From a virus, in the IMG/VR virus record IMGVR_UViG_3300048597_000276, positions 1 to 53,909 of that record: a DNA stretch of 53,909 nucleotides, one strand, 5' to 3'. A program made the position numbers and the translations under genes. Of the stretch, positions 1 to 53,909 are shown in pieces. Every line of letters starts with the position of its first letter. Position 1 is the first letter of the stretch. The notes beneath the pieces were generated by a model. That model was not told the origin of the DNA. It saw nothing but the letters and a program-made list of their open reading frames with translations, and did no database searches.

Positions 1-2
1 GC

Positions 3-275
3 AGCGAGCGCGATTCGGTCTATGTCTGGAACGCACCGAACGCCTCGGTGAACGAGGAGCATGCGGTCACGCTCTCGCAGCGCGGCAAGAGCCCGGCCAC
101 CGCCCTCTCGCTCGCCAAGACGACGTCCGCCATCCTGGACACGACCTGCAACCCCGCGAACCTCAGCGCGGCGGGTCCGGTCAAGGGTGACTACGGTGCG
201 ACCATCCAGTTCAACCTCGGCACCCTCGGTGCCGGCAAGACGGCTGGCGGCACCGTCCAGTATCGGCGGGATTGA
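3..275 (+). CDS. 3' end of a host gene, unknown secreted/surface-like protein (partial)
   Basis: This reading frame is open from the first bases of the window and stops with TGA at 273-275, so only about 90 C-terminal residues are visible. They are rich in Thr, Ala and Gly, with alternating polar and hydrophobic residues, and end in GGTVQYRRD. This looks like a beta-rich extracellular or repeat-type domain, but I do not recognise the family. It lies outside the tRNA-derived attachment site, so I read it as host chromosome rather than phage. A GTG at 48 is inside the frame and is not a credible start. Function unknown. Confidence 0.6.
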   Translation, partial: SERDSVYVWNAPNASVNEEHAVTLSQRGKSPATALSLAKTTSAILDTTCNPANLSAAGPVKGDYGATIQFNLGTLGAGKTAGGTVQYRRD

Positions 276-311
276 GGATCAGCGCTTCCCTCAAAACTGG
301 CCAACCAGGCG

Positions 312-342
312 CACCCACCGCTGCCCGGAGCTGCGGTGGGTG
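312..342. terminator. Perfect 10-bp hairpin downstream of the host gene fragment
   Basis: CACCCACCGC (312-321) pairs exactly with GCGGTGGGTG (333-342) around an 11-base loop. There is no clear U-tract on either side, so it is a weaker candidate for an intrinsic terminator. It sits about 35 bases past the stop of the host gene fragment. The rest of 276-524 shows no convincing gene. Confidence 0.4.
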
Positions 343-524
343 TCGCGCCGCGTCCGACATCGCCTCCCACGGCCAGACGCCGTGTTGGTCGTCAGGCTTC
401 GGCCTCGATCCTCAGGTGAATGAGGCCGACGGTACCTTGGCGCTACCCGGGGCCGCTCGCGCGGAAACACCAACGGCCTGGATCCACCAGCCCGCAGCAC
501 GTCGCCCTGCAGATCGTTGATGTT

Positions 525-571
<47 letters not shown>

Positions 572-590
572 TCCTGAGAACCGAGCCAGA

Positions 591-845
591 TCAACGGTCT
601 GTCGACGGCACCCTGGGTTGTGTGCACCTAGCCGCAGCCTGCCGGCGCTGGATCTCGTCGACCTCGAGTGCCAGCTCCAGATGGGCGTGCATCGAGCCTC
701 GTGCACTCGCGGCGAGCAGCTCCTGATACCGCTCGATCGCGGCCGCGGCCTCGGCGTGCAGGTTGCCGTCCTCGTGCAGTCCCTGGAGCATGCACATGTC
801 GCGCCGTTCCTTCAGCCGGGCGACGAGCTCGCCGCCGAGGGGCAT
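591..845 (-). CDS. Small hypothetical protein, last gene of the late operon
   Basis: 84 residues if started at the ATG that overlaps the endolysin stop (TGATG). The protein is soluble, Ala/Arg/Glu-rich and probably helical, with no signal peptide or membrane segment. It ends 20 bases before the attachment site and is the outermost phage gene on this side. The close coupling suggests a lysis or late accessory role, but no family is recognised. Confidence 0.6.
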   Translation of the reverse strand: MPLGGELVARLKERRDMCMLQGLHEDGNLHAEAAAAIERYQELLAASARGSMHAHLELALEVDEIQRRQAAARCTQPRVPSTDR

Positions 846-1285
846 CAGACGTGCGGACCGTCGTAGGGCACGGGTGTCAGGTAGGGCCCGATCTTGGGCA
901 GCTGCCAGTGCGGCCCGTCCTTGCGCGAGGCCGACCAGTTGCCGCCCCACTCGATCGGCACGCGCTCCTGCTGGGCCGCCTCGAACATCGCGTGGCTCAG
1001 CGGGTAGAAGTGCGGCCAGTGCCAGGAGAGCTCGATGTCGCCGTCGCCGTCGGTGTCGAGCACCGGGGCGATGTCGACCGCGTGGCCGGTCAGGTGGCGG
1101 CTGTTCATGGTCCAGCTGGCGCCCTTGGCGACCAGTTCCGCCTGCCGCGCCTTGGACCGCCGGCCCTCGATCACCATGAAACGCGGCGCCCTGGGCAGGG
1201 TGGCGCAGCGGTGCAGCACGCGGACCAGGTGCCCGTGCACGCCCTTGAGCCGCTCCTCGTCGCGGGCCGAGAGCTTGAACGCCAT
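845..1285 (-). CDS. Endolysin, M15-type L,D/D,D-peptidase
   Basis: 146 residues matching the M15 (VanY/L-Ala-D-Glu endopeptidase-like) lysins in length and motifs. SRHLTGHAVD at about 62-71 fits the zinc-binding SxHxxGxAxD motif (His64, Asp71). The later WGGNW at 113-117 and DGPHW with His126 fit the catalytic and third zinc-ligand region. It would cut peptide cross-links in peptidoglycan at the end of infection. There is no signal sequence, so release would depend on the holin-like protein nearby. It overlaps the downstream small gene and follows the lipoprotein gene by 2 bases. Confidence 0.9.
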   Translation of the reverse strand: MAFKLSARDEERLKGVHGHLVRVLHRCATLPRAPRFMVIEGRRSKARQAELVAKGASWTMNSRHLTGHAVDIAPVLDTDGDGDIELSWHWPHFYPLSHAMFEAAQQERVPIEWGGNWSASRKDGPHWQLPKIGPYLTPVPYDGPHV

Positions 1286-1287
1286 GG

Positions 1288-1599
1288 CTACCAGGCCTCC
1301 TCGCGTGCCTCGAGCTTGACCAGCGGAAGCGGATAGGAGCCCGGCCGCGGCTGCCCGCCGGCGAGGGTGAGGCCGAGGGCCAGGGCCTTGAACAGCGCGT
1401 CCTGGGCCTGCTGCTGGGCTACCTGCGTCGGGTTGCTGCTGTAGGTCAGCGCACCCTCGGGCGTGAGCGTGAGCGCGGTGTCGGCGCCGACGCGCGAGAA
1501 CGCGACCTTGGCCCGGCTGCCGTCCGGTGCCGAGACCTCGATCGTCCCCTGGGCACAGCCGGCCAGGGCGAGGGCCGCCGCGAGCAGCGCCGCCTTCAC
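1288..1599 (-). CDS. Small phage lipoprotein, possible outer-membrane spanin-type protein
   Basis: 103 residues from a GTG that overlaps the previous stop (GTGA). The N-terminus is a lipoprotein signal: short basic start, hydrophobic run and lipobox LAGC with Cys15. The mature part has a beta-like segment and a hydrophobic stretch near the C-terminus. A lipoprotein placed between a coiled-coil membrane protein and an endolysin suggests an outer-membrane spanin partner. However, it is longer and less Pro-rich than a typical Rz1, so the spanin role is inference. Confidence 0.6.
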   Translation of the reverse strand: MKAALLAAALALAGCAQGTIEVSAPDGSRAKVAFSRVGADTALTLTPEGALTYSSNPTQVAQQQAQDALFKALALGLTLAGGQPRPGSYPLPLVKLEAREEAW

Positions 1600-2135
1600 G
1601 GCCGGGCCTTCGTCGGCGGTGCCGGCAGATGCTGGACGACGCCGGGTGGGCTGAGACCAGCGTCGACCAGGACCCACATCAGGCCGGCGACCAGGAACAG
1701 CGCGATCATGGTGACGGCCGCGGTCACCAGCCTCGTGACGCCGCGCACCGGCCCCTCGATGCTGTTGATCCGGGGTTCCAGAGCGGTGACGGCATCGAGC
1801 TTCTTGCCGACCGTCTCGACATGCTTGCCGAGATCCTGGCGCAGGCCGTTGACGGCATCGGCCACCCGGTTCTCGACCCGCACGACGTCGCCGCGGACCT
1901 GCTCGATCGCGGCCCCGATCTTCCCGCGTTCCTCCGCCCCCTGGATCGCCAGCTGGGCGACATGGCCGCCGATCGCGTCGAGCTGCTGCGCCATGCGATC
2001 CATCGCACCCACCTTGGCCTTGACGGTTGCCAGGTCGTCGCGGTGCGTCTCGAACCGCGACCGGAGTTCGCCGACCTCGCGCTCGACCCGGCCAAGGTCG
2101 GCGCGGTAGGGAGACGAGGCGGGTTCGGCCGTCAT
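1596..2135 (-). CDS. Coiled-coil protein with C-terminal membrane anchor (lysis cassette)
   Basis: 179 residues. Residues about 12-120 are charged heptad-like helix (long coiled coil), followed by one transmembrane helix at about 137-159 and a short Pro-rich tail. This is the layout of XhlA-type or spanin-like phage membrane proteins, though the anchor is C-terminal rather than N-terminal as in an Rz inner-membrane spanin. It is coupled to the upstream holin-like gene by ATGA and to the lipoprotein gene by GTGA. Confidence 0.6.
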   Translation of the reverse strand: MTAEPASSPYRADLGRVEREVGELRSRFETHRDDLATVKAKVGAMDRMAQQLDAIGGHVAQLAIQGAEERGKIGAAIEQVRGDVVRVENRVADAVNGLRQDLGKHVETVGKKLDAVTALEPRINSIEGPVRGVTRLVTAAVTMIALFLVAGLMWVLVDAGLSPPGVVQHLPAPPTKARP

Positions 2136-2401
2136 GGCGCTGCCCCTCCGATGTTGCTGAACCCGATCGCGAACCCGCGCAGGAAGGCCAGCACGCCATC
2201 CGCACCGGCGGCCGTGATCCAGACCGCCAGGCGCTCGGCGCCGAACACCGGCCAGAGCAGGAACAACAGGATCACCGCCCGGCCCATGAAGGAGCGGAAG
2301 AACTCGGCCAGGGCGCGCAGCAGGTCCTCGAGCCCGTCGATCGCGGGCTGCAGGTTGAGCCGCTTCGGCGGCTTGACCGTGGGCTCCGGGATCTCCCCCA
2401 T
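2132..2401 (-). CDS. Holin-like small membrane protein
   Basis: 89 residues from the ATG at 2401, chosen because GGAGG lies a good distance upstream; an ATG at 2407 has the ribosome site touching it. There is a soluble N-terminus, then a hydrophobic segment at 42-54 and a second amphipathic/hydrophobic helix at 58-82. Size, position at the head of the lysis operon and coupling (ATGA) to the coiled-coil membrane gene fit a holin, but no family signature is visible. Confidence 0.5.
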   Translation of the reverse strand: MGEIPEPTVKPPKRLNLQPAIDGLEDLLRALAEFFRSFMGRAVILLFLLWPVFGAERLAVWITAAGADGVLAFLRGFAIGFSNIGGAAP

Positions 2402-2429
2402 CCTCATCCTCCAGCGCGGCGACCCACGC

Positions 2430-2458
2430 GGTATAGCAGAGCTAAACTGCGAGGGGAA
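2430..2458 (-). promoter_or_regulatory. Candidate late promoter for the lysis cassette
   Basis: On the minus strand TTCCCC (2453-2458) and TATACC (2430-2435) are separated by 17 bases, and the -10 carries an extended TGC. It lies in the only gap between the fibre gene and the holin-like gene, just ahead of GGAGG and the ATG. The TGCTATAC core resembles the repeated promoters on the plus strand. Confidence 0.4.
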
Positions 2459-2482
2459 TGTAGGCCCATTGAACGCCACCCC

Positions 2483-3862
2483 TCAGTAGATCTCGGCGTC
2501 GGCCGTGGCGTGGATCAGCATCTTGTCGAAGGCGGCCTGCGAGAGCGTGCCGCCGACGCCGGTCAGGATGATGCCGCTGTCGCCGGCGGCGAGAACGGAC
2601 CCGCTCTTGCCGTCCTTGTCGTTGGTCCAGTTGTACCAGCGCGCCGCGGTGCCGCCCGACATCGGCGTGAACATGGAGACGCTCGGGTTCGAGCGCATGA
2701 GGCAGGGCCAGTTCGCGACCAGCTGGCCGATATTGTCGGCGGTGTGCGCGATGGTGCCCTCGTACTGGCCGGAGCCGTGGCGCGGCCGTTGCTCCAGGTC
2801 GAACGTCTTCTGGTAGTAGCGCCTCAACAAGGGCAGCTCGAAGGCGACCGGCAGATCGTCGAACGGCGTCTGCACCTGCCCCAGTTCGAGCTGCAGGTCG
2901 GCGACGCGGAAGATGGTGCCGCTGGTGCTGGCCCCGTTGAGCTGGCCGGAGACGCAGCGCACGTCGGGCGAGCCCAGGACCCAGGCCCCGGGCGTGTCGG
3001 TGCGGAAGCTGTTGTGCGCCGCGAACACGACGCCGACCCAGCAGCCGCAGCCGGTGTCGCCGAGCCAGGAGCCCGAGAGGCAGGCGACGAAGCCGACCTC
3101 CTCGGCCGACCAGGTCGAGGCCACGTTCACGTTGACCTGCGCGACGTGGGTCACGTTGCGGCTGGCGTTGGCCAGATAGAACGAGAACAGGCCGGTCACG
3201 CCCGACCAGAACCAGCCGCTCATCCGCATCACCTGGCCGTACTGGGTGCCATAGAGCGTGCGGTTGAAGGTCAACCCTTCGATCGGCTGCACCAGGGACA
3301 GGATGTTGCCGCTCTGCAGGGTCGCCATCGGCGTGCGGATCTGGATCTCGCAGCTGTAGCGGCTCGGGCTGCGCTCGGGCGCCTCGAGCACGCGGCGGAT
3401 ACCGACGTTGAAGGAGCCGCGGTTGTCGAGCATCCAGCGGTCGGCATAGTAGGCCCGGGTCGAGGACACCGCGAAGCTGTTGCCCCGCTGCCAATACTTG
3501 AAGTTGCCGTTGAGCAGCATGTTCTTGGGCGTGGCCATCGGGCCGGTGAAGTCGCAGCGCAGCTCGTTGCCGACCACGACCGGGTGCGCACCCCACTTGG
3601 CGTTGGAGTAGACCGCCAGGTTGCCCTCGTTCTGCGAGGTGTCGAGCGAGAGGACCGAGACCCAGTCGGACCCGTCATAGACCTTGTAGACCCAGTAGGT
3701 GGCGTTGCTGTTGTCCCACCAGCCCACGCCGGCCTCGGCCGAGCTCGGCGGCGAGCTGCCGAGCCCCGCCCGGCGCACGTCGCGGATGTTCTCCTGCACC
3801 TGGTTCATCTGGCTCGCGGTGAGAATCTGCGAGACCGAGAACGAAAGCCCAAGCCATGCCAT
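2483..3862 (-). CDS. Tail fibre / receptor-binding-type protein
   Basis: 459 residues. The N-terminal ~100 residues (WWDNSNATYWVYKVYDGSDW) resemble phage tail-attached fibre starts. The rest resembles the carbohydrate-binding-like domain common in phage fibres: NMLLNGNFKYWQRG ... ADRW near 115-145, and the paired ending VADLQLELGQVQTPFDDLP ... LLRRYYQKT. A further ~80-residue C-terminal piece may be the tip. It likely contacts the host surface. It is the last gene of the tail module, after the tail-tip protein and before the lysis promoter. Confidence 0.75.
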   Translation of the reverse strand: MAWLGLSFSVSQILTASQMNQVQENIRDVRRAGLGSSPPSSAEAGVGWWDNSNATYWVYKVYDGSDWVSVLSLDTSQNEGNLAVYSNAKWGAHPVVVGNELRCDFTGPMATPKNMLLNGNFKYWQRGNSFAVSSTRAYYADRWMLDNRGSFNVGIRRVLEAPERSPSRYSCEIQIRTPMATLQSGNILSLVQPIEGLTFNRTLYGTQYGQVMRMSGWFWSGVTGLFSFYLANASRNVTHVAQVNVNVASTWSAEEVGFVACLSGSWLGDTGCGCWVGVVFAAHNSFRTDTPGAWVLGSPDVRCVSGQLNGASTSGTIFRVADLQLELGQVQTPFDDLPVAFELPLLRRYYQKTFDLEQRPRHGSGQYEGTIAHTADNIGQLVANWPCLMRSNPSVSMFTPMSGGTAARWYNWTNDKDGKSGSVLAAGDSGIILTGVGGTLSQAAFDKMLIHATADAEIY

Positions 3863-3877
3863 AGCGGTCGATACTCC

Positions 3878-5332
3878 TCAGCGGCTCAGACGGTCGACGT
3901 CGAGCTGGTCCTCGTCCAGGATGAACACCCCGTAGCCACGCGCCTGCTGCAGGTCGAGCGAGGTGCGGTGAACCCAGCCCACGTCGTCGGCGCGGACCTC
4001 GTGGCTGATGCCCATGATGGTGAACTGCTCCTCGAACAGGCCGGCGTGGCTGTTGGTCACCAGCACGACGTTGGCGAGGTCGAGCGCCATGGCGCCGGGC
4101 AGGTCGTCCGTCATCGAGATGCCCAGCTTGGGGCTGGGCCCGCCGAACAGCTCGGCGATGTCGCCGGCACGCCGATCGAGCAGATCGCGCGTCGTGAACA
4201 GGGTGGTCTCGATGGTCGTGTCGCGCAGGCCGTAGGCGGTCTGCGAGCTCGCCACATCGTAGCGGATCGACAGGTTCGGCAGGCGGATGATCGGCTTGCC
4301 CCGCAGCCTCATCTTCGTCAGCCAGTTGATGCTGCCATGGCCGTTGAAGATCGTGACCTTGGCGCTCTCGCCGAAGAAGCTGACCGACCAGCTGGCCGTG
4401 GCCGTCCGGTCCGTGCCCGAGCCGCCCGAGTTCGCATTGACCAGGATGTCGGTCGACGACACCGGCACCACCATCTCCACCGCCGGCGCGCGCTCCTGGT
4501 TCCGGGGATCCTCGTAGGCCAGGAAGAAGTTGATGGTGCTCGAGGCCGGGATGCTGATCGCCTCGGCGAGCTGGGCCACGACCTGGACCGAATTCACGTA
4601 GGATCGCGGCCGACCCTGGAGGGTCACCCGGTTGATGATCTCGTCGTCATCGTAGGTGAAGCTGAGCGAGTAGAGGTCGCTGTAGGAGGCCACCGAGATG
4701 CCGCCGAGGTCGAAGTAGCGATCCCGCACGCGCAGCACGCCGTCGGCCGCGATGTAGGCGGCATAGCCCGCGGCCTCGACCAGCTCGCCCATGACGGTGT
4801 GCAGCTTGCGGTCCTGGAACCAGGCATAGGGCAGGATGTCGGCGATGTTGTCGATCGACCTCTGGCTGATCTCGATCGAGGCCACGCTGAGGATGTTGGC
4901 GACGATGCTGTTGACCGGCCAGCCGATCATCATGCTCGTCGTCACCTCCCTCTGTTGGAGGTATTTCCAGCGGTCGCGACATTGGACCGTCACGGTGCGC
5001 TGCTCGGGCGCAGGCGCCACCGACATGCCGTCGATCAGGCCGCGGAACAGGAAGTAGCTCGAGACGCCCAGCGTCGCCGGATCGGTGTAGGTGGCCTGGA
5101 TGTCGACCTGCACGTTGGGGCGCAGCAGGCCGGCATGGACCGAGTTCACGAGCGGGCTGAAGATCCCGGCCGCATCGTCCAGCAGCACCTCGGCCGTGCC
5201 GCCCTCGATCGCACCCGGGAACACGTTGAGGCGCCGGTCGATCGAGAACGCGCGGACGTCGGGCGTGACCACCCAGGCGCTGGTAGGGCCAAGCCAGAAG
5301 GTGACCTGGTAGGAGACGGGCGGGTATTCCAT
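3878..5332 (-). CDS. Baseplate / tail-tip hub-like protein
   Basis: 484 residues directly downstream of the tape measure gene (3-base gap), where siphophages encode distal tail and hub proteins. The N-terminus (VSYQVTFWLGPTSAWVVTPDVRAFSIDR) and repeated beta-rich blocks with RVTLQGRPRSY are typical of tail proteins that form the tube end. No peptidase or lysozyme motif is visible. It should link the tape measure/tube end with the fibre encoded next. The exact family is not certain. Confidence 0.65.
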   Translation of the reverse strand: MEYPPVSYQVTFWLGPTSAWVVTPDVRAFSIDRRLNVFPGAIEGGTAEVLLDDAAGIFSPLVNSVHAGLLRPNVQVDIQATYTDPATLGVSSYFLFRGLIDGMSVAPAPEQRTVTVQCRDRWKYLQQREVTTSMMIGWPVNSIVANILSVASIEISQRSIDNIADILPYAWFQDRKLHTVMGELVEAAGYAAYIAADGVLRVRDRYFDLGGISVASYSDLYSLSFTYDDDEIINRVTLQGRPRSYVNSVQVVAQLAEAISIPASSTINFFLAYEDPRNQERAPAVEMVVPVSSTDILVNANSGGSGTDRTATASWSVSFFGESAKVTIFNGHGSINWLTKMRLRGKPIIRLPNLSIRYDVASSQTAYGLRDTTIETTLFTTRDLLDRRAGDIAELFGGPSPKLGISMTDDLPGAMALDLANVVLVTNSHAGLFEEQFTIMGISHEVRADDVGWVHRTSLDLQQARGYGVFILDEDQLDVDRLSR

Positions 5333-5335
5333 GCC

Positions 5336-8300
5336 TCAGCCCCGCAGCCGCCGGTTCTCTTTCTCGAGCCGGCGCAGGAGCGTGCGGCTGAACTTGTTCA
5401 TGCTCATGTCGTCGGCCACGACCGGGCCGTTGAACACGATCGGCCGCTGCAGCGTGTCGGTGCCGCCGGCGACCGGCCGGAAGCTCACCCGCTCGGCACC
5501 CTGCTCGCCGCCGAGCAGCAGCGTGGGCGAGGTCAGGAGCGCGTCGCCGCCGGTCGCGAAGGCCTTGAAGGGCATCTCCATCGCACGGGCACCCTTGCCC
5601 CAGGCGTCCTGGAGGTCGGAGACCGACAGCCGGCCGCTGTTGATCGCCTTCAGCAGCGGCTCCCACTCCGAGGTGGCCGCCTTGTTGATGACGAACTCGC
5701 CGCCCTCGGCCATGATCGGCACGTCGCCCTGGCCGCCGACCTTGCCGCCGGTGTGGAAGAAATCGAAGATGTCGCTGAAGATGTCCCCAATGTCGTCGAA
5801 CACATCGCTGATGCCGTCGACGATGCTGTCCAGGCCGGGGATGTTGCCGAGGAACCCACCGATCCCCTGCAGCAGGTCCTCGATGTCGCCCTTGCCCAGG
5901 TCGGAGCCGATGGTGCCGATCCAGTTGAGGATGACCTTCGGCAGGCCGCCGACAGTGCTGCCGATGTCGCCCAGGATGTTCCTCACCTGACCCGCGACGT
6001 TGCCGAAGATGTCGACCAGCTCACTGGCCAGGTTCTGGCCGAGGCTGAGCACCTGTCCGAACACGTCCCTGGCCAGGTTGAAGATCCCGCTGAGCTGGCC
6101 GGCGAGCTGGCCCAGGAGCGAGATGATGCCGCCGATCGCCCGCGCGGCGAAGGTCAGCAGCTGATTGAAGGCGCTGACGCCGGCGTTGAGCAGGGTGGTG
6201 AAGGCGGTGGCTGCCGCCCTGGCCAGGGTGGCGAGCGCGCCGCCGATCGCCGTGAAGGCCGACGACGCGGCCGACAGGATGCCGCTGAACGCGGTCCGGG
6301 CGGCGCCGAGGATGGTGGTGAACACCGCGCTCGCTGCGGAAGCCAGAGCCCGCAGGGCACCCTCCATCGCCGAGGTCAGGGCCGAGAACGCCGTGCGGAT
6401 CGCGTCGAACGCGGCCGTGGCCGCCGAACGCATGGCCGAGAAGATGGTGCTGAGCGCGCTGCCCAGGGCCGAGAACGCGGACTGCATGGCACTCACCGCG
6501 GCCGAGGCCACCGTGCGCACGGCCTCGAACGCCGAGGTTGCCACCGAGCGGATGCCGTCCATCACGTCGCCGAACTCGCCGCCGAAGGCGACGAAGGCCA
6601 GGCCGATGGCAGCGGCGGCCGCGGCGCCGGCCAGCACGACCGGGTTGGAGAACAGTGCGGCGAAGCTGGCCGCCCCGCCCGAGAACAGGCCCGAGAGCGT
6701 GCCCCCCGCGCCGAACAGGCCGCTGAACATGCCGCTGAGGCTGGACACCATGCCCGTGCCGCCGGCCGTGCCCGAGGTGAAGAATCCGCCCAGGAGACTG
6801 TTGGCCGTGGTCATCAGCCCCGAGAGCGACCCGCCGCCGCCGAACAGCCCGCTCAGGGTGCTGAACATGCTCGAGACCATGCTGGTCGTGCCGCCGGAGC
6901 CGGCCCCGAAGAACGTGTTGAACAGGCTGACCGCCGTGTCGAGCAGGCCGCCCATGGACCCGCCCTCGCCGAACAGGCCGCTCAGCGAGCCGAACATGTC
7001 CGTCACCATGCTCGCGGTGCCGCCCGAGCCCGAGCCGAAGAACGTGTCGAACAGGCCCATGGCGGTATCGACCAGGCCGCCCAGCGACCCACCCTCACCG
7101 AACAGCCCCGAGATCGACCCGAACATGTCGGAGATCATGGTGGTCATCCCACCGGATCCCTCGCCGAAGAAGCCGTCGAACAGCCCCATGGCCGTGTCGA
7201 GCGCGCCGCTGAGGAAGCCGTCCTCGCCGAACAGGCCGCCCAGGGAATCGCCCAGCCCGGCCAGCCAGCTCCCCCATCCGCCCTCGGTACCGTCGAAGAA
7301 GCCGCTGAACAGCGAGATCGCCCCGTCGAGCATGGACGATAGCGTGCCGCCTTCCGCGAACAGCCCGGCGAAGGAGGTGCCGAGGCCGCCCAGCCACTCG
7401 GTCCAGGTGCCGGCCGAGGCCACCGTCATGTCGGTGATCGCCGTGCCGACGCTGGCCGTCTCGGTCTTGGCGCCGGCGGTGAAGCCGAGGAAGTCGCGCA
7501 GCGCACCGCTGGCGAAGGCGATGACGGTCTCGGCCGCCTCGTCGGCGAACACGCGCTGCATGTCGGCCAGGAAGGCGTCGAGGTCGAGCTCGCCGGTCAC
7601 GAAGAACTCGCTCAGTGCCGACTGAGCCGAGGAGGAGAACCCTTCGACGATGTCCTGTGCTGCGATGCCCCAGCCGCCCCACTGCTCGATGTTGTCGACC
7701 AGGGCCGCGTTGACGCCGGCCAGGACGTCGTTCTGGGCCGCGATCTCGGTATTGAGGGCGGCGACCTCGTCCTGGACCTTCTGCAGCTCCTCCGGGGCGA
7801 CGATCCCCTGCTCGCGATACCTCTCGATGATCGCCTCGAGCAGGGCGACCTGCTCCTCCATCAGCAGGCCCGAGCTGTCGAGAACCGCGTTGACCTCGGT
7901 CTCCATGACGTCGGCCATGGCCGCGGCCTGCTCGCGCATGGCCTCGAGCGCGTCGCGGGCCCGCTCGGTCGGGCTGACCACCCGCTCGTCCATGCCGTCG
8001 TAGACGGTCATCAGGTCCTCGACCGCCGCCTGCTGCTCCTGCAGCGTCAGGCTGGTGTCGGAGAGGATGGCGGTGAGCTCGTCGTTGAAGGTCGCGTCGA
8101 TGACGGCGCGCACGGCCTCGAGCGCGTCGCGGCCGTCCGTGCCCAGCGTCTCCAGCTCACCAGTGAGCTGGGCGAACAGCGCCGCCTTCTCCTCGATGCC
8201 CCAATCGGCGTCGCGGATGTTGGCCGCGATGCTGGCGCTGGTGCTCTCGACCTGCGCCTGCGCTTCCTCGAACGGCGTGACGATCGCGTCCCGGGCGGCC

Positions 8301-10582
8301 TCGGTGTGCGGCAGGATCAGCCCGGGCAGCGTGCCGATCTGGCCGGCGATGCTGTCCACCATGTCGGGGACGAGCGACTGGAAGGTGAGGAAATTGCCGG
8401 CGGCGATGAACGGCGCCTGGATCGCGTCGATGATGCTGCTGCCGGCCGAGGCGATCCGCGACGGCAGGCCCGTGAACCAGGTGACGATGTCGTCGCCCAT
8501 GCTCTCGACGTAGGCGACCGCACTCTCGGCCGTGGTGCTGAACCACTCCCCGATGGTGGCCGCGAACTCCGAGCCGAAGGTCGCCGCGTCGTCGACCAGC
8601 TCCATCAGCGAGCCGAGGATGTCCCAGCTCTCGATCTCGGCGTAGAGCGACTCGCCGGTGGCCTGCAGCCACTCCGAGACCGTGGCCGCCAGCTCGGACC
8701 CCCACTCGGCCACATAGTCGAGCAGCTCGTCGAGCGCGCCCGAGATGTCCCAGCTGGTGACCTCGTTGTAGAGCGCCTCGCCGGACGCCTGGAGCCACTC
8801 GCCGATCGTCGCCGCGAGGTCCGCACCCCACTGGGCGACATAGTCCAGGAGCTCGCCCAGAGCACCGCTGATGTCCCAGCTCGACACCTCGGCGTAGAGG
8901 TACTCGCCGGCGGCCATCAGCCATTCGCCGATGGTGGCGGCGAAGTCGGCACCCCACTGGCCGACATAGTCGAGCAGGGTGCCGAGTGCCCCGCTGATGT
9001 CCCAGGACGAGACCTCGACGTAGAGCGCCTCGCCGGCTGCCATCACCCAGGCACCGATCTCGGCGGCGAAGTCGGCACCCCACTGCGCCACGGCCGGGAT
9101 CAGCGTGGCCAGGGCAGCGGCCGCGTCCGACATGGCCTGCGCCACGATCGGCCCCAGGCCGGAGAACGTGCCGTCCCAGGTCGAGAACAGGTCGGCGAGG
9201 TAGGCGATCACCGGCCCCACTGCCGCGCCGACCTGATCGCGGAACAGGATGAGACCGGCCGCGAGTGCGGCCACGGCCACGACGGCAGCGCCGACTCCGG
9301 TCATCAGCGTCGCCAGCACGGTAGCGATGCCGGCCAGGGCCAGCACCACCGGGCCCGCCGCGACCGCGACGGCGGCGATCACCGTGGCCGTCTGCAGGAA
9401 GGCCGGGTTCAGCTGGGCGAGATCGTTGACCAGTTCGGTGAAGGCCTGGACCAGGTCCGTCGCCCACTGGATCAGGCCGGCGTTGGCGATCGCGATGCGC
9501 AGGCCGTCGAGCGAGCCCGACAGCTGCTCCATCGCACCGTTGTAGCCCTCCATCTGGGCCGCGGCCTGGGCCTGAGCGGTGCCCGTCTGGCTGACCTCAT
9601 CGCGCAGGCCGACATAGCCGGCCTGGCCCTCGGTGATGATCGCGTTCAGCGCGCCGAACGCCTCGCGCGAGAAGATGGCCTGGGCATAGCTCTGCTGCTG
9701 CTCCAGCGTCAGGCCGCCCATGGCCGTCGCCAGCAGGTTGACCACCTCGGGCATCGGCCGGAGGTTGCCCTGCGCGTCGTAGAACGCCGAGCCGCTGCGC
9801 TCGGTCCACAGGCCCAGCTCCTCCATCGCGGTCTTGGCGCGCTCGGTGGAAGGGTTGAGCCCGGAGAGCACGTAGCCGAAGGCGGTGCCGGCGCTGCCCG
9901 CGTCGGGGTAGCGCGAGGCGATCAGCGCCAGCAGCGTCGCCACGTCGTTGAAGGGGACGTTCAGCGAGCCGGCGACCGCACCGGCGCGGCTGAACGCCAG
10001 CATCATGTCCTCGAGGCCGAACTTGCTGGCGTTGGCCGCGTTGAGCAGCGCGTCCATGTAGCCCGGCAGGACCTGGGCGTTGCGGCCGAAGTTGAGGAAG
10101 GCGTCGGATGCCGCGGTCGCCGCCGACGCCAGAGGCGCGCCGGTGGCCGACGCGAGATTGACCGCCGCCTCGACCACGCCGCCGATCGCCGCCTCGAGCG
10201 GCACGCCCTGCTGGGTCAGGGTCAGCAGCGCCTGGGCCGCCTCGTTGGCCGAGAACTTGGTGTCCGCGCCGAGCCGCATGGCGGTCTCGCGGATCCGCTC
10301 CATCTGGTCGGCCGTGGGCTGCACGACCGACTGGATCTGGCGCATCGACGAATCGAAGTCGCCGGCCGCCTGCAGGGCCGAGGCGCCGAACAGTGCGATC
10401 GGTGCGGTGGCGACGCCGATGGTGGCGCCGACCCGGGTCAGGCTGGCGCTGGCGGCATCGAGCCGCGAGGAGATGCTGCTGGCGCTGTCGGCGAGCCCGG
10501 TAAGGCCCTGCTGGATCCGCGTCAGACCACCGGTAACGGCGTCGAGGCCTACGAGCTGTGTGACGATACTGACGTCAGGCAC
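5336..10582 (-). CDS. Tail tape measure protein
   Basis: 1748 residues. The N-terminal part carries the phage tail tape-measure core (FDSSMRQIQSVVQPTADQ ... RLGADTKFSANEAAQAL). Hydrophobic stretches follow at roughly 380-450, then five 42-residue repeats, a helical middle, and about six 43-residue Gly-rich repeats (DTAMGLFDTFFGSGSGG type). The C-terminus has the usual FHTGGKVGGQGDVPIMAEGGEFVINK motif. It sets tail length and is ejected with DNA. By the usual relation of about 0.15 nm per residue the tail would be near 260 nm (inference). Its size and the lack of a sheath gene argue for a long non-contractile tail. Confidence 0.95.
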   Translation of the reverse strand: MPDVSIVTQLVGLDAVTGGLTRIQQGLTGLADSASSISSRLDAASASLTRVGATIGVATAPIALFGASALQAAGDFDSSMRQIQSVVQPTADQMERIRETAMRLGADTKFSANEAAQALLTLTQQGVPLEAAIGGVVEAAVNLASATGAPLASAATAASDAFLNFGRNAQVLPGYMDALLNAANASKFGLEDMMLAFSRAGAVAGSLNVPFNDVATLLALIASRYPDAGSAGTAFGYVLSGLNPSTERAKTAMEELGLWTERSGSAFYDAQGNLRPMPEVVNLLATAMGGLTLEQQQSYAQAIFSREAFGALNAIITEGQAGYVGLRDEVSQTGTAQAQAAAQMEGYNGAMEQLSGSLDGLRIAIANAGLIQWATDLVQAFTELVNDLAQLNPAFLQTATVIAAVAVAAGPVVLALAGIATVLATLMTGVGAAVVAVAALAAGLILFRDQVGAAVGPVIAYLADLFSTWDGTFSGLGPIVAQAMSDAAAALATLIPAVAQWGADFAAEIGAWVMAAGEALYVEVSSWDISGALGTLLDYVGQWGADFAATIGEWLMAAGEYLYAEVSSWDISGALGELLDYVAQWGADLAATIGEWLQASGEALYNEVTSWDISGALDELLDYVAEWGSELAATVSEWLQATGESLYAEIESWDILGSLMELVDDAATFGSEFAATIGEWFSTTAESAVAYVESMGDDIVTWFTGLPSRIASAGSSIIDAIQAPFIAAGNFLTFQSLVPDMVDSIAGQIGTLPGLILPHTEAARDAIVTPFEEAQAQVESTSASIAANIRDADWGIEEKAALFAQLTGELETLGTDGRDALEAVRAVIDATFNDELTAILSDTSLTLQEQQAAVEDLMTVYDGMDERVVSPTERARDALEAMREQAAAMADVMETEVNAVLDSSGLLMEEQVALLEAIIERYREQGIVAPEELQKVQDEVAALNTEIAAQNDVLAGVNAALVDNIEQWGGWGIAAQDIVEGFSSSAQSALSEFFVTGELDLDAFLADMQRVFADEAAETVIAFASGALRDFLGFTAGAKTETASVGTAITDMTVASAGTWTEWLGGLGTSFAGLFAEGGTLSSMLDGAISLFSGFFDGTEGGWGSWLAGLGDSLGGLFGEDGFLSGALDTAMGLFDGFFGEGSGGMTTMISDMFGSISGLFGEGGSLGGLVDTAMGLFDTFFGSGSGGTASMVTDMFGSLSGLFGEGGSMGGLLDTAVSLFNTFFGAGSGGTTSMVSSMFSTLSGLFGGGGSLSGLMTTANSLLGGFFTSGTAGGTGMVSSLSGMFSGLFGAGGTLSGLFSGGAASFAALFSNPVVLAGAAAAAAIGLAFVAFGGEFGDVMDGIRSVATSAFEAVRTVASAAVSAMQSAFSALGSALSTIFSAMRSAATAAFDAIRTAFSALTSAMEGALRALASAASAVFTTILGAARTAFSGILSAASSAFTAIGGALATLARAAATAFTTLLNAGVSAFNQLLTFAARAIGGIISLLGQLAGQLSGIFNLARDVFGQVLSLGQNLASELVDIFGNVAGQVRNILGDIGSTVGGLPKVILNWIGTIGSDLGKGDIEDLLQGIGGFLGNIPGLDSIVDGISDVFDDIGDIFSDIFDFFHTGGKVGGQGDVPIMAEGGEFVINKAATSEWEPLLKAINSGRLSVSDLQDAWGKGARAMEMPFKAFATGGDALLTSPTLLLGGEQGAERVSFRPVAGGTDTLQRPIVFNGPVVADDMSMNKFSRTLLRRLEKENRRLRG
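6690..7370 (-). repeat. Six 43-residue (129-bp) tandem repeats inside the tape measure gene
   Basis: Units of the form LFGEGGSLGGLVDTAMGLFD plus FFGSGSGGTASMVTDMFGS recur about six times, with the outer copies more diverged (LFAEGGTLSSMLDGAISLFS, LFGGGGSLSGLMTTANSLLG). Each unit is Gly-rich with a hydrophobic helix. This looks like expansion by tandem duplication followed by drift. Confidence 0.8.
8600..9110 (-). repeat. Five 42-residue (126-bp) tandem repeats inside the tape measure gene
   Basis: The unit starts WDISGALGTLLDYVGQWGAD and continues FAATIGEWLMAAGEYLYAEV. The coding motif gatgtccca recurs at 8618, 8744, 8870 and 8996, exactly 126 bases apart, so the period is fixed. Trp and Gly positions are kept, suggesting repeated helical hairpins along the tape. 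Confidence 0.85.
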
Positions 10583-10596
10583 CCTGGCCTACTCCG

Positions 10597-10790
10597 CTAC
10601 CGATGGTTCCGCCGCTGTCGCTCCCGCTCGATTTCCAGACGCCGCTTCTGGTGGTGCAGGTACTCGATGTCCCGCCGGCTCAGGCAGGCAAGGTCGCGAG
10701 GTCCCCACCCCCACCACTCGGCGACGTGGAAAAGGGCGTCGAGGTAGGGCGGTCGACCGGACCGGCGTCCTCCATCGCCATGGCACCGGC
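10597..10790 (-). CDS. Second tail assembly chaperone frame (probable frameshift product)
   Basis: In the -1 frame relative to the upstream chaperone gene, an open frame runs to TAG at 10597-10599. It encodes VAEWWGWGPRDLACLSRR and then a basic, helical RDIEYLHHQKRRLEIERERQ tail. The region is clearly protein-like, but the frame contains no ATG, GTG or TTG that would start it usefully. Siphophages commonly make a G/GT-type pair by ribosomal frameshifting between the major tail protein and the tape measure, and this is the right place for it. I could not find a classic XXXYYYZ slippery heptamer in the correct phase. The left boundary given is approximate. Confidence 0.65.
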
Positions 10791-11063
10791 AAAGATCCGC
10801 TGGGCCTCGCCGATGCCGATGGCGTCCATGATCTGCTCGGCCGTGAGATCGGGGGCCGCCTTGCGGATCGCGTGGACCGTCATCGCCGTCATCGGCGCCA
10901 GGCTCATCTTGCCGTCGCGCGCGCCCATCGCGATCACGATCGGGTCGATGCCCTGGGCCTTGAGCTTCTCCCAGTCGCCGAGCTTGAACGGCAGCACCGG
11001 CGCGCAGTCGACGACGCGGTCGCCGATGCGGACCGTAAGGTTGGGGGTGTCCTGCGAGGGCAC
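10680..11063 (-). CDS. Tail assembly chaperone (G-like)
   Basis: 127 residues from GTG at 11063, chosen because CAGGAG lies at a good distance upstream; the longer frame reaches back into the tail protein gene. Starts VPSQDTPNLTVRIGDRVVD and contains LKAQGIDPIVIAMGARDGKM. Small, mostly soluble and located between major tail protein and tape measure, as in other tailed phages, where this protein keeps the tape measure soluble during tube assembly. The C-terminal ~30 residues are low-complexity (PSGGGGD) and overlap the alternative frame. Confidence 0.75.
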   Translation of the reverse strand: MPSQDTPNLTVRIGDRVVDCAPVLPFKLGDWEKLKAQGIDPIVIAMGARDGKMSLAPMTAMTVHAIRKAAPDLTAEQIMDAIGIGEAQRIFAGAMAMEDAGPVDRPTSTPFSTSPSGGGGDLATLPA

Positions 11064-11076
11064 AGAGGTCTCCTGG

Positions 11077-12039
11077 TCAGTAGGAACCGACGGTGGTGGT
11101 GAGGTCGAGTTGGAAGGCGCTCTGGAGCGTCTGGCTGTAGCGGCACTGGCCACCTACCTCGACGGTCTGGCGGCCGCGGCCACCCATGCCGGTGGGGAAC
11201 GCGGTGTAGACCACGCGCGGGAAGTCGAGCCGCAGCGCGTAGCTGGTGCCGGGCGGCATGATGTGGATCTGGACAGTCGTCTCGGACTGCTGGCGGAAGT
11301 TCTCGAGGTAGGTGATGTCCTCGAAGCCGACGTTGAAGCTGAGCCGGTTCGACGGCGTGCCCTGGCGGCGGATCTTCCAGATGCTGTCGCGGCCGGCGAG
11401 CGTGGGGATGCCCTCGAGCCCGTTCTCCCACATGAACGTCATGCTCTCGAGATCGGCGACGCCGGCCGAGCCGATCGTGATGGAGCACGTATCGAAGTCG
11501 AACACGCCCACGGTGGAGAACGAGGCCACCGTTGGCGCCTTGTTGGTGTAGGAGACCGCGATCAGGTTGCACTTCACCTGGAGCACGCCGTTGGGCGAGA
11601 TCGACATCTCCATCGAGTTGAAGTTGACGCCGGCGTAGGCCTGCGCGCTGCCGACGTCGCGGAAGATCTCGAAGGTGTAGGGCTGGGCGGCGAAGCGGTT
11701 GTCCCAGACGCTCTGCGTCGGCGACTTCCAGGTGTGCTTGTAGAAGCCCGCCGGTGCGCCGGCCGTGGCGACCGAGGCCGAGCCGAACATGCCCTTGAGC
11801 CAGTGGCCGTGCACGATCGGGTGGAACGGGGCCACCACGTCGCCGGCGATGCGCTGCACGCCCGCGCGGTCGTCCGGCTCGGCCAACCTGCCGATGATGT
11901 TGAACAGGTCGTAGCGATCGAAGTTGGCGCTGAGCGTCTCGCTCAGGGCCTGACAGTAGGCCGCGGGCACCACGGCCACGCCGCCGGAAGTCTCGGGACC
12001 GTAGCCGACATAGCCAAGAACGCCGAAACCACCAGCCAT
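11077..12039 (-). CDS. Major tail (tube) protein
   Basis: 320 residues, beta-rich throughout, with the profile of a phage tail tube subunit (MAGGFGVLGYVGYGPETSGG at the start, FHPIVHGHWLKGMFG, SMEMSISPNGVLQV and SMTFMWENGLEG in the middle). Its position between the tail terminator and the chaperones supports the call. At 320 residues it is longer than minimal tube proteins, so an added surface domain is likely. Confidence 0.8.
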   Translation of the reverse strand: MAGGFGVLGYVGYGPETSGGVAVVPAAYCQALSETLSANFDRYDLFNIIGRLAEPDDRAGVQRIAGDVVAPFHPIVHGHWLKGMFGSASVATAGAPAGFYKHTWKSPTQSVWDNRFAAQPYTFEIFRDVGSAQAYAGVNFNSMEMSISPNGVLQVKCNLIAVSYTNKAPTVASFSTVGVFDFDTCSITIGSAGVADLESMTFMWENGLEGIPTLAGRDSIWKIRRQGTPSNRLSFNVGFEDITYLENFRQQSETTVQIHIMPPGTSYALRLDFPRVVYTAFPTGMGGRGRQTVEVGGQCRYSQTLQSAFQLDLTTTVGSY

Positions 12040-12048
12040 CGCCCTACC

Positions 12049-12516
12049 TCACGCGCTCGCGGGCATCGCCCGCACCTGTACCGCCACCAGCGTCTCGATC
12101 GCTGCGGCGAACCCGGTGCCCTTGGCACTCGAGCCGGAGATCACGGCCCCGGCCTCCAGCTCCAAGCTGCGCTGCAGACGCCCGCCCAGGGATCGGTCCG
12201 CGAGTAGCGCGTCCTCGACCCGGGCGATCATCGCGTCGCGCAGGCGCACCGCTTCCGCCAGCGTGTCGGTACTATAGTGGAAAACCCACACTGAGAAAAT
12301 GCACCTATGCCATGCTGTTTTTCCTGCCGCGATCTGCTGGAGCGCCGCCGGGCTTTCCCGCTCGACCATCGAGATCAGGACGGCCGGCAGGTCCTCGGGC
12401 GAGGGCATGTCGGGCTGTTCCAAGTAGACGCGCAGGTTAGCAAGGTCGGGATGCGAGCGGATGGTCTCGCTGATCCCCTCGCGGATCGCCCAGTAGTCGA
12501 TCGACGGGCTCGGCAT
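12049..12516 (-). CDS. Tail terminator / neck protein
   Basis: 155 residues starting MPSPSIDYWAIREGISETIR, with a long central LAEAVRLRDAMIARVEDALL helix and a beta-rich C-terminus. Size and place just before the tail tube gene fit the tail terminator (gpU-like) family that caps the tube. Codons over about 12275-12335 are AT-rich and unlike the rest of the gene. Confidence 0.6.
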   Translation of the reverse strand: MPSPSIDYWAIREGISETIRSHPDLANLRVYLEQPDMPSPEDLPAVLISMVERESPAALQQIAAGKTAWHRCIFSVWVFHYSTDTLAEAVRLRDAMIARVEDALLADRSLGGRLQRSLELEAGAVISGSSAKGTGFAAAIETLVAVQVRAMPASA

Positions 12517-12522
12517 CGCTTC

Positions 12523-13020
12523 CTACCTTCCGGCCGCGGTCAGCTGCGTGACGATGGCATTGACCACGTCCAGGGCCAGCTTGCGGGCGTGGGTGACGCT
12601 GGGCAGCAGCGGGCGGGCCGGCAGGACCCAGCGGCCGCGCCGCGCGCCGAAGTGGTGGTAGAGCGCGTACTGCGCGTTCGTGCCGACCGAGACCGAAGCC
12701 GCGGCCTCGTTGACCTCGGCCTCCTTCAGCACCTCGGCGTTGACGCTCTGCTGCAGGAGAGTCTGGTACGGGCTCGAGAAGTGCGACGGCGAGCGCCGCA
12801 GCGGCCGGCGCTTGATCGTCACCGGCGCCATGCGCTGCCACGGCTGGCCGCCCGCGACGTTGCCCGCCTCCTGGATGTTGAGGCCGATCCAGCGCAGCTG
12901 GCTCTGGCCGATCGTCTCCAGGATGTCGCGCACCTGCAGGATCGCCTGGACGCGGCCCATCTTGGCGATCGCCTGGCTGGCGTCGATGCTGATGCCGACC
13001 TGGGTGTTGTGGGCGGGCAT
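12523..13020 (-). CDS. Tail completion protein, Mu gpG / HK97 gp10-like
   Basis: 165 residues. Features of the virion morphogenesis family are the N-terminal helix DILETIGQSQLRWIGLNIQE, then GGQPWQRMAPVTIKRR, a middle SYS-like beta region, the signature ALYHHFGARRGRWVLPARPLLP, and a final helix. This family joins head and tail. It is followed by the tail terminator gene and preceded by a small coiled-coil gene. Confidence 0.75.
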   Translation of the reverse strand: MPAHNTQVGISIDASQAIAKMGRVQAILQVRDILETIGQSQLRWIGLNIQEAGNVAGGQPWQRMAPVTIKRRPLRRSPSHFSSPYQTLLQQSVNAEVLKEAEVNEAAASVSVGTNAQYALYHHFGARRGRWVLPARPLLPSVTHARKLALDVVNAIVTQLTAAGR

Positions 13021-13032
13021 GTCAGCGTGGCC

Positions 13033-13239
13033 CTACCAGCGCCACCATGATCTGCTCGCCGTCGGTCGTGCTGGCTCGGCCGCCTGCTGGGCCTGGATCT
13101 CAGCCTGGGCCCGCTCGAGCATCGTGCGCAGGTTGCCCGCCACCTCGGCCAGCTCCTTGGCCTCGGCCGCGTGCGCCGCCAGCCGGTTCTGGAACAGCTC
13201 GAGCAGCTCCTGCACCTGCTCGATGTCAGGTCCCGCCAC
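13033..13239 (-). CDS. Small coiled-coil protein
   Basis: 68 residues, almost one long amphipathic helix (DIEQVQELLELFQNRLAAHA) with a Trp-rich end WWRW. It sits between the tail-completion gene and the 497-residue structural gene with 3-12 base gaps. No family recognised; probably a small virion or assembly factor. Confidence 0.6.
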   Translation of the reverse strand: MAGPDIEQVQELLELFQNRLAAHAAEAKELAEVAGNLRTMLERAQAEIQAQQAAEPARPTASRSWWRW

Positions 13240-13242
13240 GGA

Positions 13243-14736
13243 TCAGGCGTTCCACGCCCGGTTGATGAGGCTGGGTACCAGGGGCTCGCCGCCGCCGATG
13301 CACACCTGCCCCGAGCTGGACCTGGGGAGCGGCTCGTTGTGCTTGGGCATGTTGTAGATCGGGTAGAGGTGCGGCCGCAGCTTCTGCAGGTCGCTTTCCA
13401 GCAGCGCGCACTTGGCCTTGTCGGCCCCGAGCTTGTGCCCGACGCGCACCTGCAGCGTGGCACCGTCATCGCGCTTCTGGCCCTGGCCGTCGCAGGCCAC
13501 CGCCCCGCGCCCCCTCAGATTGTCGAACAGCCGCTTGCCGGACGGCGAGAGGCCCAGCTTCTCGCGCAGGTGCTCGTCCTGGCGACGGATGGCGATGATC
13601 GCCCCATAGGGGATGTCGCCCAGGTTGTCGCCCGCCGGCATGGGCCGGTCGGTATTCCAGGCCCGCCCGCACATGCGCTTGGACAGAACGTGGAGCGAGG
13701 CGGGGGCACCCACGCGGCTGTGCCGGGTGGCCGTGATGTTGAGGATGCAGTCGAACGGCGTCTCGCCGGTGGGGTCGAAGTCCTGCAGGAACCCACCCGG
13801 ATGGCACCAGTTGATCGCCCCTGGCCCGAAGGTGCCCGGGGTGTCGAACCGCTCGGCCACGTCCATGCCCGAGAGCTTGTAGCTCCAGACGTTGCGCGCC
13901 GAGGCCTGGGGGTTGCCGAAGGGGCAGTTGTAGCTGAACTGCGCGAAGACGTAGGCGATGGCATTGAGCGGGTCGCGAGGATCGCCGACCAGCAGCACCA
14001 GCTCGCTGTCGCCGTCGCCCTCCGGCGGATACTCGAACTCCGCACTCGGCAGCGGCATGGGCACGGTGATGGGCAGCCGGTCGCCGAGGCCGCCCCGGCC
14101 GTGGTGGTCCACCCGGCGCATGGGCGCGCCCGGCGGCACGACGAGCAGGTACTTTCTATTGATCCGCTCGTCGCTCAGCCCGATCCACTTCACCACCTCA
14201 AGCCGGCCACGGCTGCCGGGCTTGCCGTCGTCATAGGCCGGGTTCGCCACCAGCGGGTTCAAGGTCCCGGGCGGCACGCCATACTCGGCCCGGTCGCCGA
14301 TCATCCAGTTGCACATCGCGTCCCGCTCGAACGGGTAGCGCAGCAGGCTGGCCAACGTAACCGCCGGCTTCGGATCAGGATCAGGGTCAGGGTCAGGGTC
14401 GGGATCGGGATCGGGGTCCGCGCCGAGCAGATCGACGATCTCGCCGGCCATGCCTTCGAGGTCGCCGGTCTTGGCGGTCAGCTCGTCCATGCGCTCGCCC
14501 TGGGTGGCCAGCATCGCCGCGATGTCGGCTTCCTGATTCGCGATCATGTCGGCGGTATGCGCGGACTGCGCGGCCAGCGTGTCCTCCAGCCTCTTTCTCT
14601 GCGCGGCCTGGAGTTCCTCGAGCCGCGTCTGCTGCGCCGCCTTGGTGTCCTGGACGCGCGCGCCGAGTTGGGCGGCGTTGCGCTTGAGGGCCAGTGCCTT
14701 GCGGCGGGCGGCGGCGGGGTTACGGGGCTCGGGCAT
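13243..14736 (-). CDS. Large structural protein with coiled coil and Asp-Pro hinge
   Basis: 497 residues in three parts. Residues 1-100 are a charged coiled coil rich in Ala, Gln and Glu. Residues 107-122 are eight Asp-Pro units, a stiff extended hinge. Residues 125-497 are a globular domain with YPFERDAMCNWMIGDRAEYG, a Trp/Gly-rich core and several Cys. AGGAG precedes the ATG. The layout (multimerising stalk, hinge, head) is that of a virion appendage or decoration protein. It lies between head-tail connector and tail-completion genes. I do not recognise the globular family. Confidence 0.6.
   Translation of the reverse strand: MPEPRNPAAARRKALALKRNAAQLGARVQDTKAAQQTRLEELQAAQRKRLEDTLAAQSAHTADMIANQEADIAAMLATQGERMDELTAKTGDLEGMAGEIVDLLGADPDPDPDPDPDPDPDPKPAVTLASLLRYPFERDAMCNWMIGDRAEYGVPPGTLNPLVANPAYDDGKPGSRGRLEVVKWIGLSDERINRKYLLVVPPGAPMRRVDHHGRGGLGDRLPITVPMPLPSAEFEYPPEGDGDSELVLLVGDPRDPLNAIAYVFAQFSYNCPFGNPQASARNVWSYKLSGMDVAERFDTPGTFGPGAINWCHPGGFLQDFDPTGETPFDCILNITATRHSRVGAPASLHVLSKRMCGRAWNTDRPMPAGDNLGDIPYGAIIAIRRQDEHLREKLGLSPSGKRLFDNLRGRGAVACDGQGQKRDDGATLQVRVGHKLGADKAKCALLESDLQKLRPHLYPIYNMPKHNEPLPRSSSGQVCIGGGEPLVPSLINRAWNA
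14371..14418 (-). repeat. Hexanucleotide repeat coding (Asp-Pro)8
   Basis: Eight 6-base units (GATCCC, GACCCT and close variants on the coding strand) encode eight Asp-Pro pairs. Gain or loss of units keeps the frame, so hinge length could vary between relatives. Confidence 0.85.
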
Positions 14737-14745
14737 GGCTGTCTC

Positions 14746-14871
14746 CTAGCCGGAGGTCGTGGACATCACGCTTCGGGTGCGCTGGACCAGCATGAAGGCC
14801 GGCGTGAGCGCGGTGGTGCGCAGCAGCGCGCGGCGCAGCGCGCGCTCAGCGGCGATAGCTGTCGGGCCCAT
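14746..14871 (-). CDS. Possible 41-residue overlapping microprotein
   Basis: An ATG at 14871 with GAGG six bases upstream opens a +1 frame at the end of the connector gene and runs to TAG at 14746, exactly filling the gap before the next ribosome site. The peptide starts MGPTAIAAERALRRALLRTT and ends RSVMSTTSG; it is basic and helical at first. It is credible because the region is otherwise the only gap of this size in the operon, but there is no family support. Confidence 0.35.
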   Translation of the reverse strand: MGPTAIAAERALRRALLRTTALTPAFMLVQRTRSVMSTTSG

Positions 14872-15313
14872 AGACATCCTCGAAGGGCTGGCCGATGAAG
14901 GTCGGCGTGTTGACGGCCGAGACGTTGCTCAGGACCTCGCCCGGGCCGTAGTCGCCCAGGATCGTGCCGGAGCCCGTCGGCAGGTAGAGGCTGCCGCAGG
15001 CGAGCTGGTCGAGCAGCTCGGCGCTGTGCTTCCAGCGCGCCGTCATGATCTCGTGGACGTCCTCGTCGCCGGTCTTGATGAGCCTGGTGCTCACCAGGCG
15101 CAGGGCCGCGAGGTCGCCGCAGATGGCCTCGATCAGCGGCGGCACCGGCGAGAACGGCACGGTGTAGCGCGACGCCAGCCGGCCATCGATGATCGCCTGC
15201 TCGGTGCCGATCAGGTCCGCGATCTGCGCGCTGGTCACCGCGGTCGAGCTGCCGATCGGCGGGTAGCGCCCGACCACCTGCTCCATCGTGCAGTAGGACG
15301 CCGGCAGGGTCAT
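14846..15313 (-). CDS. Head-tail connector, DUF1320 / Mu gp36-like
   Basis: 155 residues beginning MTLPASYCTMEQVVGRYPPI, then a helix pair in which IADLIGTEQAIIDGRLASRY and PPLIEAICGDLAALRLVSTR are the characteristic parts of the gp36/gp6-type connector family. These small helical proteins ring the portal exit and form the neck. It overlaps the preceding small gene by 4 bases. Confidence 0.75.
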   Translation of the reverse strand: MTLPASYCTMEQVVGRYPPIGSSTAVTSAQIADLIGTEQAIIDGRLASRYTVPFSPVPPLIEAICGDLAALRLVSTRLIKTGDEDVHEIMTARWKHSAELLDQLACGSLYLPTGSGTILGDYGPGEVLSNVSAVNTPTFIGQPFEDVYGPDSYRR

Positions 15314-15510
15314 TCGCGCACGAACTCCACCCGCTCGATCTCGTTCAGCGGGATCAGCGCGCGCTCAACCGGATCCTCGACGCCCGCCGGGGGCGTGCAC
15401 CGGATCGAGAGGCACCCCGAATCGATCTCCCAGCCCGCGACGTGGAAGTAGGTGCGCTGCTGCGGGGCAGTCGTGGAGTTGTTCGGGTTGAAGCGGACGA
15501 CGGCCTTCAT
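15310..15510 (-). CDS. Small hypothetical protein before the connector gene
   Basis: 66 residues from the ATG at 15510, four bases past the stop of the glycosyltransferase fusion gene. It is beta-rich (FHVAGWEIDSGCLSIRC) and ends in PLNEIERVEFV, a pattern seen in small phage structural proteins. The longer frame upstream overlaps the fusion gene antiparallel in codon use and is not real. Confidence 0.55.
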   Translation of the reverse strand: MKAVVRFNPNNSTTAPQQRTYFHVAGWEIDSGCLSIRCTPPAGVEDPVERALIPLNEIERVEFVRE

Positions 15511-15514
15511 GGGC

Positions 15515-18500
15515 TCACCAGTGCTCGTGGTTGACGGGGGCGACCGCTGCCTTGAGGCGCGCGCGCACGCGGCGCTCGACATGGTCGATCGAGGCGTAGA
15601 ACTGAGCCTGTGGGCTGGCACCGCCGATGCCCTCGCGCATGATCGCGATCACCACGTCGGCGGCGATCTGCGAGCCGAGGCAGCGGCAGGCGTCGTGGTA
15701 GAAGTCGACCGCCTGGGTGGCCATCATGCCGTCGTCGTCGGCGAAGAACTGGTCCCAGGTCCGGATCACGTCCTGGCACAGCTGCATGGCCGGACCGATG
15801 CCGGCGGCACAGCCATGCTCGCCCGGGTGGCGGCCGGCCTGGACGCAGATCTCCTTGGCCCGGATCATGCTGTCGCGCATGACGATCATCCGAGAGAGCT
15901 TGCGCTTGGGGTAGGCCGCGAGGTCCCGCGCCAGCATCGGCAGGTTGCGGGCGTACCGCTCGCCGCGGCGGCTGTTGTCGACGTAGCCGACATGGGCCAG
16001 GGCCACGTCGGGCAGGAGCGTGGCGCAGCCCGTGCCCTCGTTGATCCCGATCTCGGCGTGCTCGTGCAACATGCCCCAGAACCGCATGGGCTTGCCGCTC
16101 TTGCGCTCCGGGCGCCGGCGGAACAGCCGGCCGGGGATGTCGGGCGGCCAGGCCGCGTCGACCGCGAAGTGGCACTGGCGGATCGCGAAGGTGTGCACCG
16201 GGCTCTCGCGCAGGTAGCGCCAGAGCAGGGCCGGCGAGATCAGCTTCTCGTCGGCGTCGATCATGAGGATCCAGTCGCCGCGGCACCGCTCGAGTGCCGC
16301 GTTGCGCGGCGTCTCGAAACCGACCTCGAGCGGGCTGGCGTGCTCGAACAGCACCGCCCCGTACTGCAGCGCGATCCGGCGCGCCTCCTCACCCATGCCG
16401 CAGTCGGCGATGACGATCTCGTCGACGATCGGTGCGATCGACCGCAGGCACCAGTGCAGGTTGTCGGCGGCATCCCGGCCGCCGACCATCATGCACGCCG
16501 AGAGGGTCTGCCGGGGCCGCTGCTGGGTCAGCTTGCGGTCCCAGTCCAGCTCGCCGAGCGGCGCCCCGTCGGCGAAGTAGGTGCAGTAGGTGTTGCCCAG
16601 CGGCAGGCCGGTGACCGGGCACCACTGGTCGGCGACCTGATCGAGGATGAAGCCCGGCTTCTTCCTCAGCAGGTCCTCGAAGTCGGGAACCTCGAACTCA
16701 CGGATGTGCTGGCGCGGGTGGGTCTTGGGCTGCTGCGTCTCCCAGGGCCCGAACGGCGTCGAGATCAGGATCAGCGCGCCCTTGGCCGCCACCGCCTCGA
16801 GCCCCTGGATCACGCCCGTCGGGTCGAAGACGTGCTCGAGCACCTCGGCCATGACGATCACGTCGAAGTGGCCGCCGACCAGCTTGGCCGGCAGGAGCTG
16901 CCCCTCGTGGCCCCGGTAGAAGGCGATCCGGCTCGGCTCGTCGCAGAACTTGTCGGCCAGCCCGCGCGCGCGGGCGATCTCATCCGAGCTCGCGTCGATG
17001 CCGACCACGGTCGAGCCGGGGAAAGAGTTGGCGAGGACGATGGCGCACTCGCCCTGCGAGCACCCCCAGTCCAGGATCCGCAGCGGCTTGCCGGCCTTCG
17101 CCAGCGGCGACCGCTCCGCGATCATGTCGCGCATGCGGGCATAGCGGCTGAAGGGCGCTTCCTTGAACCGCGACGGTGGGGCCTGCAGCAAGCCCTCGGT
17201 GATGTGGCCGTTGTTCGGCCCGACCTTGGTGTCGTACAGCTCGGCCAGCGCCTCGCGCGACAGCGCATGGGCATACCGGGCCCGCAGCTCCTCGGCGAAC
17301 CGGTCCATGCGCGGGTCGGGGCCTTCCGCGAACCGCCAGTGATCGCGGTCGCGCTCGTACTGGGCCACGACCCGGAACGCGGCCTGGATGTCCTGGCGCT
17401 GGTAGAAGTGGCGTGCGAGCGCGAACGGGTCCGAGCAGGCCCGCCTGACGATGGCCTCGACCTCGGCCTCGACCTGCTGTGCCACACCGCCCCAGCTGAG
17501 CTCCGCGGCACGGTGGCGCCCCATGACGGACAGGTGCCGGGCATAGTCCCGGTCCTCGAGCACGCGCAGCGTGGCCGTGACCAGGTCCTCGACCACCTGC
17601 GGAGCGCCGGCGTGCGGGGCACCGGCCGTCGGCACCAGGATCCCGGCGTCGCCCACCGTCTCGGGCAGAGCACCGCGGTCGGTGGAGATCCAGGGCAGGC
17701 CGCACGCCATCGCCTCCATGGCGGTGATGCAGCTCGTCTCGTTGAAGCCGGGGTCGATGGGGGCCGGCGTCGGATAGACCGCGGCCGAGCCCGAGGCCAT
17801 CAGCCGGTAGAGCTCGGCCTTGCCGAGCGGCTCGTGCCAGACGACGCGATCGCCGAAGCCGGCCGCGAGCTGGCGCAGGTGGCGGTAGTAGGGCTCGATC
17901 GCCGGGTTCGGCATGTCGTAGGCGGCGACGTGGAGCTGCACGCCCGGGCGCGCCTGGAGCAGCCGTGGCAGGATCCCGCCCAGCAGCACCTCCAGCCCGC
18001 GCTCGGGGCGGTTGGTGTAGATCAGCCGGTCGGGCACGCGCTTGACGTCGCGGGTGGCCTTCTCGATCACCTCGAGGTCGATGCCGTTGCGGCTGACCAG
18101 GAAGTCCTCGGCCGCGAGGTCGGTGCAGAGCTGGAGGTACTGGTCGCGCTGGAACTCGCTGACCGTCATGATGCGGTCGATGCCGTGCACCGTCGCCATC
18201 AGCTCCTGGGTACGCCGGGCCTGCATCAGGTCGTGGACCCACAGGATCGAGGCCTTGGCGTGGGTGCGGACCGCGAAGTAGCGCGGGTTGCGCTGGACCA
18301 GGAGCAGGTCGCAGGCGAGCGTGCCGGCCATGCTCTGGAAGGCGTCGAGCGGCAGGAGCATCACGCCCCGCCAGTGTTCGGGCTTCTCGACGTTGGCGAA
18401 AGCGATGACGCGGTGGCCGCGCTCGACGAGCGCCCGGGCCAGCTGCAGGCCGGCAGTCTCGCTGCCGCCCAGGGAAACCGCGAGGGGATCGGGCATCTGC

Positions 18501-18541
18501 AAGGCCAAGCCTGGGATGACGAACCTCACGTCGAGTTTCAT
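15515..18541 (-). CDS. GT4 glycosyltransferase - methyltransferase - GT2 glycosyltransferase fusion
   Basis: 1008 residues with three enzyme domains. Residues 1-365 are a GT-B (GT4-like) glycosyltransferase: LGGSETAG near 24-31, and the acceptor/donor motif FNETSCITAMEAMACGLP with the E-x7-E pair Glu268/Glu276. Residues 430-665 are a class I SAM-dependent methyltransferase: LDWGCSQGE at 490-498, acidic Asp516, MAEVLEHVF at 564-572. Residues 680-870 are a GT-A (GT2) glycosyltransferase: a Rossmann start ACMMVGG, then the IDADEK metal site at 761-766. A helical tail follows. All key motifs look intact. The gene sits between the capsid gene and neck genes with a terminator and promoter-like region in front, as a late-expressed moron would. 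Likely role: building or attaching a methylated glycan on virion or host surface (inference). Confidence 0.85.
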   Translation of the reverse strand: MKLDVRFVIPGLALQMPDPLAVSLGGSETAGLQLARALVERGHRVIAFANVEKPEHWRGVMLLPLDAFQSMAGTLACDLLLVQRNPRYFAVRTHAKASILWVHDLMQARRTQELMATVHGIDRIMTVSEFQRDQYLQLCTDLAAEDFLVSRNGIDLEVIEKATRDVKRVPDRLIYTNRPERGLEVLLGGILPRLLQARPGVQLHVAAYDMPNPAIEPYYRHLRQLAAGFGDRVVWHEPLGKAELYRLMASGSAAVYPTPAPIDPGFNETSCITAMEAMACGLPWISTDRGALPETVGDAGILVPTAGAPHAGAPQVVEDLVTATLRVLEDRDYARHLSVMGRHRAAELSWGGVAQQVEAEVEAIVRRACSDPFALARHFYQRQDIQAAFRVVAQYERDRDHWRFAEGPDPRMDRFAEELRARYAHALSREALAELYDTKVGPNNGHITEGLLQAPPSRFKEAPFSRYARMRDMIAERSPLAKAGKPLRILDWGCSQGECAIVLANSFPGSTVVGIDASSDEIARARGLADKFCDEPSRIAFYRGHEGQLLPAKLVGGHFDVIVMAEVLEHVFDPTGVIQGLEAVAAKGALILISTPFGPWETQQPKTHPRQHIREFEVPDFEDLLRKKPGFILDQVADQWCPVTGLPLGNTYCTYFADGAPLGELDWDRKLTQQRPRQTLSACMMVGGRDAADNLHWCLRSIAPIVDEIVIADCGMGEEARRIALQYGAVLFEHASPLEVGFETPRNAALERCRGDWILMIDADEKLISPALLWRYLRESPVHTFAIRQCHFAVDAAWPPDIPGRLFRRRPERKSGKPMRFWGMLHEHAEIGINEGTGCATLLPDVALAHVGYVDNSRRGERYARNLPMLARDLAAYPKRKLSRMIVMRDSMIRAKEICVQAGRHPGEHGCAAGIGPAMQLCQDVIRTWDQFFADDDGMMATQAVDFYHDACRCLGSQIAADVVIAIMREGIGGASPQAQFYASIDHVERRVRARLKAAVAPVNHEHW

Positions 18542-18542
18542 T

Positions 18543-18578
18543 TAGGTATCCTGCGAGGTTAGCAACGCTGGTCCTATA
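18543..18578 (-). promoter_or_regulatory. Promoter/leader region of the glycosyltransferase fusion
   Basis: On the minus strand a TATAGG element (18573-18578) is followed by GCGTTGCTAACC and then GCAGGA before the ATG. GCGTTGCTAACC also occurs upstream of the small terminase gene, and TATAG followed by TAACC is the core of the plus-strand promoter/leader family. No good -35 is visible. The site follows a terminator, which supports independent transcription. Confidence 0.45.
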
Positions 18579-18609
18579 CTCCCGTTCCTGTCCTGGGAGA
18601 AGAGTCCGC

Positions 18610-18641
18610 CGAAACGACAACGGGCGGCCGAAGCCGCCCGT
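18610..18641 (-). terminator. Terminator after the major capsid gene
   Basis: CGGGCGGC and GCCGCCCG (18621-18640) form a perfect 8-bp stem with a four-base loop. On the minus strand it is followed by TTGTCGTTT, a weak U-rich tail. It separates the capsid gene from the glycosyltransferase fusion. Confidence 0.6.
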
Positions 18642-18672
18642 CGCACCCTCGCAGGGTCTCCTAGACCGCCGG

Positions 18673-19647
18673 TCAGGCGGTCTTGATGAGGTAGGAGAGC
18701 GGCCGGCCGCTGATCTGCTCGCTCTGGTAGTAGCCCGCCTCGAGAACCTCGATCTTGGGCTCGCCGGCCTTGTCGTAGACCGAGCGGAAGACGGCCAGAT
18801 CGAGGGTGTCGCCCGCACCCGTCTTGTAGGGCAGCTCGGGCGGGTTCCACCTGAACCTGGTGACGAAGTTCGGCGACATGTCGCTCGGCGCCGACGGGTC
18901 GATGTAGGCGAACAGGCAGATCCGGCCCCAGATGCCGGAGTTGCTCATGCTCTGGCCTTCCTTGGCCGAGTTGTAGATCGCGTCGGCGGTAATCATCCGC
19001 CCGACCTTGAACACGTCGTCGCGCAGGCGCTGATCCGGCAGCTCGCCGCCGCTCGTGTACTTGAACAGCTCGAGCAGGGTGGCGTTGCGGCGGACCTCGT
19101 TGATCGACTGCCAGTCGATGATGACCGCGTTGGGCCTCATCCCGGTCAAATTCCAGATCGCCGTGTGGGCGCTGTTGACCTGCCCGAGGATGTCGGTCGA
19201 TGCGGTCCATGCGCCCGAGACGATCGTCTGCGGCCCGCCGGAGCTGGTCATCAGCTGCGCGACCCGGAACTCCTGGGCGCGCTTGAGCTGGGTGACGACC
19301 AGATCCGCGTGGTTCTCGCGGACCCGGATCGCGGTGTCCGCGTTGGCCACGTCCTCGAGCGCGATGTCGGCGCCCAGGGCCCGGTTCGGGCAGAAGTAGG
19401 TCGCCGACCCCGTGGTGAAGCTCACGCGGCCGGGCACGGCGCGCGGCGCGCGGAGGTCCTGCGGGATACGCAGCCAGGGGTCCGGATCGAACACGCGGTA
19501 GAGACCGGACTGCTTCTCGACCGGGATGGCGGGCGCCACCTGGTCGGCGATGAAGCTGCCGCCCTCCTTGCGGAACGCCATGCTCGCGAAGCGGCTGAGC
19601 ATGGGGTCGTAGTAAGCCGAACGGCCGACGGGATAGGTGCCAGGCAT
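18673..19647 (-). CDS. Major capsid protein
   Basis: 324 residues, the expected size for an HK97-fold capsid subunit. Starts MPGTYPVGRSAYYDPMLSRF; contains GGSFIADQVAPAIPVEKQSG and, further on, ALGADIALEDVANAD, typical of major capsid proteins in Mu-like and related head modules. The C-terminal half holds the long beta strands and an EVLEAGYYQSEQ ending. It is followed by a terminator, matching a need for high expression, and preceded by cement and protease genes. Confidence 0.85.
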   Translation of the reverse strand: MPGTYPVGRSAYYDPMLSRFASMAFRKEGGSFIADQVAPAIPVEKQSGLYRVFDPDPWLRIPQDLRAPRAVPGRVSFTTGSATYFCPNRALGADIALEDVANADTAIRVRENHADLVVTQLKRAQEFRVAQLMTSSGGPQTIVSGAWTASTDILGQVNSAHTAIWNLTGMRPNAVIIDWQSINEVRRNATLLELFKYTSGGELPDQRLRDDVFKVGRMITADAIYNSAKEGQSMSNSGIWGRICLFAYIDPSAPSDMSPNFVTRFRWNPPELPYKTGAGDTLDLAVFRSVYDKAGEPKIEVLEAGYYQSEQISGRPLSYLIKTA

Positions 19648-19661
19648 CTACGTCTCCCTCC

Positions 19662-20051
19662 TCAGTTCACCGCGCCGACGAGGCGCCAGGGCGTGCCGAG
19701 GCGGACCTCCATCACGTCGCCGGGCACCGCCTTTTCCATGGCGCGCCCGAGGACGATGTCTCCCGAAGCCGCGGCCACCACGCCGCCCGAGGCGCCCGTG
19801 GTGATGAAGGTCTGCGGGGCCACGCTGTTCTGGCAGTAGACCCGGGCATAGCCCTCGACCGCGACCGAAGCGGCCTCGCCCGAGCGGGGCGAGTTGTAGA
19901 GGACGCCGGCCAGACCGTTGGTGGCGGCAGCGCCGGCCGAGCCGACCAGCGCGACGCCACCCGACCCGTTCCAGCTCACGAAGCGGTAGAGGGCCCCCGA
20001 GAGGTCCCCGACCGCAGGGGCCGTGACGACCCATGGCTCAGCGACGCTCAT
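19662..20051 (-). CDS. Capsid cement / decoration protein, DUF2190-like
   Basis: 129 residues, small Ala/Gly/Val-rich beta protein starting MSVAEPWVVTAPAVGDLSGA. Contains GVALVGSAGAAATNGLAGVL and ends with EVRLGTPWRLVGAVN. Size, composition and position directly before the major capsid gene match the DUF2190 decoration proteins that stabilise the shell. It overlaps nothing and lies 3 bases after the protease gene. Confidence 0.7.
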   Translation of the reverse strand: MSVAEPWVVTAPAVGDLSGALYRFVSWNGSGGVALVGSAGAAATNGLAGVLYNSPRSGEAASVAVEGYARVYCQNSVAPQTFITTGASGGVVAAASGDIVLGRAMEKAVPGDVMEVRLGTPWRLVGAVN

Positions 20052-20054
20052 CGC

Positions 20055-21419
20055 TTACCTCCCAGCCGCCGACCAGCGGCGCTTCAGCTCGGCGTTGTTG
20101 GGATTGGCCAGGACCTGAGTCCGCGCCTGCTCGTAGGAGAGGCTCGGGTTCTTGACCATCAGCTCGTCGGTCATCTGGGCCAGGGCCAGGCCGGCGTCCT
20201 GCGGCTCGCCCATCAGCTCGGCGCGGGCCTCGCCGGCCATGTCGCTGCCGCGGACCTGCTCGGAGAACAGCACGTCGACCCGCTTGTTGATGCGGTCGGC
20301 GAGGTCCTCGAGCACCTTGGCCGGATCGGTCGCGGCCGCGGCCTCGTCGGCGTCGCGCTTGAAGGTCACCGCCTTGGGCGCCTCCGCACGGGTGACCATG
20401 TCGGCCAGGGCGCGGAAGTGGCCGTGGAAGGCCGGCACCTTGCAGCGCCGGGCCAGCTGGTCGATCCGGTCCTGCCGGCGCAGCTCGGCGGTCTCGGCCG
20501 TCTGCCGCTGCAGCTCCTGGTTCTGCTCCTCGAGCCGCTGCAGGCGCAGCGCCATGTCGCCGCCGCCGTTGGCCGCCAGCTTCTCGGCGTCCGCGAGCCT
20601 GCGGTTCAGCTCCTCGTTCTGCCGCTGCAGTTCGGCGAGCCGCACCGCAGCGTCTTCGGCCCCGGGCTGAGCCGGGGTGTTGTCAGGGGTCGGCATCCCG
20701 GGATCCTTCGGTTCGTCGGGGGTGAGCTGGAGGAACACGCTCTCGGCACCGGCCGAGAACGCGGCCAGGGAAGCGGAGACCGGCTTCAGGCCGGAGACCG
20801 CCGGCGGGTGTGCGCCCAGCAGCGCCACCGCCTTGAGCACGACAGGGAGCTTGATCTTGTCGACCTTCAGGTCGAACCAGACCTCGGCCGAGACCGCGTC
20901 GTATCGCTTCTCGCGGATCAGCTCGACGAGCTCGTCGGGCACGTCGCGGAAGTCGGCGACCAGCACGTCGCCCTCGAGCCGGAGGTTCTCGACCCAGCCC
21001 CAGGCCGGGGCATCCTCGGCCTTGACGTGGCCGACCTTCACCGGCGGGCTGAACCCGGCCAGGGCGAAGGCGTCGACCATCTTGGCCAGGTCGTCCTTGG
21101 TGAACTTGTTCCCGTTCCAGGTGCCGACGCGCATGATCTCGACGCTGGAGATCTTGGCCGAGAAGGCACGCTCGGCCGGGGCGTCCTTCTTGATGAACCC
21201 CTCCGGGTTGAGCTCCAGCGTCTGGGCTGGCTTGTCGTCGTTCTCGTACCGCTGGGCACCGGAGCGCGAGGCGTAGTCGCCGCACAGCATGTTGGGCCGA
21301 TAGCCCTCGTCGGCGCCGAAGTCGTTGAGCTTGCAGCCCATGCCGTCGTCGCGCCGGCTGAAGCAGCCGTCGCAGCGGTCGTGGCCAGGGGCGACGCGAT
21401 AGTCCTTCGGCTTCGGCAT
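20055..21419 (-). CDS. Prohead protease/scaffold, Mu gpI-like
   Basis: 454 residues from ATG at 21419 with GAGAGG in front; the longer frame reads through a promoter region. It has an unusual Cys-rich start (CDGCFSRRDDGMGCKL, CGDY) and then the gpI-like protease region: MRVGTWNGNKFTKDDLAKMV, PPVKVGHVKAEDAPAWGWVE, DAVSAEVWFDLKV. After residue ~250 the chain becomes a long coiled coil (LAELQRQNEELNRRLADAEK), the scaffold part. It matures the prohead. The Cys-rich N-terminal extension is not usual for the family and may bind metal. Confidence 0.8.
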   Translation of the reverse strand: MPKPKDYRVAPGHDRCDGCFSRRDDGMGCKLNDFGADEGYRPNMLCGDYASRSGAQRYENDDKPAQTLELNPEGFIKKDAPAERAFSAKISSVEIMRVGTWNGNKFTKDDLAKMVDAFALAGFSPPVKVGHVKAEDAPAWGWVENLRLEGDVLVADFRDVPDELVELIREKRYDAVSAEVWFDLKVDKIKLPVVLKAVALLGAHPPAVSGLKPVSASLAAFSAGAESVFLQLTPDEPKDPGMPTPDNTPAQPGAEDAAVRLAELQRQNEELNRRLADAEKLAANGGGDMALRLQRLEEQNQELQRQTAETAELRRQDRIDQLARRCKVPAFHGHFRALADMVTRAEAPKAVTFKRDADEAAAATDPAKVLEDLADRINKRVDVLFSEQVRGSDMAGEARAELMGEPQDAGLALAQMTDELMVKNPSLSYEQARTQVLANPNNAELKRRWSAAGR

Positions 21420-21433
21420 CCGACCTCTCTCCG

Positions 21434-21502
21434 CTGGAGGCGGTAAAGCACCGCCACTCCAATCGGATAGCGATCCTATACCACGGGATCGGGCAATGAG
21501 AA
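21434..21502 (-). promoter_or_regulatory. Candidate promoter and leader hairpin before the protease gene
   Basis: Minus strand TTCTCA (21497-21502) and TATAGG (21475-21480) are 16 bases apart, as in the plus-strand family. A GGCGGT/ACCGCC hairpin follows at about 21439-21455, before the ribosome site. It lies in a 115-base gap, the longest in the head module. Confidence 0.4.
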
Positions 21503-21534
21503 TAGATGGCTGTTTAGGGACGAAAGTCCGCTGA

Positions 21535-21903
21535 TTAGAAGGCGAGCGCCCTGGTGCTGACCACGATGCCGTCGAGCAGGTCGTAGTAGCCGGCCGGATT
21601 GACCAGCCGCAGGACGCCATGGTTGCGGCCGCCCATCAGAGCCGTGATCGAGTTCGTCATGGCGATGTCGAGCAGGCCCAGGCTCTGATTGACCACGGTG
21701 ATCCCGGAGCTCGGCGCGCTGAGGACGAAGGCCGGGCTCGCGAGTGGCACGTCGCCGCTGTAGTGGAACAGCGCATATTGCAGGCTGGTCCAGCCCGCGA
21801 GATCGAAGGCCGTGCCCGACTGGGTGACGACCTCGACGCCCAGGACCAGCGAGTTGCCGGCCTTGATCGGCTCGCCGACGTCGCCGATCGCCTCGGTGCT
21901 CAC
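21535..21903 (-). CDS. Small virion-associated protein, unknown family
   Basis: 122 residues from a GTG overlapping the previous stop (GTGA). Contains IKAGNSLVLGVEVVTQSGTA, a beta-rich middle and GGRNHGVLRLVNPAGYYDLL near the end. The beta-sheet character and the position after a similar beta-rich gene suggest a head fibre or decoration component. A gap of 115 bases follows. Confidence 0.6.
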   Translation of the reverse strand: MSTEAIGDVGEPIKAGNSLVLGVEVVTQSGTAFDLAGWTSLQYALFHYSGDVPLASPAFVLSAPSSGITVVNQSLGLLDIAMTNSITALMGGRNHGVLRLVNPAGYYDLLDGIVVSTRALAF

Positions 21904-22496
21904 GGCAGGCTGTAGTCGAGATCGTTGACGGTGTAGGTGCCCTGCGCACCGAAGGTCTCGGGAACGATCCGGCTGACCACCACCGCCGCGTCGCCGTCCG
22001 AGGTTAGGTTGATCGCCGTGCCACCGCTGGTGGCCGCGACCTTGAAGGTGTCGGTGGTGGCGTCGCGGACGAAGTAGATCGTCCCCTCGGTCAGGCCGCC
22101 CGGTGCCGTGCCGTTGAGGAAGACGATCTGGTTCGTGTCCGAGAAGCCGTGCCCCTCGCTGGAGATCACGTCGGTCGAGACGTCGACCTGGATCTCCTTG
22201 TAGCCGGTCGAGCCCAGCGGGAACATGCCGCGGAAGGTGCCCGACGTGCTGGCCGAGAACAGCCCGACGAAGCAGATCGTGGAACCCGCCGGGACGTCGA
22301 ACGTCTCCGATCCGGCCCAGCTCTTGACCGCAGCGGATGCCGCCGACCAGGCGATGGCCTGGCGCGCATAGGCCGGCGAGCCGCCGGAGACCTCGTTGGC
22401 ACCCGTGGTCGACCATGCCGTGTGCAGCGAGGCGTGCGTCGCCAGGGCGTCGATACCATCGAGCAGCGAGTTCCTGGTCGCGACCGTCATCGTCAT
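21900..22496 (-). CDS. Beta-rich virion protein
   Basis: 198 residues starting MTMTVATRNSLLDGIDALAT. The N-terminal ~80 residues (NEVSGGSPAYARQAIAWSAA) are a pattern I associate with small phage structural proteins. The C-terminal part has Gly/Thr-rich beta hairpins including EGHGFSDTNQIVFLNG and TYTVNDLDYSLP. It overlaps its neighbours by 4 bases on both sides, so it is translated together with them. Confidence 0.65.
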   Translation of the reverse strand: MTMTVATRNSLLDGIDALATHASLHTAWSTTGANEVSGGSPAYARQAIAWSAASAAVKSWAGSETFDVPAGSTICFVGLFSASTSGTFRGMFPLGSTGYKEIQVDVSTDVISSEGHGFSDTNQIVFLNGTAPGGLTEGTIYFVRDATTDTFKVAATSGGTAINLTSDGDAAVVVSRIVPETFGAQGTYTVNDLDYSLP

Positions 22497-23953
22497 GCGC
22501 GGACCCTTATCAGTCGTCGGTCGGCATATCTGCCTGTCATGGGTATTCTATCCCGGATCGTCGTGCGGAGGTAGATCACTCTCGCCGGCGGCTGGCCCGG
22601 GTCCTCGCCGGCACCGCAGACCACGTTCGGGCGGCTGGAGCCGGCGGCGGCACCGTTGCCCGCGCGCGCGCCCAGGGCGATCACGTTGCCCGCCGTCTGG
22701 CCGCTGGCTGATGTGGCTGCGGCCTTGCGGCCGGCCGCCGCCGCGCCGCTCCGCGCCTCGGCTTGCGCCGAGAGCACGATGATCTTGGCCCCGGTCGCGG
22801 CCGCACCTGTGACCTGCGCCGCCGAGGCCGAGCCGGTCGCATGCTTGCCGCCGGCGACGGTAGCACTGCTGCTGGCCGAGCCCGCGGACGAGCTCGAGGC
22901 ACCAGGCTCCAGGACGGTGACGCTGCAGCGGTTCGCGCCAGCCGCCGCGCCCGACACGGCCTTGCGGCCCGAGGCCGAAGCACTCGCGACGGCCGCACCT
23001 GCCGCACTGCGCGCAGCGCCCTTGCTGCCGGTGACCGTCGCGCGCGGCGCATGCGCCCCAGCGGCCGAACTGGCGATCGCCTTGCCGCCAGCGGCAGTCG
23101 CACTCGCACGCGCGGCGCCCGAGGTCGGTGCCGCCGACGCATGGCCGCCCGAGGCAACCGCGCCATCGGCCGTCGCGGACCCGGCCGCCAGCCCTGCCCC
23201 GGCCTTGATGCCAGCCGCCGCCACCGAGGACTCGGCCGAGCCCGCAGCCGTGCTGCTGGCATTCATGCTGCCGGTGACGGCGACGTCCGACCGCTTCGAG
23301 CCGACCGCGCGCCGCTCGCCGAACGGCATGATCTCGATCAGTTGGCCGACCGAGCGCACGTTCGCGCTGGTCCAGGCAGCACTCTGCGGGCCGCTGGTCA
23401 GCGTGTAGCGGATCTCGACGGTCTGCTGATTGGCGATGAACTCGGCGAGTTCGTCGGTCAGCGGCGAAGCCGACGGTGAGTTGATACCCGTCATGCCGGC
23501 GATGCCGAGCACCAGGGACGCGACGTCGGGCAGGCTCGGCAGGCTCGGCGCCGGGTCGCCGGTATTGCTCGGGGCCGACGCCGCCTGCGGGATGTTGGGG
23601 CTGCCACCCGGCACCTCGATCGCGGTGACCGAGATCGTGGACGCGTTGGTGCTGGTCAGGGTGATCGTCATCGCCGAGGGCGAGTCCGGCGCCTGCGCCA
23701 CCCACGTCGTCACGCGGGCGGAGGGCGAAACGCCGCTGACCGCGGTGCCGTTCGCGATCTCCGTCCAGGTCAGCCCCGCGCCGTTGTCGTTCAGCGAGAA
23801 AGGATCAGGAGCCGTGCCGGCGCCGATGCGCGCGACGCCGGTGATCTGGATCAGCGCGCCTGCGGTCGGCGTGAAGCTGTCGCTGGTGACCGTGTTGGTG
23901 CTGGCGCCCTTGGTCGCTGGCGACGTCAGCGCGACAGGTGCGGAAATCGCCAT
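22493..23953 (-). CDS. Repeat-rich structural protein, probable head or tail fibre
   Basis: 486 residues. Residues 1-115 look like a beta-sandwich (SFTPTAGALIQITGVARIG, then TLTSTNASTISVTAIEVPGG); 115-215 continue with a second folded part. Residues about 216-440 are eleven 20-residue repeats built on G-x-K-x-A-x-S-x-A-A-G. The end is a basic beta tail. Composition in the repeats is almost only Ala, Gly, Ser and Thr with one Lys/Arg per unit. It follows the portal gene and has a possible promoter. Likely a virion fibre. Confidence 0.65.
   Translation of the reverse strand: MAISAPVALTSPATKGASTNTVTSDSFTPTAGALIQITGVARIGAGTAPDPFSLNDNGAGLTWTEIANGTAVSGVSPSARVTTWVAQAPDSPSAMTITLTSTNASTISVTAIEVPGGSPNIPQAASAPSNTGDPAPSLPSLPDVASLVLGIAGMTGINSPSASPLTDELAEFIANQQTVEIRYTLTSGPQSAAWTSANVRSVGQLIEIMPFGERRAVGSKRSDVAVTGSMNASSTAAGSAESSVAAAGIKAGAGLAAGSATADGAVASGGHASAAPTSGAARASATAAGGKAIASSAAGAHAPRATVTGSKGAARSAAGAAVASASASGRKAVSGAAAGANRCSVTVLEPGASSSSAGSASSSATVAGGKHATGSASAAQVTGAAATGAKIIVLSAQAEARSGAAAAGRKAAATSASGQTAGNVIALGARAGNGAAAGSSRPNVVCGAGEDPGQPPARVIYLRTTIRDRIPMTGRYADRRLIRVRA
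22633..23308 (-). repeat. Eleven 20-residue (60-bp) degenerate tandem repeats
   Basis: Aligned units read GGKAIASSAAGAHAPRATVT, GSKGAARSAAGAAVASASAS, GRKAVSGAAAGANRCSVTVL, GGKHATGSASAAQVTGAAAT and so on; two units are 19 and one 21 residues. The G-x-K at the start and A-A-G at positions 9-11 are kept while other positions drift. The regular period suggests a beta-solenoid or similar fibre shaft. Confidence 0.8.
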
Positions 23954-23979
23954 CGCAGGCTCCCGGCTAGGTGGGCAGC

Positions 23980-23985
23980 CTTATA
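23980..23985 (-). promoter_or_regulatory. Possible extended -10 before the repeat-protein gene
   Basis: On the minus strand TGCTATAAG is a near-ideal extended -10 element, about 25 bases before the gene's start. No good -35 is visible. It could give extra transcription to the head genes downstream. Confidence 0.3.
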
Positions 23986-24006
23986 GCAGGAAGCGATGCC
24001 TACTGT

Positions 24007-26532
24007 TCAGCCGGGCGGCTTGTTGGCTTTGGTGTCCCGGTAGCTGCCGCCGAACTTGCCGTCGGCGAGGCGCGAGGCCTCGGCCGATTCCTCCGGGGTG
24101 ATGTAGGCCGGGATCTCATCCGCGATCGTCGCGGGCAGCAGGATCGACCGGCACCGGTAGTGGTTCGGCGGCGTGTAGCGGGCCAGCTCGGGATCGTCGA
24201 TCCGCCAGCTCTTGCCGTGCAGGTGGCGGCAGATCGGCGTGGTGCGGCTGTCCAGCACGGCCGAGTAGGTCATGCCCTTGACCAGGCCCAGGCCGCCGAG
24301 ACGGCGTGCCTCCACGAGCCTGCCTTGGTTGTAGGCGTCCGTCGAGACCGTGCGCACGACGGTCAGCAGCCGGTCGGGCATCAGCGCCTTCGGGTCGGCG
24401 TCGGCCGCACCGATCCAGGGGGCCAGGGCATCGAGCAGCCGGCTCGCGGTGCCGGTGAAGGCGCGCCCCTCGCGCAGGCCGCCCAGGATCTCGCCGCGGA
24501 CGAGCTCGGTCAGCGTCTCGCTGAGCCCGGTGACGAAGAAGTCGCCCTTGGCCTCGAGGTAGGCGAGTGCCGCCTTCGGGTCGTAGCTCGGCCGCTCGGC
24601 CTCGAGCTGGACCTGCCCGACCTCGCGCTTGGCGTCGCTCCGGCCCTGGCCGTAGACCTTACGCTGTGCGGCCATGATCGCCGTGCGCACCGAGGGTGCG
24701 AGCGACACCTTGACCTTCCCGGCCCGCTTGAGCGTCGGCGGAGACTTCGCCCAGGCGTCGATCTGCCGCCGCAGGTCCCGGCGCAGGGCGGCGGCGATCG
24801 CCTGCACCGCATCGTCATCGACGCCGCCCAGCCGGTCCAGGATCTTCGCCAGCTCGGCGCGCTTCTCCTGCGGGGTCAGGGTCTCCTCGCGGACGTCGGG
24901 CCGCGGGTCCTCCTCGACGGTGAAGTCTTCCTCGGTGATCGGCGGGTCGTTCGGATCGCGCTCGGGCTTCTTGAAGGCCTGGAGCATCCGCTCGCGCGCG
25001 AGCGCCCGCATGTCGGCTTCCTCGGCCTCGGGCTTATCTTCCTCCTCGTCCTCCCCCTCATCTTCCGGCGGCGCGCCACCGCCCGGCGGCGTCGGATCCT
25101 CGGGGTCCTCGGGGCCCTCCGGCTCCGGGTCCGGTTCGGGCTCGGGCGGAGGGGCCACCATCGGCTCCTCCCCGAACTCGGCATCCGGAGGCAGGCCGAC
25201 CGCGCGGCGGACCTCGTTCTTGCGCAGGGCCGGGGCGACCTTCTCCAGCGCCGAGATCGGGATCCGCGGGTCGAGGTTGGCGTCGTCCGACAGCTCGTCG
25301 ATCTGCCGCTTGGGGAAGCCCAGCGAGGAGCGCAGGTGATCCTCGTCCTGCCCGCGGGCGATCACGGCGCCGGCGCCGACCAGGCTGGCCCAGGCGGTCG
25401 CCAGCTTGTCGACCTGCTCGTCGGTGAGCGGGTTGAACCTGAAGATCGGGTAGGCGCCGTCGGTGTCGAAGTTGAAGTCGACCATTCGGCGGATGATCTG
25501 GGCCTGGACCGTCTCCTCGCTGAGGTCGCGCTGCACGTACTGGCAGTGCAGGATGAACATGTCGAAGCTGACCCGGGCGCGGGCATAGCTGCCCAGGGCG
25601 TCGGGCGACAGGCCGATGAAGCCCGGCATCAGCAGGCCGCGCGCCATGCCCTGCTGCATCATCTCGATCGCGGGCTTGAACAGCTGGTCGACATGGCCGG
25701 AATGGCTGGGGCTCCAGAACTCGAAGTGGTCCTTCGCTGCCCGAGGGATCGCTGCCACCGTGGCCGACTGGATGTTCTCCAGCACCTCCTGCAGGTCCTG
25801 GCGCGCCGCTTTGTCCAGGCTCTCGGGGTTGTATAGCGCGAACAGCGGCGGCACCCCCTGGCGTTCCAAAAACTGGGCCAGCCACTTCCAGCTCTCGCCC
25901 TCGAGCTTCCAGGGTCGGTAGGCCGCCTCGAGGTCGCTCTCACCATAGACCTGATCGTGGCTGGCGCCATAGACGTAGATCAGCAGCTTCTTGGGATCGT
26001 AGAGTGCTCCGTCCACGTCGTTGCGCACGCGGATGACGTTGTTGAAGGCGTCGGTCTCGAAGGTGAAGTCGTGGGGCCGCTTGGGCTTGATCTTGCGCAG
26101 GCCGACCAGCCCGGCGTCCTCGCCGTAGGGGATGATCTCCCAGACCATCTCCGCGATCGAGAACCCGTACTCCATCGCGCGCAGCGCCTTGTGCAGGACC
26201 CGGTCGAGCGAGGTCTCCATGGCCGCGAGCCGTCGCTGGACGAACAGCGTCGGCGGCCAGTCTTCGGGCATGTCGGCTGGAGATTGGACCGACCAGCCCG
26301 GCGCCAGTATTGTGTCGCGCTTGAAGCTGAGGGCGGCCTTGATTTGGTCCGACCTTCGCATGAGGTCGAACACCTTGAGTCCCTGCTTTCCGACCAACTC
26401 GGATGTATTGTAGACGAGGCCGGTCTGGCCGCGAACGAAGCTGTTCCAGCCGACGATGACTTCGCCACCGAGGGCCGGCGCCGCGATCGACGCGGTGTTC
26501 AAAGGGCGGCGTCGCGTTGCGGCTCGGGCCAT
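24007..26532 (-). CDS. Portal protein (Mu gp29/DUF935-like) fused to a MuF-like domain
   Basis: 841 residues from ATG at 26532, one base after the terminase stop. Residues ~1-400 are a DUF935-type portal (MRRSDQIKAALSFKRDTILA, MEYGFSIAEMVWEIIPYG, GMARGLLMPGFIGLSPDALG). A long acidic Pro/Glu linker near 430-520 (PEPEPDPEPEGPEDPEDPTP) follows. The C-terminal ~250 residues carry the Mu gpF/SPP1 gp7 minor-head signature: STDAYNQGRLVEARR, then SRTTPICRHLHGKSWRIDD and PPNHYRCRSILLP. In Mu these are separate genes. The fusion would bring the minor head protein into the portal complex. Confidence 0.9.
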   Translation of the reverse strand: MARAATRRRPLNTASIAAPALGGEVIVGWNSFVRGQTGLVYNTSELVGKQGLKVFDLMRRSDQIKAALSFKRDTILAPGWSVQSPADMPEDWPPTLFVQRRLAAMETSLDRVLHKALRAMEYGFSIAEMVWEIIPYGEDAGLVGLRKIKPKRPHDFTFETDAFNNVIRVRNDVDGALYDPKKLLIYVYGASHDQVYGESDLEAAYRPWKLEGESWKWLAQFLERQGVPPLFALYNPESLDKAARQDLQEVLENIQSATVAAIPRAAKDHFEFWSPSHSGHVDQLFKPAIEMMQQGMARGLLMPGFIGLSPDALGSYARARVSFDMFILHCQYVQRDLSEETVQAQIIRRMVDFNFDTDGAYPIFRFNPLTDEQVDKLATAWASLVGAGAVIARGQDEDHLRSSLGFPKRQIDELSDDANLDPRIPISALEKVAPALRKNEVRRAVGLPPDAEFGEEPMVAPPPEPEPDPEPEGPEDPEDPTPPGGGAPPEDEGEDEEEDKPEAEEADMRALARERMLQAFKKPERDPNDPPITEEDFTVEEDPRPDVREETLTPQEKRAELAKILDRLGGVDDDAVQAIAAALRRDLRRQIDAWAKSPPTLKRAGKVKVSLAPSVRTAIMAAQRKVYGQGRSDAKREVGQVQLEAERPSYDPKAALAYLEAKGDFFVTGLSETLTELVRGEILGGLREGRAFTGTASRLLDALAPWIGAADADPKALMPDRLLTVVRTVSTDAYNQGRLVEARRLGGLGLVKGMTYSAVLDSRTTPICRHLHGKSWRIDDPELARYTPPNHYRCRSILLPATIADEIPAYITPEESAEASRLADGKFGGSYRDTKANKPPG

Positions 26533-26533
26533 G

Positions 26534-28204
26534 TCAGATGTCCAGGGTTGCGGCGGTGAGGCGCCCGCCGATGATGATGTTTCCGCTCTCCAGCGTCGAG
26601 ACCGAAGGCTCGTGCATCGAGAGCGCCGCGGCATCGAACCAGTCCGGGCTCTTGATCCCGCGCTGCTTCAGCTCGTCCTTGCCCTCGATCTCAATCTTGG
26701 TCCCGCGCCGGCGGTACTTGACCACGCACAGCTCGGCTTCCAGCTCGGGGTTCGGCTCGAGCAGCAGGCACAGGTTCTGATCGTGGGCGACGCCGCCTGG
26801 CTGCCCGGTCAGGTGCAGGTGGAGCTCGTGGCTGGCGCGGAACCGCTCGCGGAGCAGCCAGCACAGCTCGGCCTTGAGGTTGGCGAAGGTCTCGGCCGAG
26901 GTTCGCCGGTCCTTCCAGATCCGGGTCGTCGACGCCGATCCGCCCCAGTTCGTGGGATGGATCCTGGGCCGATCCTGATCGCCGGCATTGGTCAGCGAGA
27001 AGGTGGCCTTGACCCCCTCGCCCACCCCGACCGAATCGTAGATGAGGCGCTCGATCTGGTCCTTGCGGGCCAGGTCCAGGGCCCACAGCGCCGTGGCCGA
27101 GGTGTCGGTGACCTGGAGGCTCGAGCCCTTGGGCATCAGCTCCCCGATCCGGGGCTGGTAGACGGACAGGTCGCGGCCGGCGCCGACGTCGAGGCCAGCG
27201 GTGCGGCTGAGGTGCGTCGGGTGCGGCAGCAGGCGCCAGAGTTCCTTGGCCGCCTCGACCCAGGCCCGCTCGATCAGCAGGTTCGGCGTGCTGAGCGAGT
27301 AATCTATGTCAACCTCAGCCGCGAAGGCCAGTGCGCCGATGCGCCGCTTCTCGGCGGCGGCCCAGGGCTCGTCCTTCCAGGGATGGTCGCGCCAGTGGAC
27401 CGTCATCACGCGGGCACCGCCGCCATGCCGTTGGCGGTAGAAGAAGTTGCCCATGCCGTTGGCCGAGGACACCCAGCCGCGGCAGTTGGTGGTGTAGGAC
27501 AGCGCGCGGTTCAGGGCGTCGGGGTGGTCGACATATGCAGCCTCGTCGACGAAGTAGGCCGCCATCCGGCCGCCGCGTCCGGCCTCGCTGCCCTGCTCGC
27601 CGATGATGACGTTGCCGTTCTGGGGGTTGATGATCCGTTTGAACGGGCAGTGCGCCTCGCGGTCGAACCCGGGCGGGCGCAGCCACCAGGGCATGTAGTC
27701 CAGCATGAGCCGGATCTTCTCAAAGATCGTCGATGGGTTGCCCAGCTGATCGACGTTGCGCTCTAGGTTGGAGCAGAAGCCGATCGGGAAGTTGGGCACG
27801 AACAGGTAGTATTTGAGGGCGATGCCGCAGTTCAGATACGACATGCCCATGTCTCTGCTCTTGTCACAGAGCCAGTCGACCGGCGGCCCCGTCATGCTGT
27901 CGCGGATCGCCTGCTCGACGAAGGCCACGTAGCGCCGCTGGATCGGCCACAGCACCATGGGATAGTGCTTCATGTGCCGGGGCTCGAAGGCGAAGGCGAA
28001 GTGGTCGAAGAAGAACGCGGTGTCGCGCCGGCAGCGTTCGATCAGGGCGGCGCGCAGCTTCCGGTCGTGCTCGGCCTCGGTGTAGAGCGTGGCCCGGCGG
28101 ACCAGCTCGGCGCGCAGCGCCGGCGCCCGCTCCTCGCCGGTGCGGCCGACATACCAGTGGATCGGCTCAAGAAGGCCCGAGGGTTCGCTGACGCAGATAG
28201 TCAC
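26534..28204 (-). CDS. terL: Terminase large subunit
   Basis: 556 residues with both terminase activities. ATPase: a Walker A-like CDKSRDMGMSY at 113-123, Walker B AYFVDEAAYVD at 216-226, and a coupling-type WVSSANGMGN segment. RNase H-fold nuclease: GLDVGAGRD with Asp339, YDSVGVGEG with Asp390, and the third acidic region SPDWFDAAALS near the C-terminus. It packages DNA into proheads through the portal encoded next. The start at 28204 overlaps the small subunit by 38 bases; the conserved region begins after residue ~60, so a later start cannot be excluded. Confidence 0.92.
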   Translation of the reverse strand: MTICVSEPSGLLEPIHWYVGRTGEERAPALRAELVRRATLYTEAEHDRKLRAALIERCRRDTAFFFDHFAFAFEPRHMKHYPMVLWPIQRRYVAFVEQAIRDSMTGPPVDWLCDKSRDMGMSYLNCGIALKYYLFVPNFPIGFCSNLERNVDQLGNPSTIFEKIRLMLDYMPWWLRPPGFDREAHCPFKRIINPQNGNVIIGEQGSEAGRGGRMAAYFVDEAAYVDHPDALNRALSYTTNCRGWVSSANGMGNFFYRQRHGGGARVMTVHWRDHPWKDEPWAAAEKRRIGALAFAAEVDIDYSLSTPNLLIERAWVEAAKELWRLLPHPTHLSRTAGLDVGAGRDLSVYQPRIGELMPKGSSLQVTDTSATALWALDLARKDQIERLIYDSVGVGEGVKATFSLTNAGDQDRPRIHPTNWGGSASTTRIWKDRRTSAETFANLKAELCWLLRERFRASHELHLHLTGQPGGVAHDQNLCLLLEPNPELEAELCVVKYRRRGTKIEIEGKDELKQRGIKSPDWFDAAALSMHEPSVSTLESGNIIIGGRLTAATLDI

Positions 28205-28604
28205 TGAGCTGCTCGTCGGTCATGTTCGCGATCTCGGTCGCGGTGTGGCGATGCTCGATCGGGCCGCCATCCTTGCCCGTGACCTCCACCCGGTTCCTGC
28301 CGTAGCCGCGCGATCCGCCCTTGTTGTCGAGGTAGTACCGGATCGCCCAGGGCTCGGCGCGCTTGGCCGCCGCCTTCAGGTGCCCCTCGGTGATGTCCAG
28401 ATCGCGCTCCTCGATCTCGCCCAGCGCCTTGCGCAGACGCTCGGACCGCTGGATGCGGTAGCTCATCTGCTGCCGGCTGCAGGGCCGGCCGAAGGTCCGC
28501 TCCAGCAGCTCGGCGGCGACGGCCTGGATCCCCGCCGCCTTGCTCAGGGCGTCGATGATCTGGGCTTCGGTGTAGTAGGGCCGCTTCGGCATGGGCCGGA
28601 CCAT
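28167..28604 (-). CDS. Terminase small subunit-like DNA-binding protein
   Basis: 145 residues from ATG at 28604 (an ATG at 28592 and a TTG at 28628 are alternatives; the TTG has AAGGGG nine bases upstream). The core PYYTEAQIIDALSKAAGIQA and FGRPCSRQQMSYRIQRSERL looks like a helix-turn-helix, followed by a linker and a C-terminal TATEIANMTDEQLSDYLRQR helix. Size and position at the front of the late operon, overlapping the large subunit, support the call. Confidence 0.65.
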   Translation of the reverse strand: MVRPMPKRPYYTEAQIIDALSKAAGIQAVAAELLERTFGRPCSRQQMSYRIQRSERLRKALGEIEERDLDITEGHLKAAAKRAEPWAIRYYLDNKGGSRGYGRNRVEVTGKDGGPIEHRHTATEIANMTDEQLSDYLRQRTLGPS

Positions 28605-28637
28605 AGTCCTACCCGCCGCTCGGTTCAACTCCGCTAG

Positions 28638-28663
28638 CCCCTTGGGTTAGCAACGCGGGCTAT
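28638..28663 (-). promoter_or_regulatory. Candidate late-operon promoter/leader
   Basis: On the minus strand CATAG is followed by GCGTTGCTAACC and then AAGGGG. The GCGTTGCTAACC block is identical to the one before the glycosyltransferase fusion gene. This would start the whole structural operon. It overlaps the upstream part of a putative plus-strand promoter. Confidence 0.4.
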
Positions 28664-28691
28664 GGACCCGCGCGGCGGCCGGCCGTATCAT
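28663..28691 (+). promoter_or_regulatory. Candidate promoter of a short plus-strand RNA
   Basis: TGGACC (28663-28668) and TATCAT (28686-28691) are 17 bases apart. A strong plus-strand terminator lies 37 bases downstream although no plus-strand gene precedes it, so some plus transcript must start here. Confidence 0.4.
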
Positions 28692-28697
28692 CCGCCT

Positions 28698-28765
28698 CGG
28701 AGCAATCCATTGTTCCCCGCAGTGACTAGGGCCGGCCCCACCAGGGCTGGCCCTTTCTTTTTGGC
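28698..28765 (+). ncRNA. Candidate short terminated RNA in the divergent region
   Basis: About 65 bases from the predicted start to the U-tract, with no open reading frame. The 5' part holds the small palindrome CAATCCATTG; the 3' part is the terminator. It could be a regulatory RNA or only a read-through block between the divergent operons. Confidence 0.35.
28728..28765 (+). terminator. Strong intrinsic terminator upstream of the early region
   Basis: AGGGCCGGCCC (28728-28738) pairs with GGGCTGGCCCT (28744-28754) with one G-U pair and a five-base loop, followed by TTTCTTTTT. The right arm and tail, GGGCTGGCCCTTTCTTTTT, recur exactly at 32713-32731. Confidence 0.85.
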
Positions 28766-28767
28766 CT

Positions 28768-28800
28768 ATGCGTAGCGGGCCTATACTGCTAGTATAGCAG
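28768..28800 (+). promoter_or_regulatory. Early promoter/operator, repeat-family copy 1
   Basis: Extended -10 TGCTAGTAT (-10 at 28790-28795), 16 bases after a poor -35 ATGCGT. The 20-base core CTATACTGCTAGTATAGCAG contains two nested palindromes, CTATACT/AGTATAG and CTGCTA/TAGCAG. TAACCAAGAA and the CCTTCCGCAGGAG leader follow before the ATG at 28835. Confidence 0.7.
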
Positions 28801-28834
28801 GCGTAACCAAGAATCCTTCCGCAGGAGTCCGCAA

Positions 28835-29530
28835 ATGGACGCAGCCGTGATGACCGACGCCGATGCAGTCAAGGTGCTGCTGGCCAAGGTCGACCAGCTC
28901 CCCGCCGACAAGCAGGGCTTCGCCCGCGACTTGGTGAAGGGCTACTACCGCTACGGCAACTGGACCGAGAAGCAGGCCCGCTGGGGCCACCGCCTGGCGC
29001 ACCTGGCCAACGGCGAGACGCCGGTCGAGCTGCCCAAGGTCGAGAACCTCGCCGGCCTCGTCGAGATGTTCGACCGGGCGGCGGCAAAGACCAAGTGGCC
29101 GAAGCTCACCTTCGACGAGAGCGCCGCCGGCGTGCCGCTGCAGCTCGGCCGCGCCGGGCCGAACGCCGGGCAGCCGGGCTCGGTGAACTGCACCGACGGC
29201 GGCCGCTACGGGTCGAACCGCTGGTACGGGCGGGTCGAGCGTAGCGGGACCTTCGTCCCCTCCAACGACTGCCCGGCTGAGCTGATCGAGTTCCTCAAGC
29301 TGCTGGCCGGCGACACCGCCAACGTGGCGGCGATGTACGGGAAGCGCACCGGCTGCTGCTGCGCCTGCAACACGCCGCTGACCGACGCCCGCTCGGTCGA
29401 GATCGGCTACGGGCCGGTCTGCGCGAAGAAGTTCGGGTGGCCCTACCCGACCAAGGCCGAGTTCGAGGGCCGCCCCGGGAAGAAGAAGCGGAAGGGAGGT
29501 GGTGACGCCCAGCTGTCCCTCGCGGCCTGA
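28835..29530 (+). CDS. DUF6011-like zinc-binding protein
   Basis: 231 residues. N-terminal ~60 are helical (GYYRYGNWTEKQARWGHRLA). A middle beta part follows, then a Cys-rich motif GCCCACNTPLTDARSVEIGY plus GPVCAKKFG (Cys174-178 and Cys196), the pattern of DUF6011, with a basic tail KKKRKGGG. It is the first gene of the early array, directly behind promoter copy 1, so it is probably made early and in quantity. The metal-binding and basic tail fit nucleic-acid binding; the function is unknown. An in-frame ATG at 28850 is a second possible start. Confidence 0.75.
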   Translation: MDAAVMTDADAVKVLLAKVDQLPADKQGFARDLVKGYYRYGNWTEKQARWGHRLAHLANGETPVELPKVENLAGLVEMFDRAAAKTKWPKLTFDESAAGVPLQLGRAGPNAGQPGSVNCTDGGRYGSNRWYGRVERSGTFVPSNDCPAELIEFLKLLAGDTANVAAMYGKRTGCCCACNTPLTDARSVEIGYGPVCAKKFGWPYPTKAEFEGRPGKKKRKGGGDAQLSLAA

Positions 29531-29584
29531 TGCGGGCCGCGCGACCCCGAAGGATGGAGGCCATCATGTAACCGATCCGGGAAC

Positions 29585-29625
29585 GCGGGCCGCTCACTCG
29601 TGCGGACGTAGTGCATCCGGCCCGC
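29585..29625 (+). promoter_or_regulatory. Intergenic hairpin
   Basis: GCGGGCCG (29585-29592) pairs with CGGCCCGC (29618-29625) around a 25-base loop, followed by GCCTTCC. The surrounding gap 29531-29696 has no gene that I can support. It resembles the hairpin plus CCTTCC arrangement seen between other early genes. Confidence 0.45.
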
Positions 29626-29696
29626 GCCTTCCCCCTGCAACCGCCCTACGCGGGCTGTTCCAGGGCGATGGTGCCCACTAGACCAGGAGATTTGCG

Positions 29697-30083
29697 ATGC
29701 GATCCATTCTGCTGGCTGCCACGGCAGCCATGGCCGTCATCGGCGTCGCCCAGGCGGCGTCGCCGAACCCCGAGTGCCAGCCCTGGCTCGACATGCGCGC
29801 CGCGGTCGGCAACGAGCTCGAGCGCGTGCTGTGGAGTGGCCGGCTCGAGGACGGGTCCGAGATCCTCATCACCGTGCGCCTCGACGAGGCCGGCGGCTAC
29901 GGCGACACCTTCACGGTCGTCACCAAGCAGGACCGGACCCAGGTCAACGCCGAGGCCTGCATGCTGATGCGCGGCACGACCAACCGGCTGAGCGAGACCT
30001 TCGGCGGTCCCCCGGGCCCGCCGCCGGCACCCGCCGTCGCCCCGGCCGTGATCGAGCCGCCCACCTTCACCCTGCCGGGCTGA
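29697..30083 (+). CDS. Small exported protein
   Basis: 128 residues with a clear signal peptide: basic start MRS, hydrophobic ILLAATAAMAVIGV, cleavage after AQA at about residue 20. The mature part has two Cys (near 27 and 90) that could form a disulfide, and a Pro-rich end PPGPPPAPAVAPAV. CAGGAG precedes the ATG. A periplasmic or surface role is expected; superinfection exclusion is one possibility but purely a guess. Confidence 0.7.
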   Translation: MRSILLAATAAMAVIGVAQAASPNPECQPWLDMRAAVGNELERVLWSGRLEDGSEILITVRLDEAGGYGDTFTVVTKQDRTQVNAEACMLMRGTTNRLSETFGGPPGPPPAPAVAPAVIEPPTFTLPG

Positions 30084-30091
30084 TGCCCTAC

Positions 30092-30119
30092 TTGACCAGC
30101 GGCGCTAGACGGATAGGCT
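30092..30119 (+). promoter_or_regulatory. Early promoter, TTGACC-16-TAGGCT
   Basis: TTGACC (30092-30097) and TAGGCT (30114-30119) with a 16-base spacer, the same spacing as the repeat family, followed by CCTTCCACAAGGAG and the ATG at 30152. The palindromic operator is not well conserved here. Confidence 0.65.
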
Positions 30120-30151
30120 AGCGTCGCCACCCTTCCACAAGGAGACCGAAG

Positions 30152-30490
30152 ATGGATGCTGCCGCGCAGCGCGCATGCGAAGCCCGGTTGGGCGAGTTCC
30201 AGCGCCATATCCGCGACCTGATCGTCGCGCATCTGGCCAAGCACGCCGACCTCCATATCGACACCGTGCGCTGCACGGTGACCAGGGGACCGGCCTGGGA
30301 CAAAGACCAGCTGGCGCAGGTCGCGTCCGAGATCTGCGTCGGCTTGGCCGTCGAGGCGGGCCGCGCGATCGCGTCCAACGTCGCCATCGATTCCGTGCCC
30401 GCCTGCCTGCAGTCGGCAGTCCGGTCCATGGGTGCCGGCGTCGCCGAGGTCCTGGAGGAGCGCATGGCAACGGAGGCCGGCCATGGCTGA
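30152..30490 (+). CDS. Hypothetical helical protein
   Basis: 112 residues, mostly helical with a conserved-looking RHIRDLIVAHLAKHADLHID start and Ala-rich later helices. AAGGAG is eight bases ahead of the ATG. It overlaps the next gene by 8 bases. First gene of a unit that includes the large ParB-like gene. No family recognised. Confidence 0.6.
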   Translation: MDAAAQRACEARLGEFQRHIRDLIVAHLAKHADLHIDTVRCTVTRGPAWDKDQLAQVASEICVGLAVEAGRAIASNVAIDSVPACLQSAVRSMGAGVAEVLEERMATEAGHG

Positions 30491-30815
30491 GCAGATGACG
30501 GCAAAGAAGGTCCAGCCGCGTCCCGACGGGGATACCTTCGAGCGCACGAAGGCGCTGAGCGCCAAGCTGCACGAATTCATGGTCGACTGGTTCGCGGAGC
30601 AGGGGCTCGGCGCCGAGATCCCCGAGCGCGACCGCGCCAAGCTGACCGACGCGCAGATCGCGGCGACCTTCGCCCTGCTGAGTGAGGTCGGCTATCTGTT
30701 CGGCACCATGGGGTTCTCGATGGACGTCGTGCGGAAGATAGCCCTGCCGGTGATCGCGCACGCGCACGCCGAAGTGACCCGCCGCGCCGAGGCCTTGGAG
30801 GCGTCCGATGGATAG
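30483..30815 (+). CDS. Hypothetical protein
   Basis: 110 residues from the ATG at 30483, overlapping the previous stop. Acidic/basic mix with a hydrophobic C-terminal helix (LLSEVGYLFGTMGFSMDVVR). It overlaps the ParB-like gene by 8 bases. No family recognised; close coupling suggests a partner of that protein. Confidence 0.6.
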   Translation: MAEQMTAKKVQPRPDGDTFERTKALSAKLHEFMVDWFAEQGLGAEIPERDRAKLTDAQIAATFALLSEVGYLFGTMGFSMDVVRKIALPVIAHAHAEVTRRAEALEASDG

Positions 30816-32586
30816 CCCGAACACGCTGGATCCGCTGGTCCGCTCGGTGCCGTTCCGCACGCTCGAGGCCGGCCCGAACCCGCGCCAGCACGACAAGGCC
30901 TACCTCAAGACCCTGGCCGCCAGCATCAAGGCGCTGGGCCTCTTGCAGCCGCTCGGCGTCGTGCCGATCGACGGCGGCAAGCGGGGCCAGGTCCGCTACG
31001 GCAACGGCCGGCTCGCGGCCCTGAAGCTGCTCAAGACCAAGCCCGAGACGCCGATCCCGATCGTGCTGGTGCGCGACGACGACGAGGCCATGGTCCAGGC
31101 CGCGGCCCTGGCCGAGAACCGCGTGCGCGCACCGATGAACCCGCTGGAGGAGTGCGATGCGTTCTGCGCCCTGATCGACCAGGGCAAGAGCGTGGACGAG
31201 GTCGCGGCGTGGTTCGCAGTCACCGACCGGTTCGTGCGCCAGCGCCTCCAGCTCCGCCAGCTGGCGCCCGCGTTCCGGTCGCTCGTCGTCGCCGGCGAGA
31301 TCACGCTCGACCTCGCGGGCTCGCTGGCCATCCTCCCGGCCGAGCGGCAGGCCAAGGTGCTCGCCGACGCGAAGCAGCGCGGCTGGAAGCCGGGCGGCAA
31401 GGGCGACTACAGCAGCTTCCCGGACTGGCTGATCCACAACGCGATCCGTGATCGCCAAGTCGAGGCGAAGCACGCTCTGTTCGACGTCGAGGCCGCGGGC
31501 ATCAGGATCGACCGCGACCTGTTCGACGACAAGGACGAGGGCAAGGTCCTGGCCGAGGACGTGGAGCGGTTCCTGGCGCTCCAGACCGAGGCCGCGAAGG
31601 CGAAGGGGCCGGCCGTGGCCGAGAAGAACGGCTGTGCCGCCTGGATATGGGACGACGACATCGAAGATCAGCTGTGGACGCTGGGCTACCGCTACGTCCC
31701 CAGGGACAAGGACGGCAACCTGAAGATCGAGCCCGGGCACGAGCTCGTCGCCGTCGGCGATCTTCTGTCGACCGGCGAGCCGCGATGGCTGCTCCAGCAG
31801 CGGCCGATCGGCGGCAAGAAGCCCAAGCCTGACGATGATGATGACGAGGATCGCGAGCGCGATCCGCTCCGCGACTACGCCGAGCGCCACGCCGACCGGG
31901 ACAAGCCCGAGGACCAGGAGAAGGTCGGCCAGTCGCTGGAGAACGCGATCCGCGAGGTCCAGGCGCTGATCGCCGCCGGGCAGCTGCTCGCGGATCCGAC
32001 GCTGGCGCTGCGGCTGGCGATCGTCCAGGTCATCAAGGCCGGTCGGTACCGGTACGCCGCGCACCTGGGCAGCATCGTGCCTGGGCACCCGAGCGTGGCC
32101 GCGGAATCGGTGCGGCAGGCGTTCAAGGTGCTGTCCGACCTGGGCGGGTCGAAGCTGTGCCAGGGCGCTGCGGGCGACGCGAAGGCCTACGGGTCCGAGG
32201 CGCGGAACCTGCACTCGGACCTGATCCCCGCCCGGCTGTACGAGGGCGTGATGGCGGCCGACGAGAGCCAGCTGCCGCAACTGCTCGCGGCCGCGATGGT
32301 GCTGGCGATGGACCCGTGCGGCAGCCTCGTGCAGGCCGTGCGCAAGCACAGCACCGTGCCCGAGGGCAAGTTCTACTGCCTGGGCGAGTACGAGCTGGGC
32401 AAGCTGACCAAGGACCAGCTGCTCGAGCAGGCCAAGGCGGCGGGGCTCGAGGGTGTGGACGCCAAGACCAGAAAGGAGGTCGTCAAGGCGATCATGGCGA
32501 AGGGTCTGGCGGCGCGCGACGCCGGTAGCGAGGCGCCGATCCTGCCGATCCTCGCCAAGGCCAGGAACCGCACCGGGGACTGGTGA
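30808..32586 (+). CDS. Large ParB-like protein
   Basis: 592 residues. Residues ~15-110 are a ParB/Srx-type domain: NPRQHDKAYLKTLAASIKAL, GLLQPLGVVP, RYGNGRLAALKLLKT, then AALAENRVRAPMNPLEECDA. A helix-turn-helix region follows (KSVDEVAAWFAVTDRFVRQR). The remaining ~400 residues are specific, with a Asp-rich segment (DDDDDEDRERD) near 350 and a helical end. Proteins of this layout are common on plasmids and phages, where they bind DNA; some have nuclease or NTPase activity. Whether it partitions DNA, cuts it or regulates is not shown here. Confidence 0.8.
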   Translation: MDSPNTLDPLVRSVPFRTLEAGPNPRQHDKAYLKTLAASIKALGLLQPLGVVPIDGGKRGQVRYGNGRLAALKLLKTKPETPIPIVLVRDDDEAMVQAAALAENRVRAPMNPLEECDAFCALIDQGKSVDEVAAWFAVTDRFVRQRLQLRQLAPAFRSLVVAGEITLDLAGSLAILPAERQAKVLADAKQRGWKPGGKGDYSSFPDWLIHNAIRDRQVEAKHALFDVEAAGIRIDRDLFDDKDEGKVLAEDVERFLALQTEAAKAKGPAVAEKNGCAAWIWDDDIEDQLWTLGYRYVPRDKDGNLKIEPGHELVAVGDLLSTGEPRWLLQQRPIGGKKPKPDDDDDEDRERDPLRDYAERHADRDKPEDQEKVGQSLENAIREVQALIAAGQLLADPTLALRLAIVQVIKAGRYRYAAHLGSIVPGHPSVAAESVRQAFKVLSDLGGSKLCQGAAGDAKAYGSEARNLHSDLIPARLYEGVMAADESQLPQLLAAAMVLAMDPCGSLVQAVRKHSTVPEGKFYCLGEYELGKLTKDQLLEQAKAAGLEGVDAKTRKEVVKAIMAKGLAARDAGSEAPILPILAKARNRTGDW

Positions 32587-32592
32587 AGGTGG

Positions 32593-32731
32593 TTGACCGG
32601 CAGTCTAGCACCGCCTATGTCAAGGTTTCTTCGAGGGTACGGCTCACGCCGTTCTCTCTCTTGTGGAAGGAAGGGCCGTTTCCGGCCCTAATTCGGGGCC
32701 GGCCTCGCGAGGGGCTGGCCCTTTCTTTTTG
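32593..32731 (+). ncRNA. Candidate short structured RNA with own promoter and terminator
   Basis: TTGACC (32593-32598) and TATGTC (32616-32621) are 17 bases apart. Downstream are three hairpins: ACGGC/GCCGT (32639-32652), AGGGCC/GGCCCT (32672-32689) and the terminator stem at 32695-32721 with TTTCTTTTT. No open frame is convincing in 32587-32802. The terminator would in any case end the ParB-like transcript, so independent transcription is uncertain. Confidence 0.35.
32695..32731 (+). terminator. Intrinsic terminator after the ParB-like gene
   Basis: GGGGCCGGCC and GGGCTGGCCC arms with a GCGA-containing loop, followed by TTTCTTTTTG. The right arm and U-tract are identical over 19 bases to the terminator at 28744-28765, pointing to a duplicated element. 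Confidence 0.85.
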
Positions 32732-32802
32732 CGCCCGACTTGTCCAGCGGCGCTGGTCGGTCGGTGTATCACTTCCCAACCGCGCACGAAGGAGTAGCGC
32801 AC

Positions 32803-33147
32803 ATGCCGAAGCATCCTGAACCGCAGGCCGAGGCGACCGACGATCCGGTCGTGATCCAGCTCGGCGATCCCGATGCGATCCCGACCACGTTCAAGATCCA
32901 GCTCCCCAATGGCGAGGACATCACCCCCACCGTCCTGGCCGAGCTGCAGACGGCGGCGCACCAGATGGCCGGCAGTCGGGGGCAGGAAGGCCGCGCGGCT
33001 CTGCGCGAGATCGGAACGCAGTTGAACGACATTGGCGGGCTGCCGCTGATGCAGGCCGCCTGCTACCGGGTGAAGGAGCTGTGCGGGCGCGAGGCGTTCG
33101 CGCAAGTCCAGTACGCCTGGGACGGCATCGGGGAATGGCGGCCGTGA
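32803..33147 (+). CDS. Hypothetical protein
   Basis: 114 residues from ATG at 32803, preceded by GAAGGAG. Acidic N-terminus, then FKIQLPNGEDITPTVLAELQ and a helical C-terminus with a Cys pair (ACYRVKELCG). A weak promoter (TTGTCC at 32740 with a GTGTAT-like -10) lies upstream. No family recognised. Confidence 0.6.
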   Translation: MPKHPEPQAEATDDPVVIQLGDPDAIPTTFKIQLPNGEDITPTVLAELQTAAHQMAGSRGQEGRAALREIGTQLNDIGGLPLMQAACYRVKELCGREAFAQVQYAWDGIGEWRP

Positions 33148-33356
33148 GGCGGCGCTGCTGCTCGCCGGTGGTCGACCGGCTGTCGCGGTTGCCGGCCCGG
33201 CAGCTCGGCCAGCTCGCCGACCGCACCATCGCCCAGGCACGGACCGTGGAGCGGCGCGACGGCGGCGGGCCGGCCTACCACCCCGACGACATGGCCCGGC
33301 TGCGCACCGTGGGACGCGCCATAGTCGCCAAGATACGCGGCGACTGTTGCGATTGA
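33135..33356 (+). CDS. Small basic hypothetical protein
   Basis: 73 residues from the ATG at 33135, overlapping the preceding gene by 13 bases. Arg-rich (VRRRCCSPVVDRLSRLPARQ) with two Cys pairs, one at each end (CC near 9, GDCCD at the end). No clear ribosome site, so expression may depend on coupling. Function unknown. Confidence 0.45.
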   Translation: MAAVRRRCCSPVVDRLSRLPARQLGQLADRTIAQARTVERRDGGGPAYHPDDMARLRTVGRAIVAKIRGDCCD

Positions 33357-33368
33357 CCTGACTACTGG

Positions 33369-33400
33369 GCGGGCGCTGGCCTTCACTGGCGCCCGCTCAT
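33369..33400 (+). terminator. Intrinsic terminator candidate
   Basis: GCGGGCGC (33369-33376) pairs with GCGCCCGC (33389-33396), followed by TCATTCT. The tail is only moderately U-rich. It stands right before promoter copy 2. Confidence 0.6.
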
Positions 33401-33407
33401 TCTGCAC

Positions 33408-33440
33408 TTGCATAACTCCACTAACCTGCTAGTATAGCAG
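33408..33440 (+). promoter_or_regulatory. Early promoter/operator, repeat-family copy 2
   Basis: TTGCAT (33408-33413), 16-base spacer, TAGTAT (33430-33435) with extended TGC. The CTGCTAGTATAGCAG palindrome is intact; CACTAACCAATGAA and CCTTCCGCAGGAG (33455-33467) follow before ATG 33475. Confidence 0.75.
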
Positions 33441-33474
33441 CACTAACCAATGAACCTTCCGCAGGAGAAACGAC

Positions 33475-34212
33475 ATGGCCGACAGAGCCAGCATCTTGAA
33501 CAAGCTGCGCGCCCTGCGCAGCAAGACCGTCGACAACGGCTGCACCGAGGCCGAGGCGATCGCCGCGGCCGAGAAGGTCGAGGCGCTGCTGCGCGAGTAC
33601 GCGATCAGCCGCGACGAGCTCGACCAGCGCGACTTCCAGGAAGCCGCCTACCGCGCGGCCGACTTCAAGCGCGACCACCGTATCCGTCACCGCAGCCTGT
33701 GGCTGGTGATGCAATCGGTCGCCGAACTCTGCGAGTGCAAGTCCTGGTGGCCGACGAAGGAAGGCGGGCAGCACGGCCTGGTCGCCCGCTTCTTCGGCGA
33801 GGAGCAGGACGTCGACATGGCCGTCTACCTGATGGCCGTGATCGAGAAGGCGATCGAGAACGAATGGTTCGTGTTCTCGTTCGGCGACCCGAAGGCCCAC
33901 CAGACCAGCTTCACCGACGGCTGCGCCTACCGCATCCACGAGCGGCTGCGCGAGTTGCGGCTGCACACCGAGCAGTTCGTTCGCGCCGCCGGCAAGGGCC
34001 TCGTCGTCCAGACCAAGGCCATGGTGCGCGCGCGCAAGCTCGAGGAAGCCGGCGTCAAGATCAGGACGGTCCGCGTCGGGATGAACCAGGGCACATCGTT
34101 CCAGTCGGGCTACGCGGCCGGCAACAACGTGGCCTTCCACCAGGGCGTGCGCCACGACGGCAAGGCGCGCCCCAACCATTCGGCCGTGCCGCTCCGCCTG
34201 GGCCACGGCTGA
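33475..34212 (+). CDS. DUF2786-like protein
   Basis: 245 residues. The N-terminal ~45 (ILNKLRALRSKTVDNGCTEA, EAIAAAEKVEALLREYAISR) match the DUF2786 domain of phage and plasmid proteins. The rest (DUF7168-like) has a Cys/Trp segment ELCECKSWWP, then VARFFGEEQDVDMAVYLMAV and a GYAAGNNVAFHQGV end. The role is unknown, but this family is common in early phage regions. It is the first gene behind promoter copy 2. Confidence 0.8.
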   Translation: MADRASILNKLRALRSKTVDNGCTEAEAIAAAEKVEALLREYAISRDELDQRDFQEAAYRAADFKRDHRIRHRSLWLVMQSVAELCECKSWWPTKEGGQHGLVARFFGEEQDVDMAVYLMAVIEKAIENEWFVFSFGDPKAHQTSFTDGCAYRIHERLRELRLHTEQFVRAAGKGLVVQTKAMVRARKLEEAGVKIRTVRVGMNQGTSFQSGYAAGNNVAFHQGVRHDGKARPNHSAVPLRLGHG

Positions 34213-34223
34213 GGAGATCGACC

Positions 34224-34412
34224 ATGCCTGCTCCTGTCTTTCGGTGGCTCGCCGTCCTGTACGCCCTGTTCGGCGCCGCGATCGCGCTGGTGTGGGCGAC
34301 CGGGATCGAGCTGCCGCAATGGATGAGTGACGCCGCGACGCTGCTGGCGCCGCTCAACTGGGCCGGGCTGATCTGGCTGGGCTGGATGCTCCGCGACAGC
34401 CGCGGCCGCTGA
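34224..34412 (+). CDS. Small membrane protein, two transmembrane helices
   Basis: 62 residues: FRWLAVLYALFGAAIALVWA and LLAPLNWAGLIWLGWML are two membrane helices linked by ELPQWMSDAA, with a basic RDSRGR tail. GGAGAT precedes the ATG 11 bases after the previous stop. Function unknown. Confidence 0.65.
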   Translation: MPAPVFRWLAVLYALFGAAIALVWATGIELPQWMSDAATLLAPLNWAGLIWLGWMLRDSRGR

Positions 34413-34421
34413 GTTTCGACC

Positions 34422-34444
34422 GGGGCGGGCATCGGGCCCGCCCC
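34422..34444 (+). promoter_or_regulatory. Hairpin directly before a start-associated leader
   Basis: GGGGCGGGC (34422-34430) and GCCCGCCCC (34436-34444) form a perfect 9-bp stem with a five-base loop. CCTTCCGCAGGAG starts two bases later (34446). There is no U-tract, so processing, stability or attenuation is more likely than full termination. Confidence 0.55.
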
Positions 34445-34465
34445 ACCTTCCGCAGGAGAGAAACG

Positions 34466-34702
34466 ATGCAACTGTACCCCGCGACGGACACCGTCGCCCA
34501 GGAGCACGTCGAGCGGCTGCGCGCCGCCGCGATGCACGACCAGGCCTGGGACATCGAGCAGCTCGCCATCCTGGCGCGCGATCTCCTGGTCGCCTGCCGC
34601 GCCGCGCACCTGCAGGCCCGCCAGAGCTGCGCCGATGCGGTCGACATTGTGACCCAGGTCCTGGCCAAGCACGAGCTGCTGCCGGCCGAGCAGGAGGGCT
34701 GA
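34466..34702 (+). CDS. Small helical hypothetical protein
   Basis: 78 residues, all helical (HDQAWDIEQLAILARDLLVA). Preceded by the hairpin plus CCTTCCGCAGGAG module. Two bases separate its stop from the next ATG. No family recognised. Confidence 0.6.
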   Translation: MQLYPATDTVAQEHVERLRAAAMHDQAWDIEQLAILARDLLVACRAAHLQARQSCADAVDIVTQVLAKHELLPAEQEG

Positions 34703-34704
34703 GC

Positions 34705-35205
34705 ATGTCCGCGTTCTACTGTGGCTACCCGCATCTGGCCGAGCTGGCGAAGGCGCTGGTCGAGGTCGCGCGCCGCAACGAGCCGCTCGAGGATCTGGCC
34801 GCGACGCTGCACAAGGAGAACGTGCGCTCGCTGTGCGCCCGGTACGAGGACGACACGCCGGAAATGTACGACGGCGAGTACGCCCGGCTGCTGTTCGAGC
34901 TGACCGGCCCGCGCGTCGTCACCGACCCGGTCGTGCTCCAGAAGATGGTGCACTGCTACCGCTATCAGGCGTGCGAGCACCCGGAGTGGAAGGAGAGCGA
35001 TGCGTTCCGGCTGATGGCCGTGCTCGAGGAGGCGCTGCAGCCGCTCCTGCCCGAGCTGGTCCCGTCCCGCCACGGGCCGAAGTTCAAGCCCGAGCCCAAG
35101 GGCTACGACAAGGCCAACGGCTGGCCCTACGAGCCGGGGTATGTGGCCCAGCCGACGGTGTTCGCCCCCGCTCCCGACCTGCCGCTGTTCCGGAGCGTGC
35201 CATGA
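34705..35205 (+). CDS. Hypothetical protein
   Basis: 166 residues with Cys at 6, 44 and two in VHCYRYQACEHPEW, and a basic Pro-rich C-terminus (PKFKPEPKGYDKANGWPYEP). It overlaps the next gene by 4 bases (ATGA). Function unknown; the Cys/His cluster could bind metal. Confidence 0.6.
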   Translation: MSAFYCGYPHLAELAKALVEVARRNEPLEDLAATLHKENVRSLCARYEDDTPEMYDGEYARLLFELTGPRVVTDPVVLQKMVHCYRYQACEHPEWKESDAFRLMAVLEEALQPLLPELVPSRHGPKFKPEPKGYDKANGWPYEPGYVAQPTVFAPAPDLPLFRSVP

Positions 35206-35501
35206 AGCCGGGGCACACGCCGGGCGACTGGAAGCTGGAGCTCAGCCGGTGGCCGACTGGCAAGCTCGCCTGGAGGCCGTTCATCTACGCGGTGGGCGCG
35301 CCCGAGGGCAGCCGGCACATCGCCGAGCTGTGCGAGGAGAACCCGAACCTCGACGCCAACGGCCGGCTGATCGCGGCCGCACCGAAGATGCGGGCCTCGC
35401 TCCAGGCTCTGCTGGGCGACGACCTGCGCCCCGAGAACCTGGGCGAGCGTCTCGACGCCGCCCGTGCCCTCCTGGCCGAGATCGACGGAGAGGGGCTGTG
35501 A
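35202..35501 (+). CDS. Hypothetical protein of a common phage type
   Basis: 99 residues. HTPGDWKLEL at the start and the central DANGRLIAAAPKMRASLQAL are a pattern shared by many small phage proteins of unknown function (ANARLIAAAPELL type). It overlaps both neighbours by 4 bases. No biochemical role is known to me. Confidence 0.65.
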   Translation: MKPGHTPGDWKLELSRWPTGKLAWRPFIYAVGAPEGSRHIAELCEENPNLDANGRLIAAAPKMRASLQALLGDDLRPENLGERLDAARALLAEIDGEGL

Positions 35502-35764
35502 GGCGCCGGTACCGCCGCGACGGGGCGCCCTACCGCTCGGCCGAGCCGAAGATGATCGCGGCCAAGTTCCCGTCGGAGTGCCACGACTGCGGGAAGCCGT
35601 ACCAGCTCGGCGACCGGGTGCTCTGGCAGCCCGGCACCACCTGGGCCTTCGGCCAGGCCTGCGGCTGCGCGAAGCGACGGCTGGAGACGATCGAGGCCGC
35701 GCGGCTCGAGCAGATCGGTGCGGAAATGGACGAGCTCGCGAACGAGACGATGCACGCGATGTAG
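35498..35764 (+). CDS. Small zinc-ribbon-like protein
   Basis: 88 residues from a GTG overlapping the previous stop (GTGA). CHDCGKPYQLGDRVLW and ACGCAKRR provide Cys28, Cys31, Cys55 and Cys57, a likely zinc ribbon, after a basic N-terminus. A C-terminal helix follows. Probably nucleic-acid or protein binding. Confidence 0.6.
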   Translation: MRRRYRRDGAPYRSAEPKMIAAKFPSECHDCGKPYQLGDRVLWQPGTTWAFGQACGCAKRRLETIEAARLEQIGAEMDELANETMHAM

Positions 35765-35773
35765 CGGGCTCCG

Positions 35774-35805
35774 GCGGGTCGACGCTTGCCCGGACGTCGA
35801 CCCGC
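35774..35805 (+). promoter_or_regulatory. Perfect 10-bp hairpin before a leader
   Basis: GCGGGTCGAC (35774-35783) pairs with GTCGACCCGC (35796-35805). It is followed by CCTTCCAGTATCACAGG, GCTAACC and then GCAGGAG before the ATG at 35870, a partial match to the promoter/leader family. Confidence 0.55.
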
Positions 35806-35869
35806 GTCCTTCCAGTATCACAGGGCTAACCCGGCGGTCGAGAACCGCCAATCGCAGGAGAGTGAGACG

Positions 35870-36127
35870 ATGCTACCCGTGACACCGATGCGGTGGTCGA
35901 AGCCGTTCCCGAGGGAAGGCCGGTACGTGGTGATCGTGGGCGATCGCCCGGGCGGCGACGCGCTGATCCTGCGCGGGGCCACCGACCACCTGGACGTGGC
36001 CGCGGCCGACTTCGGCGACCAGTCCGCCGCCACCGGCCGCTCGACGCAGGAATGCGTCCAGCTGATCGACACGCAAGCCGTCAACGGCCCGGCCGTCCTC
36101 GGCTGCCTCGTGATGGGAGGCCGCTGA
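35870..36127 (+). CDS. Hypothetical protein
   Basis: 85 residues from ATG 35870, with GCAGGAGAGTGAGACG in front. A short beta-rich protein (WSKPFPREGRYVVIVGDRPG) with a polar C-terminus. The stop overlaps the next start. No family recognised. Confidence 0.6.
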   Translation: MLPVTPMRWSKPFPREGRYVVIVGDRPGGDALILRGATDHLDVAAADFGDQSAATGRSTQECVQLIDTQAVNGPAVLGCLVMGGR

Positions 36128-36468
36128 TGCCCCTTCCTCCCCTCCCCATCTGCCACACGCCCTGGGGCTTCGCGGACAGCTGCCAGCCCTACGGCGACGG
36201 GGTCATGTTCGTCGGCACGCCGAGCCACGGCGGGTTCTACGTCGACGAGGAGCGGCTGAAGCAGATGCCCGAGGTCCTGGCCCTTATGGGCGAGCCCGGC
36301 CCCAGCTGCGGCCGCTGGTTCGAGGAGGACTGTGATTGGGCCGCGGTGGCGATCGCCTTCCCCGACCGGTTCGAGGCCGATTACGTCGCCGCCGCCTGGA
36401 AGACGCTCGAGCGATGGCGCCCGGCCCAGTTCGTCAGTGCCCAGGCCAGCAGGAGTGCGGCAGCATGA
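36127..36468 (+). CDS. DUF7007-like protein
   Basis: 113 residues. HTPWGFADSCQPYGDGVMFV followed by GTPSHGGFYVDEERLKQMPE fits the TPWG ... STPSHGG ... MP pattern of DUF7007-type phage proteins. CGRWFEEDCDWAAVAIAFPD follows, as in relatives. Function unknown. Coupled to both neighbours by TGATG and ATGA overlaps. Confidence 0.65.
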   Translation: MPLPPLPICHTPWGFADSCQPYGDGVMFVGTPSHGGFYVDEERLKQMPEVLALMGEPGPSCGRWFEEDCDWAAVAIAFPDRFEADYVAAAWKTLERWRPAQFVSAQASRSAAA

Positions 36469-37001
36469 TCGTGGACAATCTGAAGGTCGAGGTCGATGGG
36501 ATGGCGGAGTTCTTCCGCGAGCAGATCGCCGGCGGTGCGCCGACCTTCCCGATGTGGCGGGTGCGCGGCGGCGACGGCAACCTCTACATCGTGGCGACGC
36601 CGTTCACCGACCTTCACTCCAAGCGCCTGTCGGTGCTGATGATCCGCCACGTCTGCGCCGCGTTCCGGGCCACCAGCGTCGTGTTCGGCGTCGAGGCCTG
36701 GGCCGCCGACGCGACCGATGATCCCGCCGTGGCCGAACTCCAGCCGTCGCAGCGCAGCGACCGGCGCGAGATCATCATGGTGCACGGCAGCTCCTCCAGC
36801 GGCGATCAGGCCCACCGCGAGATCCAGTTCGACCGGCAGCCCGAGGGTCCACCGGTGTTCAAGGATCTGCCGGTGAGCCGGGTCGAGAGCTGGATGTTCC
36901 GCGATCTGTTCGAGTGGGGCGACCTGAGCCCGGCCAGTGTGGAGCTGGCGCGGCGGGCGGTCCTGAAGCACGGCGAGCGGATGACGCCCGGCCCCAACTA
37001 G
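36465..37001 (+). CDS. Hypothetical protein
   Basis: 178 residues. The N-terminal ~80 (VEVDGMAEFFREQIAGGAPT, then RVRGGDGNLYIVATPF) look like a folded alpha/beta domain, and a basic/acidic REIIMVHGSSSSGDQ segment follows. Last gene of its unit, ending before a strong terminator. No family recognised. Confidence 0.6.
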   Translation: MIVDNLKVEVDGMAEFFREQIAGGAPTFPMWRVRGGDGNLYIVATPFTDLHSKRLSVLMIRHVCAAFRATSVVFGVEAWAADATDDPAVAELQPSQRSDRREIIMVHGSSSSGDQAHREIQFDRQPEGPPVFKDLPVSRVESWMFRDLFEWGDLSPASVELARRAVLKHGERMTPGPN

Positions 37002-37020
37002 TTCTCCCTGCGCCGACTTG

Positions 37021-37054
37021 GCCGGGGCCAATATTCGGCCCCGGCTGCTCTTTT
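37021..37054 (+). terminator. Strong intrinsic terminator
   Basis: GCCGGGGCC (37021-37029) and GGCCCCGGC (37037-37045) form a perfect 9-bp stem with loop AATATTC, then TGCTCTTTT. Confidence 0.85.
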
Positions 37055-37059
37055 GGCCT

Positions 37060-37090
37060 TCCGGTAGCGGCGCTATACTGATAGTCTATC
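37060..37090 (+). promoter_or_regulatory. Early promoter/operator, repeat-family copy 3
   Basis: CTATACTGATAGTCTATC with -10 TAGTCT at 37082-37087; the -35 position TCCGGT is poor. Upstream TTTTGGCC and GTAGCGG match copy 1 closely. GTAAACCAATAAA and CCTTCCGCAGGAC follow before ATG 37128. Confidence 0.6.
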
Positions 37091-37127
37091 CTTTGTAAAC
37101 CAATAAACCTTCCGCAGGACGACGAAG

Positions 37128-37673
37128 ATGGCTACTGAGCTGCAGGCTGTGAACTTCCCTTTCTATGAGCTCGAGCATGACCCGTTCAAGTACGGGTTCG
37201 ACGGGTGGCGCGTCGCCATCGTCCTCGACGCCGGCGAGGGCAAGAAAGCCGCCACGCTGTACCTGCCGGGCAGGCTGCAGACCGTGAAGGTCGACCCCAA
37301 GCGGCTGGCGACCAAGGCCACGCCCGTGAAGCTGAGCGTCGCCTTCCAGCGTGAGACGATCGCCCGCAAGGCCCGGATCTTCCGCCAGGGCGGCACCAGC
37401 TACGACCGCAAGGCGACGGTGTTCGTGCTCAAGGCCCTGGGTGCCGGCGCGCGCACGGTCGCCGAAGTCTCGCAGCCGGCTCCGATCCCGGAGCCCACCG
37501 AGTGGAAGCTGACCGTCGACACGGCCCTGTCGATCCGGGCCGAGCAGCGGATGTTCTTCCGCGCCCAGGGGCTGACGTTCGCCCAGGACGCCAAGCCGAA
37601 GCGGATGGCCGACGTCAAGGTCACCTTCGACAAGACCGGCGGCCGCGTCGAGCAGATGCAGTTCGGGTTCTGA
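37128..37673 (+). CDS. Hypothetical protein, possibly single-strand-binding-like in shape
   Basis: 181 residues, beta-rich (FDGWRVAIVLDAGEGKKAAT, LYLPGRLQTVKVDP) with a basic middle RETIARKARIFRQGGTSYDR and a C-terminal MADVKVTFDKTGGRVEQMQF. The size and the mix of strands and basic loops would suit a nucleic-acid-binding protein, but there is no signature. Sole large gene behind promoter copy 3. Confidence 0.6.
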   Translation: MATELQAVNFPFYELEHDPFKYGFDGWRVAIVLDAGEGKKAATLYLPGRLQTVKVDPKRLATKATPVKLSVAFQRETIARKARIFRQGGTSYDRKATVFVLKALGAGARTVAEVSQPAPIPEPTEWKLTVDTALSIRAEQRMFFRAQGLTFAQDAKPKRMADVKVTFDKTGGRVEQMQFGF

Positions 37674-37681
37674 GTTCCACC

Positions 37682-37706
37682 GCGGGCCGGCGCGGTGCCG
37701 GCCCGC
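37682..37706 (+). promoter_or_regulatory. Perfect 10-bp hairpin before a leader
   Basis: GCGGGCCGGC (37682-37691) pairs with GCCGGCCCGC (37697-37706), loop GCGGT, followed directly by CAATCCGCAGGAG and the next start. Confidence 0.6.
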
Positions 37707-37726
37707 CAATCCGCAGGAGAGAGACG

Positions 37727-37960
37727 ATGACGAAGGCCGAACTGATCGCCCGGTTGGGCGATCTCTCGCCCAGCCAGGTTGCGGAGCTCGACGAGCGGAT
37801 CGACGAGCTGGTCCACGACGCCAAGTCCAAGGAGGCGTCGGACATCAACAACGACGGGGTCGAGGCGCAGCTGAACTACCTGTTCGGCGCCGACACCGAC
37901 GAGGTCGGCGAGGACCTCGCCCAGGTGGTCAACCCGCCCGCGCTCCAGGCGGAGGCCTGA
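37727..37960 (+). CDS. Small acidic hypothetical protein
   Basis: 77 residues, acidic and helical: MTKAELIARLGDLSPSQVAE, then a Asp-rich second half. GCAGGAGAGAG precedes the ATG. No family recognised; a role in binding a basic partner is possible but unsupported. Confidence 0.6.
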   Translation: MTKAELIARLGDLSPSQVAELDERIDELVHDAKSKEASDINNDGVEAQLNYLFGADTDEVGEDLAQVVNPPALQAEA

Positions 37961-37963
37961 GCG

Positions 37964-38254
37964 ATGCCGAAGTGGACGGTAGGCGTGAGCCGGGTGAGCC
38001 GGCTTGTCGAGCGGGTCGAGATCGAGGTCGAGGCCCCGACCGCCGAGGCCGCCAGCGAGCAGGCCTGGGCTAAGGTCAACGATAGCGAGGACGACAGCTG
38101 GGCCGACTGGCAGCAGCACGACGTCGAGGTCCAGGACTACTCGGTGGGGATCCCGCTGCCGGCGATCCCGGGCGTGTGGTCGCTCCCGGCCGGCCAGGTT
38201 CTCGCGGCCGACCCCGAGCTCGCGCTCGCCCAGCTGCGGCGGGCCGGGCTGTGA
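37964..38254 (+). CDS. Hypothetical protein
   Basis: 96 residues, N-terminal strands (WTVGVSRVSRLVERVEIEVE) then an Ala/Glu helix and DDSWADWQQHDVEVQDYSVG. The pattern (strand, helix with EAxxxA, then D-W) resembles small phage proteins with a DpnD/PcfM-like fold; that is a weak impression. Overlaps the next gene by 4 bases (GTGA). Confidence 0.55.
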   Translation: MPKWTVGVSRVSRLVERVEIEVEAPTAEAASEQAWAKVNDSEDDSWADWQQHDVEVQDYSVGIPLPAIPGVWSLPAGQVLAADPELALAQLRRAGL

Positions 38255-38451
38255 GCGACGAGGCCGCCCGGCGTAAGGCGGTCGCCGAGCTCGTGCTCGC
38301 GGCCGAGCGCAAAGTCCAGGCGATCCTGATCGAGTTGGCCGACAAGATCGGCCGGCACGGGATGACGTTGGACAGCGTTCGGGTCGACGGCCGGCGCTTC
38401 TCCAACCTGCGGGTCGAGATCCACGTCTCGCCCGACGACATCCCGTTCTGA
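38251..38451 (+). CDS. Small hypothetical protein
   Basis: 66 residues from GTG 38251 (GTGA overlap). Helical first half (AVAELVLAAERKVQAILIEL), then beta-like VRVDGRRFSNLRVEIHVSP. Followed by GAGGAGAG and the next ATG. Function unknown. Confidence 0.55.
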   Translation: MSDEAARRKAVAELVLAAERKVQAILIELADKIGRHGMTLDSVRVDGRRFSNLRVEIHVSPDDIPF

Positions 38452-38461
38452 GGAGAGAACG

Positions 38462-38737
38462 ATGGCTGATGTCACCCTCGACGGCTGCGCTGAGTGGGAC
38501 AAGCTCACGCCCTGGCAGCAGAAGGCGATCGGCGCCACGGCGATCGAGATCGTGCTCTGCTGGTGCGGCGTCGACGCCGAGCCGGTCCACCCCGCCACCG
38601 AGCGCACCCGCATCTTCGAGGCGGCCGAGACCGCACTGAACGACCGGCTGCAGACGGCGGTGATCGCCGCCGTGCCGCAGGTCGACGCGGACGTCGTGCC
38701 GCTGCCCGCGAGCCACCAGACCACCGGAGACGATTGA
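38462..38737 (+). CDS. Hypothetical protein
   Basis: 91 residues with WDKLTPWQQKAIGATAIEIV and one WCGVDAEPVHP segment, helical overall. GAGGAGAGAACG lies ahead of the ATG. Its last base is the first base of the next gene's start (TGATGG). No family recognised. Confidence 0.6.
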   Translation: MADVTLDGCAEWDKLTPWQQKAIGATAIEIVLCWCGVDAEPVHPATERTRIFEAAETALNDRLQTAVIAAVPQVDADVVPLPASHQTTGDD

Positions 38738-39045
38738 TGGCTGCACTGTTGATCCCGGTCGAGGGCGAGCCTCGGCTGCTGTACGACGCGGACCGGCCGC
38801 CGACGCTGGACGAGGCGCAGCTCGCCGTGGGCGGCTGGGTCGAGAAGATCACCTTCCGCCGCGAGACGTGGCTGGTCCAGGAGGAAGGCCGGGTGCGGGG
38901 CGCGCCGGAGAACCCGCGGGCGACGCAGATGTATTGGGACCGGGCGCGCCGGAGCAAGCGCGACAAGGTGGTGCCGGTGCCGCCGGGCGGGGCACTGGTC
39001 GGGCCGGTTCTTCTCCTGGAGGGCCGCGCGCGCTGGAACTGGTAG
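38737..39045 (+). CDS. DUF3846-like protein
   Basis: 102 residues. LDEAQLAVGGWVEKITFRRE followed by LVQEEGRVRGAPENPRAT and a final GALVGPVLLLEG match the VGGyiE ... eEGk..glp.N ... GpvvL order of DUF3846 phage proteins. Function unknown. Last gene before a terminator. Confidence 0.7.
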   Translation: MAALLIPVEGEPRLLYDADRPPTLDEAQLAVGGWVEKITFRRETWLVQEEGRVRGAPENPRATQMYWDRARRSKRDKVVPVPPGGALVGPVLLLEGRARWNW

Positions 39046-39067
39046 TAATCGAGCCTGCATGACTTGG

Positions 39068-39092
39068 CCGGGGCTGCGGCCCCGGTATTTTC
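39068..39092 (+). terminator. Intrinsic terminator
   Basis: CCGGGGC (39068-39074) and GCCCCGG (39079-39085) with a four-base loop, followed by TATTTTCT. Confidence 0.75.
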
Positions 39093-39095
39093 TGC

Positions 39096-39126
39096 TGGTC
39101 AGACTGCGCTAAACTGATAGTATAGT
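39096..39126 (+). promoter_or_regulatory. Early promoter/operator, repeat-family copy 4
   Basis: TGGTCA (39096-39101), 16-base spacer, -10 TAGTAT (39118-39123) in CTAAACTGATAGTATAG. The leader ends AACACCTTCCACGGAACC. The downstream palindrome half TAGCAG is changed to TAGTGA. Confidence 0.65.
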
Positions 39127-39163
39127 GAGCGTGAACAAGAACACCTTCCACGGAACCAAGACG

Positions 39164-39409
39164 ATGATGAAGCCGACGATTCACCTGAACGGGACGAGCC
39201 GCAGCGAGATCGAGCGCCAGCTCGGCGAGGCCGCCGCCAAGGTGCAGGACGCGATCAAGGCGGTGTGCGCCGCCGGCCCGAACGGCCGCGACTACTACCC
39301 GCAGGGCGCCGCCGCTCTCGACCAGGCCATGGCCGAGCACCGGTCGCGGGTCGAGCGGCTCGAGAGCGTCTACCGCGAGATCGAAGCCATCTTCCTGGGG
39401 CTCGGCTGA
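39164..39409 (+). CDS. Small phage protein of a common type
   Basis: 81 residues. KPTIHLNGTSRSEIERQLGE and the later PNGRDYYPQGAAALDQAMAE are hallmarks of a widespread small phage protein of unknown function. Two ATG codons in a row (39164, 39167) are possible starts. The TGATG at its end couples it to the next gene. Confidence 0.7.
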   Translation: MMKPTIHLNGTSRSEIERQLGEAAAKVQDAIKAVCAAGPNGRDYYPQGAAALDQAMAEHRSRVERLESVYREIEAIFLGLG

Positions 39410-39645
39410 TGCCGCCGACCAAGACCTCGCGTGTCCTGGCGCATCTGCGGGCGGGGGAGTGGGCGCAAGCCCTCTCCCTGGCCGCGACGTTCCGGATGCT
39501 GCCGCTGGAGATCCGCACGGCGATCCAGCGGGCCCATGCGGCGCGGACCAACCCGCGCCTCTACCGCGGCATGGGGCAGGACCCCGATGCCATGATCGCC
39601 GCCGGCAAGGCGGCGCTGCTCCAGCAGTACGGAGAGAGGCTGTGA
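39409..39645 (+). CDS. Hypothetical protein
   Basis: 78 residues, basic and helical, with SRVLAHLRAGEWAQALSLAA at the N-terminus, reminiscent of a short winged-helix start, and a Ala-rich end. Overlaps both neighbours by 1-4 bases. Function unknown. Confidence 0.55.
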   Translation: MPPTKTSRVLAHLRAGEWAQALSLAATFRMLPLEIRTAIQRAHAARTNPRLYRGMGQDPDAMIAAGKAALLQQYGERL

Positions 39646-39920
39646 AGACGTTCGCCGAGTTCCAGGCCACGCGCCGCGAGGTGCCGCACCTGGGCGATGT
39701 GATCGACGAGCCGTTCGTCAACAAGACGCCCGGGTTCGTCTACCTCGATCGGCTCTACATCGAGAAGCGGGCCAAATGGTGGCCGGAGGAGCTGAAGGCC
39801 AGGGGCCAGTTCTACCTGCGGATCGAGAACCAGGAGTACGTCGCCAACGAGCTCGATCTGCTGGAGTGCCGGCTCTACGTGTGGGCGGCCGACGCTGGCT
39901 ACCTGGGAGAGAAGCGGTGA
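39642..39920 (+). CDS. Hypothetical protein
   Basis: 92 residues from GTG 39642 (GTGA overlap). Contains FVYLDRLYIEKRAKWWPEEL and ENQEYVANELDLLECRLYVW; mixed alpha/beta. Stop overlaps the next GTG. No family recognised. Confidence 0.55.
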   Translation: MKTFAEFQATRREVPHLGDVIDEPFVNKTPGFVYLDRLYIEKRAKWWPEELKARGQFYLRIENQEYVANELDLLECRLYVWAADAGYLGEKR

Positions 39921-40057
39921 TCGCGATGTCCGATGCGTGGCTGCTGTTCTGGCTGGCCCGCGAGTTCCCGCCCGACGGCGATCTGTACCTCTCGCGGCTC
40001 TGGTGGACCGGGTTCACCCGCGACCACCCGGCCCTGGCCCAGGGGAAGTGCCCATGA
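39917..40057 (+). CDS. 46-residue hypothetical protein
   Basis: From GTG 39917 (or ATG 39926) to the stop that overlaps the next ATG. Trp/Leu-rich (DAWLLFWLAREFPPDGDLYL), not clearly a membrane helix. Its exact fit between coupled genes on both sides is the main support. Confidence 0.5.
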   Translation: MIAMSDAWLLFWLAREFPPDGDLYLSRLWWTGFTRDHPALAQGKCP

Positions 40058-40293
40058 TCCGTCCCCTGCTCGAGCGCCTGCGGCTGGCGCCAGCGCACCC
40101 GACCTTCACCGCCCTGGTGAAGGACGCAGCCGACGAGATCGAGAAGCTCGAGCGCGAGAAGGCCGAGCTGGTGGCTGCGCTCGCGCTCGCTGCGGCGGAC
40201 CTTGAGGTTTACCCCGCGACCCAAGGCCCTGGCCTGGACCGCCGCCTTGCCAAGATCCGCGCCCTGCTGGCCAGGCATGGAGCGCAGCGATGA
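40054..40293 (+). CDS. Small coiled-coil hypothetical protein
   Basis: 79 residues with a central ADEIEKLEREKAELVAALAL coiled coil and a second helix at the C-terminus. ATGA overlaps at both ends. Typical of small phage proteins of unknown role. Confidence 0.55.
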   Translation: MIRPLLERLRLAPAHPTFTALVKDAADEIEKLEREKAELVAALALAAADLEVYPATQGPGLDRRLAKIRALLARHGAQR

Positions 40294-40577
40294 CCGCCCG
40301 TCGCCGGCCGCCGGTGCCCGAACCTGAGCCCCTGCCCTACGTGGTCGAGGTCCAGGGCCGCGAGATCCGCCACGCGAACCTGTCGCTGCAGATGTACCTC
40401 GACGGGCGCGAGGGTGCTGGCTGCAACTGGCGGCCGCTGCGCTACGACGAGGCCGAGGCCATGGTGGTGCTGGTCGGGCTGGTCCACCCTGCCGGCCTGC
40501 GCGAGCAGTACGGGTTCTTCCCGATCGCCCCGGTCGGGAACAGCGCGGCCACATTCCAGCTGAAGGCGGGAGCGTGA
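40290..40577 (+). CDS. Hypothetical protein
   Basis: 95 residues; Pro-rich start, then YVVEVQGREIRHANLSLQMY and DEAEAMVVLVGLVHPAGLRE. Alpha/beta, no Cys cluster. TGATG joins it to the broken nuclease-like gene. Confidence 0.55.
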   Translation: MTARRRPPVPEPEPLPYVVEVQGREIRHANLSLQMYLDGREGAGCNWRPLRYDEAEAMVVLVGLVHPAGLREQYGFFPIAPVGNSAATFQLKAGA

Positions 40578-41172
40578 TGGGCGCAGTCGTTAGCATCGAG
40601 GCGATCCCCACGACGTACAGGGGCACCAGCTTTCGCAGCCGGGCCGAAGCGCGATGGGCGGTGTGGTTTGACCTGATCGGCATGCAGTGGGTCTACGAGC
40701 CCGAAACTTTCGTTGTTGCATCAGGTGAGGACTACCGCGTTCTATACTGCCCTGACTTCCTTATCAAAGGCCCGTCCCCTTCTACTTCGAGGTCAAGCCA
40801 GACGATTTCGTGTCTGCTCCACTTGGTACCTACTACCCCGAACAGTGCAAGTTGGATGCGTTCGTCGACGCATCTGGCCAGGATCTGGTGGTCGCTCTTG
40901 GTCCGCCGCGAAGCGGGCACGCCCTGATCGTGTTTGAAGCGGGGGTGGAAGTCGGACAAAGGAGCGGATGGCGCGAGGTACGTTGGCAATTCACGTCTTG
41001 CCGCGGATGCGGCGGGCTAACCATAGATCCCGACGAGCCCGGCTTCGTCGATAGCGGCCGTCTTGTAATCATGCTGCACGAGGAATCCCACAAGTGGTGC
41101 GGCGAGAAGTTCGGCGGATTGGAGTACGAGCCCGAGTTGCTCGATCGCGCCGCCGGTTGGCGCTTCTGGTGA
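40577..41172 (+). pseudogene. PD-(D/E)XK nuclease-like gene split by a single-base frameshift
   Basis: The first frame (40577 onward) gives TYRGTSFRSRAEARWAVWFD, an N-terminal Glu motif, then YCPDFLIKGP. A one-base deletion relative to the family pattern lies near 40770-40785. In the next frame the protein continues PFYFEVKPDDFVSAPLGTYY and runs to TGA at 41170-41172, with Cys-containing WQFTSCRGCGGLTIDPDE. Read through, PD ... E-x-K forms a PD-(D/E)XK active site, and the break falls between the two halves. Base composition is less GC-rich than the neighbours, suggesting a recent arrival. A sequencing error or recoding cannot be excluded. Confidence 0.7.
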
Positions 41173-41225
41173 CCTAGAGTTTCCTGCGTGGAAGCGCCGT
41201 GGCGATCGTGCCGCGGCCGACTGGC

Positions 41226-41258
41226 GGCGGGTCGCAAGGCCCGCCGTCCTCTTTTTTC
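41226..41258 (+). terminator. Intrinsic terminator
   Basis: GGCGGG (41226-41231) and CCCGCC (41240-41245), then GTCCTCTTTTTT. Ends the long unit that begins at promoter copy 4. Confidence 0.8.
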
Positions 41259-41457
41259 CTATCGGGCCGGCGATGCAGCTCGAGGCCCGATCGAGCGGGA
41301 CCAGGCCTGACCCAGGTCCCTTACAAGGCTCACCCAGGACTGCCGTTCCAGGCCCCTATACTTACCACGGCCACAGTGTTCCACGCATTCTGTCAATCCA
41401 CGCCTAACTGAGACTTCCAGCCCATCATTATTCGGAAGACGGCGCGTCGCTTTTCGC
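41259..41457. other. Gene-free, less GC-rich spacer
   Basis: No frame here looks coding. The stretch 41340-41450 is visibly AT-richer than its surroundings. It contains CTATACTTACC near 41356, which on the minus strand reads AGTATAGG like the late-side promoter cores, but without a usable -35 or a gene behind it. I see no other element. Confidence 0.4.
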
Positions 41458-41488
41458 TGGACTACCATCACTATACTGCTAGTATAGC
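41458..41488 (+). promoter_or_regulatory. Early promoter/operator, repeat-family copy 5
   Basis: TGGACT (41458-41463), 16-base spacer, TAGTAT (41480-41485) inside CTATACTGCTAGTATAG. A short leader CATAACAATCTTCCGCAGGA precedes ATG 41519. Confidence 0.75.
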
Positions 41489-41518
41489 GTCATAACAATC
41501 TTCCGCAGGACGACGACG

Positions 41519-42436
41519 ATGACCGAGATCCGCACGCTGCCCCTGGGCCAAGTCCACCGCAATGTCGACCAGCCCCGGACCGACTTCCCGAAGGACCATA
41601 TCGAGGCGCTGGCCGCTTCGATCCGCGAGCGCGGGCTGCTCCAGCCGATCACTGTCCGCCGCCTCGCCGACGACCGGTTCGAGATCGTGGCCGGTGAGTG
41701 CCGGTGGCGCGCCCACCAGCTCCTCGGCGCCGCGACGATCGATGCCCGCATCGTCGACATGGACGAGAGCGAGCGGGACCTGAACGCGATCGTCGAGAAC
41801 CTCCAGCGCCGCGATGTCCACCCGCTCGAGGAAGCCCGCGCCTACCAGCGGATGCTCGACAAGGGCTGGGCGGTCGACGCCCTGGCGAAGTCGGTCGGCA
41901 CCACCGAGAACCGGGTGCTTGAGCGGATCGGGCTGCTCAAGATGCGGCCCGAGTACCAGTCGCTGTTCCAGACCGGGCAGATCGACCGGAACATGGCCCG
42001 CGAGCTCGCGAGCCTGCCCCCGCACGCCCAGGACGCCCTGTTCCAGCTGATCCGCAAGGGCGAGTTCGCCAACTCCAACGGCCGCCAGTGCGATGGCTCC
42101 ACCCGGCTCCGCGAGGTCGCGAACCAGATGCGCCACGACCTGGCGCAAGGCTCGATGTTCGACCTGCCGCCCGAGCCCACCGAGGAGGAGAAGTCGAAGG
42201 CCGCAGCCATCCAGCGGAAGATCGACCAGCTCTGCGGGATGCTGAACCAGGGGTTTGACGACGGCGACATCGCGATCACCCGCAAGGTCGATCCGAACCT
42301 CGCCGCCACCTACGCCGACAAGCTGGCCCTGATCGGGCGGCATGTCGCCATGCTGGAGCGGGCCCTCCGCACCAGCGCCACCGTGGCACAGGCGCAGCTC
42401 GCGCTGGTGTCCGCAACCGAGAAGGCTGACGTTTGA
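41519..42436 (+). CDS. ParB/Spo0J-family protein
   Basis: 305 residues. ParB N-terminal domain: VDQPRTDFPKDHIEALAASI, GLLQPITVRR, the box AGECRWRAH, and IVENLQRRDVHPLEEARAY. Then a helix-turn-helix (WAVDALAKSVGTTENRVLER). The C-terminal ~130 residues are helical and family-specific. No ParA is seen beside it, so classical partition is doubtful; ParB-like proteins in phages may regulate transcription or act as DNA-bound CTP switches. Stop overlaps the next ATG. Confidence 0.85.
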   Translation: MTEIRTLPLGQVHRNVDQPRTDFPKDHIEALAASIRERGLLQPITVRRLADDRFEIVAGECRWRAHQLLGAATIDARIVDMDESERDLNAIVENLQRRDVHPLEEARAYQRMLDKGWAVDALAKSVGTTENRVLERIGLLKMRPEYQSLFQTGQIDRNMARELASLPPHAQDALFQLIRKGEFANSNGRQCDGSTRLREVANQMRHDLAQGSMFDLPPEPTEEEKSKAAAIQRKIDQLCGMLNQGFDDGDIAITRKVDPNLAATYADKLALIGRHVAMLERALRTSATVAQAQLALVSATEKADV

Positions 42437-43062
42437 TGGTGATGCCAAGGACGAAGCACGGGCTCTCCGCACTGGGGGTCCTGTCCGCCCTGCAGAAGTT
42501 CATCCGCCGCGGCATGGAGCGCGAGGCCATGCAGTGTGCGATCGAGCTGATGCACACGTCGAAGAACTACCACTCCATGGTCTGCAAGCGCCTCGAGGTG
42601 ATCTGCCACGAGGATATCGGCCTAGCCAACCCGATGGCGATCCCGTTCGTCCACGCCTCGATGGCCCAGGCCCGCGAATGGTACGAGCCGAACCCCGAGA
42701 AGCTCGGCAAGTCGCGCATGGCCGTGGGCAACGCGATCCGGCTGATGTGCCGGGGGCCGAAGTCCCGCGAGGGGGATCACTTCGCGGCGGCGCACGGCTG
42801 GGCCTCGATCCTCGAGGGGGCCAAGCCCGAGCTGCCCGATTGGATCTTCGACCAGCACACGTCGCAGGGCCGCAAGCAGGGCCGCGGGCTCGACTACTTC
42901 CGCGAGGTGTCGACGCAGCTCGTGCCGGACCCCGGGCCGGATCCGTATGAGGACGAGGCCTACCGGCTGTGGGCCCTGAAGAACGCCCGGGGAGCCGGCG
43001 GGGAGGGCGAGGCCGAGGAGATCGACGACGAAGGGCCGATGACGAAGCCCAGGCTGTTCTAG
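42436..43062 (+). CDS. Stand-alone RarA/MgsA C-terminal-like protein
   Basis: 208 residues. SALQKFIRRGMEREAMQCAI, RLEVICHEDIGLANPMAIPF and later GWASILEGAKPELPDWIFDQ correspond to the C-terminal helical domain of RarA-type recombination factors (SALQKSIRRGD ... IASEDIGLADP). There is no Walker A/B, so the ATPase half is absent. RarA acts at stalled replication forks as a tetramer through this region, so the phage protein might cap, recruit or block host RarA or clamp loader (inference). It is translationally coupled to the ParB-like gene. Confidence 0.7.
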   Translation: MVMPRTKHGLSALGVLSALQKFIRRGMEREAMQCAIELMHTSKNYHSMVCKRLEVICHEDIGLANPMAIPFVHASMAQAREWYEPNPEKLGKSRMAVGNAIRLMCRGPKSREGDHFAAAHGWASILEGAKPELPDWIFDQHTSQGRKQGRGLDYFREVSTQLVPDPGPDPYEDEAYRLWALKNARGAGGEGEAEEIDDEGPMTKPRLF

Positions 43063-43070
43063 GCTGATAC

Positions 43071-43105
43071 GGGGCTCACCAGGGCATGCCGCTCCGGTGA
43101 GCCCC
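43071..43105. terminator. Perfect 10-bp hairpin between convergent genes
   Basis: GGGGCTCACC (43071-43080) pairs with GGTGAGCCCC (43096-43105), loop 15 bases. It stands between the stop of the RarA-like gene and the stop of the minus-strand glycosyltransferase gene. U-tracts are weak on both sides. Confidence 0.6.
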
Positions 43106-43116
43106 CAACCACCACC

Positions 43117-43911
43117 CTACTTCTGGGCCCTGGGGTTCGACCGGTCGACCTTGATCGACATGGTGTCGATCTTGCCCCTGGTATCGAGGGCCGTGCGTTT
43201 GAGGGAAACGTGGGCGCCCCAGGTCTCCTTGAGGAGCCGGGTCGTTGCCACCCACTTGTCGGTCGTGATGAGGCCGACGTTGCCGCCCTGGCCGCCGAAG
43301 ATCATCCCGCAGTCGAAGTAGAAGCGGCTGTCCATGTAGCCGAACCGGTCCTCGAGCAGGGTCCGGATCGACAGGTCGATCGCGTTCCGGCCTGCGAACC
43401 TGGGGTCCATCTTCCGCCGGCGGGCCGGGCCCATGATGCCGAAGACGTTGGACAGGATCGGCTTCACCGTGGCCGGCTTCATGCCGATGTCGAACAGGGT
43501 CGAGTTGTTGGTGCGGGAGAAGCAGAACGTCGATGAGCCGACGTCGTGGGCCGCGCGGGCGGCGTTCTCGATGATCTGCAGGATGTCGGCCGGATCGGTG
43601 ATCCGCCCGCCGCGGCCGCTGCGCCGCCAGCCGGTCATCACGCTGACGTGGTGAAAGTCGTCGTCGACGAACACCAGGATCTCGTTGGCGACGTTGTCCA
43701 TGATCCAGTTGCAGACCACGGCGAACCCGTCCATCGGCGGATGGAGGAGCAGCTGGTCGGAAGGCACGAACGGGGCGTAGGCGGCCAGCTCCCGCTCGTC
43801 GATGCAGACCATGGCCGTGGGCAGCAGCTCGCGAATCCGCGGCATGTTGTGCGGTCGCCGGCGGGAGGGCACGACGATGCCGATGTCCAGCTCCGGGGCG
43901 TAGTCGGTCAC
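43117..43911 (-). CDS. GT-A glycosyltransferase, TET-associated (TAGT)-like
   Basis: 264 residues from GTG 43911, overlapping the ParB-like stop (GTGA). N-terminus LDIGIVVPSRRRPHNMPRIR, then AMVCIDERELAAYAPFVPSD, NWIMDNVANEILVFVDDDFH with the Asp triad metal site near residue 73-75, and SGRGGRITDPADILQIIENA. PSR-x-RP followed by an E..Y segment and a DDD loop is the layout of TET/JBP-associated glycosyltransferases, which add sugars to oxidised pyrimidines in DNA. No TET/JBP oxygenase or hydroxymethyl-pyrimidine enzyme is in the window, so the substrate is open. GT-A fold is fairly sure; the TAGT assignment is moderate. Confidence 0.65.
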   Translation of the reverse strand: MTDYAPELDIGIVVPSRRRPHNMPRIRELLPTAMVCIDERELAAYAPFVPSDQLLLHPPMDGFAVVCNWIMDNVANEILVFVDDDFHHVSVMTGWRRSGRGGRITDPADILQIIENAARAAHDVGSSTFCFSRTNNSTLFDIGMKPATVKPILSNVFGIMGPARRRKMDPRFAGRNAIDLSIRTLLEDRFGYMDSRFYFDCGMIFGGQGGNVGLITTDKWVATTRLLKETWGAHVSLKRTALDTRGKIDTMSIKVDRSNPRAQK

Positions 43912-44597
43912 GGCTTGGCGCCCGCCTCGGGCTCGCCCAGCGCCTCGAGCAGGACCTCGGCGCGGATGCCGCGGCAGGTACCGAGGTTGCCCTTCCTGCG
44001 GACCGGCTTGAGGCCCAGGCGATCGCAGAGCGTGTTCCACTCCCGCGTCGTGGTGGCGAGCACGACGAGGTAGTCGTAGTGCTCGTGCGGGGCCAGCTCC
44101 ATGCCTGGCACGAAGTGCTCGGTCTTTTCCTTGGGTGCGGCCTCGATCTCGTCGACCAGCTTGTCCATGGCCTTGGCCAGGTCGGCGTGCAGCTTCCGCA
44201 GGTCGGCATAGTCGCCCATGTCGACCGAGCTGAGCAGGCTGGCCAGGGCCTCGGCGTCGGGGATGGCGAGGTCGCCCAGGGGATCGAAGGTGGTGAGCAC
44301 CTTGTCGGCCTCCTCGTCGTTGAGGTCGACGATCAGCACCGGGATCTCGGCGTTGGGATCGTTCTCCGCGCGCATGTGGCCGTCGAGGAGCTCCAGCTCG
44401 CCGGTGGGCAGCTCGCGGGCCAGCACGGCGCCGACGAAGCCGACGTCGTCGAGGATCGCGCGGAGCACGGACTTCTGCCCTTCGGGGTGGCGGCGCCAGT
44501 TCTTGGCGTTGGGCTTGAGGTCGCCGGCGCGGACGCGGCGCAGCTCCTTCACCCGGTCCCGGATTGCCGGCTTGGCCGCCGTCTTCTTCGCTGCCAT
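43908..44597 (-). CDS. ParB-like protein paired with the TAGT-like glycosyltransferase
   Basis: 229 residues. A basic start (AAKKTAAKP), then a ParB-type domain: DLKPNAKNWRRHPEGQKSVL, LELLDGHMRAE and IPVLIVDLNDEEADKVL. The C-terminal ~60 residues ELAPHEHYDYLVVLATTTRE ... GIRAEVLLEALGE form a second domain that I recall from phage ParB-like proteins near DNA-modification genes. It precedes the glycosyltransferase with a 4-base overlap, so the two are made together. A DNA-targeting or sugar-related role is inferred. Confidence 0.7.
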   Translation of the reverse strand: MAAKKTAAKPAIRDRVKELRRVRAGDLKPNAKNWRRHPEGQKSVLRAILDDVGFVGAVLARELPTGELELLDGHMRAENDPNAEIPVLIVDLNDEEADKVLTTFDPLGDLAIPDAEALASLLSSVDMGDYADLRKLHADLAKAMDKLVDEIEAAPKEKTEHFVPGMELAPHEHYDYLVVLATTTREWNTLCDRLGLKPVRRKGNLGTCRGIRAEVLLEALGEPEAGAKP

Positions 44598-44842
44598 GGA
44601 TGAGCTCCGCTAGACTGATGGTTTGCGTGTAGCCCACCCGGCCGCGACGATCCAGGGCGCCGACGAGCCTACCATTACCCGGGCGGCTGCAGACCTTGAG
44701 GCCACAGGCAAAACCTATGCTGGCAGCTCGCATAGGTATGCAGGCCCATTACTGGCGGTACGCACTTTTCCATTTGCATCCTCCTGCTAAACTGCTAGTA
44801 TAGCAGATGTAAGCAAGAACACCTTCCACAAGGTCGACGACG
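44598..44842. promoter_or_regulatory. Divergent control region with 8-bp inverted repeat
   Basis: Minus-strand CAGTCT (44612-44617) followed by AGCGGAGC is a possible -10 and leader for the ParB-like gene; its -35 is poor. ACCTATGC (44713-44720) and GCATAGGT (44730-44737) are a perfect inverted repeat with a 9-base centre, a likely operator. A repeat-family promoter for the plus strand follows at 44774. Confidence 0.5.
44774..44806 (+). promoter_or_regulatory. Early promoter/operator, repeat-family copy 6
   Basis: TTGCAT (44774-44779), 16-base spacer, TAGTAT (44796-44801) with extended TGC and an intact CTGCTAGTATAGCAG palindrome. Leader: GTAAGCAAGAACACCTTCCACAAGG before ATG 44843, given here in two parts, GTAAGCAAGAAC and ACCTTCCACAAGG. 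Confidence 0.75.
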
Positions 44843-45058
44843 ATGCAAGAGCGCCCCACGATCCTCGGTCCCAAGTGGCAGCGGCTCCAGGCCGAGCCGA
44901 TGATGCCCGGCATCTACAAGGTCCAGGCGGACCGGTTCGCGGGCTTCGTCGGCGAGCTGGTCGAGAGCAACGCGATCTTCGCCAGCCTGCGCTCCGAGGA
45001 TGGCAGCCGGACGGTGACGGTCGAGCGGTCGACGGTCGCCCTCCTGGTGTCCTTCTGA
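44843..45058 (+). CDS. Small hypothetical protein
   Basis: 71 residues, beta-rich with GIYKVQADRFAGFVGELVES and SEDGSRTVTVERSTVALLVS. First gene behind promoter copy 6. No family recognised. Confidence 0.6.
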   Translation: MQERPTILGPKWQRLQAEPMMPGIYKVQADRFAGFVGELVESNAIFASLRSEDGSRTVTVERSTVALLVSF

Positions 45059-45072
45059 GCGGGCCGCCGACG

Positions 45073-45276
45073 ATGACGAACGCGACGAAGTTCACCAAGG
45101 GCGAGTTGACCCTGGCTGTGGCGCAGATCTGGAGCCCGGCGCTCGCGCTGCGCGTCGTCTCCGGGCTGCCCGAGCAGGTCACCTGGAAGCAGATCAACGA
45201 TCGGCTGACCGCCCGCGGCTGGTCGGCCAGGCAGATCCTCGACGTGATGTCGAAGCTGCCCCGCAAGGCCGCCTGA
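45073..45276 (+). CDS. Small hypothetical protein, possible DNA-binding
   Basis: 67 residues with two helices in a winged-helix-like order: WKQINDRLTARGWSARQILD. Basic C-terminus KLPRKAA. One base separates its stop from the next ATG. Function unknown. Confidence 0.5.
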   Translation: MTNATKFTKGELTLAVAQIWSPALALRVVSGLPEQVTWKQINDRLTARGWSARQILDVMSKLPRKAA

Positions 45277-45277
45277 C

Positions 45278-45634
45278 ATGGACGGCTCCCTGTTCGGCCA
45301 CCTGCCGGTGGCCCAGCGGCCGCGCGAGCATGGCGGGGCCGGCTGGCTGATCCGGGCCCAGGAGCTCGCCCTGGTCCTGGTCGACGTGAGGCACTGCCCC
45401 GACTGCAACGCCTGCGGCACCGACGAGCACCTGCGGACCTGCCGCCGGTGCCAGGGCCGCGGGCTGCTCAAGGTCCCGCCGGCCGAGTGGGTCGAGGCGG
45501 GCCGCCGGTTCCGCGCCGAGCGCAAGCGTCGCGGCGAGCGCGACCACGATGTCGCCGCCCGCATGGGCTGCGCCGCCAGCGATGTCCGCGCCATGGAGCG
45601 CGGCGAGCTGCCCCTTCCAAGCATGCTGATCTGA
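45278..45634 (+). CDS. Zinc-binding protein with XRE-like helix-turn-helix
   Basis: 118 residues. CPDCNACG at 40-47 and CRRCQGRG at 55-62 give a DnaJ-like Cys pattern, Cys40/43/46/55/58. Residues ~80-112 (RGERDHDVAARMGCAASDVR, then AMERGELPLP) resemble an XRE/Cro-type helix-turn-helix with the ending ErGe-x-x-P. A small zinc-containing transcription regulator is likely. It is a candidate binder of the repeated operators, though nothing proves it. Confidence 0.65.
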   Translation: MDGSLFGHLPVAQRPREHGGAGWLIRAQELALVLVDVRHCPDCNACGTDEHLRTCRRCQGRGLLKVPPAEWVEAGRRFRAERKRRGERDHDVAARMGCAASDVRAMERGELPLPSMLI

Positions 45635-45645
45635 GGAGGACGAGG

Positions 45646-45906
45646 ATGAAGCACCGCCTGCGAGAGAACGAGACGCTCTACGTCCGCAGCATGGGCAAGG
45701 CCCTGCTGGTGACGCACATCGCCACCACCGACGGCGACGTCAACGCGATCTGCGAGCGCGATCGCGACGTCGGCATCGTCGGCCAGTTCGGCGAGTTCCG
45801 GCTGCTGGCCCGGCTCCACGACAAGGGCGTGGCGATCGACGACGGCCGCGGCCGTGGCGGGCCGAGGAGCGGTGCCGTGTCCGCGCTCGCGAGGGCCAGG
45901 TCGTGA
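45646..45906 (+). CDS. Hypothetical protein
   Basis: 86 residues from ATG 45646 with GAGGAGGACGAGG in front. Beta-rich start (MKHRLRENETLYVRSMGKAL, LVTHIATTDGD), basic Gly-rich end. Overlaps the next gene by 4 bases. No family recognised. Confidence 0.55.
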   Translation: MKHRLRENETLYVRSMGKALLVTHIATTDGDVNAICERDRDVGIVGQFGEFRLLARLHDKGVAIDDGRGRGGPRSGAVSALARARS

Positions 45907-46133
45907 CCCGGATGGCCCGGCTCCAACAGAAGCGCGAGGCGCTCGAGGCCAAGGCCGGCGAGATCGCCGAGACGTGGCGCAACGGCAACCTGAACGACGC
46001 GATCATCGAGACCCTCGACAGGTCGCGCGGGCCGAAGCGCGTGCTGCTGGCGGTGCTCGTCCACCGCGAGCTCGGCGCCGACGCGGCCGACGACTTCACC
46101 GAGAAGCTGGCGAGCTGGATCCTCGCCGACTGA
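45903..46133 (+). CDS. Small helical hypothetical protein
   Basis: 76 residues from GTG 45903. LQQKREALEAKAGEIAETWR coiled coil, then LNDAIIETLDRSRGPKRVLL. ParB-independent; function unknown. Confidence 0.5.
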   Translation: MTRMARLQQKREALEAKAGEIAETWRNGNLNDAIIETLDRSRGPKRVLLAVLVHRELGADAADDFTEKLASWILAD

Positions 46134-46188
46134 CCCCTTTCCCCCGGCCTGGGCATGGGGCCTGGGCCTGTTCCACAGGAGAGAGACG

Positions 46189-46419
46189 ATGGCTGCCAAC
46201 CTGAAGCGGGTCGCCCCGCCGCCGCAGCTGACCAAGGTCGCGACGGCGGAGTTCCGTCGGGTGAAGGAGACGAAGGGCACCTTCGTGTTCGCCGAGCTCG
46301 ACGAGGACGGCGAGGTCGCGACCGAGGGCTACGTGATCGGCCAGCTCTACGTCCGCAAGACGGCGCTGAAGGGCGAAGCGCCCGAGCGCCTGATCGTCAC
46401 CGTGGAGTCCGTGGCATGA
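46189..46419 (+). CDS. Small hypothetical protein
   Basis: 76 residues, beta-strand-rich and basic, with FVFAELDEDGEVATEGYVIG and LYVRKTALKGEAPERLIVTV. This length and pattern recur in small phage proteins of unknown role. TTCCACAGGAGAGAG precedes the ATG. ATGA joins it to the next gene. Confidence 0.6.
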   Translation: MAANLKRVAPPPQLTKVATAEFRRVKETKGTFVFAELDEDGEVATEGYVIGQLYVRKTALKGEAPERLIVTVESVA

Positions 46420-46688
46420 AGCTCGCCGACCTCCAGCGCGTGAAGGAGCTGAGCGAGGAGCTGAGCTACCTGAAGGCCCACCGACAGACGGCGGTCGAGG
46501 CCAAGCACTTCAGCTTCGGCGTCCGGTTCGTTCCGGGTCCGCTCAAGACCTGGGACACCGTCGTCACTCCCGCCGAGACGATCGAGTGTGCCCGCGCCCT
46601 GGCGCTGAGCATCATCGACGGGCGGATGCTCGCGATCGGGCTCGAGCTGCAGGAGCTCGGCGTGGAGGTCCCCGATGGCCAAGCCTAG
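46416..46688 (+). CDS. Hypothetical protein
   Basis: 90 residues: helix (LADLQRVKELSEELSYLKAH), a beta section FSFGVRFVPGPLKTWDTVVT, and a helix LALSIIDGRMLAIGLELQEL. Overlaps the next gene by 14 bases. No family recognised. Confidence 0.55.
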   Translation: MKLADLQRVKELSEELSYLKAHRQTAVEAKHFSFGVRFVPGPLKTWDTVVTPAETIECARALALSIIDGRMLAIGLELQELGVEVPDGQA

Positions 46689-46917
46689 CCGCCGCCACTA
46701 CGACACGGCGGTCCGGGTCAGCGCGCTCCTTCGGGAGCGCCACCCACCCGAGATCGTCGGCGCCTACGGCGCGCTGCCCGACTGGACCGAGGACCAGCTC
46801 GAGGCGTGGCGCGACGCCGACGCCTGCCGGCAGGTGATCGAGGCCTGGGAGCGCACGACCAGCTGCCCGTCGACCGCGCAGTACCGCGTGACCCAGGCCG
46901 GGGAGCGGTACGCATGA
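46675..46917 (+). CDS. Hypothetical protein
   Basis: 80 residues, helical; YDTAVRVSALLRERHPPEIV and EDQLEAWRDADACRQVIEAW. It overlaps both neighbours. Function unknown. Confidence 0.55.
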   Translation: MAKPSRRHYDTAVRVSALLRERHPPEIVGAYGALPDWTEDQLEAWRDADACRQVIEAWERTTSCPSTAQYRVTQAGERYA

Positions 46918-47219
46918 TCTACCGTCCCGAGGCTGAGGCAATCGAGAAGGGGTGCCCGATGGGCATGTCATCTCACGTGGGGGCCTACGTCCGCTGCGTT
47001 GGCTCCAAGTGCATGGCTTGGCAGTGGGCGCCCGGTCTGCCTCGCACGCGGTTCGATGGGCCGCGCGACATGCTCACCGGCGAGCCGCCGCGCCCCGATG
47101 CCGTGCCGGCCAGCTGGACCTGGGAGTTCGACGAGGAGGAAGGCCGGGGCTACTGGCTCGAGCCCGAGGCCGAGGCGCAGAAGCGATGGCGCGGCCGTTG
47201 CGGGATGGTGCCCCGGTGA
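46914..47219 (+). CDS. Small Cys-containing protein of a common phage type
   Basis: 101 residues. CPMG...VGAYVRCVGSKCMAWQWA provides Cys14, Cys28 and Cys33; the C-x-G-S-x-C-M-A-W pattern recurs in small phage proteins of unknown function and may bind metal. Acidic C-terminus. GTGA joins it to the methyltransferase gene. Confidence 0.6.
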   Translation: MIYRPEAEAIEKGCPMGMSSHVGAYVRCVGSKCMAWQWAPGLPRTRFDGPRDMLTGEPPRPDAVPASWTWEFDEEEGRGYWLEPEAEAQKRWRGRCGMVPR

Positions 47220-47665
47220 CCCGGGGCTTTGCCGCGGTGGCACTCTGGCGGCCGAAGTGCGACGGCAACGTGGGCGGGGCGATTCGCGCCGCCTCGTGCT
47301 TCAACGCGCGGCTGGTGGTCGTGGGCTCGCCGCGGCCGACGATGCGGGGCCGGATCGAGCGGACCGATCCGCGCTCCTCGCACCGGCACATGCCTGTGCT
47401 GTTCGAGCAGGACGTGCTCAAGCCCGTGCCGCACGAGGCGAAGGTGATCGCGGTCGAGATCCTCGCCGGCGCCCGCCCGCTGCCGGAGTTCGAGCATCCC
47501 GAGGTCGGGTACTACCTGTTCGGACCCGAGGACGGGTCGCTGCCGGCCGAGCTGTGCAGCGTCGCCGACATGCGGGTGGCGATCCCGACCGTCGGGTGCC
47601 TGAACCTCGCGATGGCGGTCAACGTCGTCCTCTACGACCGGGTCGCGAAGCGGGGGCTGCTGTGA
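47216..47665 (+). CDS. SPOUT RNA methyltransferase, TrmH/SpoU-like
   Basis: 149 residues from GTG 47216. Motif 1: GNVGGAIRAASCFNA with Asn18 and Arg24. Motif 2: YLFGPEDGSLP at 100-110. Motif 3: IPTVGCLNLAMAVNVVLYD at 123-141. These three form the knotted SAM site of TrmH/SpoU 2'-O-ribose methyltransferases. It has no extra RNA-binding domain and is at the short end for the family, like TrmL. It could modify host or phage tRNA during infection. Coupled by GTGA overlaps to genes on both sides. Confidence 0.8.
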   Translation: MTRGFAAVALWRPKCDGNVGGAIRAASCFNARLVVVGSPRPTMRGRIERTDPRSSHRHMPVLFEQDVLKPVPHEAKVIAVEILAGARPLPEFEHPEVGYYLFGPEDGSLPAELCSVADMRVAIPTVGCLNLAMAVNVVLYDRVAKRGLL

Positions 47666-48192
47666 CCCGCACGGCGGCCTGGAAGGCGCGGCGCGCGCTC
47701 GAGCGGCCGTTCCAGTGCTCGCGCTGCGACGGGCGCTACAAGAGCCAGCTCGACCTCGACCAGCATGTGCAGGCCGTGCACGAGCGCAAGCGGGCGATCC
47801 GTCCACCGCTCTGCCCGTACTGTGGCGAGACGTCGGTGCTGCTGCGGTCCAGCGGTGAGCTCTACCGCGGTCGCGACTACGGGCCGGCATGGCTCTGCCG
47901 CCCGTGTCAGGCGTGGGTCGGGTGCCACCCTGGCGGCATCGTGCCGCTGGGCCGGCTGGCCGATGCCGAGCTGCGCAAGGCGAAGATGGCGGCCCATGGG
48001 GCGTTCGATCCGCTGTGGAAGCGGGTGAAGGAGCGCGGCGGCGACGAGGCGCGGGGCGCCAGGGTGCGGGCCTATGCTTGGCTGGCCGAGCAGATGGGGC
48101 TGACACGCGAGGCGTGCCACATCGGCATGTTCGACGTCGACCAGTGCCGGATGGTCGTGGAGATCTGCACCAAGCCTTACGGTCGCAAGTAG
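47662..48192 (+). CDS. C2H2 zinc finger fused to DUF3268-like domain
   Basis: 176 residues from GTG 47662. A classic C2H2 finger, C19-x2-C22-x12-H35-x4-H40, is followed by a DUF3268-type region: PLCPYCGETSVLL, a GPAWLCRPCQAWVGCHPG block, then PLGRLADAELRKAKMAAHGA and RAYAWLAEQMGLTREACHIG. DUF3268 alone is common in phages. A true C2H2 finger in front is unusual for a phage and suggests DNA or RNA binding. Confidence 0.75.
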   Translation: MTRTAAWKARRALERPFQCSRCDGRYKSQLDLDQHVQAVHERKRAIRPPLCPYCGETSVLLRSSGELYRGRDYGPAWLCRPCQAWVGCHPGGIVPLGRLADAELRKAKMAAHGAFDPLWKRVKERGGDEARGARVRAYAWLAEQMGLTREACHIGMFDVDQCRMVVEICTKPYGRK

Positions 48193-48225
48193 AGCCGTCG
48201 CTTTTACTTGCGGCTGGTCGCTTTC
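48184..48225 (+). terminator. Possible terminator overlapping the stop codon
   Basis: CGCAAGTA (48184-48191) pairs exactly with TACTTGCG (48205-48212), then GCTGGTCGCTTTCT. The stem includes the gene's TAG. The U-tract is weak. Confidence 0.45.
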
Positions 48226-48228
48226 TGC

Positions 48229-48261
48229 TGGACTAACTCCACTAAACTGCTAGTATAGCAG
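48229..48261 (+). promoter_or_regulatory. Early promoter/operator, repeat-family copy 7
   Basis: TGGACT (48229-48234), 16-base spacer, TAGTAT (48251-48256) with extended TGC and a full CTGCTAGTATAGCAG palindrome; GTAAGCAAGAACACC and the TTCCACCGGAG leader precede ATG 48297. Confidence 0.75.
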
Positions 48262-48296
48262 AGGTAAGCAAGAACACCTTCCACCGGAGAACCAAG

Positions 48297-48545
48297 ATGA
48301 AGAACGTCATGTCCCCGGCCGCCGCCAGATGGTGGTCCAGCGAGGTCGCGCGCGAGGAACGCGCCAACGACAACTGGTCCTCGCCGGCCGAGCGGCAGGA
48401 GGCTGCCCGGCAGATGGAGGCGGTCGTCGCCTCCTGGATGTCGCCCGAGCGCCGCAAGGGGTTCGAGTGCATGGCGATGCCCGCGATGGTCGAGGCCCAG
48501 CGGATGCGCCGGATGCCGGCGTGGATGCGGCCGAAGGCGGTCTGA
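48297..48545 (+). CDS. Small hypothetical protein
   Basis: 82 residues, helical, Met/Arg/Trp-rich; WWSSEVAREERANDNWSSPA then EAARQMEAVVASWMSPERRK. First gene of its unit. No family recognised. Confidence 0.55.
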   Translation: MKNVMSPAAARWWSSEVAREERANDNWSSPAERQEAARQMEAVVASWMSPERRKGFECMAMPAMVEAQRMRRMPAWMRPKAV

Positions 48546-48557
48546 GGAGGGACGAAC

Positions 48558-48782
48558 ATGGACGACAAGAAGCTGGCCGAGTTGCTGCAGGGCTTCGTCG
48601 AGGGCGCGATCCAAGGCTCGCGCGACATGGCCGAGGACGCGGCCGTGCAGCTGAACGAGCAGTTCACCGAGTACGCCGAGGTCGTGAGCTTCGAGGCCGG
48701 CGGCTACCTGACCAACGATCCCGGCTTCGTGCTGCGCGTTGGCGACGACGAGTTCCAGGTCACCGTGATCCGTCGCGCCTGA
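48558..48782 (+). CDS. Small hypothetical protein
   Basis: 74 residues: acidic helix (DKKLAELLQGFVEGAIQGSR) then beta LRVGDDEFQVTVIRRA. GGAGGG precedes the ATG. Function unknown. Confidence 0.55.
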   Translation: MDDKKLAELLQGFVEGAIQGSRDMAEDAAVQLNEQFTEYAEVVSFEAGGYLTNDPGFVLRVGDDEFQVTVIRRA

Positions 48783-48792
48783 CCTGGGGACA

Positions 48793-48819
48793 GCGGGGCG
48801 CCAGGACCCGGCGCCCCGC
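48793..48819 (+). promoter_or_regulatory. Perfect 10-bp hairpin before a leader
   Basis: GCGGGGCGCC (48793-48802) pairs with GGCGCCCCGC (48810-48819); loop AGGACCC. It is followed directly by CACCTTCCACCCACTGGAG and the ATG at 48846. Confidence 0.6.
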
Positions 48820-48845
48820 CACCTTCCACCCACTGGAGAGAGCAG

Positions 48846-49244
48846 ATGGCAAAGCTGGTGTTCAACGCCGACCAGGTGGCGGCCGTGGTCCGCGAGGCGC
48901 TCGCGGCGAAGAAGTGGATGTCCTGCTACGGGAAGCCCGGTACAGCCCCGGGCCTGTGGCTGGTCCACGACCAGGGCGTCTACCTGATGTCGAACGCGCT
49001 CGACCGCGACCCGAAGACGGCGCCGCTCGCCTATGCCGCGGGCTGCGATCCGAAGGACGAGGACTGGTGGGAGACCTCGCGCGCGCTGGTCGGCGGCGAC
49101 GACTTCGCCGAGCCGATCGAGATCGACGCCCAGCTGCGCACCGCCGTCGAGCGCGGCCTACGCGGCGCCTTCTCGATCACACTGACCGAGGAGCAGCTCA
49201 CGGTCGACCTCGAGGCCGTCCTGCCGGCGAAGGCCGCGCACTGA
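48846..49244 (+). CDS. DUF3085-like protein
   Basis: 132 residues. APGLWLVHDQGVYLMSNALD is the hallmark GlWLVgDqGVYLmSN of DUF3085. The later CDPKDEDWWETSRALVGGDD fits as well, with a C-terminal alpha/beta stretch. Family role unknown. It overlaps the next gene by 1 base. Confidence 0.75.
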   Translation: MAKLVFNADQVAAVVREALAAKKWMSCYGKPGTAPGLWLVHDQGVYLMSNALDRDPKTAPLAYAAGCDPKDEDWWETSRALVGGDDFAEPIEIDAQLRTAVERGLRGAFSITLTEEQLTVDLEAVLPAKAAH

Positions 49245-49513
49245 TGGTCCAGCTCAGCAACCGGCAACGGGCGGCCGCGCGCGCTGCGCTCGGGCTGCCG
49301 AACCCGCAGCGGCGGTCCTATCGCAATCGGTACACGGCGAGCCGCGCAGGTGAAACGCACGAGGTCTGGCGGGGTATGGTCGAGCTCGGGCTGGCAGCCG
49401 AGTCCGCGCCGATCGGCGACAAGTTCGCCATGTTCGTGCTCACGCCGGCCGGCGCCAGGGCGGCGCTCGATCCGGACGAGACCCTCGACCCGGAGGACTT
49501 CCCCGATGGCTGA
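49244..49513 (+). CDS. Hypothetical protein, winged-helix-like
   Basis: 89 residues. RQRAAARAALGLPNPQRRSY and a GMVELGLAAESAPIG ... FVLTPAGARAAL pattern looks like a small winged helix (the L-T-x-x-G-x-x-A-L motif). Acidic end. Overlaps the next start by 8 bases. Confidence 0.5.
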   Translation: MVQLSNRQRAAARAALGLPNPQRRSYRNRYTASRAGETHEVWRGMVELGLAAESAPIGDKFAMFVLTPAGARAALDPDETLDPEDFPDG

Positions 49514-49709
49514 GTCCTATCCCTGGCAGGTCGACCGGGAGAAGGCCGAGCGGTTCATCCGGCAGATCGACGTCCTGATGGCCGAGACCGAGCGGACCCT
49601 CGCCAAGCGCCTGCTGCAACGGCAGCGCACGTCGCTCCTGGCTAAGCAGCAGAAACGGCGCGAGCTGATCGCCCGGATCCGCAGCGTCTGGCCCGAGCTG
49701 GAGGCGTAG
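49506..49709 (+). CDS. Small helical hypothetical protein
   Basis: 67 residues, basic and helical (AERFIRQIDVLMAETERTLA, KRLLQRQRTSLLAKQQKRRE). No family recognised. Confidence 0.5.
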   Translation: MAESYPWQVDREKAERFIRQIDVLMAETERTLAKRLLQRQRTSLLAKQQKRRELIARIRSVWPELEA

Positions 49710-49712
49710 CCC

Positions 49713-50057
49713 ATGCCTGCCGCCGCCCGCTTCATGCTTGAGGTGTCCTGGGGCAACCCGACCACGTCGGCCCCGCAGGGCTTCGAGCGCGTGGAGTGGG
49801 CGGTGTGCGGCTGGGACCGCGCGGCCGACGAGGCGTGGCTCTGGTCGCAGAAGCCGGACTGGTTCGAGCCCGGCTGCGGCTACGCGATGCGCTGGAGTGC
49901 CATCCTGCCGCCGCCGCGCCGGCTGCCGCCCGAGACGAAGGCCCGGATCCGTCGCCGCTCGCTGCGCCGCCGGCTCGAGGCCAAGGTTCCGTTGTTCGCC
50001 GACCAGCTCGAGGAGGCGGAGCTGGCCCGGCGCCCTGGGTACTTCCAGGGCGAGTAG
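49713..50057 (+). CDS. Hypothetical Trp-rich protein
   Basis: 114 residues, Trp-rich first half (VEWAVCGWDRAADEAWLWSQ) and basic second half KARIRRRSLRRRLEAKVPLF. Such a basic tail may bind nucleic acid. Function unknown. Confidence 0.5.
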   Translation: MPAAARFMLEVSWGNPTTSAPQGFERVEWAVCGWDRAADEAWLWSQKPDWFEPGCGYAMRWSAILPPPRRLPPETKARIRRRSLRRRLEAKVPLFADQLEEAELARRPGYFQGE

Positions 50058-50093
50058 CCTCTACCCCTCTATCCTTCCATAAGGGAAAAACCG

Positions 50094-50777
50094 ATGCCCA
50101 AGGGCTCCCCCAGGGCCTCACAGGAGGCCTTTGATCTCACCCCTCCTCCCAACCCCCACAGCTCCGACGATCCGATGCGGCTGCCGCGTCTGCTCGGCGC
50201 GCTGGCCCACATGGGCATGCCTCGGTCCATGCTCGCGGTCCTTGCCGAGCTCGGCCAGGTCGAGGCCGGCGACGGCGCCGACGAGACGCACTGGCTGCAC
50301 GGGCCGCTGGTCGTGCACAGCGCCGGCGGCTGGCACCAGGATCTGCCGCAGTGGGCCAGGCAGCAGGCGATCGCCGAGCGGTGGCTGATCGTGAACGGCG
50401 AGCTGCCCGGGCATCTGGTCGGGCCGGCCGAGCTGCTCTGCGTCATGTACGCCGCCAGCCTGGAGGCGCCGAGGGGCGAGCGGTTCACCGACCTCTACTG
50501 CTGGGCCACCGCGAAGGCGGTCGAGCGGTGGAAGGGCGTCTCGGCCGAGGCGACGCTCAAGGCCGCGGGTGCGCGGGTCAGCGACGCGGACGTGCTCGAG
50601 CCCAAGGGCCGGCTGCACCACGACTACCGGATGCTCGCCGGCGAGATCCGCCGCAAGGTGGCGAACGCCCGGCGCGAGGAGCTGAAGGCCGCGAAGCGTG
50701 AGGCTGTGCCCGAGCCGAAGGCGAAGCCGACGGCGCCGGCGCGGGTCGAGCGCGAGCAGTTCGCGATGTTCGCGTGA
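50094..50777 (+). CDS. Hypothetical protein
   Basis: 227 residues. After a Pro-rich start the chain is helical with LPQWARQQAIAERWLIVNGE, EAPRGERFTDLYCWATAKAV and a Lys/Glu-rich helix at 190-215; it ends REQFAMFA. That ending resembles the clamp-binding QxxLF-type peptides of replication proteins (QFAMF), but one short match proves nothing. CCTTCCATAAGGG lies before the ATG. Overlaps the next gene by 4 bases. Confidence 0.55.
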   Translation: MPKGSPRASQEAFDLTPPPNPHSSDDPMRLPRLLGALAHMGMPRSMLAVLAELGQVEAGDGADETHWLHGPLVVHSAGGWHQDLPQWARQQAIAERWLIVNGELPGHLVGPAELLCVMYAASLEAPRGERFTDLYCWATAKAVERWKGVSAEATLKAAGARVSDADVLEPKGRLHHDYRMLAGEIRRKVANARREELKAAKREAVPEPKAKPTAPARVEREQFAMFA

Positions 50778-51139
50778 GCTGGCCGTTCCAGGCCGTGGCC
50801 CGTCGCAAGGTCAACGGCGGGCCCAAGGCCACGGCCTCGGACGAGATCACCTGGGCCGGGCTGTGGCGCGAGCGGCGGTGGCTGCTGGTGTCACGGCCGC
50901 GGCTGAACAACCCGCTGGAGAGCTTCGTCACCAGCTCGGGCCACCGGCTGCGCGACAGCTGGGTCGGCTCGAGCGGGCACTGGATCGACCTCGTGGTGAA
51001 GGAGCCCAGAAATCCGAGCGACGACGAGCTCGAGGAGCTGCAGGTCCTGGCCCAGCAGGTCGACTCTCGGCCGGTGCGCGTGCGGCGGTACCAGCGCCGG
51101 GCCGAGCCCTTGACGCCCGATGCTGGACTGTTAGTCTAG
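50774..51139 (+). CDS. Hypothetical protein
   Basis: 121 residues from GTG 50774 (GTGA). WPFQAVARRKVNGGPKATAS, a Trp-rich middle and DDELEELQVLAQQVDSRPVR. Its last codons overlap the promoter at 51110-51137. Function unknown. Confidence 0.5.
   Translation: MSWPFQAVARRKVNGGPKATASDEITWAGLWRERRWLLVSRPRLNNPLESFVTSSGHRLRDSWVGSSGHWIDLVVKEPRNPSDDELEELQVLAQQVDSRPVRVRRYQRRAEPLTPDAGLLV
51110..51137 (+). promoter_or_regulatory. Promoter of the candidate small RNA
   Basis: TTGACG (51110-51115) and TAGTCT (51132-51137) with the family's 16-base spacer and an extended TGT. It is the best -35 in the set. Confidence 0.65.
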
Positions 51140-51143
51140 CTCC

Positions 51144-51264
51144 GCTAATGCGTTGCCCGATGGTGCTGCCGGTTCCGTCCCTTCGCGGGGGAAGATCACC
51201 CGGCAGAACCCGCTCGGAAGCGCGGAAAGAGCCCCGGTGCGCCGTTCACCGGGGCTTTTTCTTT
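51144..51264 (+). ncRNA. Candidate structured small RNA, about 120 bases
   Basis: It has its own promoter upstream and a strong terminator at its end, and no credible coding frame. Predicted folds: a long hairpin with outer stem CTGCCGG/CCGGCAG (51166-51172 with 51200-51206), continued inside by TTCC/GGAA and CCC/GGG around a TTCGC loop; a short CGCT-CGGA-AGCG hairpin at 51211-51222; then the terminator. The 5' end near CGCTAATGCG is unpaired and could be a seed. No known RNA family is recognised. Likely a phage regulatory RNA. Confidence 0.6.
51230..51264 (+). terminator. Strong intrinsic terminator of the small RNA
   Basis: AGCCCCGGTG (51230-51239) pairs perfectly with CACCGGGGCT (51247-51256), loop CGCCGTT, then TTTTTCTTT. 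Confidence 0.9.
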
Positions 51265-51313
51265 GCCCGAACAGTAGAGCGCAGCTCAATACTCGACTGA
51301 GCATATCTTCCTC

Positions 51314-51344
51314 TTTACTAACTCTGCTATACTGCTAGGCTAGG
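51314..51344 (+). promoter_or_regulatory. Early promoter/operator, repeat-family copy 8
   Basis: TTTACT (51314-51319), 16-base spacer, TAGGCT (51336-51341) in CTATACTGCTAGGCTAGG; then TTTACTAATCAATGAA and CCTTCCGCAGGAG before ATG 51380. Confidence 0.7.
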
Positions 51345-51379
51345 TTTACTAATCAATGAACCTTCCGCAGGAGCGAACC

Positions 51380-51586
51380 ATGGAATACACGATCGAGGCC
51401 TTGCGCGAGCCAGAGAGCGGCGCCCCCTACTGGTACATCCTCGGCAGCGAGCGGACCAGCGGCCGGGCGCAGGAACGCATGAACGACTACCGGCACACCT
51501 TCCCCAAGCTGCCGCTGCGCGTGGTCGAGGCGGGCACGCGCAAGCTGGTCGTGCTCAGCGACCCGCGCCCTGTCGACGCCTGCTGA
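51380..51586 (+). CDS. Small hypothetical protein
   Basis: 68 residues from ATG 51380; the in-frame ATG at 51356 lies inside the leader and is not the start. EYTIEALREPESGAPYWYIL, a helical middle and VVEAGTRKLVVLSDPRP. Sole gene of its unit. No family recognised. Confidence 0.65.
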   Translation: MEYTIEALREPESGAPYWYILGSERTSGRAQERMNDYRHTFPKLPLRVVEAGTRKLVVLSDPRPVDAC

Positions 51587-51622
51587 TCCCGCCGCCGGCG
51601 CGGTCCGCTTGGCTTGCCCAGG

Positions 51623-51650
51623 TGGACCAGCCCCGCTAAACCCTCAGTCT
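51623..51650 (+). promoter_or_regulatory. Promoter TGGACC-16-CAGTCT
   Basis: TGGACC (51623-51628) and CAGTCT (51645-51650) with a 16-base spacer, followed by AGCCGAAAGG and the ATG of a microprotein gene at 51669. The AGTCTAGC core is shared with the small-RNA promoter. Confidence 0.5.
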
Positions 51651-51668
51651 AGCCGAAAGGTTCTCGCC

Positions 51669-51770
51669 ATGTGGACCGGATCCGACCTCATCGACGCCGC
51701 CGTCATCGTGCTCGGCGTGCTGCTCCTGACCGTCCTGTTCGGCGACCCGACCACCTGGGGGATGCGATGA
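51669..51770 (+). CDS. 33-residue membrane microprotein
   Basis: MWTGSDLIDAAVIVLGVLLL followed by TVLFGDPTTWGMR: one transmembrane helix and short polar ends. GAAAGG lies ahead of the ATG and the stop overlaps the next ATG (ATGCGATGA region), so the reading frame is well fixed. Function unknown. Confidence 0.6.
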   Translation: MWTGSDLIDAAVIVLGVLLLTVLFGDPTTWGMR

Positions 51771-52210
51771 CGGTCCTCCCGCCCGACGCCGACAAGCTCG
51801 CCCATCTGGTGCGCGTGGGCCAGAAGCTCCTGGCCGCCGACGTCGAGATCAGCGCCGCGCGAGCCCGGGCGCATGCCATCGCCATGGGCCGCAAGCGCGG
51901 GGTCGACCTCGGCTTCATGCCGCGCCCCGACCCGACAGCGATGGTCGAGGCCGCGACCGGCGAGGCCGACCGCGCGCTCGATGGCAACTACGGCATCAGC
52001 CACGACACCGCCGCCCTGGCGCGCGCCCTGGCCATGGCCTGCAAGCTGCACGCCGAGACGCCGTTCGTCCCCGGCAACGGACCCATCCGCGACGCCGAGT
52101 GGCACTTCCGCGAGGCCGCCCGGCTGATCCAGCTCGGGTTGAACCAGCGCCAGAACGCCGACGCGGCGCGGCGGATCGTGGACCGCGTCGCGCAACCCGT
52201 CGAACCCTAA
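51767..52210 (+). CDS. Hypothetical protein
   Basis: 147 residues, helical: PDADKLAHLVRVGQKLLAAD, a basic AHAIAMGRKRGVDLGFMPRP segment, then Ala-rich helices and DAEWHFREAARLIQLGLNQR. Coupled to the microprotein by ATGA. No family recognised. Confidence 0.55.
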   Translation: MTVLPPDADKLAHLVRVGQKLLAADVEISAARARAHAIAMGRKRGVDLGFMPRPDPTAMVEAATGEADRALDGNYGISHDTAALARALAMACKLHAETPFVPGNGPIRDAEWHFREAARLIQLGLNQRQNADAARRIVDRVAQPVEP

Positions 52211-52226
52211 GCCTGGGAGATCGCAA

Positions 52227-52388
52227 TTGGGCAGCAAGGTGTTTGCACAGATCGGCGTGGGGGCGAGCGGCCTGCTCGTCCTCGCCCTGGTCGGGAAGCT
52301 GTGGGTGGGGCTCCTGCTTCTCGCCGCATACGGCCTCTACCGAGGCCGTCGCCCCATCCTCGCAGTGGTCAAGGAGTACCTGAAGTAA
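52227..52388 (+). CDS. 53-residue membrane microprotein (TTG start)
   Basis: From TTG 52227 with GGGAGA upstream to TAA whose last A starts the TerB-like gene (TAATG). FAQIGVGASGLLVLALVGKL and WVGLLLLAAYGLYRG are two membrane segments, followed by a basic tail. The tight coupling to the TerB-like gene fixes the frame and suggests they work together. Confidence 0.6.
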   Translation: MGSKVFAQIGVGASGLLVLALVGKLWVGLLLLAAYGLYRGRRPILAVVKEYLK

Positions 52389-52828
52389 TGTTCGGAGCAC
52401 TGAAGAAGCGTTTCACCGACGCGCTCGACGCCAACCTTGGGCGGTTCGCCGCCGACAAGGATTTGTTGGAAGGCGCCATGGCCGCGTGCGCCATGATCGC
52501 CGCCGGCGACGGCCAGATCGAGGCGCAGGAGCGGCAGAAGACGGCCGAGTTCGTGCGTCGTCATCCCAGCATGAAGCACTTCGATGGCAGCGAGGCCGGC
52601 AGGCTGTTCCTGCAGTTCTGCGGCGAGTTCGACTTCGATGCCGGCATGGGCCAGACCGCCTGCCTGAAGCAGATCAGCGAGGTCCGTGGCGACGAGAAGC
52701 GGACGCTCGTGATGCAGCTGGCGCTCGCGATCGCCAAGTCCGACGGCGAGTTCGAGCCCGGCGAGAAGGTCGCGGCCACGAAGATCTGCGACACGCTCGG
52801 CCTGAGCCGCAGCGACTTCGGCCTCTAG
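52388..52828 (+). CDS. TerB-like protein
   Basis: 146 residues. EGAMAACAMIAAGDGQIEAQ and LALAIAKSDGEFEPGEKVAA are the two symmetric TerB half-motifs (A..aDG.i...E), each with Asp and Glu that bind metal in the family. Helical throughout. TerB domains occur in tellurite/stress-response systems and in many phages, often near membranes. Tellurite resistance itself is not implied. Membrane microprotein genes flank it on both sides. Confidence 0.75.
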   Translation: MFGALKKRFTDALDANLGRFAADKDLLEGAMAACAMIAAGDGQIEAQERQKTAEFVRRHPSMKHFDGSEAGRLFLQFCGEFDFDAGMGQTACLKQISEVRGDEKRTLVMQLALAIAKSDGEFEPGEKVAATKICDTLGLSRSDFGL

Positions 52829-52831
52829 CCG

Positions 52832-52960
52832 GTGCGCGGGCGATTGCAGGAGCGGTCGCCCGCCGACCGCTCGGGCGACGGCCGCTGGCTCGGTCCAGCG
52901 TTGCTGCTCAGCGCGTGTCTGCACGCTCTACTGATCGGCGCCGTCGTCACCTTCCTCTGA
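52832..52960 (+). CDS. 42-residue membrane microprotein
   Basis: From GTG 52832 to TGA 52958-52960. Basic, polar N-terminus VRGRLQERSPADRSGDGRWL, then one membrane helix GPALLLSACLHALLIGAVVT. It starts 3 bases after the TerB-like stop. No SD is obvious, so coupling is assumed. Confidence 0.5.
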   Translation: MRGRLQERSPADRSGDGRWLGPALLLSACLHALLIGAVVTFL

Positions 52961-52976
52961 TCCACAAGGAGAGATC

Positions 52977-53747
52977 ATGGCCACCGTGCCGATGCCGGAC
53001 AGCGATGTCCTCTACGTCCTCCAGTCCATCCCGAAGGACGTGCGCGAGCTCGTGCGCCGCCACCGTCTGGTGATCGCCGGCGGGTTCATCCGCGCCCTGA
53101 TCGCCCGCGAGAAAGCCCGCGACCTCGACCTGTTCGGGTCCAACGCCGCCACGCTGCGCAGCGCCGCCCAGGCGCTCGCGGCCAGCCGCGGCAGCCGCCT
53201 GCACGAGACGAAGAACGCGATCACGCTGATCGCCTCGGGCCGGCTGTACCTGCAGTTCATCACGCGCTGGACCTACGCGGACGCCGCCGCCATCGGCGTG
53301 GACACCGGGCGTGTGGATGTCGAGCGGCTGCTCGAGAGCTTCGATTTCACGGTCGCCCAGGCCGGGATCTGCTGGGACGCCGAGCGGAAGCAGTGGGTCG
53401 GCCGGGTCAGCGACCGGTTCTACCAGGACCTCGCGGCGAGGCGGCTGGTCTACACGCGGCCGGTCCGCGACGAGGAGGCCGGCGGCTCGCTGATGCGCGT
53501 CCGCAAGTTCCTCGGCCGAGGCTACTCGATCCAGATCCAGTCCTTCGCCCGCGTGATCGCGCGGCTGGTGATGGGCCTCGATTTCACGCGCGAGCCCACC
53601 GAGGAGTGGCTCGGCAAGCTTCTCACCGGCCTGCTGCGCGAGGTCGACCCGCTCGTCGTCGTCGATGGCGTCGAGGTCCCCGAGGAGGTGACCCCGGAGC
53701 TGCTCGCCGCCGAAGGGATGCCCGGCACCCCCGAGGACATCCTCTAG
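52977..53747 (+). CDS. Nucleotidyltransferase-like protein
   Basis: 256 residues. VIAGGFIRALIAREKARDLD followed by LFG matches the pol beta/CCA-adding type start GG-x-x-R ... D-x-D, with Gly35, Gly36, Asp49 and Asp51. LESFDFTVAQAGICWD could supply the third acidic residue. The second half is helical and lacks a known partner domain. CACAAGGAG precedes the ATG. It might transfer nucleotides to RNA or a protein; no substrate can be named. Confidence 0.65.
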   Translation: MATVPMPDSDVLYVLQSIPKDVRELVRRHRLVIAGGFIRALIAREKARDLDLFGSNAATLRSAAQALAASRGSRLHETKNAITLIASGRLYLQFITRWTYADAAAIGVDTGRVDVERLLESFDFTVAQAGICWDAERKQWVGRVSDRFYQDLAARRLVYTRPVRDEEAGGSLMRVRKFLGRGYSIQIQSFARVIARLVMGLDFTREPTEEWLGKLLTGLLREVDPLVVVDGVEVPEEVTPELLAAEGMPGTPEDIL

Positions 53748-53773
53748 CCCCCCCCGACCACAAGGAGAGAACG

Positions 53774-53909
53774 ATGGCTGACGTCGATCCGACCGCGAGC
53801 CAGGAGGCTCGCGCGCCCGAGCAGGAAACCTATGCCCAGGCGTCCGAGGACATGGGCAAGGCGCTGTGCGCGGCGGCCGGCGGCGCGTCCGCGGTGGTCG
53901 TCCTGGCGC
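53774..53909 (+). CDS. N-terminal part of a further gene (cut by window end)
   Basis: Starts at ATG 53774 behind CACAAGGAGAGAACG and stays open to the last base. 45 residues are visible, acidic at first (DVDPTASQEARAPEQETYAQ) and turning hydrophobic at the edge (AAAGGASAVVVLA), perhaps the start of a membrane helix. Family unknown. Confidence 0.6.
   Translation, partial: MADVDPTASQEARAPEQETYAQASEDMGKALCAAAGGASAVVVLA

Follow-up and report, generated by a model that had tools for sequence, protein, structure and literature searches.

A ParB-like protein and a TAGT-like glycosyltransferase form a putative DNA-glycosylation cassette in a tailed-phage record

The window analyzed here, which is a whole IMG/VR virus record (53,909 nt, without terminal repeats; genes beyond its ends may be missing), carries on its minus strand a gene for a ParB-like protein that overlaps the gene of a TAGT-like glycosyltransferase (GT) directly downstream. 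We consider it probable, judging from the sequences, that this pair constitutes a ParB-guided cassette for post-replicative glycosylation of phage DNA, directed against host nucleases. In this reading, the ParB-like protein would bring or position the GT on the phage DNA, probably as a nucleotide-dependent subunit for DNA binding or loading, and the GT would glycosylate a base of the already replicated DNA with a sugar drawn from a nucleotide-sugar donor. The sugar on the phage genome would shield the DNA from host nucleases, and in relatives with extra genes it may be further processed or sulfated. A glycosylated phage DNA serving as a defence had already been proposed in the initial annotation, and a role in DNA modification remains the best reading of the pair, with DNA as the presumed acceptor and protection as the presumed benefit.

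The window has the gene content of a tailed phage: between approximately 0.8 and 28.6 kb the minus strand encodes terminase, portal, head and tail proteins, and an early region (approximately 28.8–53.7 kb) is, the cassette apart, encoded on the plus strand. The minus-strand gene pair previously noticed inside this early array is real and comprises the ParB-like gene (43908..44597; 229 aa, ATG start) and the GT gene (43117..43911; 264 aa, GTG start). The stop codon of the former and the start codon of the latter share a 4-bp overlap, GTGA (43908..43911, minus strand), which likely reflects translational coupling; the same −3 offset between the two genes was observed in loci L007, L185, L186, L188, L190, L196, L199 and L202. 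The G+C content at codon positions 1, 2 and 3 was 0.74, 0.41 and 0.95 for the ParB-like gene and 0.59, 0.45 and 0.95 for the GT gene. Since these values resemble those of the neighbouring genes, and since both ORFs are conserved in 22 other viral contigs, they were regarded as real genes. Longer plus-strand ORFs that overlap the cassette were discarded as high-GC artefacts.

The cassette is flanked by two intergenic elements, both of which had been pointed out before. Between the convergent genes, a hairpin (43071..43105; arms 43071–43085 and 43091–43105) was borne out, with −30.9 kcal/mol and z = −4.1 against shuffled sequences; it lacks a T-run and is a possible bidirectional terminator. At the opposite end, the divergent intergenic region (44598..44842) does contain short imperfect inverted repeats (44774–44793 and 44797–44816), but the operator role ascribed to it is unproven, and a search for a sigma-70-type promoter in this gap found none.

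The convergent neighbour of the GT gene encodes an MgsA_C-domain protein (42433..43062, plus strand; Pfam, 2.9e-8). A canonical ParB protein with ParB_N and HTH_ParB domains (41519..42436, plus strand; Pfam, 3.7e-25 and 2.8e-13) is a further member of this conserved block and also lies beside the cassette in L007, L187, L194 and L196. Among the relatives of the pair, defined as the 23 viral loci with this type of GT retrieved by alignment search, the MgsA_C gene was found downstream of the GT gene and on the opposite strand in 21. The retention of this convergent arrangement indicates an old conserved block and rules out a recent insertion of the cassette, contrary to the view that it is an inserted module. 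Besides the canonical ParB, a second long protein with ParB_N and HTH_ParB domains (592 aa) is encoded in the window at 30808–32586 (plus strand).

Profile and fold comparisons assign the window GT to the TAGT group, within which it is divergent. Against the Pfam TAGT family (PF20691), it matched at 2e-4 with 21.7–22.2 bits, where the curated cut-off is 27.5 bits; among its relatives, L009 (31.0 bits) and L010 (27.6) pass this cut-off and L007 (27.1) just misses it. The TAGT profile search suggested in the initial annotation thus places two relatives, but not the window GT alone, above the family threshold. A match to the PHROG family of beta-glucosyl-HMC-alpha-glucosyltransferase was also obtained (1e-4). 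When the GT family was aligned profile to profile with the canonical TAGTs (hhalign), an E value of 6.7e-6 and a probability of 85% were obtained over 185 columns. Further, a family profile built from 21 members, the specificity of which was checked with reversed decoys, matched 46 of 81 canonical TAGTs at E ≤ 1e-3, while none of the reversed sequences matched at E ≤ 0.1. The same profile matched the TET-linked TAGT P12024L_27 (2.5e-6) and the type of GT present in L011–L013 (1e-9 to 2.5e-11). In Foldseek searches of a viral library (BFVD), many proteins named TAGT appeared among the matches, and the nearest named viral models were TAGTs. In line with the earlier proposal of a TAGT relationship, hhalign, the family profile and the BFVD folds indicate that the protein is homologous to canonical TAGTs over most of its length. 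Because the window GT lies below the curated cut-off and lacks a TET linkage, we refer to it as TAGT-like.

In Foldseek comparisons with PDB structures, the window GT falls among GT-A enzymes, including the surface-glycan glycosyltransferases WrtF and TarP. A DDD motif (residues 83–85; 43657..43665, minus strand), which at least 95% of the aligned family members retain, likely represents the nucleotide-sugar/metal-binding DxD of a GT-A enzyme. Both this motif and the fold matches would be compatible with a GT-A fold with DxD, with an AlphaFold model (mean pLDDT 62) that is confident in the N-terminal half only and poor in the C-terminal half. The family-conserved DDD, R175/D179, LEDR and GG motifs are all intact, from which it appears that the window GT is probably active. 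In the GT tree it forms a long branch without supported placement, and no relatives of this type were found in named bacterial genomes or cultured phages. Likewise, no useful sequence relatives of the GT, the ParB-like or the sulfotransferase-like proteins (see below) were found in the PDB.

The partner protein consists of a ParB/Srx-type N-terminal domain with a DGHxR motif (approximately residues 12–126; 44220..44564, minus strand), delimited in alignments A2 and A4 and by profile comparison, and a C-terminal domain (approximately residues 165–222; 43932..44105, minus strand; alignment A4), which is kept in ParB-like proteins paired with this type of GT. In PHROG, the 229-aa protein matched ParB-like proteins (9e-8) and a ParB-containing DNA methyltransferase family (3e-9). 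Neither Pfam ParB_N nor HTH_ParB matched it at E ≤ 1, and an assignment as a canonical partition ParB was rejected on these grounds. Its predicted structure is of low confidence (pLDDT 60). The N-terminal domain is clearly homologous to that of the ParB proteins encoded upstream of TAGTs (hhalign, 8e-29). The C-terminal domain matched the C-terminal domain of those TAGT-linked proteins weakly (E = 0.012), a value at which homology between the two types of ParB partner is not claimed. The ParB-like partner is typical of such genes, as had been noted, but the likeness of its C-terminal domain to that of the TAGT-linked proteins is weak.

A link to DNA modification emerges from the company that these ParB-like proteins keep. 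The ParB-like domain, which lacks the HTH of canonical ParB, is widespread. Among 86 loci drawn from the best viral matches, it forms part of a larger enzyme in 40, in most cases together with an N6/N4 methyltransferase; this tally is approximate because the wrong frame was chosen at a few loci, e.g., L008. Free-standing relatives adjoin GTs of three TAGT-type groups (TAGT match, 7.5e-43), Mom-family proteins (PF25680, 3e-51 and 1e-39) or C5 methyltransferases (C5 DNA methylase, 2e-59), and others are neighbours of an ATPase-acetyltransferase or a QueC-like PP-loop protein. Viewed from the side of the canonical viral TAGTs, the upstream same-strand gene belonged to one ParB-like cluster in 65 of 77 loci, again an approximate tally for the same reason; 15 of the 33 representatives of this cluster match Pfam ParB_N, and the remainder align with those 15. 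As for the GT type studied here, the ParB-like gene lies directly upstream of the modifying enzyme in the window, with the 4-bp overlap, and is kept in all 22 relatives for which upstream DNA is available.

These partnerships bear on an alternative in which the ParB-like protein would serve as a weapon with nuclease or NTPase activity, comparable to Osa or GmrS, while the target of the GT during host takeover would be RNA, nucleotides or some other small molecule. ParB-like domains with NTPase and DNase activity have been described, and a ParB-methylase of Bacillus cereus nicks DNA (PMC5512222), activities that by analogy would also fit a DNA-engaging role of the ParB-like subunit. However, this ParB-like subgroup occurs overwhelmingly with enzymes of DNA modification, and the TAGT relatives act on DNA, so that we regard such a weapon as very improbable.

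Some features of these neighbourhoods were observed in passing. In the TAGT-linked ParB proteins (L101–L174, alignment A6), a C-terminal domain with the pattern EWxGMPEF...VHF...KTKxIWxP marks the neighbours of canonical TAGTs, and in several of these loci this domain is a separate ORF of 85–93 aa. The same ParB-like domain also occurs beside a QueC-like PP-loop protein (L005) and, as recognized by eye, a radical-SAM-like protein (L006), which are possible further DNA-modification chemistries.

TAGTs owe their name to a link with TET/JBP enzymes, which form the hydroxylated acceptor. In another alternative, the window GT would be an ordinary TAGT whose acceptor, hmC or hmU, comes from a TET/JBP enzyme or a hydroxymethylase; the gene for this enzyme would lie in another part of the genome, or the acceptor would be made by a family that is not recognised, and the ParB-like protein would be a bystander. 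There are precedents for such arrangements: a TAGT lies beside TET/JBP in Nonlabens phage P12024L, and Vibrio phages henriette 12B8 and Kuja each encode a TAGT together with a thymidylate-synthase-family gene; moreover, all IMG/VR contigs may be fragments. The search for these enzymes across the record that had been recommended was carried out. In the window, a possibly incomplete record, TET/JBP (PF12851) gave no match even at E ≤ 10, while the P12024L TET used as a positive control was detected at 2.8e-29. Similarly, no thymidylate-synthase-family hydroxymethylase (PF00303) was found in the window or in its relatives, with the same caveat of incompleteness, while the family was detected in the two Vibrio phages, which served as controls. 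No C5-methyltransferase gene was found in the window either. The remark that no oxygenase or base-hydroxylating enzyme is in view is supported across the whole record for the TET/JBP and hydroxymethylase families.

Both families were also absent from 11 records including the window, from 16 further relatives of the window GT and from all 30 contigs of a canonical TAGT set, most of which are ParB-linked. C5 methyltransferases were found in three GT relatives only. Given that both families are missing from relatives of up to 73 kb, it is less likely that the enzyme merely lies outside the window, as had been suggested. With regard to the bystander role, this is unlikely because ParB is the commonest neighbour. 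Taken together, an ordinary TAGT is an unlikely reading, albeit one with some weight. On the other hand, the finding of no enzyme for a hydroxylated acceptor base in the window or in most relatives also counts against the ParB-guided cassette preferred here. Although fragmentary records could each miss a gene, the uniform absence suggests another route: the acceptor may be made by an enzyme that is not recognised, or the sugar may be added straight to a canonical base, in the manner of Mom and the methyltransferases.

Genes adjoining the pair in the relatives provide hints about the sugar. In 16 loci, the GT and MgsA_C genes are separated by a sulfotransferase-like gene, which belongs to either of two types. 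SulB proteins show KTGG and RHP-W--SRW motifs, and Pfam Sulfotransfer_2 recognises four of six members, with the best match (1.2e-4) exceeding the cut-off; SulA proteins show an LPNSGSTW motif, and three of six members match Sulfotransfer_3 weakly (best 0.007). Other genes located after the GT gene in some relatives encode a UDP-galactopyranose mutase (PF03275, 4e-62) or a UDP-sugar epimerase/decarboxylase (PF01370, 2e-44), and L198 encodes an APS kinase fused to a cytidylyltransferase-like domain (PF01583, 9e-14). Overall, at least one sugar-nucleotide or sulfotransferase-type gene followed the GT gene in 19 of 23 relatives (approximately 16 of 20 without near-copies). The same queries matched none of 81 loci in which ParB has a different partner, such as a methyltransferase or Mom, whereas among the canonical TAGT loci they matched 6 of 79. 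Four relatives have no sulfotransferase, mutase, UDP-sugar or APS-kinase gene, and no homologues of these were found in the window, which contains the core pair only. Hence, the sugar in many relatives may be of the galactofuranose or xylose type, further processed or sulfated, and the presence of sugar-making and sulfate-adding genes beside the pair hints at a DNA modification chemistry not described before. No report of a sulfated sugar on DNA was found in searches of an open-access library, and the prediction of such a sugar from the sulfotransferase, mutase and APS-kinase genes of the closest relatives is testable but unproven.

UDP-galactopyranose mutase and sulfotransferases are also found in surface-glycan pathways, which counts against the DNA reading. 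Together with the epimerase/decarboxylase and APS-kinase genes of the relatives, also known from surface polysaccharides, and with WrtF and TarP among the fold matches, they would suit a cassette that modifies a glycan of the host surface (lipopolysaccharide or capsule) or of the phage particle instead of DNA. However, the nearest viral models and profiles of the GT are TAGTs, the ParB-like partner is elsewhere paired with DNA methyltransferases and Mom, and no typical seroconversion membrane genes were present beside the GT among the neighbours listed, which makes a surface-glycan role improbable.

Two observations on the distribution of these genes were also made. In L198 (8759–11363), the UDP-galactopyranose mutase, sulfotransferase-like and APS kinase/cytidylyltransferase-like genes form a run directly after the ParB-like/GT pair. 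Genes of the UDP-sugar epimerase/decarboxylase type occur near canonical TAGTs in viral contigs L140, L141, L151, L168 and L171.

The proposed DNA-glycosylation cassette resembles several known systems in part. In phage T6, TAGT adds a second glucose onto glucosylated hmC in DNA (PMC13216743, PMC13390438). The window GT is like TAGT (PF20691) and the T2-T6 beta-glucosyl-HMC-alpha-glucosyltransferase with regard to GT-A-type fold matches, size, profile-level homology and shared motifs (a conserved N-terminal motif, DDD, GR..D..(L/I)R and GGN), but it lies below the family cut-off, has a ParB-like partner, and no TET/JBP, hydroxymethylase-family or alpha/beta-GT partner was found; that is, the predicted enzyme is similar to that of T6 in outline while the genetic setting is different. 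The TET-TAGT-methyltransferase cluster of Nonlabens phage P12024L likewise places a TAGT-type GT within a run of DNA-modification genes, but there PF12851 adjoins the GT. In phage ParB-methyltransferase and ParB-Mom pairs, the same ParB-like N-terminal domain either immediately precedes the modifying enzyme or forms one protein with it, whereas in the window this enzyme is a glycosyltransferase and the C-terminal domain of the ParB-like protein differs. Finally, phage-encoded nucleotide-sugar enzymes also supply DNA glycosylation in the pentose-cytosine modification of Shewanella phage Thanatos (PMC12838424). Thanatos encodes a deoxycytidylate hydroxymethyltransferase/thymidylate-synthase, whereas no such gene was found in the window or in the relatives.

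A survey from 2026 counted 288 phage genomes out of 753 in which a TAGT homologue is solitary, unaccompanied by an alpha- or beta-glucosyltransferase, and did not settle its role (PMC13216743). The consistent pairing of TAGT-type enzymes of viral contigs with a ParB-like protein is a concrete lead on these solitary TAGTs, and the occurrence of the ParB-like protein with TAGTs, methyltransferases and Mom suggests a general adaptor for phage DNA modification. Phage TET/TAGT systems were reportedly first predicted in an earlier study, and any novelty of the ParB neighbours is claimed with that reservation. As a more speculative extension, which we put forward tentatively, ParB-linked TAGT-type systems might represent a distinct form of DNA hypermodification, in which a ParB-like clamp or NTPase would direct a sugar to a canonical, non-pre-hydroxylated base in finished DNA. 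In many relatives, phage-encoded enzymes would provide donors of the UDP-galactofuranose or UDP-xylose type, and a dedicated sulfotransferase would then yield sulfated glycosyl-DNA.

Elsewhere in the window, a protein of 1008 aa that combines a GT4-type glycosyltransferase, a methyltransferase and a GT2-type domain is encoded between the major head protein and tail genes (15515–18541, minus strand). The early region also contains a small protein of 149 aa with an SpoU-type RNA methylase domain (47216–47665, plus strand), and two overlapping plus-strand ORFs at 40574–41172 (40574–40927 and 40810–41172) that may be a single gene split by a frameshift or a sequencing error.
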